27,799 nt of DNA from positions 1 through 27,799 of IMG/VR virus record IMGVR_UViG_3300036781_000068; one strand, 5' to 3'. Both the position numbers and the translations under genes were made by a program. A model generated the notes under the pieces. That model saw only the letters and a list, made by a program, of their open reading frames with translations. It searched no databases and was not told where the DNA came from. Below, piece by piece: positions 1-27,799 of the stretch (the first letter of the stretch is position 1; the number at the start of each line of letters is the position of its first letter). The DNA is from a virus.

Positions 1-985
1 TATCATTATCCCACATCACGTAGAGATAGCGGTCATTCTTGCCGCCATTCCACGTCGCGAACGACACCATGTCGGCAATCGATGGCTTGAACAGCGTCAT
101 GAACGACGCGAAGTCCTGCGTCTGCGCGGTAACGGCATCCATTGCGGCGGCAGGAGTGGCGACATCGGCACCCTGACTGGTCACAGCACCCGCGGTCGTA
201 GAAAGGCCAAGCGCGGTCGCAAGCGCGCTGGTAGCAGTCGTAATCACCCCCGTCGCGCCGGGGCGACCGGCGGTGATGACGAAGGCCCCTGACACGCTGT
301 CATACGTGACTAGCGTCGGGCCAGCCGTAAGCGTCCCGGAGGCTACGGTCTGCGTCTGATTGACGGTATAGGTTCCGGTGCCACCCGTTCCGGTGCCGAG
401 TGCAGTGATGGTCGTGCCAGCAATAGTCGCGCCGCCGAGAATAGTCTGTCCGACCGACAGCGTGCCGGAAGCAACCGCCGAAACAGTCATGGTCGTACCG
501 CTGATAGCTGCGGTAAATGTCGCATCCTGATCAGCAAGCGCGGTCTGGATGATCGATGCGGCATTGGAGAAGCTGGATGCCGAGGCGAGATTGATCGACC
601 CGCTGGTGACGTTGCGACCGTCGATTTGCAGCGAAATCGTACCCGCTGCGAGCGCTTGCAACTGGGCGAGGGTCAGACTGGTTTGTGCGCCTCGCAGATA
701 GGCCGGAACCGCCGCCGTGGGATATTGCGAGAATAGCAGGAAGGCCGGTTTGGAAATCGACCCGTCATAGCCAGCGAAATAGAGGTTCGCGAGCAATGCC
801 TCGGTCGACACCGGCCCAAAATAATTCGCGACATCGGTTGCACTGGAAAACGGAAGCACGGTTCCGATCGGAACGCGCGTGCTGGCAGTCAGGATCAAGC
901 CCGTGAGATCAAGCGCCGAACCCCCGGCATCGATCACATTCGGGATGACATTGACGATCGCCGATGCCGGGATGCTCGCAACCAT
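1..985 (-). CDS. DUF3383 family sheath-like virion protein (3' end cut by window edge)
   Basis: An open reading frame of 328 codons starts at 985 and runs off the left edge without a stop, so the C-terminus is missing. The start has the form MVASIPASAIVNV and the segment around residues 45-75 (SATDVANYFG, then NLYFAGYDGS) is typical of DUF3383 proteins, which in several phages with contractile tails occupy the tail-sheath position. Residues 176-222 form a Gly/Thr-rich beta insertion (motif GGTGTYTV). The start directly abuts the stop of the upstream LIC_12616-like gene, so it belongs to the same late operon. Family membership is recognised from sequence; the sheath role, and with it a myovirus-like tail, is inferred. 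Confidence 0.8.
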   Translation of the reverse strand, partial: MVASIPASAIVNVIPNVIDAGGSALDLTGLILTASTRVPIGTVLPFSSATDVANYFGPVSTEALLANLYFAGYDGSISKPAFLLFSQYPTAAVPAYLRGAQTSLTLAQLQALAAGTISLQIDGRNVTSGSINLASASSFSNAASIIQTALADQDATFTAAISGTTMTVSAVASGTLSVGQTILGGATIAGTTITALGTGTGGTGTYTVNQTQTVASGTLTAGPTLVTYDSVSGAFVITAGRPGATGVITTATSALATALGLSTTAGAVTSQGADVATPAAAMDAVTAQTQDFASFMTLFKPSIADMVSFATWNGGKNDRYLYVMWDND

Positions 986-1492
986 TTATCGATCCGCCTC
1001 TACCAGTGTTGCGTCCACACTATCCGCAAACTGTTGCGGTGTCACTATCGTTGGATTGGCTTGCAGCATTGCCTGGATCATCCAGCGCTGTTCGTATTGT
1101 TCTTCGCCATTAACGAGCGGCATTTGGTGGCCATCATCGCAATAAAGCGGAACTGCAACCGTCATGTTTTCGGTGCCGTAAGCATCGCGGAAAAGCGTGG
1201 TTATCGTTTGAGCAATATCAGTCGAATCCGGACCATATACATCCATCTGGATTGCGATGCTGGTCGAGCGCGCCACATCCTTTTTATCGATGTCGGGATG
1301 ATAGGTATGTGATGTCGTGGATAATTGCGTGCGGCCAGTAGGGGAGAGGCCGATCCAGTTGTCAGATTTGGGCATGGGCGCGCGGTTGACCTGCACGCGA
1401 ATAACTTCAACATCCGTCAGTATCGACAGCAGCCAGGTGCGCAGCGCCGTAATCACGGCTTTTTCGGTGATGTCGGGAACGAAGTCAGGCAT
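986..1492 (-). CDS. LIC_12616 family (gp12-like neck/tail terminator) protein
   Basis: A 168-residue protein with the look of the LIC_12616 / phage neck-terminator family: a short N-terminal helix (AVITALRTWLLSIL), a central strand with WIGLSPTG, and a tail with MPLVNGEEQYEQRW, all characteristic of this group. In phages with the DUF4054-HK97gp10-LIC_12616-DUF3383 order the protein probably caps the tail tube or joins it to the neck. The gene overlaps the end of its upstream neighbour by 8 nt and its stop abuts the start of the DUF3383 gene, which points to co-translation. No residues are missing from either end. The exact structural role is inferred from order. Confidence 0.75.
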   Translation of the reverse strand: MPDFVPDITEKAVITALRTWLLSILTDVEVIRVQVNRAPMPKSDNWIGLSPTGRTQLSTTSHTYHPDIDKKDVARSTSIAIQMDVYGPDSTDIAQTITTLFRDAYGTENMTVAVPLYCDDGHQMPLVNGEEQYEQRWMIQAMLQANPTIVTPQQFADSVDATLVEADR

Positions 1493-1895
1493 TGGGATCG
1501 TCCAATTGCTTTACCAGTCCTACCTTGGACCACCCCGCCGTCGTCCAGCCTTCAAAAACGACCGCGACAAGCCAGACCGAGCGCTCGCCGGTTTGCGGCT
1601 CGGTGAATGTCACCAAGTCTCCGCCTTGTTGCGTTTTGCGATCGACGCCTTTCAACTGAATATTGGAATAGACCGCGCGATCAATGCGCTGGATATTGAG
1701 CGATGCGGCGTGCTGGACGTCCTTATAGGTCATCTCCTGCGCCTGGATCGTCAACGGAACTGCCTTGGCATAGCTCGGTAGCTGCGTGCCGTCCGTGTCG
1801 GTCGTGTATCCCGTGCAGATGCGCGCCGTGGCCGAAATGTTCGGGTTAACGGCGCTGGTCAACACATTGGCGGCGGCGCGAACGTTGACCATCAC
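1485..1895 (-). CDS. Putative head-tail connector / collar protein
   Basis: A 136-residue soluble protein without a name I can give from sequence alone. It is rich in beta strands (RICTGYTTDTDG, LTIQAQEMTYKD, SVWLVAVVFEGW) and has no transmembrane segment. It sits between the HK97 gp10-like protein and the LIC_12616-like terminator, the slot that usually encodes a head-closure or stopper protein. Its start overlaps the stop of the upstream gene by 4 nt (ATGA type) and its stop lies 8 nt inside the next gene. Two adjacent methionines begin the ORF; either could be used. The connector function is an inference from position only. Confidence 0.6.
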   Translation of the reverse strand: MMVNVRAAANVLTSAVNPNISATARICTGYTTDTDGTQLPSYAKAVPLTIQAQEMTYKDVQHAASLNIQRIDRAVYSNIQLKGVDRKTQQGGDLVTFTEPQTGERSVWLVAVVFEGWTTAGWSKVGLVKQLDDPNA

Positions 1896-2413
1896 GTCAC
1901 CTCGCTACTGATCGACGCCAGCATCAACCCTGACCAGACCAAAGGCTTGCCGGCTGGGGCGGTAACGCCGTCCTTAACATCGCTCCACGCTTGCAGAACG
2001 TCCTCGAATGTCATCCCGTCGCGCGTCGGGAAGCGCTGCTTGAGCAAGTTCGTGACAGGAGAGTTAGCGGGGAAATTCATCTTGATGATGGACTCGCGCA
2101 ACTCGCCTTCGATCTCGACGGCCAGCAAATCGAGCGACGTTTTGATGTCGCCTGTTTTCTGGAATAGCTTGACCAGCTTACCAGCCCATTCCGCCGAGTT
2201 CTGTTTGACCAAATCCGAGAAAAAGGGGCGGGCGGGAATGCCAGCGCCAGGCGCGCCGAAATTGTTGATCGCGGCCACTTCGGCGACCGATGTCCCGTCT
2301 GGATATGTCGCGCCATCAATGAACCCGATTCGAGCCGATGATGCGCTCTTAACCTTTTTGGAAAGCGCGGCCATGTTCTGCTGGAACAGATTGCCGCCCT
2401 TGATCTCGGCCAT
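1892..2413 (-). CDS. HK97 gp10-like / tail-completion morphogenesis protein
   Basis: A 173-residue protein with the sequence IPARPFF around residues 80-86, a signature shared by HK97 gp10-like and Mu gpG-like virion morphogenesis proteins, preceded by a glycine-rich GAPGAG loop and followed by a helical section (WAGKLVKLFQKTGD, ELRESIIKMNFP). Such proteins act at the head-tail joint. The ATG at 2413 abuts the stop of the DUF4054 gene at 2414. The C-terminal PLVWSGLMLASI matches the usual ending of the group, where the chain closes after a short amphipathic strand. The assignment rests on these motifs plus context. Confidence 0.72.
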   Translation of the reverse strand: MAEIKGGNLFQQNMAALSKKVKSASSARIGFIDGATYPDGTSVAEVAAINNFGAPGAGIPARPFFSDLVKQNSAEWAGKLVKLFQKTGDIKTSLDLLAVEIEGELRESIIKMNFPANSPVTNLLKQRFPTRDGMTFEDVLQAWSDVKDGVTAPAGKPLVWSGLMLASISSEVT

Positions 2414-2869
2414 TTACCAATACCGGCCACCGCGACGGCCAAGGCCATACGCGAAAGGCTCCATAAGGGGGTCTGGGCGAGGGACGTAGCGACCGCGGCG
2501 CAGATATCCGGTTGCCGCCCAGAAAGCCGCCCCATAGGGGGTTTGCGCGTACCAAGCAGCTAATACCGACAGGCTCGATCCTGCATCGACCTTGACGGTA
2601 ACGCTTCCTTCGGTTGCCTCGGTAACGCGACCGACGAAACCGGCCGGCGCCTGCCCTCCAATGGGGGCATTAAGCTTGGCGATATGCGCGGTGATCATAT
2701 TGAGCAGCACGCCGCGCTTGCCAACGTCTGGCACGATCGAGCAATCGTCGTTGCCCAGATACAAACCGGCCTCGTCAAAATACGAACTGGCGAGCGCCGG
2801 TCCGACCGAGCTCGCCAGTTCCGGATAGCGCGCCGACCAAACCGTATAGTCGAACGTCGCGATTGCCAT
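2414..2869 (-). CDS. DUF4054 head-tail adaptor protein
   Basis: A 151-residue DUF4054 protein. The N-terminus FDYTVWSARYPELA and the core YFDEAGLYLGND are the recognisable parts, followed by a helix with MITAHIAKLNA, a strand region (GRVTEATEGSVTVKVDAG) and WYAQTPYGAAFW before a basic, Gly/Arg-rich tail. DUF4054 proteins have the alpha-helical build of head-tail adaptors and lie directly after the capsid gene in this phage type. The start is fixed by TAAATGG: its ATG abuts the stop codon of the upstream gene. The adaptor role is established only by analogy with connector proteins. Confidence 0.8.
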   Translation of the reverse strand: MAIATFDYTVWSARYPELASSVGPALASSYFDEAGLYLGNDDCSIVPDVGKRGVLLNMITAHIAKLNAPIGGQAPAGFVGRVTEATEGSVTVKVDAGSSLSVLAAWYAQTPYGAAFWAATGYLRRGRYVPRPDPLMEPFAYGLGRRGGRYW

Positions 2870-3283
2870 TTACTTGACCTTTTTGGCGTCCGTATCTTCG
2901 GTCACGTCGGGCGGCAGATCCTTATCGGGATCAAGGCCGGCCGCAGCATTGGTGGCGTCCTGCGTCTCTTTCGAGACGTCGGCGCGAGACTTGGCCCAGA
3001 CCAGCGCCTTGGTGGCGATCGGCGCGAACGGTTGCCAGCCAATCTGTGCATTATCGGGCTTCTCGCCAACGGCCTTTGCCCAGTCGAGAAACGCCGCCTC
3101 CTGATCGCCTTGAAGTTCGGTCAGTCCAAACCCATTGACGCGATCAGCGGTGTCCGGCTGGAAGCCGTTGCGCGCTAGATTATCCATGTCAGCGCCGACA
3201 TTGGCGCCATTCAGTTTGATCGAGAGATTGGCGTGATCGACCAGCAATCCACCGGGAAGGCTGCAAGCAACAATAGTCGTCAT
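2870..3283 (-). CDS. Hypothetical protein following the major capsid gene
   Basis: A 137-residue protein that I do not recognise. The N-terminus is a short beta segment with NLSIKLNGANVG, which resembles the opening of small phage proteins found directly downstream of the capsid gene. The middle contains the helical DNLARNGFQPDT and EAAFLDWAKAVG, and the last 35 residues are acidic and lysine-rich, probably disordered. There is no signal peptide or membrane helix. It starts 3 nt after the capsid stop and its TAA abuts the DUF4054 start, so it belongs to the same late transcript. A minor virion or assembly role is likely by context. Confidence 0.6.
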   Translation of the reverse strand: MTTIVACSLPGGLLVDHANLSIKLNGANVGADMDNLARNGFQPDTADRVNGFGLTELQGDQEAAFLDWAKAVGEKPDNAQIGWQPFAPIATKALVWAKSRADVSKETQDATNAAAGLDPDKDLPPDVTEDTDAKKVK

Positions 3284-3286
3284 GGA

Positions 3287-4411
3287 TCAGATTCCGATCA
3301 TGCTGGCGACCGCGATCGGTCGACGGAGAATGGTGCCATAGGTGCCTGCAGACATCTTTTGTGCCCAGGCCGAAGGCTCGGTAACGATCGCATGCGACCG
3401 CAGCTTTTCCGTATAGGCCGGAACGAACGTCTGCACGCCATCAACATTGTTGATGATGAGCTGTACCAATTCGCCGGCTTGGGTCGAAAACTGCGGCGCA
3501 GTCTCGATGGTCAGGTTCGGGAATTGCTGCATCAGATATTCGCGCACGGTGATGCCGTACTGCGTCTTGCGGCCCAGCAACGGCTCGCGTGTGGTCGACA
3601 GCGCCAGCGTCATCGGCGTATCGGCCTTCACGTTTCCGCCCATCTGCGCGACTAGCTGCACGTACAGCTTGAGCGCGATGTCGTTATATTCCTCGTCCGC
3701 CGTGGCGTTGGTCCAGGCAGTGCCGCCTGCTGCCTTGGTAAAGGGAGCGATGGCGGTGATCAGAGACGGATCGTTGAGCGAACCATAGTTGATCAGGCCG
3801 GCGACGCCAAAGAAATAGCTGTTGTTCTGGAACTGGTTGAACTTCGTCTGGCGAGCGATATCCAACTCAGTCGAGTAATTGATGCCTGCCTGACCCCAGC
3901 GCGCCATCTGCTTCTCGCCGTAGCGCTTGAACGTCTGGTACGGGAAGGGTTGGCGCGGCGTCCACTGGACGTTTACGTCGACCGCGCCGTTGTTCGAATA
4001 ATCGCCGTAGCTCGCAACCGAGCCAACGCTTTCGACCAGCGGGAAATAATCGACAGACGTGACCCACGACCCCTTTTGCTGGGCTGGCCCATAAACGCTT
4101 TCCGCCGACAGCACCTGAAACACGGTCCGCACGACCTGCGGATCGACAATTGCCGAGAAGAGCAGGGGAATGCCGGCATTCGGCGTCGTCACCAGGCCAG
4201 GCTGGGCATCCATCGCCAAGCGCAGTTCCGGAGCCACGAGCTCGGGCATCGCATCGGCAGCGATACGCCAGTTGCGCTTCCACTGACGTAGAATGTCCTT
4301 GCCCGCATCGTAGGAGCCATCAGCACCCTTGCCGTCTTCCGCGAGGATTGCGTTCGCCGGGAAGTATACGCCGTACTCGGCGAACTCTGCGGCAAGATTT
4401 TGATCACGCAT
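3287..4411 (-). CDS. Major capsid protein, DUF2184 family
   Basis: A 374-residue protein of the DUF2184 family, which supplies the major capsid protein in phages that use DUF2213 and DUF1073 partners. Supporting stretches are the N-terminal YGVYFPANAILAEDG, the central GSWVTSVDYFPLVESVG, and the C-terminal GTILRRPIAVASMIGI, which fits the final strand of the HK97-like fold. The ATG at 4411 lies 5 nt after the cement-protein stop. A GGGGG run about 9 nt upstream can serve as a weak ribosome binding site and overlaps that stop. The length is normal and no cleavable N-terminal delta domain is evident. Confidence 0.85.
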   Translation of the reverse strand: MRDQNLAAEFAEYGVYFPANAILAEDGKGADGSYDAGKDILRQWKRNWRIAADAMPELVAPELRLAMDAQPGLVTTPNAGIPLLFSAIVDPQVVRTVFQVLSAESVYGPAQQKGSWVTSVDYFPLVESVGSVASYGDYSNNGAVDVNVQWTPRQPFPYQTFKRYGEKQMARWGQAGINYSTELDIARQTKFNQFQNNSYFFGVAGLINYGSLNDPSLITAIAPFTKAAGGTAWTNATADEEYNDIALKLYVQLVAQMGGNVKADTPMTLALSTTREPLLGRKTQYGITVREYLMQQFPNLTIETAPQFSTQAGELVQLIINNVDGVQTFVPAYTEKLRSHAIVTEPSAWAQKMSAGTYGTILRRPIAVASMIGI

Positions 4412-4416
4412 CTGTG

Positions 4417-5103
4417 TTACCCCCGAACTGCGATTTTGGCGATTTCACCCGACAGACACGTCGACTTGAGGCGCCAGTTGGATGCGAAATCAGTGGTGGC
4501 CGTGGCCGTGACCGTGGCGCTTGCCGTGGCGTTGGCGGACATGACCGCAGTCGTGCCCGTGACACTCACCAGATAGGTATTGGCCGGGATGCCCGCGCCC
4601 GTGATTGGCTGACCCGCCGCAGCACCAGCACCGACTGCGGTCAGGTTCGGCGAACCCGAAGTGGTCGTGACAGAATAAGTCGTGGTCGCTGCCGCGGTAT
4701 TGGTCGATGCCGCACGGGCAGATCCATCGGCATACGAAACATAGACATACATGCCGTATGTTCCGCCAGCCGCGAACCGGCACCATACCGGCCCATCCTC
4801 AAGCGCGTCGACCGGCTGGCCCACGACAAGAGCGAGCGTCGAGGCATTAAGGAGCCCCGTGATGAACGCTTCCTGATCGCGGTGGATGAAACCAGCGACG
4901 GCATTGGCAATGCCGGGATTGGCGCTGGTGATCGTGCCGGTCGCCGGATTGCCCCAACCGAAACGACCGATGATCGCGCCACCGGCACCGACAACCCACT
5001 GGCCATCGTCAGGATTGGTCAGCGTGAAATGCGGATTGAAGCCGGTCCATCCGCCTTCGATACCAGGCGCCATCGTGACGCCAACGGAAGTTTGAAAGGC
5101 CAT
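4417..5103 (-). CDS. Structural cement/decoration protein (Gp24-like)
   Basis: A 228-residue protein that fits the structural cement family found between DUF2213 and DUF2184 genes. The first 130 residues carry the family pattern (GIEGGWTGFNPHFTLTN, GAIIGRFGWG and DGPVWCRFAAGG), including a run resembling other capsid-stabilising proteins. Residues 143-203 are an Ala/Thr/Gly-rich beta segment with GQPITGAGIPANTY, apparently an insertion that also has a counterpart in the DUF3383 protein. The ending FASNWRLKSTCLSGEIAKI returns to the family fold. It begins 1 nt after the DUF2213 stop. It probably binds the outer capsid surface; this is inferred. Confidence 0.72.
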   Translation of the reverse strand: MAFQTSVGVTMAPGIEGGWTGFNPHFTLTNPDDGQWVVGAGGAIIGRFGWGNPATGTITSANPGIANAVAGFIHRDQEAFITGLLNASTLALVVGQPVDALEDGPVWCRFAAGGTYGMYVYVSYADGSARAASTNTAAATTTYSVTTTSGSPNLTAVGAGAAAGQPITGAGIPANTYLVSVTGTTAVMSANATASATVTATATTDFASNWRLKSTCLSGEIAKIAVRG

Positions 5104-5104
5104 G

Positions 5105-6340
5105 TTACATCACCCCCATCGGCTTGAGATTCGGGACGATGCTTGCGAGCACCGATACCGTAGGCTTGGCGTCCTGCGCGATGACCTTGGTCGACCGCTG
5201 TGCGTGCGTTGCGCGGAAGAGGGCACCGTAGCTGTCCTCGGCCACGCCGGTCAGGTCGACCTTGTAATGATCGAGCGCCAGCTTGTAAGCGGCCGGCGCG
5301 CTGTCGCAGGCGATCTCGCCGACAACCGGAGAGACTTCACGCTCCGCCGTGCGCAATGCAGCCGCGGCAGCGGTGACGCGCGCCTCGGCGGCAGTGACCG
5401 CATCGGCGATCATCGTATTGACCTTGGCTGCGTCCATCGCTGGCTTGTCATCCTTCGGGGCTGGCTTTTTCTTCTTGCAGACCTTGCCGTCGACCATTTC
5501 CTCATCTTCAGCGAGGGCAGGGGCGTCCGTAATCTCGTCATCGCCAGCATCGAATGCGAGGCAACCGATCACGGTCACAATTCCGTCCGCATCAAGCGAC
5601 TGGTCTTGCGCCAGCTTGCCATCGGTCAGCGTGACGATCTTGTCGGCGAGCGCCTTGACTTTGGCATCGTCCGAAAGCGCTTCGGCATTGACACCGTCCA
5701 TTGCGAGAGCGATGTCGACCTTCTGGCCCGACATCAGCTTGGGCGCGATGTATCCCATCAACGCCCCCGATGCCATGTACGCCGCCTTGGATTTCAGCAT
5801 GGTTTCGTCCCCGATTACAACATCTGGCCCAGCCCGACCCTCAAAGACGATCGCAACATGGTTAGCGGCTATATCAGTCATTTTGCCATCATAAGGCAAG
5901 CCCTGATATTCACCTGCGTCCATGACGGGCATATATCGATAAGCGCTCGACAACTGATATTTGCGCCTGGCATGGATTGCACGGATGTCCGGCTCTTTCC
6001 ATACCGACAGCGCATTGTTCAAATATGTCCCGTCGAACGCCGCCACGCTGCCAAGCGACCCGACAATCAAATCGTCGGGAATGCTGGCGGAATTGACCGG
6101 GATATGGTGCCGCAAAAGAGGGACGCCGTTGAACGTCCCAGCTGCACGCTCCAGTTCCTCGGGAGGACAGAACATGCGATAGGTACGGTTCGCATCCAGA
6201 CCTAATTCCTGCCAGCCGGGAATTTCGCGACCAGCATAATTGCGGATTTGCGCTTTGCTGATAGGGCTGGTTTCTACGTGAAGGAAGCCCTGCACATCGG
6301 TGCGGCGCACGCTGGCTCGGTCCATAGCAAATACGATCAT
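5105..6340 (-). CDS. DUF2213 prohead protease/scaffold protein
   Basis: A 411-residue DUF2213 protein. Residues 1-170 hold the conserved part: RRTDVQGFLHVETSPISKAQ, the NYAGREIPGW box, GVPLLRHHIPVN, YQLSSAYRYMP and HVAIVFEGRAGPDV. The conserved histidines and serines in this stretch are compatible with the herpesvirus/HK97-type prohead protease fold. Residues 180-410 are acidic and helix-rich with a Lys-rich patch (VCKKKKPAPKDD), as expected of a scaffold domain fused behind a protease. The ATG is immediately upstream of the cement and capsid genes and next to the tailspike stop. A second in-frame ATG lies 15 nt downstream. The protease function is inferred from the family's usual place. Confidence 0.78.
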   Translation of the reverse strand: MIVFAMDRASVRRTDVQGFLHVETSPISKAQIRNYAGREIPGWQELGLDANRTYRMFCPPEELERAAGTFNGVPLLRHHIPVNSASIPDDLIVGSLGSVAAFDGTYLNNALSVWKEPDIRAIHARRKYQLSSAYRYMPVMDAGEYQGLPYDGKMTDIAANHVAIVFEGRAGPDVVIGDETMLKSKAAYMASGALMGYIAPKLMSGQKVDIALAMDGVNAEALSDDAKVKALADKIVTLTDGKLAQDQSLDADGIVTVIGCLAFDAGDDEITDAPALAEDEEMVDGKVCKKKKPAPKDDKPAMDAAKVNTMIADAVTAAEARVTAAAAALRTAEREVSPVVGEIACDSAPAAYKLALDHYKVDLTGVAEDSYGALFRATHAQRSTKVIAQDAKPTVSVLASIVPNLKPMGVM

Positions 6341-8395
6341 TTAACCCACCAACGCTATGCTGATGCGGGATTGCGTCTGCGCCATCAGCGGGTTGACGCC
6401 TGTGATAGTGGATTTCAGGCGCAGCGTGTCACCAGCCGCCAGCGTGACCTTAACCGAGCCACTGGTCACCGCCAGCGTGCCGCTCAATGGAACGACAGGC
6501 AGATAGCCTAGATCGGTGGCATTGTTCAGGATCACTGCGACATAGCTCGCGACAAGGCCGCTATCTGCCGAGAAGGTCAGCAGCGCCTCAATCTCATACG
6601 TCCCTGCAACTGGTGCCGTAAATACGCCTGTCGAATCGCTCAGCGCCGCGCGGTTGTCCTTGATCTTGTTGTTGAATACGAGCGTCGTAGCGCCAGCGGC
6701 GACGTTCTGGTTGCTGGCACGCGTGGCCTCCGCATAGATGGGAGCGGCATCGTTGAGATCGCTCGGGCCTTGCGGAGCATGGTTCTCCGACAGATAGAGT
6801 TGGCCCAGACCGGCGTTGTTGCTGATAAGCTGGACGCCGTAGTCGCCTGGGAAATAGTTGCCGATGACCCAGTTGGCACCCGACCCCGTACCGAGATCGT
6901 TGTAGATCCAACAGTCGATCGTTCCGTCAGTGATCGTGATGCCCTTGGACCCATCGAACCAGATCGCACCCTGGCTCGATGCAGCGAGGCTTCCGTAGAA
7001 GTGGCAAGCCGAGAACGTATAGCCGTTCAGCACCCCAATCGCGTGGAGGTTCTCGGACGTGTTGTGATTGATGTTGACACCGACATACATGCCGTGACCA
7101 TCGTTCGCGCCAGCTATCAGCATGATACCATGAGTATTATCTACAATATTCCCTCCGATCGTTACGGTGTTTCCCGCGCCATTTATATCGCCGTAAATGT
7201 TTCCGCTGGCGCAAAAGTTCGTCCATACTGTAAATTCAGCGCCTGAACCCGGATCGATTTGACGGGCAACCGTATTTTCGTGGGCAGAGCAGTTTATCCA
7301 CTGGCCGCGATCTCCGCGCAGAGTTCCGGAATCAGATCCATCAATCCAATAACCCTCGCCTTTGAAATTGATCGCCCTAATACCAGATGCTTGATACCGC
7401 TTGCCATTGGTAACATAAATTCCTGCTTCGCCAGAAACTCCCGATGTTACTAGCGTACCCTTGAGCGTTACATTTCCCTCGATCGACCAATCCGAAATGC
7501 TGTTCGCCCGCAGGATGATCTTGCTGTCGTCAGTGTGGTAAAGCGTTGCGCCTTCGAACTGCCAGGTCTGGCCGTCGAGAATGTCAACCTGATCGCTAAT
7601 CAAATAGGTTCCGGATAGAACTAAAATACAGCCGCCCGCCCCAGCGCGAGATGCCGCGGCGTTAAATGCAGCACGCGAATCGATAACCCCCGTAGGGTCC
7701 GCGCCAAAATCATTGGGCGAAAAAACCTCTCTAGCCTTTTGCCTGACCCATGCGCCGACCGAAAGGGCGGTACTATTCGCCTTGATGATTGTCAGATCAT
7801 CAGCGGTATATGGCGCATTGGCCGTTTCCCAGAAAAACAATCCGAACGCGATCGAAGAATCTTGCAAAACCTGTGTGGCATTCGAAATCGGGGAGGCTTT
7901 AAATGCAGATAGTGTCGAAAATGTTGCCATCGCCGGCCCTGTGCCGCCTTGCAACACAACGCCGTCGCCCCACCCCGCATCGGTTTTCGGGCCATATAGC
8001 GTCACCGGATTATTGAGATCGTAATAGACTTGCCCGATCAGTCCCTGCCCAGGGAGGGGAGGGCCATTGCCATAAAGCGGCTGCAGCACGTCTCGCGCCA
8101 AAATGTCCTCCGCCAGCGCCACAAAGGCGACAGTGGCGTTGGGCTTTAAGTCTAGCGGGTCATCGCCATTCGACGATCGTTCAACCGAGCGGATGAGCTG
8201 TGTCGAACTGGCAAGATACAGTGCCTTGCCGATCTCGAATGCATCATTCTGTTGGATCGAATAGCTATAGGTCGCCCCGTTGACCAACGCTTCAATGCCG
8301 CGGTAGCTCGGGACCGCAGGGCCAAGCAACAGCGCGCCAGTTCCGGTCGTGAGTACCTGGACCTTGACCAGATCAACGAGCGACGATGCTACCAT
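6341..8395 (-). CDS. Tailspike: right-handed beta-helix with pectate-lyase-like domain
   Basis: A 684-residue putative receptor-binding or depolymerase tailspike. Residues 1-105 form an N-terminal virion-attachment region (TGTGALLLGPAVPSYRGI, then ATYSYSIQQND). Residues 110-220 include APYTADDLTIIKAN and WVRQKAR. From about 225 the phrase FSPNDFGADPTGVIDS is the classic opening of a pectate-lyase-3 type beta-helix, which runs to about 570 with many short Asn/Gly-rich coils. The last 100 residues (VFTAPVAGTYEIEALLTF) resemble a C1q/TNF-like jelly-roll, as used for trimerisation. The start has AAGGG about 10 nt upstream. No active-site residues can be assigned by eye. It sits, unusually, inside the head-gene module. 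Confidence 0.82.
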   Translation of the reverse strand: MVASSLVDLVKVQVLTTGTGALLLGPAVPSYRGIEALVNGATYSYSIQQNDAFEIGKALYLASSTQLIRSVERSSNGDDPLDLKPNATVAFVALAEDILARDVLQPLYGNGPPLPGQGLIGQVYYDLNNPVTLYGPKTDAGWGDGVVLQGGTGPAMATFSTLSAFKASPISNATQVLQDSSIAFGLFFWETANAPYTADDLTIIKANSTALSVGAWVRQKAREVFSPNDFGADPTGVIDSRAAFNAAASRAGAGGCILVLSGTYLISDQVDILDGQTWQFEGATLYHTDDSKIILRANSISDWSIEGNVTLKGTLVTSGVSGEAGIYVTNGKRYQASGIRAINFKGEGYWIDGSDSGTLRGDRGQWINCSAHENTVARQIDPGSGAEFTVWTNFCASGNIYGDINGAGNTVTIGGNIVDNTHGIMLIAGANDGHGMYVGVNINHNTSENLHAIGVLNGYTFSACHFYGSLAASSQGAIWFDGSKGITITDGTIDCWIYNDLGTGSGANWVIGNYFPGDYGVQLISNNAGLGQLYLSENHAPQGPSDLNDAAPIYAEATRASNQNVAAGATTLVFNNKIKDNRAALSDSTGVFTAPVAGTYEIEALLTFSADSGLVASYVAVILNNATDLGYLPVVPLSGTLAVTSGSVKVTLAAGDTLRLKSTITGVNPLMAQTQSRISIALVG

Positions 8396-8433
8396 GCGGA
8401 GAAACCCTTTCGCATGGCCTTTTAGCCGCGATC

Positions 8434-8649
8434 TTAGAAATAGGCGATAGGGTAGGCTCGGATTTGATCGTCGGTCTGAGAATGCTTCATGCAGAGGAAC
8501 TTGCCATGCGCGCCGGCACTATTCAGCGCCCGCGATCGAATGCCCGCATCCCTCATGCATTCGACCCATGTCCGATGCTTAAACCCGGCCAGATTATCCA
8601 TTGGCAGGGATTGACCCTGCACCGTCGCAATCATCACGATAAACCACAT
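8434..8649 (-). CDS. Small hypothetical protein with hydrophobic N-terminus
   Basis: A 71-residue ORF in the gap between the Mu-F-like head protein and the tailspike. Its start is well supported: AGGAG lies 6 nt upstream and overlaps the stop region of the preceding gene, within the context AGGAGCGAGCT. The first 12 residues are hydrophobic (MWFIVMIATVQG), which may be a short signal peptide or membrane anchor. Two cysteines (VECMRDAG, FLCMKH) could form a disulphide if exported. I recognise no family. An exported accessory or superinfection-related role is possible but purely speculative. Confidence 0.5.
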   Translation of the reverse strand: MWFIVMIATVQGQSLPMDNLAGFKHRTWVECMRDAGIRSRALNSAGAHGKFLCMKHSQTDDQIRAYPIAYF

Positions 8650-8658
8650 AGCTCGCTC

Positions 8659-9435
8659 CTATAGGATTACTGCTTTCATCACGCATCGGCAATTGATCGC
8701 CTCTCCGGGATGAACCGGCCCGAGGCCGTCGTCAAAATCGTGGCCCTTGGCAAGAGAATATCGCTTCCCGGAAAAGGACACATGGGGAGGGCGTGGAACT
8801 TTCCCGCCGGCCGAATGAAGCCATATCGCTTCGGTTATGCCCAATCCGAGATAGCGCGTGCGCGTCATGACGGCGGTGGCCTTGGCGCACTGGTCGCGGG
8901 CAATGAGCGCAGCGCGGCGTTTGGTCACGCCAGCCTGGTCCTGCAATCCCTTGGCGAGCGATCCCAAATCTCCCCCGCGCGAAACACTCTGCATCGTGAG
9001 CGTCTTGACCTGATCCATATATCGATCAGGGATGGATTTGATCAGTCCAACGTTTTCCAGAAACACGGCCTGATACGCATCATTCATGGCCTTGGTCGCC
9101 TTGAACTTCACCGTCAGACCGGCTTTCCGCATATCGGCCTTTAGTGTGCGGTCGACACGATCCTTTGCCGCCGTAGCGAAATACGCTGCCAGGCGAGGGG
9201 ATAGTTCATCGAACTCCGCCGCCCATTTGCGCGATAGCTTGTCAACTATTCGAGACAGCGCTCGAGCCGGGGATTCGTCCTGCGCATATACAGCCAACTC
9301 GGGCGTATTGGCTTTGTAGCCGCGCGCAATCTCGCGCTCGACATCGCGCGTCATCCGCTCAATCGGTCGTATCATCCGAGCCTCATAGGCATCGCGTAGC
9401 GCGGCAGAGGGTCGGACCGGCCCGATTTCTGCCAT
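8659..9435 (-). CDS. Head morphogenesis protein, Mu F / SPP1 gp7 family
   Basis: A minor head protein of 258 residues in the Mu gpF / SPP1 gp7 family. The C-terminal HPGEAINCRCVMKAVI is the family hallmark (a CRC motif after a proline-glycine turn). The middle KRRAALIARDQCAKATAVMTRTRYLGLGI is also characteristic. I place the start at 9435 (MAEIGPVRP) rather than the further upstream ATG at 9504: the longer version overlaps a small membrane-protein gene through its whole length, whereas 9435 lies 1 nt beyond that gene's stop. The protein is expected inside the procapsid at the portal vertex and follows the portal gene here. Confidence 0.82.
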   Translation of the reverse strand: MAEIGPVRPSAALRDAYEARMIRPIERMTRDVEREIARGYKANTPELAVYAQDESPARALSRIVDKLSRKWAAEFDELSPRLAAYFATAAKDRVDRTLKADMRKAGLTVKFKATKAMNDAYQAVFLENVGLIKSIPDRYMDQVKTLTMQSVSRGGDLGSLAKGLQDQAGVTKRRAALIARDQCAKATAVMTRTRYLGLGITEAIWLHSAGGKVPRPPHVSFSGKRYSLAKGHDFDDGLGPVHPGEAINCRCVMKAVIL

Positions 9436-9436
9436 G

Positions 9437-9607
9437 TCAACTGCGCCAGATGCCCGGCGCAATAGCGTTGGCCACGACCAACGTCGCCAGAATTGCCGCG
9501 ACAATCCAGACGATGTTGCGAGCGCGAGGGTTCATATCGATGTTGGAAACAATCCACGCAAAAACAGCGATCATCGCCAAAATGGCTAGTGTATATGAGA
9601 TTGGCAT
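9437..9607 (-). CDS. Small two-helix membrane protein
   Basis: A 56-residue ORF filling the gap between portal and head-morphogenesis genes. It has two hydrophobic stretches, TLAILAMIAVFAWIV (about residues 6-20) and IVWIVAAILATLVVANAIA (about 32-50), separated by a short basic loop (NPRARN). CGGAG about 10 nt upstream of the ATG serves as ribosome binding site and overlaps the portal stop. The topology would fit a class II holin, but no endolysin is in sight, so that is only a possibility. The clean fit between neighbours and the membrane pattern make it a likely real gene. Confidence 0.62.
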   Translation of the reverse strand: MPISYTLAILAMIAVFAWIVSNIDMNPRARNIVWIVAAILATLVVANAIAPGIWRS

Positions 9608-9612
9608 ATCAA

Positions 9613-11148
9613 TTACTCCGCTGCGGCTGGTTCATCATCGGCCGTTTGATCGTTATCGTTGCTGGCCCCGTCATCCAGAATAGGCGGTTCGCCTGATAGG
9701 TCGACGCCGTGATACAAGCTGGCCTCATCCTCTTGGATACGCTCGCGCGCCTCTTCCGGGCTGACGATACCACCAGCCACGTAGATGCTGTCCGTCTCGG
9801 CTTCCAGCTTGTTGATCTCGGCGCGCTCTTTCTCGGTCATCTCCCATAGCGGCGGGAAAATGAACGTGATGCCGGAATCGATTTCATCCCACAGCGTCAA
9901 CTGCGCGATGTCGATGAGGCGCTTGAGGTTAGGGCGATAGACCTTTTCCTGATACGCGTTGACATCGGCGTAGAACGAACGGGTTTCACCCTCACTCGAT
10001 GCGTTAAGGCCAGTGGGGGTGACTTGCAGAAGGATCGATAGCGGAATACGCGCGGCGGATGCCATTTGCTCCTGCGACTGCGATTGCAGCGCATCCAGCC
10101 CAGACAGTGGAACGGCGACGCTTTCCACTTCCTCGCTATTCTTGTCGATCGCCCATGCGCCGCGGTTACTGCGCATCTTGTTCATTAAGTCGACGCGCAT
10201 GAAAACATCGTCGCCGCAATCGCCGGTCATGACGTTTTCCATATTCGTCTTAAACACGATGACGGAGAATGAATTGATCATATCACTGACCGACTGGCGC
10301 GTGCGCAACCAGTTGTCGACATAAGGCTTGACGAGTTGCGTCATCGACATGCCACCGAACGCATAGGCTGGCTTAAGGATGTCCGGCACTTCGTTGCCGA
10401 CGAACGTCAGCATGCGCGTATCGGACACCGTCTTGCCGAAAATATACCAGGCATCCGGCTTGTAATAATTCGGTGCCAACGGATTCGTGCTTTCGTAGAC
10501 GCCCGGATAGCTCCACATCGGCTCCACGACCTTGAGGCGCTTGAGCGGGCGCTTCTTGCTGATCTTGCCGGCATCCATGATCAGCGGCTTGGTCAACTCG
10601 TCATCGCGATCAAAGTCGTCAAAATCTAGGAATATCTGCGCGCGCCCGAAAAACGCGTCGTGCGTCGTGGCCTCGCGGAACGCAGCAAGCGCGCCGATCT
10701 CGGTCAGGAAGTCGTTTAGCTTGCCGACCTTCTCTTCGTCGCCCTTGAGCTCCCAGCCTTTGCGGGTAGCGTGCTCTGCCCAGATCGAGGCGATGTGGCG
10801 ATATTCCGCGCGCTGCGATAGCTCGGCGAGATACGGAAATCCGAGGAACGCCAGCCCCTCATGGAATAGCCCCTGCATTGCCCACGTCGCCAGTCCTCCG
10901 ACGCCGGGAAGGCATGATGGCAATCCCGCACTATCCATTGCCAAACCAGCCGGCAACACGCCGGGATAGGGCTTTGGTCGAGCGAATATCTGCGACGCCT
11001 GCGGTACGGCTTGACCGGTGCGGCTGGCTTCCCATAGAGCCGCCTGACTGATTTTCATGCCGCCCTCAGCTTCGGGCTCAGGTGATCGGACAGCATCCAT
11101 CGCGACGCCGCGCATCAGCCATTTAGCGAAGCGGGTGCGGATGCTCAT
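9613..11148 (-). CDS. Portal protein, DUF1073 family
   Basis: A 511-residue protein of the DUF1073 (Acb1-like) portal family. Recognisable parts are YRHIASIWAEHATRKGWEL, FGRAQIFLDFDDFDRDD, the wing region LKVVEPMWSYPGVYE, and the C-terminal LSILLQVTPTGLNASSEGETRSFY, the segment most conserved in this family. The last 60 residues are acidic and probably flexible (EASNDNDQTADDEPAAAE type ending). The ATG at 11148 overlaps the preceding stop by 4 nt (ATGA). It lies directly after the terminase block, as expected for a portal. It should form the dodecameric ring at the packaging vertex; that role is family knowledge. Confidence 0.85.
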   Translation of the reverse strand: MSIRTRFAKWLMRGVAMDAVRSPEPEAEGGMKISQAALWEASRTGQAVPQASQIFARPKPYPGVLPAGLAMDSAGLPSCLPGVGGLATWAMQGLFHEGLAFLGFPYLAELSQRAEYRHIASIWAEHATRKGWELKGDEEKVGKLNDFLTEIGALAAFREATTHDAFFGRAQIFLDFDDFDRDDELTKPLIMDAGKISKKRPLKRLKVVEPMWSYPGVYESTNPLAPNYYKPDAWYIFGKTVSDTRMLTFVGNEVPDILKPAYAFGGMSMTQLVKPYVDNWLRTRQSVSDMINSFSVIVFKTNMENVMTGDCGDDVFMRVDLMNKMRSNRGAWAIDKNSEEVESVAVPLSGLDALQSQSQEQMASAARIPLSILLQVTPTGLNASSEGETRSFYADVNAYQEKVYRPNLKRLIDIAQLTLWDEIDSGITFIFPPLWEMTEKERAEINKLEAETDSIYVAGGIVSPEEARERIQEDEASLYHGVDLSGEPPILDDGASNDNDQTADDEPAAAE

Positions 11149-11378
11149 CGTTCATTCTTCCCCATCGTGCCATCCGGACCCATGCGAAGCGCTTGCTCCA
11201 TGCCGTAATCAGTCAGGCTGATCTCGCGATCGTCATCAGATCCTCGCGACTGAACATAGCCGCGATTGATGGCCGTGGAAATCTCATCGATGCTCGCCCA
11301 TCGCGTGCCCTTGACCCAAACGCTTGGCTTCATCTGCGAAACGAGAAAGCGGATGCCCTGGTCAGCGAAGGGGATCAT
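11145..11378 (-). CDS. Small hypothetical protein upstream of portal
   Basis: A 77-residue protein of unknown function. I choose the start at 11378 (MIPFADQGIR) because GGGAG sits about 6 nt ahead of it, whereas a possible upstream ATG at 11408 has no ribosome binding site. The central part, WVKGTRWASIDEISTAINRGYVQSRG, could form a small winged-helix-like fold, followed by DDREISLTDYGMEQALRMG, which resembles the C-terminal beta-wing of MarR-like proteins, but this is a weak impression. The stop overlaps the portal ATG by 4 nt, and its 5' end overlaps a small membrane-protein gene by 17 nt. Confidence 0.55.
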   Translation of the reverse strand: MIPFADQGIRFLVSQMKPSVWVKGTRWASIDEISTAINRGYVQSRGSDDDREISLTDYGMEQALRMGPDGTMGKNER

Positions 11379-11490
11379 GATCGCTCCCGTTGAACAACTC
11401 ATCTGCATGGTCGTGGGCAGCGCGCAGATACGCGACGACTAGCAACGCCAGTGGGATTGATACCCCAATCCATATCGCAATCCACCACAT
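11362..11490 (-). CDS. Small single-helix membrane protein between terminase and portal
   Basis: A 42-residue ORF that starts within the terminase stop (TGATG overlap) and carries a strong ribosome binding site, GGAGG, 8 nt upstream. The N-terminal half is a membrane helix, [22 protein letters not shown], followed by a short polar tail. Its length, coupling to the terminase stop and ribosome binding site make expression likely. The gene is short enough to be missed by routine prediction. The role is unknown; nothing in its sequence identifies it as a holin or spanin. Confidence 0.55.
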   Translation of the reverse strand: MWWIAIWIGVSIPLALLVVAYLRAAHDHADELFNGSDHDPLR

Positions 11491-13025
11491 CACGCCGCCT
11501 CCAATGCCGCTGCGCTGATCTGCATAGGACGCTGACCAGGTGCGAACGCCATGATAAGCGCGTCGGCGCAGTTTGGCGAGGGCTGGGGGCCGCCGATGCG
11601 ATTTGGCTTGGCCAAGTCCGCTTTCGATTCCACCTTAACCTTGCCGGAATTGTCATAGTCGCGGCGCGGCGTCGCGAGCTCATCGACCAGCAACATCAGA
11701 TTGGCCATCTCGCTCGACAAGAATATCAGGTCAGCGGGATCGACCTTGAGCGGAGGTGGCGGCAAGCCATTCTTCTCCGCCTCACGAAACGCTTGCACCG
11801 CATTGAATGTATTTCGGAACAGGTTGGCGACATGCCACCACGATTGCGCCTTGAGATTGGCGAACATGTCCTGATTTTTCTTGCGGGTGCGCGCATAGAC
11901 GCCGTCCGGTTGCCACACTTTGCCGCCAGCGTTGAACCCCTTATGCCGCACGTTATAGGCGGATGGCCGGCCGTAATCGTCCTGACGATTGAACGCGTTG
12001 ATATGCGATCCCACAGTAGCACCGACGCCGATGTCATCGTAAATCAGTTGAGCACCGCGCTGACCGGCCGCATTCCATGCCCGTTGCGAGGATTTTAGGC
12101 CCTCGTTCTCTTGCGCCTTCCACAGATCGGACCATGAGACGAGCTGGCCATGCGCGTAGATCATCGCGCACTTATCCTTACCCTTGTCCGCAACGTCGAA
12201 GCCGACACGATCCCAGCCAGTCGGCTCTATGCCGAGCAGGATGTGCGCATCGATCGCGGCCATGACCCACGAGCGCTTGATGATAGCGTCGTCGTCGTCG
12301 GAGCGAGGAACGCCTAGATAGACGTGCTCATATTCCTCCAAATCCTCTTGTTTGGCATCCTCGATCAGATCTCGCATGGTTTGCGAGAGGAACGGATTTT
12401 CATCGTAGTTTATGGTTCGGATCAACGTGCCGCGCGGCGGATTGATCACAAACCTCTTCCATACGAAGTCGGTCGCAAGCTGAGGATTAAAGATGATGAA
12501 GAACTGCGATGCCTCGCTGCGCAATGTCGGATTAAGTACCCGCCACTGATCCTCGGTCAGCGCATGGCCTTCCTCAATCCAGCAGATATCCACGCCCTCG
12601 GTGCCGCGAATTTCATTGATGTGGCGCCACAGTCCGTAGAATATGAACTCACTACCAGTGCGGCGATGGACGATGCTGTTTTCAAGGATCTTGAACTCGG
12701 ACAGCAAGCCAAACCGAATGATCGTATTTTTGATAATGGTGTAGACTGAATCAGCTATCCGCGCCTGAAATTGTCTCACGCAGAGAACTTTTACCTTGTA
12801 GCGCTGCGCCAGAAACACCGCGAAGCCGGCCGCGTCCCACGTTTTGGAACTCGACCGACCTCCGTAGAGCACGCGGTTGCGGACCTTCTCGCCCTTTTCA
12901 TTGACGGGCGCAGTCCAGAAAGGCTTGAGGATCGGATTTAGCGTTGGTCCGCCATTGTGCCCGATAGGTGCGGGCAGCAATTGTTCTGGTTGAAGCGGTT
13001 CGCTAAATCCGACCGATGGGGACAT
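11490..13025 (-). CDS. terL: Terminase large subunit (ATPase-nuclease)
   Basis: A 511-residue packaging motor. The ATPase shows a Walker A-like GGRSSSKT at residues 55-62 and Walker B with the catalytic glutamates in DICWIEEG at 146-153. The nuclease domain shows the metal-binding aspartates in GFDVADKG (about 275-282), YDDIGVGA (about 329) and the C-terminal PNCADAL (about 484-490). The pattern is that of the PBSX/Terminase_3 group. The start lies 3 nt after the repeat-protein stop; only a weak ribosome binding site precedes it. It would work with the small terminase at 14019-14462 and dock on the portal. Confidence 0.92.
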
Positions 13026-13028
13026 AAT

Positions 13029-13808
13029 TTATCCGCTGTAGTCGGTGATCGGATATTTAGCGATCACTTCGCTCGGATTAGCGAAACCGAACATGGGCAG
13101 AAATACGAACTCGCCATTTTCATGCTCGCACATCCACTTGATGCCGGCCATTTCGGCTACGGCACAGAATCCAACGTCCCATGCGTCCCATGCGTCCCAT
13201 GCGGCCCATGCGTCCCGTGCGTCCCGTGCGGCCCATGCGGCCCATGCGTCCCGTGCGTCCCGTGCGGCCCATGCGGCCCATGCGTCCCATGCGGCCCATG
13301 CGTCCCGTGCGTCCCGTGCGGCCCATGCGTCCCGTGCGTCCCGTGCGGCCCGTGCGTCCCGTGCGGCCCGTGCGGCCCATGCGTCCCGTGCGGCCCGTGC
13401 GTCCCTCCACTCCTCAATAGTCATGGCATCGAAATGCCACCAGATGGACAGGACCGCCTTGGCGTTAGGACCAAGGATGGCTTCGGGATTGGTCAGCACA
13501 ATGCCGGGAGCGCCGTCCACGGTATCGTTGATATTGCGGAGTAGGATGGCGTGCGAGATGCTGATATTGAGCAGCTTGGCCGTTTCCAGATCGGCATCTG
13601 CTTGCGCCGCATCCATCAACCGGCGCGGCGACCAGCCGCCCATGAGATGCAGAACTTGGCCTTGGGCGCACATGCAGCCGATATCAGCGGGCGGCGCTTC
13701 ACCATCGCCGTCATAGGCGCTCTTGTCGATCAGCTTGCCTTTGTAGGGGTGGCCTTCGGGGCCATTCCAGCGGTCGAGAATTTCGGCGATGTCGGGGGTA
13801 GTGGTCAT
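13029..13808 (-). CDS. Protein with a 26-unit Trp/Arg-Asp/Ala-Ala repeat
   Basis: A 259-residue protein with three parts. Residues 1-130 are globular ([18 protein letters not shown], then [17 protein letters not shown]), a pattern seen in uncharacterised phage proteins. The next 78 residues are an uninterrupted series of three-residue units, each Trp or Arg, then Asp or Ala, then Ala, encoded by a 9-bp tandem array. The C-terminal 45 residues ([20 protein letters not shown]) are globular again. The repeat should form a long alanine-rich helix. Two ATGs occur in tandem; the second, at 13808, sits 15 nt downstream of the first base of the GAGCGAGGAA motif, as at other sites. Function is unknown. 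Confidence 0.75.
13174..13407 (-). repeat. 9-bp tandem array with two binary positions (about 26 units)
   Basis: On the plus strand the array reads as back-to-back 9-mers gcgtcccat, gcggcccat, gcgtcccgt and gcggcccgt, with only two variable positions: t or g at base 4 and a or g at base 8. I count 26 consecutive units, the outermost two degenerate (acgtcccat at the left, gcgtccctc at the right). On the coding minus strand these positions choose Asp or Ala and Trp or Arg. All other bases, including silent third positions, are constant, so the array most likely expanded recently by slippage or recombination. Confidence 0.95.
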
Positions 13809-13987
13809 CATTTTTCCTCGCTCTTTGGTAAACCTGATTTAGCGATCTCGCGCAACTCGACGGCAAGAGGTTTGTCGTTTCCGTCCAATCTAACGATGAT
13901 CCGATTCAGCGCATCACGCATGTTTTCGATCATCGTTGACCGGCGAACCTGAAACGCCTTTTGTCGCTCTGTGTTAGATAACGCCAT
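13808..13987 (-). CDS. Small basic phage protein (ERQ-type N-terminus)
   Basis: A 59-residue ORF between the small terminase and the repeat protein. The N-terminus, SNTERQKAFQVRRSTM, is close to a pattern seen at the start of many short phage proteins (an ERQ plus basic helix). The rest, MIENMRDALNRIIVRLDG and LAVELREIAKSG, looks helical. Its stop TGA overlaps the start of the repeat-protein gene, and its last codons contain the GAGCGAGGAA motif serving that gene. No ribosome binding site precedes its own ATG; instead a TTGACG element and a duplicated TATAAAC lie just upstream, so the transcript may be nearly leaderless. Confidence 0.65.
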   Translation of the reverse strand: MALSNTERQKAFQVRRSTMIENMRDALNRIIVRLDGNDKPLAVELREIAKSGLPKSEEK

Positions 13988-13993
13988 GCCGTC

Positions 13994-14016
13994 CGTTTAT
14001 AACGGCGTTTATAACG
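13994..14016. repeat. Direct repeat CGTTTATAACG x2
   Basis: The 11-mer CGTTTATAACG occurs twice, at 13994-14004 and 14006-14016, with a 12-bp period. It fills the short gap between the stop of the small terminase and the ATG of the 59-residue gene. On the minus strand the units read CGTTATAAACG, each carrying a TATAAA that could act as a -10 element, with TTGACG just upstream at 14022-14017 (spacing 15 to the second TATAAA, or 17 if TAAACG is used). It could be an operator or promoter for the late operon. Confidence 0.6.
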
Positions 14017-14018
14017 CG

Positions 14019-14462
14019 TCAATCCTCTTTCGTCGGCTGCGCGTAGAAATCCTCCAGCCCCTTGGGGGACATGGTGCCGTCCGAACTGGTCAGGTCGAGC
14101 TTGTCGCCGAAGTCCTTAGGCGCGCGCTTGCCGCTCTCCCACTTGATGGTATCGGCGATTACGCGGGCCTGATCAGGAGCGAGCACTCCGCTACGGACTT
14201 GTTCCCGTACATCTCGTATTTTGTCAGCAACACTATGCCCTTGGTCCTCGCGTGCGCGGGTGTAGTTTTCTCTAAACGCAGGAATATCCCTTCTCCACCG
14301 GTAAACCGTCGAGAGCGAAGGCATATCATCCTCGCGGCATATCTCGGACAGGCTGCACTCATCAGCGGCCAAGCGATCGCAGATGATCGTGGCGATTTCG
14401 TCGCTGTACGTTAGGGGGCGTCCGATAGGTGCGCTGGCAGGAATGATCTCTTGTTCGGACAT
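14019..14462 (-). CDS. terS: Terminase small subunit, Sf6-like
   Basis: A 147-residue protein with the layout of Sf6-type small terminases: an N-terminal helix-turn-helix segment (YSDEIATIICDRLAADECSLSEIC, then MPSLSTVYRWRRD), the conserved FRENYTRAREDQ helix, and KWESGKRAPKDFGDKLDLTS, a near-diagnostic closing stretch. It should bind the packaging site on the DNA and regulate the large subunit. AAGGAA lies 6 nt before the ATG at 14462. It is separated from the large subunit by two genes, the 59-residue ORF and the repeat protein, an arrangement also seen in other phages. Confidence 0.85.
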   Translation of the reverse strand: MSEQEIIPASAPIGRPLTYSDEIATIICDRLAADECSLSEICREDDMPSLSTVYRWRRDIPAFRENYTRAREDQGHSVADKIRDVREQVRSGVLAPDQARVIADTIKWESGKRAPKDFGDKLDLTSSDGTMSPKGLEDFYAQPTKED

Positions 14463-14464
14463 GA

Positions 14465-14620
14465 TTATTCCTTGGTCGATCCGCCGCCAGCATTGGGAGG
14501 TGATCCCAGCTTTCCAGCCTTTGGCCTGTATCCCGAACCGCCGCGCGGTGAATTGCTATCGGCAATCAGCATTGCAGCGATAATGATTGAGGCAGCGAGG
14601 CCGATCATATCCCAGGTCAC
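14465..14620 (-). CDS. Small single-helix membrane protein upstream of terminase
   Basis: A 51-residue ORF if the GTG at 14620 is used (47 if the ATG at 14608 is used). The GTG overlaps the stop of the preceding gene (GTGA). A clear membrane helix, MIGLAASIIIAAMLIA, is followed by a Gly/Pro/Ser-rich polar tail. It fills the space between the Cys-rich gene and the small terminase exactly. I recognise no family. Expression is inferred from the packing and membrane pattern; there is only a weak ribosome binding site. Confidence 0.5.
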   Translation of the reverse strand: MTWDMIGLAASIIIAAMLIADSNSPRGGSGYRPKAGKLGSPPNAGGGSTKE

Positions 14621-14823
14621 TTAATCACCATAGGTCTGCGAGGGCAGATAGGCCCCATACACGTTTTTTCCGACCCTGGCGGACAGACGCAGCCAAATCC
14701 CATCCTCATCGGCGGCGCCTGTTCGGCAAGCTGCATTAGGCATGGGCATAGCGGCTCTCCATTTTGCGGACCCATGCACGCACATGCATGGGCATCGCCG
14801 GAATAGGTTATACCATTCGTCAT
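14617..14823 (-). CDS. Cys-rich 68-residue hypothetical protein
   Basis: A 68-residue protein with eight cysteines at residues 14, 16, 26, 28, 45, 47, 55 and 60, six of them in three CxC pairs (ACACMGPQ, LCPCL, GCVCPPG), and a related TCMGPIC near the end. The ATG at 14823 overlaps the upstream stop by 4 nt (ATGA) and AAAGG sits just upstream, so I prefer this start to the in-frame ATG at 14928, which would lie deep in the neighbouring gene. The pattern suggests a small metal-binding protein; zinc is plausible. I know no family for it. Confidence 0.58.
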   Translation of the reverse strand: MTNGITYSGDAHACACMGPQNGEPLCPCLMQLAEQAPPMRMGFGCVCPPGSEKTCMGPICPRRPMVIK

Positions 14824-15215
14824 GCCTTTGATCCGATGCCCAGATGCTCTTTCGCGTCGTACCAAGCCTTCGTGCGAAGCGAGCGCTTGGATGCCTCGCG
14901 GATCGTCTCTGCGAACTCTGTGTCGCATTTGCTATCGAGGGGTGGAACCTTGCGAAACGACATTGCCGCCCACCAATTTTGCGGGTCGCCATTGAAGCGC
15001 AAATACCAGCCGTCGCCGAATGAGCAGCGCGCGGGCTCAACGTCGACAACCTTGAGCGTATCGCCCTTTTCAGGGCCGTTGAAATTGATCCCGTCAGGAT
15101 CGGTCATCCAAGGGCCAGCGAAGATGCACTCGGCCAAGTCGCCTGGCATCCAATCCTCGTTGATCGGGCCGGGGGTGAGCGGCTTGGGCTTGCGGGAGAA
15201 TGGCCAGAGTTTCAT
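14820..15215 (-). CDS. Hypothetical protein, possible SH3-like fold
   Basis: A 131-residue protein starting with a basic MKLWPFSRKPKP. The central portion has alternating strands: MPGDLAECIFAGPW, KGDTLKVVDVEP, GWYLRFNGD and NWWAAMSFRKV, a pattern reminiscent of small SH3-like barrels in phage accessory proteins. The C-terminal third is helical (AETIREASKRSLRTKAWYDAKEHLG). The start is fixed by the GAGCGAGGAA motif ending 5 nt before the ATG. It overlaps the upstream stop by 4 nt (ATGA) and its own stop overlaps the Cys-rich gene. Function is unknown. Confidence 0.65.
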   Translation of the reverse strand: MKLWPFSRKPKPLTPGPINEDWMPGDLAECIFAGPWMTDPDGINFNGPEKGDTLKVVDVEPARCSFGDGWYLRFNGDPQNWWAAMSFRKVPPLDSKCDTEFAETIREASKRSLRTKAWYDAKEHLGIGSKA

Positions 15216-15874
15216 TTCGCTTCCTCGCTCAAGGGGTTGATATTATCACTATCGGAAGGGGTTTCCAATGCCCGTTCCTTGGCAAGCATTTCGGCATATT
15301 CGGCGCGGGTCATGATCGATCCGTCCTTAAGTCGGCGCAGCAAGTTTCGGGTGATGGCGATCTCGATCCACTTTTGCGGAACATCGCCGATCGGTTGCCC
15401 GGCCGCAAGATTGTCCAGCCATGTTTCCATCGCGGATTGCAGGAAGCGATTGCATTCGAGCAAGACGGTGGCCTGTTGCGTCGCAGGGGCTCGGTATCCG
15501 TTCAAAATACTCAGGCATTGATGGACGGTCGGAAACCATTGGAGCGTCTGACACGCCTCTCGCGACATGAACGCCAGGGCATCATTCGAATACGATCCGA
15601 GCAAGCTGGTATACACCGCGAACCGCATCTTGGCGCTATCGGTTGACACGTCACGCGATGGCAGCGCCGCATCCATGAACCTGAGATGCTTGGCGAGCTG
15701 ATCGGGCGACGCGGCGGGAGCTCGTGGAGCAGGATTGGCGATGGCCCACTGGCGACCGGATTCGGCTTGCTCAACCGTCAACGGTGGCATCACCACCGGA
15801 CACGCTACGCAGGACCGTGGTCCATCCGCTTTCGCGGCGAGCGATCGAGTTAGCGCCGTTCCGATATTCTCCAT
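15212..15874 (-). CDS. Hypothetical protein downstream of replication gene
   Basis: A 220-residue protein. I place the start at 15874 (MENIGTALTRS) because GGAG lies 11 nt upstream, whereas the further ATG at 15898 has none. A Pro-rich linker (ANPAPRAPAASPDQ) separates a short N-terminal part with SCVACPVV from a helical domain: MRFAVYTSLLGSYSNDALAFM, QWFPTVHQCLSILNGY and WLDNLAAGQPIGDVPQKWIEI. The stop lies inside the next start. The coding region overlaps the 3' end of the replication gene by about 104 nt in another frame. The neighbour suggests a role in replication, perhaps helicase loading, but this is a guess. Confidence 0.6.
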   Translation of the reverse strand: MENIGTALTRSLAAKADGPRSCVACPVVMPPLTVEQAESGRQWAIANPAPRAPAASPDQLAKHLRFMDAALPSRDVSTDSAKMRFAVYTSLLGSYSNDALAFMSREACQTLQWFPTVHQCLSILNGYRAPATQQATVLLECNRFLQSAMETWLDNLAAGQPIGDVPQKWIEIAITRNLLRRLKDGSIMTRAEYAEMLAKERALETPSDSDNINPLSEEAK

Positions 15875-16526
15875 TTTGCCTTCTCCACTTGTCCGCATTT
15901 CGTATCCAGGTTCTCAGGGCCGCTTGCCAATCCTTGAAGCGCTTTCCCTTGGCAGTCGCATCGTCTTTGAACTGCGCCAATTCCCGATCAAACATGTCGG
16001 AGGGCCACCCGTCGATTATTTTCTGAGCAGCATCCGTCAAAGCGGGTTCAAAGTCGGCGGGAAGCGCGATCTCGCGCGTACCCCCGATAGGGGGTTCTTT
16101 CTTCTTTTCTTCTTTCTTCCCTTTTTCCCTTCCTTGTTCTGTGTCCTGCTCCTGTCCCGGTACTGTCCTCTTTTCGGTCCCGTTGAGTGTCCTGCCACTG
16201 TCCTGAATTGGCTGATAAACATCGTAATTACATATAGTTATAACAAGCAATCCTGTCTCACTGCATGTCTCTATCATAGTCTCGGTTTTGAGACGGGTAA
16301 GAAACCGCTCAACCCAGCCTTTTTGACGGTCCAAAGCCACCGCCATGTCGCGAATTGACATGGCCAACTGGCCTCGCTCAAGCACGATGATGCGGCCTTT
16401 GTAGCGAACCTTTGTCTGCCGCCATGACGCGAGCATGGTCAGCCATACGAAGGACAGAGCCTCCGATTGGTTGCGAAACGCTGGATGGTGCAGGGCGCGC
16501 CGGTGCGCGTGGACGTAGCCGCTCAT
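15771..16526 (-). CDS. Replication initiation protein (lambda O / DnaT-like)
   Basis: A 251-residue protein. Residues 1-110 look like a winged-helix DNA-binding region: SEALSFVWLTMLASWR, IIVLERGQLAMSIRDMAVAL and GWVERFLTRLKTETMI, the classic N-terminal signature of phage replication proteins. A charged linker follows (GREKGKKEEKKKE). Residues 155-220 are a helical domain with WPSDMFDRELAQFKDDATAK and FKDWQAALRTWIRNADKW, similar to the DnaT-like C-terminal domains that contact the helicase or loader. The ATG at 16526 overlaps the preceding stop (ATGA) and lacks a strong ribosome binding site. It probably binds the origin and recruits the host helicase. Confidence 0.75.
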   Translation of the reverse strand: MSGYVHAHRRALHHPAFRNQSEALSFVWLTMLASWRQTKVRYKGRIIVLERGQLAMSIRDMAVALDRQKGWVERFLTRLKTETMIETCSETGLLVITICNYDVYQPIQDSGRTLNGTEKRTVPGQEQDTEQGREKGKKEEKKKEPPIGGTREIALPADFEPALTDAAQKIIDGWPSDMFDRELAQFKDDATAKGKRFKDWQAALRTWIRNADKWRRQNGEYRNGANSIARRESGWTTVLRSVSGGDATVDG

Positions 16527-17230
16527 CGAGCCATTCTTTCAAGGCGATCAGCGTAGGCCATGCGGCCTCTCCATTGGCCATGCGGCTCAAATAGGTTTTC
16601 CCTGTCTCGCCAGTCGTATCGATGACCGTTCTGCGCGAGCGAGGTGCTGTCAGCGGACAGGAAGGGATAATCGCCAGCGACAGCGGTGCCGCGCAGCATG
16701 TGCAGCGGAGGCCAGCGGTTACCGAGCAACGCGCCCACTTCGTCCATACGGCGACGGTAGGCATCACATCCGACCGGTTCGCGCTTGGGGTCACCGATCC
16801 AGCCAAGGCAGACGCGGCTATAGCGGTCGCACAGCTTGCCGAGCCGATCTAGCGGGCCGTCCATATGCCAGACAGGCGCGCCACGATCAGAGCCGTGGGG
16901 CCAGTCGTTCAGCAGTCCGTCGTTGAGCTGGGATGGCGCGGCAGGAGCGTCGGGGATGATTGCCCAGCGGCCCGGCTCAAACAGGCGCGGTTCAAGCCAG
17001 CGGAAATAGTCCTCCCAATCGAATCGCGCTGCGTCAGTCGGATCCACACCCGCCCGCACCGCTTGCCGCCAGAAGGAGAAGGCGCCATTGTCGTACATGA
17101 CGAACGGAGCGATTGCCTCCACATCGGCGACATTATCGGGGCGGTAGAAACTCACGCAGAACGCGCGGCCTCTCATCGCCAGCAATGCGGCCTTCGGAGT
17201 CAGCGGCGTGCCATGATAGACCAAGGCCAT
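16523..17230 (-). CDS. DpdA-like 7-deazaguanine DNA transglycosylase
   Basis: A 235-residue protein resembling the phage DpdA (deoxypurine-in-DNA protein A) family, distant relatives of tRNA-guanine transglycosylase that exchange guanine in DNA for a 7-deazaguanine. Visible landmarks are VMYDNGAFSFW (Asp47), WAIIPDAP (Asp94), PVWHMD (His122), LGWIGD, LHMLRG (His177) and LSADSTS (Asp194). Two aspartates are expected in this enzyme class, one acting as nucleophile. GGGAGG about 7 nt upstream and a TAATG overlap with the QueD gene stop place it in the same transcript. The assignment is from remembered family pattern, so activity remains inferred. Confidence 0.62.
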   Translation of the reverse strand: MALVYHGTPLTPKAALLAMRGRAFCVSFYRPDNVADVEAIAPFVMYDNGAFSFWRQAVRAGVDPTDAARFDWEDYFRWLEPRLFEPGRWAIIPDAPAAPSQLNDGLLNDWPHGSDRGAPVWHMDGPLDRLGKLCDRYSRVCLGWIGDPKREPVGCDAYRRRMDEVGALLGNRWPPLHMLRGTAVAGDYPFLSADSTSLAQNGHRYDWRDRENLFEPHGQWRGRMAYADRLERMAR

Positions 17231-17541
17231 TAAGCCTCCCAGCGAACGTAAATTCGCTCGGAGGGGCGAGAAATATCAATGCGAACCGCTCCAGGTAACC
17301 GAGCCGCAATATCTCTAGCCAAGTCCTCTCCTAGACCGATGATGTTATGATCAAAATCGGCGCACGCCTGATGTAGTGCATTCTGCAAGCTGGACGCATC
17401 GTTGCACTCGGGAAACCACGCGACGATTTCATAGGTATGGCCGTGCAGACGGCCAATGGCATCTCGATGCGCACAGCAAATGAATGCACCTACGCCGGTT
17501 AACACCTTGCGGGGCGCGGATTGGTCCTGTATTTCTGTCAT
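17230..17541 (-). CDS. queD: QueD-like 6-carboxytetrahydropterin synthase, shortened
   Basis: A 103-residue member of the QueD / 6-pyruvoyl-tetrahydropterin synthase family, which acts early in 7-deazaguanine (preQ0) synthesis. His25 (CAHRD), His33 and His35 (RLHGHTYEI) match the zinc ligands, and Asp64-His65 (DFDHN) match the catalytic pair. The loop between the first histidine and the HGH is much shorter than in E. coli QueD, removing the position of the catalytic cysteine; Cys22-Cys23 lie just before His25 instead. The start at 17541 follows GGAGG by about 11 nt; a longer in-frame ORF to 17709 would overlap the methyltransferase. It lies immediately upstream of the DpdA-like gene. Confidence 0.75.
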   Translation of the reverse strand: MTEIQDQSAPRKVLTGVGAFICCAHRDAIGRLHGHTYEIVAWFPECNDASSLQNALHQACADFDHNIIGLGEDLARDIAARLPGAVRIDISRPSERIYVRWEA

Positions 17542-17569
17542 TGTCAGTCGCGCCTCCACGCGGTTGTCA

Positions 17570-17599
17570 GGGCGGGCGTCGTTGTCAGCGACCCCGCCC
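17570..17599 (-). other. Intercistronic GC-rich hairpin between methyltransferase and queD
   Basis: An 11-bp stem with one bulged base: GGGCGGG-GTCG at 17570-17581 pairs with CGACCCCGCCC at 17589-17599 around a 7-nt loop. It fills most of the 73-nt gap between the methyltransferase stop and the QueD start. No T-run follows on either strand, so it is not a typical intrinsic terminator. It may act as an mRNA processing or stability element that sets the level of the downstream modification genes. Confidence 0.55.
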
Positions 17600-17614
17600 G
17601 CTCTCCACCTTATG

Positions 17615-18607
17615 TCACTCCGCAGCATCCGCCACAAGGTCATCGGTTTCGACGGTGAATAGGTCGGGAGCGTCGCCAGCAAGCGCATCGGACTTCGCTC
17701 GAGCGACATTCTTGACGGCCTGTTTGAAATAACTGGCCTTCAACTCCACCCCAAGTCCGCGGCGACCATTCAAAACGGCGCCATAGACCTCGCTACCGAC
17801 ACCCATGAACGGGGTTAGAACCGTGTCGCCAGGATTACTCCACAGCGCAATGCAGCGCTCGATTACATCCAACTGGAGCGGGTGTACGTGTTTCTCATCT
17901 TCCGGCTCTTTTGCGGCCTTGTATGGCAACACGCGATCGATCCGGATGTCATCCCAAACGCAACTCGCGTAACGCCTCCAAATCCAGTGCGACAGCTTGT
18001 TGATGCGCTGGTCAGTTTCACCTTTGTGGATCAGCAATTCTGGCGGGACTGGCGTTGCGCCGGCATAATGATCGAACCCGGTCTCATGGGCGACGGGCTC
18101 GGCGTTATCACCATGCCGCTTGAATATCAGCACGAAGTCGCCGGCCGCGATCGTAGAATGAGTGCTATCCTTGACCAGTTGTTTGTGGGTCAAGTGCTTC
18201 AACCGCGTGCGGATGGCGACCCGCAGCGGCTCTTTCCAGATGACCACTCGGCCGAAAAAGTGAAAGCCGTGACGTTCGTGCAATTCGATGATCTTGCCCG
18301 GCAGGTCATGATACCCCCGCTTTTGGCCGGGCTGGGGAATGTCCATACAATGCACTACCGAGATGCGCCCCGGCTTGGTGACGCGCGCGAGCTCTTTAAT
18401 CAAAAACTCGTAGTGTGCGTAAAAGGCATCGTAATCGACGCTATTGGACATATCTCGATCATCGCTGCTGTAATTATACAGGCCGCAGAATGGCGGAGAA
18501 TAAACCGACAAGCCGACGCTATTCGTCGGAAACCCGGAAACCACTTCCACGCAATCGCCATTGTAAAGCGCGTAATCGTCGGTGATGATTTGATCAATCA
18601 AAGCCAT
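17615..18607 (-). CDS. Site-specific DNA methyltransferase (beta-type, N4/N6)
   Basis: A 330-residue amino-methyltransferase. Catalytic motif IV is SPPF at residues 37-40 near the N-terminus, and the S-adenosylmethionine site FMGVGSEVYGA is at 267 onward, followed by GRRGLGVELKASYF. This order (motif IV before motif I) is that of beta-class enzymes modifying adenine N6 or cytosine N4. The middle holds the target-recognition part (GKIIELHERHGFHFFGRVVIWKEP). The ATG overlaps the helicase stop by 10 nt; AGGAAAT precedes it inside a variant of the phage start motif (GAGCGAGCAGGAA). A protective role against host restriction is likely. The recognition sequence cannot be read from the gene. Confidence 0.85.
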   Translation of the reverse strand: MALIDQIITDDYALYNGDCVEVVSGFPTNSVGLSVYSPPFCGLYNYSSDDRDMSNSVDYDAFYAHYEFLIKELARVTKPGRISVVHCMDIPQPGQKRGYHDLPGKIIELHERHGFHFFGRVVIWKEPLRVAIRTRLKHLTHKQLVKDSTHSTIAAGDFVLIFKRHGDNAEPVAHETGFDHYAGATPVPPELLIHKGETDQRINKLSHWIWRRYASCVWDDIRIDRVLPYKAAKEPEDEKHVHPLQLDVIERCIALWSNPGDTVLTPFMGVGSEVYGAVLNGRRGLGVELKASYFKQAVKNVARAKSDALAGDAPDLFTVETDDLVADAAE

Positions 18608-19968
18608 TTCGGAATTTCCTGCTCGCTCGTGTGTTCGTGGAAGCGCTTCAATCCAAGCGCGTCGTTCATTTGCTCAATCATAACCTTGAACATTTCATCA
18701 GCCGCAGCCGATTTACGTTTCCGGTTTTTCACGACGCCGGCCAGCCCTTCTGTCGTGACGGAATCAACCCTGACCGCATTCTTTTGCCCGAAGCGCCACA
18801 GCCTTCGAACCGACTGGTAATATTGCTCAAAGCTGTGATCCGGAAAGTCGGTCATGTGCGAGCAATGCTGCCAGTTTAGGCCAAGCGACGTGATTTTATA
18901 TTTCGTCACCAGCTTGCCCAACTGTCCGGATTTGAACGCGATCAGCAATTCCTCTTTGCGTTCATCGCTATCCGATCCCTTGATTTGTTCGGCGCCATCG
19001 ATCGCCGCGACCAATGCATCCGCCTCTGCGTTGAGTTGGCACCATGCGACGCCGCAATCCGATGTAGAAAGGAGCTCTGCCGCCTTTTCGCATCGCGCGA
19101 TGATTGTCGCGCGGCGCTCCTCGCGTTCCTCGGCCAATCCCTTAGCGGGAACGGAAAACATCATCCCAGGACGCGGCGGACTTTCCAGAACATGCTCTTG
19201 CTCGATCAATTCCGGCAACACATACCCGTCGTCGCTGAACCCGATGTCCGAGGGCTTGCGGATGGCCCGAGCCCATGAGCAAACCCATCGCCAGAAATCC
19301 TGTTCGGCGTGATGCTTGAACCGCCACTTGGATCCCATGAACATGGGGTGGAGACTGTCCTCATCGTTTTTGAAGAACATCCCCAGCATGTCCATATAAC
19401 CAAGTTGGCCAAGCGCCTCGGATGACGTGCCGAGCTCGATGTAATCGTTAGGAGAGGGGGTGGCAGAGCATAGGAGACGGTATTTCACCATCCGCATGAA
19501 CTCGGTAATTTCCGCCTTCCGCGATCCTTCGAAATTCTTGATGCAGCTGCTTTCATCGCAAACAACCCCAGCGAAATCGACCGGATCGAATTTGTGCAAT
19601 TGCTCATAATTGGTCAGCACGATGCGCGCGCCGGGCTTCATCGTGCCGTCCCGTGATCGTTCGGCGTCGAAATCGAATTTCTCCGCTTCCTCGACCATCT
19701 GCATTGACACCATCAAAGGCGACAGGAGTAGGACAGGCTTGTTCGTGTGTCGAATGACGTTCTCGGCCCAAATCATCTCTTGGAGGCTCTTGCCCAGCCC
19801 GCAATCCTCGAAGAGCGCGGCCATGCCTTGCTCGACCGCGAACTCGACCAGCGACGATTGGAAGTCTTTCGCCTTAGGATGATGGAATGTTGGCTTGAAC
19901 CCGTATCGACCATCCAGTTGCGACTTATTGCGCACGAAGTCCGCATACGCCTCAACCTGCGATTGCAC
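18598..19968 (-). CDS. SNF2/DEAD-like superfamily 2 helicase
   Basis: A 456-residue superfamily 2 ATPase. Walker A is EDCGLGKS at residues 54-61, motif II is DESS at 138-141, motif III is LLCSATPSPND from 166, and motif VI is QSVRRLWRFGQ from 385. The fold fits phage SNF2-like helicases commonly paired with a DNA methyltransferase, as here, where the genes overlap by 10 nt. The start is a GTG at 19968 with GGAGG upstream; the gene overlaps its upstream neighbour by 17 nt. It could remodel DNA during modification, replication or recombination; no target is visible. The bacterial dpd system also includes an SNF2-like helicase, but that resemblance may be coincidental. Confidence 0.85.
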   Translation of the reverse strand: MQSQVEAYADFVRNKSQLDGRYGFKPTFHHPKAKDFQSSLVEFAVEQGMAALFEDCGLGKSLQEMIWAENVIRHTNKPVLLLSPLMVSMQMVEEAEKFDFDAERSRDGTMKPGARIVLTNYEQLHKFDPVDFAGVVCDESSCIKNFEGSRKAEITEFMRMVKYRLLCSATPSPNDYIELGTSSEALGQLGYMDMLGMFFKNDEDSLHPMFMGSKWRFKHHAEQDFWRWVCSWARAIRKPSDIGFSDDGYVLPELIEQEHVLESPPRPGMMFSVPAKGLAEEREERRATIIARCEKAAELLSTSDCGVAWCQLNAEADALVAAIDGAEQIKGSDSDERKEELLIAFKSGQLGKLVTKYKITSLGLNWQHCSHMTDFPDHSFEQYYQSVRRLWRFGQKNAVRVDSVTTEGLAGVVKNRKRKSAAADEMFKVMIEQMNDALGLKRFHEHTSEQEIPKWL

Positions 19969-20164
19969 GGCCAGCCTCCGTCAGTCGAAAGTCGGAATAG
20001 AAGCCGTTGGGCGATGCGGTTTCGGTCAGATATTCCGCCGCTCGCAGCAAGCGGAACGGCCACATCGCATGGCCCCGCACTCGGATTAAACCGCAGTCGC
20101 GAACGCATCGCAGCGCGAAGGCTTGATCCTTCGGCATCCTTGCCCTAATATCGTCGTTGCTCAC
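19952..20164 (-). CDS. Small basic protein, possibly winged-helix
   Basis: A 70-residue protein starting with GTG at 20164. The start is chosen because GAGCGAGG ends 7 nt before it; a longer in-frame ORF to 20317 would run through a GC-rich hairpin and into the upstream gene. The sequence alternates helices and a strand (QAFALRCVRDCGLIRVRG, FRLLRAAEYLTETA, YSDFRLTEAGRAI), and the ending resembles the wing of a small transcription regulator. I recognise no family. It overlaps the helicase start by 17 nt, so translation of the two is likely coupled. Confidence 0.6.
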   Translation of the reverse strand: MSNDDIRARMPKDQAFALRCVRDCGLIRVRGHAMWPFRLLRAAEYLTETASPNGFYSDFRLTEAGRAIAG

Positions 20165-20194
20165 TGAATTACCTCGCTCGTTCTTCATGGGCGA

Positions 20195-20226
20195 CGCCCG
20201 CTCCGTTAATTCGGGGCGGGCGTTTT
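20195..20226 (+). terminator. Terminator-like hairpin oriented on the plus strand
   Basis: An 11-bp stem with one G-T wobble, CGCCCGCTCCG at 20195-20205 and CGGGGCGGGCG at 20212-20222, closes a 6-nt AT-rich loop and is followed by TTTT then CGTT on the plus strand. It sits in the 64-nt gap between two minus-strand genes. On the minus strand it has no T-tract, so it would not stop the operon. It may block antisense transcription or serve as an mRNA-processing hairpin. The shared GCGGGC core recalls the hairpin before queD. Confidence 0.5.
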
Positions 20227-20228
20227 CG

Positions 20229-20540
20229 TTAAAGGGATGGTTCCCGGATAGCGGAAGCGCGCCCCTTGGCAACGATATCTGCCCAGCCCATCTTATCGGC
20301 GATGATATCGAGCGCAATCGATGCTTTCAATTTATCTCCGTCGCGAATGGCCTTGGTCAGATCCATGATATCGCCTTGGCGGACATCGGAAGCGTATCGA
20401 TCCTTGCCACCCTGAAATCCATTATCGAATGCCTCATTAGTCGCTTTGTCGATAAGGCGATTGTGACAGCTAAGGCATGTTGGCTTGTCCGCCTTATCCA
20501 AAGTGTCGAAACACGCGACGCATTGTAATTTCTCGCTCAT
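20229..20540 (-). CDS. Zinc-ribbon hypothetical protein
   Basis: A 103-residue protein with a four-cysteine zinc ribbon near the N-terminus: Cys7 and Cys10 (QCVACFD), Cys22 and Cys25 (TCLSCHN). The rest is helical and charged (AIRDGDKLKASIALDIIADKMGW). AGGAGG lies 6 nt upstream of the ATG, a strong ribosome binding site. It begins 8 nt after the sliding-clamp stop. Such ribbons are frequent in phage proteins that bind DNA or the host RNA polymerase, but nothing here identifies a partner. Confidence 0.62.
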   Translation of the reverse strand: MSEKLQCVACFDTLDKADKPTCLSCHNRLIDKATNEAFDNGFQGGKDRYASDVRQGDIMDLTKAIRDGDKLKASIALDIIADKMGWADIVAKGRASAIREPSL

Positions 20541-20548
20541 AAATCCTC

Positions 20549-21631
20549 CTACGTTGTCGGCATCACGACCAGCAAAGCTTCGGGCTTCGACGGCGTGGTG
20601 ATCATCATCGGTGCGCGGTTATCGACCAGCCCCAGCTCGACCGTATCCGTCTCGAGGGCGTTCAGGGCGTCGCGCAGGAACTGCGTGCGGAATGCAGCGT
20701 CAAAACCTTTCCCGACAACCTCACACGCGATTTCATCCGTTCCTTGGTCGCCAAGTCCGCGGCTTTCGATCGACAACTTATCCTTGCCGATAGTCCAGCG
20801 ACAGGTGCGGTCCTTATCATCGGCGAGGATCATGATACGACCGATAACCTGGCGCAATGCGTCTGCGTCGATCTGGATCGTGACCGGGCTTTCATCGCGG
20901 ACCACGCGAGCGACATCGGGGAACTTGCCGTCGACCATCTTGTATGTGACCGCGATATCGCCGAACTCCCACCGCATCCGCGCATCGGTCGCCGAGATCG
21001 AAATCTTGTCCGCATCCCCCGCCAGCTTGAGCAACAGCGTTACAGCTGCGTTCGGGCAAATCACGCTCGGCATTTCGCCTCCCTCGGTGATGACGCGGGC
21101 CATGCGATTGCCGTCCGTGGTTTTCAGGTGCAGCTTGCCGTCGATCCACTGATGCGAGGCGCCGGCAAAATTGATGCGCGTTTCGTCGCTGTCGGCGGCA
21201 TGGGCGACCAGTGCGAGCGCCTTGATATAATCCTCGCCGACCGTGAAAGGCGCTGCGTCGTCATCGAACGTCAGTTGCGGGAACGATCCGGCATCAATCG
21301 CACCGTAGCGCGTTTTCGACCGGCCGCATGTCATCGTCATCCAGCCATCGGCGACGCTGATCTTGACCTGCCCGCTGCCTTGGAACGTGCCGACCACGGC
21401 AGCAACCTTATCGCCTCCGACCGTGAACGCCCATATGCCTTCGCTCTCGACACGCAGACCCTTGGTGATCGCGCCATCGTAGTTTGTGCGGGTCAGTTCG
21501 GCCACGTTTCCAGTGATCGTGAACAGCACGTTTTTCAGGATCGGCTGCGTTTCCTTCGATGAGATCGAAATCTCGTTTACGGCGCGCAATGCCTTGAGCA
21601 GCGCGGATGCCTCGCATGTAAATGTCGTCAT
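20549..21631 (-). CDS. dnaN: Phage-encoded DNA polymerase sliding clamp (beta subunit)
   Basis: A 360-residue DnaN-like clamp, close to the usual 366-370. Evidence: the N-terminal LLKALRAVNEISISSKETQPILKN region with the clamp signature, LTRTNYDGAI, the domain 2 core (LHLKTTDGNRMARV), YKMVDGKFPDVARVV in domain 2/3, and MMITTPSKPEALLVVMPTT at the end. The final MPTT replaces the normal MPMRL ending, so the C-terminus is slightly atypical where clamp loaders bind. GAGCGAGGAA lies 3 nt from the ATG. It would encircle DNA and tether a polymerase, probably the host enzyme since none is visible here. It is the second gene of the leftward operon. Confidence 0.85.
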   Translation of the reverse strand: MTTFTCEASALLKALRAVNEISISSKETQPILKNVLFTITGNVAELTRTNYDGAITKGLRVESEGIWAFTVGGDKVAAVVGTFQGSGQVKISVADGWMTMTCGRSKTRYGAIDAGSFPQLTFDDDAAPFTVGEDYIKALALVAHAADSDETRINFAGASHQWIDGKLHLKTTDGNRMARVITEGGEMPSVICPNAAVTLLLKLAGDADKISISATDARMRWEFGDIAVTYKMVDGKFPDVARVVRDESPVTIQIDADALRQVIGRIMILADDKDRTCRWTIGKDKLSIESRGLGDQGTDEIACEVVGKGFDAAFRTQFLRDALNALETDTVELGLVDNRAPMMITTPSKPEALLVVMPTT

Positions 21632-21646
21632 GTATTCCTCGCTCTG

Positions 21647-21853
21647 TTAGATTTGTTCGCGTTCGGCTTCGATGCCATCCAGTGCGTCACTGATCTTGCG
21701 CAGCGTGACCGGATGGGGGCTTTTGATCTTGCCTTGCTCCCAGCGCCAGAACGTCGAGTTTGGCAACTCGGCGCGCTCCATGAGCTTGTTGATAGAGACA
21801 TGCGCCGCGGTCGCCCGGTCGCGCACAATTTGGGGTGTAAGGGCATCGCTCAT
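21647..21853 (-). CDS. Small XRE-type HTH repressor/Cro-like protein
   Basis: A 68-residue DNA-binding protein beginning MSDALTPQ. Helix-turn-helix features are RDRATAAHVSINKLMERAELPNSTFWRWEQGK, with the recognition helix SINKLMERAE or NSTFWRWEQ, followed by VTLRKISDALDGIEAE, typical of short XRE proteins. I choose the ATG at 21853 although a longer ORF to 21982 exists, because a promoter predicted just upstream would start RNA on this very codon. It lies at the divergent switch, the place of a Cro/CI-type regulator. The gene precedes the sliding clamp, with the clamp start motif in the 15-nt gap. Confidence 0.72.
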   Translation of the reverse strand: MSDALTPQIVRDRATAAHVSINKLMERAELPNSTFWRWEQGKIKSPHPVTLRKISDALDGIEAEREQI

Positions 21854-21859
21854 GCCAGT

Positions 21860-21888
21860 TTCATAGGGTGTGCATTTTTTTGCGTCAA
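21860..21888 (-). promoter_or_regulatory. Leftward promoter predicted to give a leaderless repressor mRNA
   Basis: Reading the minus strand, TTGACG (21888-21883) and TATGAA (21865-21860) are separated by exactly 17 bp. With normal spacing, transcription would start at 21853, which is the A of the HTH gene ATG. No ribosome binding site precedes that ATG, in agreement with a leaderless transcript as known for lambda cI made from the maintenance promoter. The TTGACGCAA containing the -35 also occurs at 27550-27558. TGCATT copies at 21871, 21891 and 21905 flank the promoter and might be operator half-sites. Confidence 0.6.
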
Positions 21889-21903
21889 GTTGCATTCGAG
21901 CTA

Positions 21904-21932
21904 TTGCATTGTTGTGCGCGCCGTGGTTTATG
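21904..21932 (+). promoter_or_regulatory. Possible rightward promoter of the early operon
   Basis: On the plus strand TTGCAT (21904-21909) and TTTATG (21927-21932) are spaced 17 bp apart, about 90 nt before the first rightward gene. Both boxes are imperfect, so the call is tentative. The TTGCATT sequence is a direct repeat of the one at 21890-21896, 14 bp away, and could be bound by the HTH protein, overlapping this promoter. No better rightward promoter was found in the switch region. Confidence 0.35.
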
Positions 21933-21955
21933 GTGGCTGCGGCCAGCGATGGTCG

Positions 21956-22006
21956 GGACGGTCCGGAGTTTGTTGTGTCCACTCCCGGCTCCGGGTCGTC
22001 CGTTTT
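21956..22006 (+). promoter_or_regulatory. Leader hairpin with T-run (possible attenuator) before the rightward operon
   Basis: A 13-bp stem: GGACGGTCCGGAG (21956-21968) pairs fully with CTCCGGGTCGTCC (21989-22001), allowing two G-U pairs, around a 20-nt loop. It is followed by TTTT (22003-22006). The first gene starts 16 nt beyond, with its start motif in between. The layout resembles an intrinsic terminator or attenuator in an early leader, which could be overcome by antitermination. A competing small hairpin (CCCG/CGGG at 21984-21995) would disrupt the long stem. The T-run is short, so termination may be partial. Confidence 0.45.
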
Positions 22007-22007
22007 A

Positions 22008-22017
22008 GAGCGAGGAA
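22008..22017 (+). promoter_or_regulatory. GAGCGAGGAA start-associated motif (first rightward gene)
   Basis: One of seven sites where GAGCGAGG, usually extended to GAGCGAGGAA, sits 13-16 nt upstream of a start codon. The others precede genes starting at 13808, 15215, 20164, 21631, 24740 and 27609. It contains GAGG as a modest Shine-Dalgarno core, but the conserved GAGC before it is not explained by ribosome pairing. It fixes the start at 22023 over a longer ORF. Confidence 0.75.
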
Positions 22018-22022
22018 TTGAA

Positions 22023-22304
22023 ATGACCGACGAATTTATCGATGTAGAGGGCCTGGCGAAGCGCTTTCGCGAAGCGCGCGCAGCCTACGATGAGGCGAAC
22101 AAGGCTCGCGATAATTACGCGCTCGATCTGCGCATCGCCGAGCGGGATGGTGACGAGGCCGCGATTGCCGCAGTTAAGGCGGAAAACTCGGCAAGCCTTA
22201 GCGGCTGGTATCAGCTTCACACCGCGCAGAAGCAAGCCGCTGTCGACCTGTGCGACGCGCTTGGCATCACGCCCAGCGACATGCGCTCTGCGCTGTACGT
22301 TTAG
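22023..22304 (+). CDS. Hypothetical coiled-coil protein, first gene of rightward operon
   Basis: A 93-residue highly charged protein. It looks like a continuous helical coiled coil through VEGLAKRFREARAAYDEANKARDNYALDLRIAERDGDEAAIAAV, ending in a shorter helix (AAVDLCDALGITPSDMRSAL). The start at 22023 is fixed by the GAGCGAGGAA motif 15 nt upstream; an in-frame ORF beginning at 21870 would run through the promoter and hairpin. As the first gene after the switch it is likely to be expressed early. I recognise no family. Confidence 0.65.
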   Translation: MTDEFIDVEGLAKRFREARAAYDEANKARDNYALDLRIAERDGDEAAIAAVKAENSASLSGWYQLHTAQKQAAVDLCDALGITPSDMRSALYV

Positions 22305-22314
22305 GAGGATAGAC

Positions 22315-22482
22315 ATGATCTACCAGCGCCGCCACGTCTCGCATTCGGAGGATCGTCGCATCGCCCAAATGCCCCTTTGCCGCGAACCCGCAACGGTCAC
22401 GCCCTACATTCTGGGGTGGATCGCGTTCGGCGCGTTCGTGGTTGTGGCGGGCAACCTGATCGAGTGGATTGCGCCGCGATGA
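22315..22482 (+). CDS. Small single-helix membrane protein
   Basis: A 55-residue protein with a basic, soluble N-terminal half (YQRRHVSHSEDRRIAQ) and a C-terminal membrane helix, VTPYILGWIAFGAFVVVAGNLI. AGGAGG 7 nt upstream of the ATG at 22315 is a strong ribosome binding site. The stop overlaps the next ATG (ATGA). An in-frame upstream extension exists but has no such site. The function is unknown; its place among early genes would fit a superinfection or host-takeover protein. Confidence 0.65.
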   Translation: MIYQRRHVSHSEDRRIAQMPLCREPATVTPYILGWIAFGAFVVVAGNLIEWIAPR

Positions 22483-22811
22483 GTTATTATCTCGAAAGGC
22501 AAGTTTCTGCCGCACGGCGAGTGAGCGCACTGCTTGCCCTTCCTATAGCCGATGAAAACGATCTGCGAGATAGTGACGACGAGTTCGATCCTTGGAGATT
22601 GTTTCCTGCCCTTTTCGGGTCATATTCCAGCGCCTTCGATGATCTTGCCTTGCAGGTGCTAACTTCGTTGCAAGATGTATCTATTGGCGATGAAACGCTC
22701 GCTCATCAGATGTTTCGCGAGATGCTCTGCACGGCGGATTTTGTGATTATGGAACCAGCCCGAGGGCTTGCTTTCCCACACCGGAATTTCTCCCATTGCT
22801 GCCAAGCCTGA
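22479..22811 (+). pseudogene. Hypothetical protein with apparent -1 base frameshift
   Basis: The open frame from 22479 (MSYYLERQVSAARR) gives 110 residues, but after residue 88 the sequence no longer looks like protein. Moving to the next frame at the TTTT run (22740-22743) gives CDYGTSPRACFPTPEFLPLL, then PSLIEKWKEYYLAHWDMPPP, ending at 22882, which is convincingly coding. One extra T at this run would restore a continuous reading frame of about 134 residues. So this is a frameshift by mutation, a sequencing error, or possibly programmed. The start overlaps the preceding stop (ATGA). The family is unknown; the N-terminal half is helical and acidic (DENDLRDSDDEFD). Confidence 0.55.
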
Positions 22812-22896
22812 TTGAGAAATGGAAGGAATATTATCTCGCTCATTGGGATATGCCGCCTCCTACCCAAAATGGTGGCATTTGAGCCCCGAAGAAGCC

Positions 22897-23355
22897 ATGC
22901 AAAACCGCTACGATCAGTATGACGATATGCTGCGCGATGTGCGCGCCGATGCGCTCCGAGAGGCCGCTAAGGTTGTCGAGTTTCATCTGGAGACGCTGAA
23001 TTGCGCTTGGGATGTCAAAGACGACGACGCGACCAAGGATCGCAAGGCCGCACGTATCCGGACCGCCTATTATATACGCGACCAGATCATCATGCAGATT
23101 GATGACCCGATGCATTTTGATGATCATAAGTTCGAAACTGAGCAGTGGCGAGTAGAATTGAAACGGCGCCCATCATATCACATTGGATGGGATGCCTATT
23201 TGAGCGGTATCCGGCGATCGGACAGCGGGCACCAATTGGGGCCTGACGGCTATCGTGGCGACCTAACTGCGCGCTTCGCTTGGGAACTTGGCTGGGACGA
23301 ATCGCACGTCGAAAGCGACCGAAAACTAGACGATATTAGGGCGAGCGGACAATGA
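22897..23355 (+). CDS. Hypothetical acidic protein
   Basis: A 152-residue protein if the start is 22897 (MQNRYDQYDD). A 178-residue version beginning at 22819 is possible but would overlap the better-looking end of the frameshifted neighbour, so I disfavour it. Helices are likely in LRDVRADALREAAKVVEFHLETL, and the C-terminal part (YHIGWDAYLSGIRRSDSGHQLG and ARFAWELGWDESH) is Trp-rich. The stop overlaps the next start (ATGA). The family is unknown and the start is uncertain. Confidence 0.6.
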   Translation: MQNRYDQYDDMLRDVRADALREAAKVVEFHLETLNCAWDVKDDDATKDRKAARIRTAYYIRDQIIMQIDDPMHFDDHKFETEQWRVELKRRPSYHIGWDAYLSGIRRSDSGHQLGPDGYRGDLTARFAWELGWDESHVESDRKLDDIRASGQ

Positions 23356-23561
23356 CCCATGGCCGAGAAATCACCGAAGCATGGCACGACGAATTTCAAT
23401 TCGACGCCGCGCTCATTCCATTAATGACGGAAAGCGAGCAATTGCGACTCGGGTGTCATCCGGAATACGTCCTGTTCGGCGGCGAAGTTGTTCCGCGCAG
23501 GGATATCACAATCGGCGAAAAGCAGGTCGCCAACTGGCCACAACAGAACGAGGAGAATTAG
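23352..23561 (+). CDS. Small hypothetical protein
   Basis: A 69-residue protein starting within the stop of the preceding gene (ATGA). It is acidic, with MTESEQLRLGCHPEYVLFGG and VVPRRDITIGEKQVANW; the first half is likely helical and the second strand-rich. There is no membrane helix. The tail end carries AACGAGGAGAA, which is the ribosome binding site for the next gene and a variant of the repeated start motif. The function is unknown. Confidence 0.55.
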   Translation: MTHGREITEAWHDEFQFDAALIPLMTESEQLRLGCHPEYVLFGGEVVPRRDITIGEKQVANWPQQNEEN

Positions 23562-23563
23562 AC

Positions 23564-23782
23564 ATGGCGCACCCCGAACCTCCCTATTGGGTCGTGTGGC
23601 AAGAGAATGGCGACCGACCGACCTATCGCCACCCGACACCAGATCTGGCGGAAAACGAAGCGCTGCGACTGGCGCGGCAGATGCCAGGAAAGACGTTTGT
23701 CGTTCTGGCTCCGGTTGCCCGCGTTACCGTTGGGATCGAAACGGTGGAGCGCTTCGATCCAGATTCTTACATTCCGTTTTAA
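23564..23782 (+). CDS. Small hypothetical protein
   Basis: A 72-residue protein starting at 23564 after GAGGAG. The sequence EPPYWVVWQENGDRPTYRH is followed by LAENEALRLARQMPGKTFVVLAPVARVTV, which looks like one helix and a strand pair; this shape recurs in short phage proteins of alphaproteobacteria. A longer in-frame ORF upstream overlaps the neighbour's coding and is not preferred. The next gene begins 10 nt later with its own AAGGAG. The function is unknown. Confidence 0.6.
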   Translation: MAHPEPPYWVVWQENGDRPTYRHPTPDLAENEALRLARQMPGKTFVVLAPVARVTVGIETVERFDPDSYIPF

Positions 23783-23791
23783 CCAAGGAGA

Positions 23792-24037
23792 ATGAAATTG
23801 AGCGAGGTAATTGCAGCCGACGAACTTAGATTGCTGATCGAGCGCATCGAGCGCTTGGCCGGCGAAAAGGACGCCATTCAGACGGATATTAAGGACGTCT
23901 ACGGCGAGGCCAAGTCGCGCGGCTATCACGGTCCCACGATCCGCGCGATCGTCAAGTTGCGCAAGATGGAGCCGCATCACCGCGAGGAAGCGGAGATGCT
24001 TCTGGACACCTATGCTGCAGCGGTAGGCCTGCGCTGA
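23792..24037 (+). CDS. gapR: GapR/DUF2312 family nucleoid-associated protein
   Basis: An 81-residue protein closely matching DUF2312 (GapR): the run LRLLIERIERLAGEKDAIQ, then TDIKDVYGEAKSRGYHGPTI, then IVKLRKMEPHHREEAEMLLDTYAAA is the family signature. In Caulobacter GapR binds overtwisted DNA and aids topoisomerases during replication and transcription. The phage copy could act at its own replication forks or interfere with the host protein. AAGGAG 6 nt before the ATG supports the start. Its stop overlaps the next gene's ATG (TGATG). Chromosomal GapR is slightly longer, near 89 residues. Confidence 0.88.
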   Translation: MKLSEVIAADELRLLIERIERLAGEKDAIQTDIKDVYGEAKSRGYHGPTIRAIVKLRKMEPHHREEAEMLLDTYAAAVGLR

Positions 24038-24294
24038 TGGACGCGAGCGAAGAGAAAATCGCCCGTGACAAGGCGGCTATCGATGCGATGAAAAACGCCA
24101 AGGTCAACATGGGCGCGGCGCTGGATAGGGTCGCAGTATTGGAGCGGACGCTATCCAGCGCGATATCGTCTCTGCGCCAGGCAGAGGAGAATATCAGCCC
24201 GAAGGTATATTGCTACCAGACGGACGGTCAGAAAAACAGAACGGTGCATGAGAGCATCGAAGCGCAAATCGCCGAATATTCAAAGGTGCTTTAA
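24037..24294 (+). CDS. Hypothetical coiled-coil protein after GapR
   Basis: An 85-residue protein whose ATG overlaps the GapR stop (TGATG). It is helical and heptad-like through ARDKAAIDAMKNAKVNMGAALDRVAVLERTLSSAISSLRQAEENI, with a short C-terminal tail (VYCYQTDGQKNRTV). It has no membrane helix or cysteine pair. Coupling to gapR suggests joint expression. The function is unknown. Confidence 0.6.
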   Translation: MDASEEKIARDKAAIDAMKNAKVNMGAALDRVAVLERTLSSAISSLRQAEENISPKVYCYQTDGQKNRTVHESIEAQIAEYSKVL

Positions 24295-24353
24295 CGCTCC
24301 TAACCGTCCGGTCAGAGCGGGCGGTTCGATAGCGATAGACTTGGAGATGAGCG

Positions 24354-24662
24354 ATGAAAACGAGCGAAGAATGTCTGGCGAAGATGGAGGCATTTGTCCG
24401 TCGCCTAGCTGCGGCAGAAATTGGTCCCGTTGTTGCTGGAATTGAGGCTCGCGAAATCGTCGCGATGCTTCCCAAACCAGTCGACCCCGACATGATCGAA
24501 GCACGCGAGGTCGTGTGCGAAAATCATCACGATAGACATCCGGAATCTCCGTGGCATGCTGATCAGGCTGCGATGGTCCGCTCGGGCAAGGTCGACAACA
24601 TGCTTGAGGTGCAGGCCGCATATCACGGCATCAAACGCGGTCGAGAATTGGCGCAACGATAG
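24354..24662 (+). CDS. Hypothetical protein
   Basis: A 102-residue protein. TTGGAGAT sits about 10 nt before the ATG. Residues include AFVRRLAAAEIGPVVAGIEAREIVAML, likely a helical pair, followed by a His-rich stretch (CENHHDRHPESPWHADQ) that could bind a metal, and the helical VQAAYHGIKRGRELAQ. The stop TAG overlaps a GTG that could open the next gene (TAGTG). I recognise no family. Confidence 0.55.
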   Translation: MKTSEECLAKMEAFVRRLAAAEIGPVVAGIEAREIVAMLPKPVDPDMIEAREVVCENHHDRHPESPWHADQAAMVRSGKVDNMLEVQAAYHGIKRGRELAQR

Positions 24663-24723
24663 TGCCAAAAGAGATCGCCAAAGGACTTGTAGTCGAGACT
24701 ATCGGTGATATTCTGGATCGGAA

Positions 24724-24733
24724 GAGCGAGGAA
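24724..24733 (+). promoter_or_regulatory. GAGCGAGGAA start-associated motif (annealing protein)
   Basis: The exact GAGCGAGGAA lies 16 nt before the ATG at 24740. It supports that ATG over an in-frame GTG at 24662, whose only support is overlap with the previous stop (TAGTG). This is one of the clearer cases in which the repeated motif decides between two starts. Confidence 0.7.
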
Positions 24734-24739
24734 AAATCC

Positions 24740-25468
24740 ATGACAGAAGAAAGCCCATTGGCGAAACTGCGCGAGCCGTTTCCCCATAACCAAATCAGTA
24801 AACTCCCCAAGGAAAGCCGCAAACAGATTGACGAACGGAAAGCGGACAATAGCAAGATCGTTTTCAATTGCTCGGTGTGCGGCGGCATCCACCACAAGAA
24901 TGCCGTCCATCTGGATTATGTCGGCCATGCCGCAGCGACCGACCGCTTGCTGGATACCGACCTAGAATGGACATGGGAGCCGCTGGCAATCGATCAGCGC
25001 GGGCTTCCCGCATTCGATGACAATGGGGGCCTATGGATCCGATTGACCGTCTGCGGCGTGTCTCGGCTAGGCTACGGGTCGGCTGATGGCAAGACTGGCG
25101 GTGATGCCAAAAAGGAAATCATCGGCGACGCGATCCGCAACGCTGGCATGCGCTTCGGCATGGCGCTCGACCTTTGGCACAAGGGCGATTTGCACGTTCA
25201 CGCAGATGATGACGGAGCGGATGCGCCGGAAACATCGCGCGACACATCGAAGGGCATCAGCGCCGCCCAATGCGCCGAGCTGCGCAGGCTTTTGAAGGAG
25301 GCAGATTCCAGCGAAGATGCTTTCGTTGAATGGCTGCGCTGCGGGACCTTGCCCGAGCTCAAGCCGGATCGGTTCATGAAGGCCAAAAAGGCGCTGGAAG
25401 ATCGCATTGCGGCTACGATCAAGGAAAAGCAAACCGGCGCAGTTGACGGGGCAGAAATCCCATACTGA
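24740..25468 (+). CDS. Rad52-like single-strand annealing protein
   Basis: A 242-residue protein from the ATG at 24740 (268 if the GTG at 24662 is used). The core LDYVGHAAATDRLLDTDLEW, GGLWIRLTVCGVSRLGYG and KKEIIGDAIRNAGMRFGMAL follows the pattern of Rad52/DUF1071-like phage annealing proteins, whose ring-shaped oligomers pair complementary strands. A small zinc-knuckle-like segment (FNCSVCGGIHH) lies upstream of the core. The C-terminal 80 residues are helical and charged, perhaps for a partner. The next gene encodes a conserved companion. The family call is from remembered pattern. Confidence 0.65.
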   Translation: MTEESPLAKLREPFPHNQISKLPKESRKQIDERKADNSKIVFNCSVCGGIHHKNAVHLDYVGHAAATDRLLDTDLEWTWEPLAIDQRGLPAFDDNGGLWIRLTVCGVSRLGYGSADGKTGGDAKKEIIGDAIRNAGMRFGMALDLWHKGDLHVHADDDGADAPETSRDTSKGISAAQCAELRRLLKEADSSEDAFVEWLRCGTLPELKPDRFMKAKKALEDRIAATIKEKQTGAVDGAEIPY

Positions 25469-25482
25469 AAGGAATATGAGCG

Positions 25483-26466
25483 ATGCTATACCAATCTAGC
25501 AAGGGGCTGGTCGAGATCGACACGATGCCCTTCCCGTACGCCAATAACGCTTTGCAGAAATTGCTCCGGTCTGAACCGAGCCGCACGGCGGAGATTGATG
25601 CCCTGCAAGCGCATTGTGACAAGTTGTCCGCTGAAAAGCTGGCGACCGATAGCGCAGATGGCGAAAATCCGCGCGTGGCGATCGGCGATAATGGGCCGCC
25701 GGCAGATGAGCCTACGCCAGTGATCGACGGTCGTGCGGCCATCAAATTGCATGTCTCCGACCTTTTGAGCGAGGCGGTCAATTGGGCGGATGGCGTCGAT
25801 TTGATCGACCAAGGACAGGCCGATGCGGTCGGGCGCCTTCATCGCAAACTGCAAGAGGCCGCCGCGCTGGTCGATGACAATGCGGCGAAGGAGAAAAAAC
25901 CGCATAGCGATGCCGTCAACGAAATCGGCGTGTGGCAGAACAGCTATACCGCCAAGGGCCTCAAGAAAACGCCCGATGGCACGCTGACGAAGGCAATCAC
26001 TGCGACCGGCAATCTGTCGGCTGGCTGGCTGCGCAAACAGGACGATGACCGGCGCGCTCGCGAGAAGGCCGCTGCGGATATCGCCGCTAAGGCCGCTCAA
26101 GATGCTCTGGCAGCTCGTGTCGAGGCGAAGGATAGCACTGACCTATCCGTCATCAACCGGGCCGACGATGCACTGGCGATGGCCGAGGCGCTTATTCGCG
26201 ATGCCAAGGGCGTGGCAAAGGAACGAGTGCAATCTGGTGGTGGTGATGGCTACCGCGCCATGTCGCTGCGCTCTATCTGGCGTGCCCAGATCAAGGATGA
26301 GGAAAACTCGTGGGCATCGGCCTATAATCATTTCAAGCGCGACCCCGAGTTCATGGGAGAATTTCGTGCGCTCATCCAGAAGTGGGCAGATCGCGCCGTG
26401 CGGACGGAGCAAACTCGATTGCTTGGCGTGCCTGGATACGACTTCATTGAGGATAAGGTCGTCTGA
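25483..26466 (+). CDS. Conserved phage protein following the annealing gene
   Basis: A 327-residue protein. The N-terminus is a short domain (SSKGLVEIDTMPFPYANNALQKLLRSEPSRTAEIDAL) common to phage proteins in recombination regions, followed by a coiled-coil-like middle (KLQEAAALVDDNAAKEKKPHSDAVNEIG, then KQDDDRRAREKAAADIAAKAAQDAL) and a C-terminal domain with GYRAMSLRSIWRAQIKDEENSWASAYNHF and ALIQKWADRAVRT. AAGGAA precedes the ATG. The stop overlaps the next start (TGATG). It is probably a partner in recombination or replication, but I cannot name its activity. Confidence 0.62.
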   Translation: MLYQSSKGLVEIDTMPFPYANNALQKLLRSEPSRTAEIDALQAHCDKLSAEKLATDSADGENPRVAIGDNGPPADEPTPVIDGRAAIKLHVSDLLSEAVNWADGVDLIDQGQADAVGRLHRKLQEAAALVDDNAAKEKKPHSDAVNEIGVWQNSYTAKGLKKTPDGTLTKAITATGNLSAGWLRKQDDDRRAREKAAADIAAKAAQDALAARVEAKDSTDLSVINRADDALAMAEALIRDAKGVAKERVQSGGGDGYRAMSLRSIWRAQIKDEENSWASAYNHFKRDPEFMGEFRALIQKWADRAVRTEQTRLLGVPGYDFIEDKVV

Positions 26467-26627
26467 TGGCCGAGGATGCTGATCGCACGGCCTATCATAA
26501 AGCCCTGTACGCGAAGTCCGCGGCACATCGCCTGGCGCGCATCAATCACACGCGGCGTCGCGAGGGTCGGGCGGAGATAACGTCGCTCGACCAGGCCAAG
26601 CTGCGCATTCCGATCGGTCACGAATAA
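26466..26627 (+). CDS. Small basic hypothetical protein
   Basis: A 53-residue ORF whose ATG overlaps the previous stop (TGATG) and whose TAA overlaps the next ATG (TAATG). It is rich in Arg and His (KSAAHRLARINHTRRREGR), likely a short helical nucleic-acid binder. It is below the usual length cut-off for gene calling. Only the perfect packing between two neighbours supports it. The function is unknown. Confidence 0.55.
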   Translation: MAEDADRTAYHKALYAKSAAHRLARINHTRRREGRAEITSLDQAKLRIPIGHE

Positions 26628-27061
26628 TGGACCAGCCGCCACTTCTATTTCGTCGCGTGTTAGGCTCGTTAACTCCGGCCAATAAGGCGGCGACGGAAGC
26701 GGTTGCGGCAATCGATGCCGCACCAGTTCGCGTTCGCATCACGCGCACAACCGGTAACGTCAAGCGCAATGCGCTGTACTGGTCCTGCCTATCGGTCGCT
26801 GCGCCGATGCTATCCGAGCGCATGGAAGGCGACCCGCTTAATGCGGAATTGCTGCATCGCATACTCAAGGACCGATACGGACTGGTGCGCGTCATCACGC
26901 TCCCCAGCGGCGATACGATCAAGGATTACGATAGCACGTCATTCGGCAAAATGACCGAACCGGATCGGGCCAAGTTTATCGATTGGGCGCTTTCGGCTGT
27001 CAGTAAATGGCTGGGATGCGACGTGACAGATTTGCGTCGGGAAGGGGAGGCACAAGGATGA
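26627..27061 (+). CDS. Phage protein, possibly recombination-related (NinB-like)
   Basis: A 144-residue protein. The block VRITRTTGNVKRNALYWSCL, then RILKDRYGLVRVITLPSGDT and KFIDWALSAVSKWLGCDVT is a pattern I have seen in uncharacterised alphaproteobacterial phage proteins next to recombination genes, and it distantly recalls NinB by its RNALYW motif. A NinB link is weak. Its position between the annealing protein block and the HNH nuclease supports a role in DNA processing. The start overlaps the 53-residue gene stop by 1 nt (TAATG) and the stop overlaps the next ATG (ATGA). Confidence 0.55.
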   Translation: MDQPPLLFRRVLGSLTPANKAATEAVAAIDAAPVRVRITRTTGNVKRNALYWSCLSVAAPMLSERMEGDPLNAELLHRILKDRYGLVRVITLPSGDTIKDYDSTSFGKMTEPDRAKFIDWALSAVSKWLGCDVTDLRREGEAQG

Positions 27062-27405
27062 TGCGGCGCACGCCCTTGAAGCGCACCGGCCCGATCAAGA
27101 AACGATCGAAGCCCAAGCCGAAATTGGAACGCGACTATCATGGTCTGGTTGCGGCGATGTCCTGCTTGGTATGCGGCGCATGGCCGGTGACACTCCACCA
27201 TGTAACCGCCGCGCCCTACGCAGGCAGACTGGCGCGTAGTGATCGTCGCGTGGTTCCATTGTGCGCAAAACATCATCTTATTCAGCACGGTCCGCGCGAA
27301 AGCGTCGAGGCGCTGGGGCATACGGGTTTTTACGAAACATACGGGCTGGATTTGCTCGCTATTGCGGATCGTCTTTGGCTTGACCTGGCTGATTACGCAT
27401 CCTGA
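27058..27405 (+). CDS. HNH/Ref-like nuclease
   Basis: A 115-residue protein with a basic N-terminal tail (PLKRTGPIKKRSKPKPK) and an HNH-like metal site: CLVCG at residues 39-43, LHHVTAAP, and VPLCAKHHLIQHG. The cysteine pair, histidine pairs and the PLC..HH spacing recall DUF968/Ref-type enzymes such as P1 Ref, which cut DNA with RecA. I choose the start at 27058 because its ATG overlaps the preceding stop (ATGA) and a GGGGAGG lies upstream, rather than a further ATG at 27007. It belongs to the recombination block. Confidence 0.68.
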   Translation: MMRRTPLKRTGPIKKRSKPKPKLERDYHGLVAAMSCLVCGAWPVTLHHVTAAPYAGRLARSDRRVVPLCAKHHLIQHGPRESVEALGHTGFYETYGLDLLAIADRLWLDLADYAS

Positions 27406-27523
27406 CGCGCGCCAAAATCGCGCGCCGTTCGGATCTGAATTTAGCTGACATCTTCGCATGAAGCGAAATGCGACGATCTAGCACCTTGAGTTGCGCTCGC
27501 TCTTGCTTGGTGGCGTTTTCCAT
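27359..27523 (-). CDS. Possible small basic protein on the opposite strand
   Basis: A 54-residue minus-strand ORF (MENATKQERAQLKVL...) with a convincing basic helix (KMSAKFRSERRAILARVRMRNQ). It overlaps the 3' end of the HNH gene by 47 nt and fills most of an otherwise gene-free stretch (27406-27608). It has no ribosome binding site, but the upstream sequence offers TTGCGT, 17 bp, TAAAAC and 6 nt to the ATG, the same geometry as the leaderless repressor promoter. Whether it is real is uncertain because it would be the only minus-strand gene in the right block. Confidence 0.4.
   Translation of the reverse strand: MENATKQERAQLKVLDRRISLHAKMSAKFRSERRAILARVRMRNQPGQAKDDPQ
27406..27424 (+). other. 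GC-rich hairpin after the HNH gene
   Basis: A CGCGCG / CGCGCG stem with a 7-nt loop (CCAAAAT) directly after the HNH stop. There is no T-tract, so it is not a classical intrinsic terminator. It may mark the end of the recombination operon before the next gene at 27609, by pausing or with Rho. Confidence 0.35.
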
Positions 27524-27549
27524 TTCGCAGTTTTAGCGAAAATTAGATG

Positions 27550-27578
27550 TTGACGCAACCTCCGCAAAGTGCTTTCTT
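27550..27578 (+). promoter_or_regulatory. Possible promoter for the last gene (shared TTGACGCAA)
   Basis: TTGACG at 27550-27555 is followed 17 bp later by TTTCTT, a poor -10. The same 9-mer TTGACGCAA provides the -35 of the repressor promoter (21880-21888, minus strand). It may be the promoter of the gene starting at 27609, or a shared operator. The weak -10 keeps confidence low. Confidence 0.35.
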
Positions 27579-27608
27579 CCTGTTACAGAAACGAGCGAGG
27601 AATTTGAA

Positions 27609-27799
27609 GTGAGCCATTATCATCAAGTCATCACCGAAGCGACCAAGGTAACGAACGTCGTTGACCTGTATGAGATCGAGGATGTGATGCGTCAGGACAT
27701 TTTCCATTCGACGCTTGATTGGCAGACGCGTCCGCAACTCAAAAAGGCAGCGCGCGAGGCTTGGGAAATCGTTCAGATCATGCGTGATCCTGCGGCCCT
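27609..27799 (+). CDS. Hypothetical protein (3' end cut by window edge)
   Basis: A GTG-started ORF that runs off the right edge after 63 codons. Residues visible are SHYHQVITEATKVTNVVDLYE, then VMRQDIFHSTLDWQTRPQLKKAA, with no stop. The start is fixed by an exact GAGCGAGGAA motif 16 nt upstream. The pattern looks helical and acidic, with no recognised domain. A minus-strand ORF across the same stretch is a shadow. Confidence 0.55.
   Translation, partial: MSHYHQVITEATKVTNVVDLYEIEDVMRQDIFHSTLDWQTRPQLKKAAREAWEIVQIMRDPAA

Follow-up and report, generated by a model that had tools for sequence, protein, structure and literature searches.

The adjoining QueD-like and DpdA-like genes in this phage DNA are best explained as a two-gene module for DNA base modification, in which a DpdA-type transglycosylase acts with a base-tailoring QueD-like protein on a precursor supplied by the host, and from which the neighboring helicase and methyltransferase genes are separate; we hold this explanation with about even confidence. 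Most likely, the DpdA-like enzyme would replace guanines of the phage DNA with a 7-deazaguanine, and the QueD-like protein would tailor a host-made 7-deazaguanine, such as 7-carboxy-7-deazaguanine or preQ0, before the tailored base is inserted by DpdA. FolE, QueD, QueE, and QueC would be provided by the host. The chemistry of the tailoring step is a guess, offered as a candidate only.

The window analyzed is the whole of IMG/VR virus record IMGVR_UViG_3300036781_000068 (27,799 bases), which may be part of a larger virus genome; its minus strand carries terminase, portal, capsid, and tail-type genes, as read from the open reading frames. An earlier note on this DNA had described four tandem minus-strand genes, and all four open reading frames are present: an SNF2-like helicase (18598–19968; 456 aa; motifs GLGKS, SATP, and QxxRRxxRxGQ), a beta-class N4/N6 DNA methyltransferase (17615–18607; 330 aa; motif IV SPPF), a Cys-less QueD-like protein of the PTPS fold (17230–17541; 103 aa, starting at the ATG at 17541), and a DpdA-like transglycosylase (16523–17230; 235 aa; YDNGAF, including D47, and SADST, including D194). 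Family matches for the genes of the block are far beyond chance. The helicase and methyltransferase frames overlap by 10 bases, and a 159-aa frame at the QueD-like gene is a mere upstream extension of the 103-aa one. On the same strand, the stop codon of the QueD-like gene overlaps the DpdA start codon in the sequence TAATG (17228–17232) with GGGAGG just upstream, an arrangement that suggests translational coupling of the two genes. Elsewhere in the window, a DNA polymerase III beta clamp is phage-encoded (20549–21631; PHROG 947, E 8e-57), and an array of about 26 nine-base units (13175–13405), across which several reading frames are open, lies inside a minus-strand gene (13029–13811) and encodes DAWAARDA-type repeats.

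The QueD-like protein is, by its predicted model, a PTPS-fold protein with a three-histidine metal site, yet not QueD. The model (pLDDT 94.6) yielded Foldseek matches to PTPS structures with E of about 1e-5, and superimposed on E. coli QueD (3qna) with Z 11.8–11.9. Profile searches with the single sequence gave E 0.033 for the Pfam PTPS family and 0.043 for QueD, both below the cut-offs, and the score against TIGR03367 was 14.2 bits compared to a curated cut-off of 89.25. Of the proposed QueD assignment, the fold was borne out and the profile match was not. A homologue in Caulobacter phage DMCA, likewise located beside DpdA, does score above the Pfam PTPS cut-off. Across 43 distinct relatives, H25, H33, H35, E72, and R92 are invariant, whereas D64 and H65 are each present in 38 and E95 in 42. 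The catalytic cysteine of QueD is absent from all 43, and no substitute residue is conserved in its place; the only cysteine between H25 and H33 is a stray one in a single relative (L033), away from the catalytic position.

Since the cysteine is missing in every relative, the label of a QueD-like pterin synthase does not hold if taken to mean QueD itself, and neither does the proposal that a phage QueD feeds the deazaguanine pathway. Judged from its residues, the protein should not make 6-carboxytetrahydropterin. The PTPS fold, the metal-site histidines, and the location beside DpdA would also suit a working QueD that boosts the supply of 7-deazaguanine to DpdA, but the missing cysteine and the score far under the QueD cut-off make that reading barely credible. 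In comparison with QueD (TIGR03367, PF01242), the window family shares the fold (Z about 12) and the histidine triad, but is shorter and, in our alignment, has an arginine where QueD has its pterin-binding glutamate. The best match in both sequence and structure is PH0634, a PTPS homologue from Pyrococcus horikoshii (2dj6; E 2e-4, Z 13.2), whose aligned sequence likewise lacks a cysteine before HGH; it differs from the QueD-like protein in not being phage-borne, and we know of no link between PH0634 and DpdA.

The DpdA-like protein is predicted to have the TGT/DpdA fold and carries both catalytic-aspartate motifs, in agreement with the DpdA assignment made earlier. It matched PHROG 887, annotated as queuine tRNA-ribosyltransferase (E 1.5e-31), and had relatives in 104 phage records at less than 60% identity, whereas Pfam (at E 0.1) and NCBIfam searches returned no family match, PF23859 included. 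The TGT-fold assignment rests on VIA-align comparisons of the predicted model (pLDDT 81.8), in which 208–214 residues were aligned: archaeal TGT (1iq8) gave Z 13.8 at rmsd 3.1, thereby bearing out the structural overlay that had been proposed for the 235-residue protein, and the DNA preQ0 insertase DpdA (7ui4) gave Z 13.8 at rmsd 4.5 over 214 residues. Plain Foldseek searches with this model returned barrel-fold matches only, none significant and none with E below 1e-3, and a sequence search of the PDB gave chance matches only. D47 is invariant and D194 nearly invariant across 19 relatives; on the basis of their motifs, we take them to correspond to TGT D102 and D280. The window protein thus shares the TGT fold, the catalytic-aspartate motifs, the phage setting, and the reliance on host or phage preQ0 genes with DpdA of Enterobacteria phage 9g and the DNA preQ0 insertase 7ui4 (PF23859), but differs in its size of 235 aa, its membership in PHROG 887, and its lack of a PF23859 match. 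In one relative record (L100:2559–4591), two DpdA-like genes of the same family are closely spaced.

The best structural match of all was Cap10 (9ntn; Z 14.2), level with TGT and DpdA. This match raises the alternative that the enzyme modifies tRNA or protein, as in the Cap10–CdnD complex, rather than DNA. We consider this unlikely: no CdnD-like partner was seen beside the gene, and the literature on phage DpdA indicates DNA as its target (PMC6884629). We infer that phage DNA is the substrate.

The relationship between the two genes was assessed from loci retrieved by the QueD-like alignment alone, a search that succeeded where one of viral contigs with the single QueD-like sequence found no match. 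It yielded 47 loci, some of them near-copies (L036–L080, viral, and L081–L082, bacterial). In 43, the QueD-like gene has a window-type DpdA on its own strand no more than 0.7 kb away, either upstream or downstream, and in the remaining four a different DpdA/TGT-like gene adjoins it. Two of these neighbors (L050 and L074) are PF23859 DpdA proteins, at 1e-42 or better. The other two (L042 and L082) belong to PHROG 15826, a family with no named function, and look TGT-like in the motifs AIDNGGFK, GGSTIWK or GGSTSWK, and GANS or GADS, as judged by eye. A DpdA/TGT-like gene therefore accompanies the QueD-like gene in 47 of 47 loci when these two eye-read cases are counted, and the QueD-like protein is paired with at least two, probably three, types of DpdA/TGT-like enzyme. 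It is probably a dedicated partner of DpdA with a job other than that of QueD.

Such a partner could be non-catalytic, serving DNA recognition, oligomerization, or delivery of the base, and could have retained its metal site for the sake of stability. The strict pairing and overlapping genes, the loss of the catalytic cysteine, the loss of the D64/H65 Asp–His pair in some members, and the small size of the window DpdA (235 aa) are all compatible with this idea, and we regard it as possible though doubtful. Association with several DpdA types is easier to reconcile with action on the base than with a subunit tailored to a single DpdA, and the invariant glutamate and arginine, together with the complete histidine triad, have the look of an active site. 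Base tailoring by the QueD-like protein consequently remains our preferred interpretation.

A second family invites comparison. Cellulophaga phage phiST (L034) encodes a 115-aa protein of PHROG 17812 (46838–47185), two genes away from a DpdA2-like gene. Like the window protein, it is small, has an H...HxH pattern, lacks the catalytic cysteine, and is encoded near a DpdA-like gene; it differs in keeping a V.V.E motif where the window protein has an arginine. The hhalign match between the two is weak but in register (probability 4.5%, E 0.009). We presume that the phiST family might be DpdL, reportedly a proposed 7-carboxy-7-deazaguanine decarboxylase, and treat the likeness to the QueD-like protein as a lead only. 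A literature search found no text naming DpdL in phages. Further PHROG 17812 members occur in L162–L166; in several of the phages with this family, phiST among them, the gene is near DpdA/TGT-like genes, and in L162 and L163 the domain makes up the C-terminal region of a larger protein.

The earlier note had also expected the rest of the 7-deazaguanine pathway to come from elsewhere, and dependence on the host agrees with the gene content of phages and hosts. QueC, QueE, QueF, and the VUT transporter are all absent from 18 related phage records, which may be incomplete, and are present in two Sphingomonadales host genomes; the absence from the phage records implies that the host must supply the base. 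Where one of these records shows a PTPS match, it is a single weak one, as expected from the Cys-less gene. Most hosts of phages that carry DpdA only have been found to encode the full queuosine pathway (PMC6884629). In Rhizobium phage RHph_N3_2 (L002) and Pseudanabaena phage Pam5 (L003), DpdA adjoins not a QueD-like gene but one of VUT/DUF165, a queuosine-precursor transporter family.

The remaining two genes of the block form an SNF2-like helicase and beta-class methyltransferase pair, as first described. The methyltransferase matched PF01555 (E 1.3e-16; 61.7 bits, cut-off 26.7) and PHROG 67 (E 1.4e-38), and its SPPF motif presumably indicates an N4-cytosine enzyme. The helicase matched the DNA helicase family PHROG 62 (E 7e-42) as well as PHROG 16, while its score against Pfam SNF2 (PF00176; 20.4 bits) fell under the cut-off of 24.9, as did that against Helicase_C. 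Helicase and methyltransferase match two separate parts of the single profile PHROG 16, which suggests that fused forms probably exist. A search of a defense-system library returned only general methyltransferase matches and weak helicase matches.

The four genes had been proposed to act as one protective system, with the helicase and methyltransferase working together with DpdA, and the four-gene order does recur in another record (L071: helicase, methyltransferase, QueD-like, DpdA) and in part in L027 (helicase–methyltransferase–DpdA). The wider distribution of the pair speaks against this proposal. All 19 of the closest helicase relatives have the methyltransferase in tandem, and none has a window-type DpdA or QueD-like gene within the stretches examined; moreover, the pair occurs in more than 300 phage records, chiefly from phages of Mycobacterium, Flavobacterium, and Arthrobacter, host groups mostly unlike those of the DpdA records. 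A single four-gene system is thus very unlikely, and we treat the two genes as a separate, common phage module that sometimes adjoins DpdA. The window genes match the known phage pair (PHROG 62/16 and 67) in tandem order and at 37–82% identity, and differ from it in that the known pair usually occurs without DpdA. Protection from restriction, and the coexistence of methylated and deaza bases in the same DNA, are plausible as candidate features.

In many viral relatives, the DpdA reading frame is broken, always by +1 and at one of two fixed places. Site A follows M45, in the sequence ATG-TTT-CGA, immediately before the first catalytic motif (DNGA); site B precedes S192, in CCN-TTT-CGY, immediately before the SADST motif. 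The window gene is unbroken (ATG-TAC-GAC). Breaks at site A were found in L015, L018–L023, L025, L027, L029, L041, L063, L078, L095–L097, and L186–L211, and site-B loci, which span several lineages, comprise L016/L017, L026, L028, L030, L081, L093, L160, and L212–L236. One further gene (L066) is broken at the site-B position but reads TTT-CAT. When all viral contigs were scanned, 26 of 26 matches to the site-A motif with its context were DpdA genes broken there, and 27 of 29 matches to the site-B motif were broken DpdA genes (L224 and L233 being unbroken), counts that show consistency rather than rarity because the scan patterns include DpdA codons. The site-A motif was absent from 398 genomes of one host order.

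Assembly error was considered as a cause of the breaks and rejected, as the same codon is affected in many contigs, both halves of the gene are conserved, and the collection-wide scans match broken DpdA almost exclusively. In 16 site-A genes TTT is invariant at the site, compared to 91 TTC and 57 TTT among their other phenylalanine codons, and both halves of the site-A genes are under purifying selection (pN/pS 0.33 and 0.40, with pS near 0.7). In a phylogeny built from 118 DpdA rows, well-supported branches force at least three changes at site B, with five in the fewest-changes count, and site A requires one to three. Amalgaviruses and influenza A are known to use UUU_CGN for +1 frameshifting, the ribosome moving to U_UUC_GNN (PMC6356274); a literature search found no text on frameshifts in DpdA.

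Several individual loci show further arrangements at these sites. In L021, L022, and L025, the unshifted DpdA frame remains open for another 158–196 codons and closes where a downstream QueD-like gene begins, hinting, so far as the sequence can tell, that non-shifting ribosomes might be coupled to that gene. The unshifted frame of L078 stops directly after CGA. In L032, an insert of about 350 bases (402–753) lies at the site-B position after a stop codon and gave no significant match in Rfam.

More generally, we tentatively suggest that the Cys-less QueD-like protein is an undescribed base-making enzyme serving several DpdA types, and that many sister phages control how much DpdA they make through programmed +1 frameshifting at UUU_CGN, which has evolved several times just before both catalytic motifs. 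A programmed frameshift here would, to our knowledge, be the first in a phage DNA-modifying enzyme, and gene callers would split or truncate such DpdA genes. Proteins labeled QueD that are not QueD, such as that of Caulobacter phage DMCA, would render pathway predictions based on that label wrong. That a PTPS protein without the cysteine is so strictly paired with DpdA, and with DpdA of more than one type, points to a candidate base-tailoring step.
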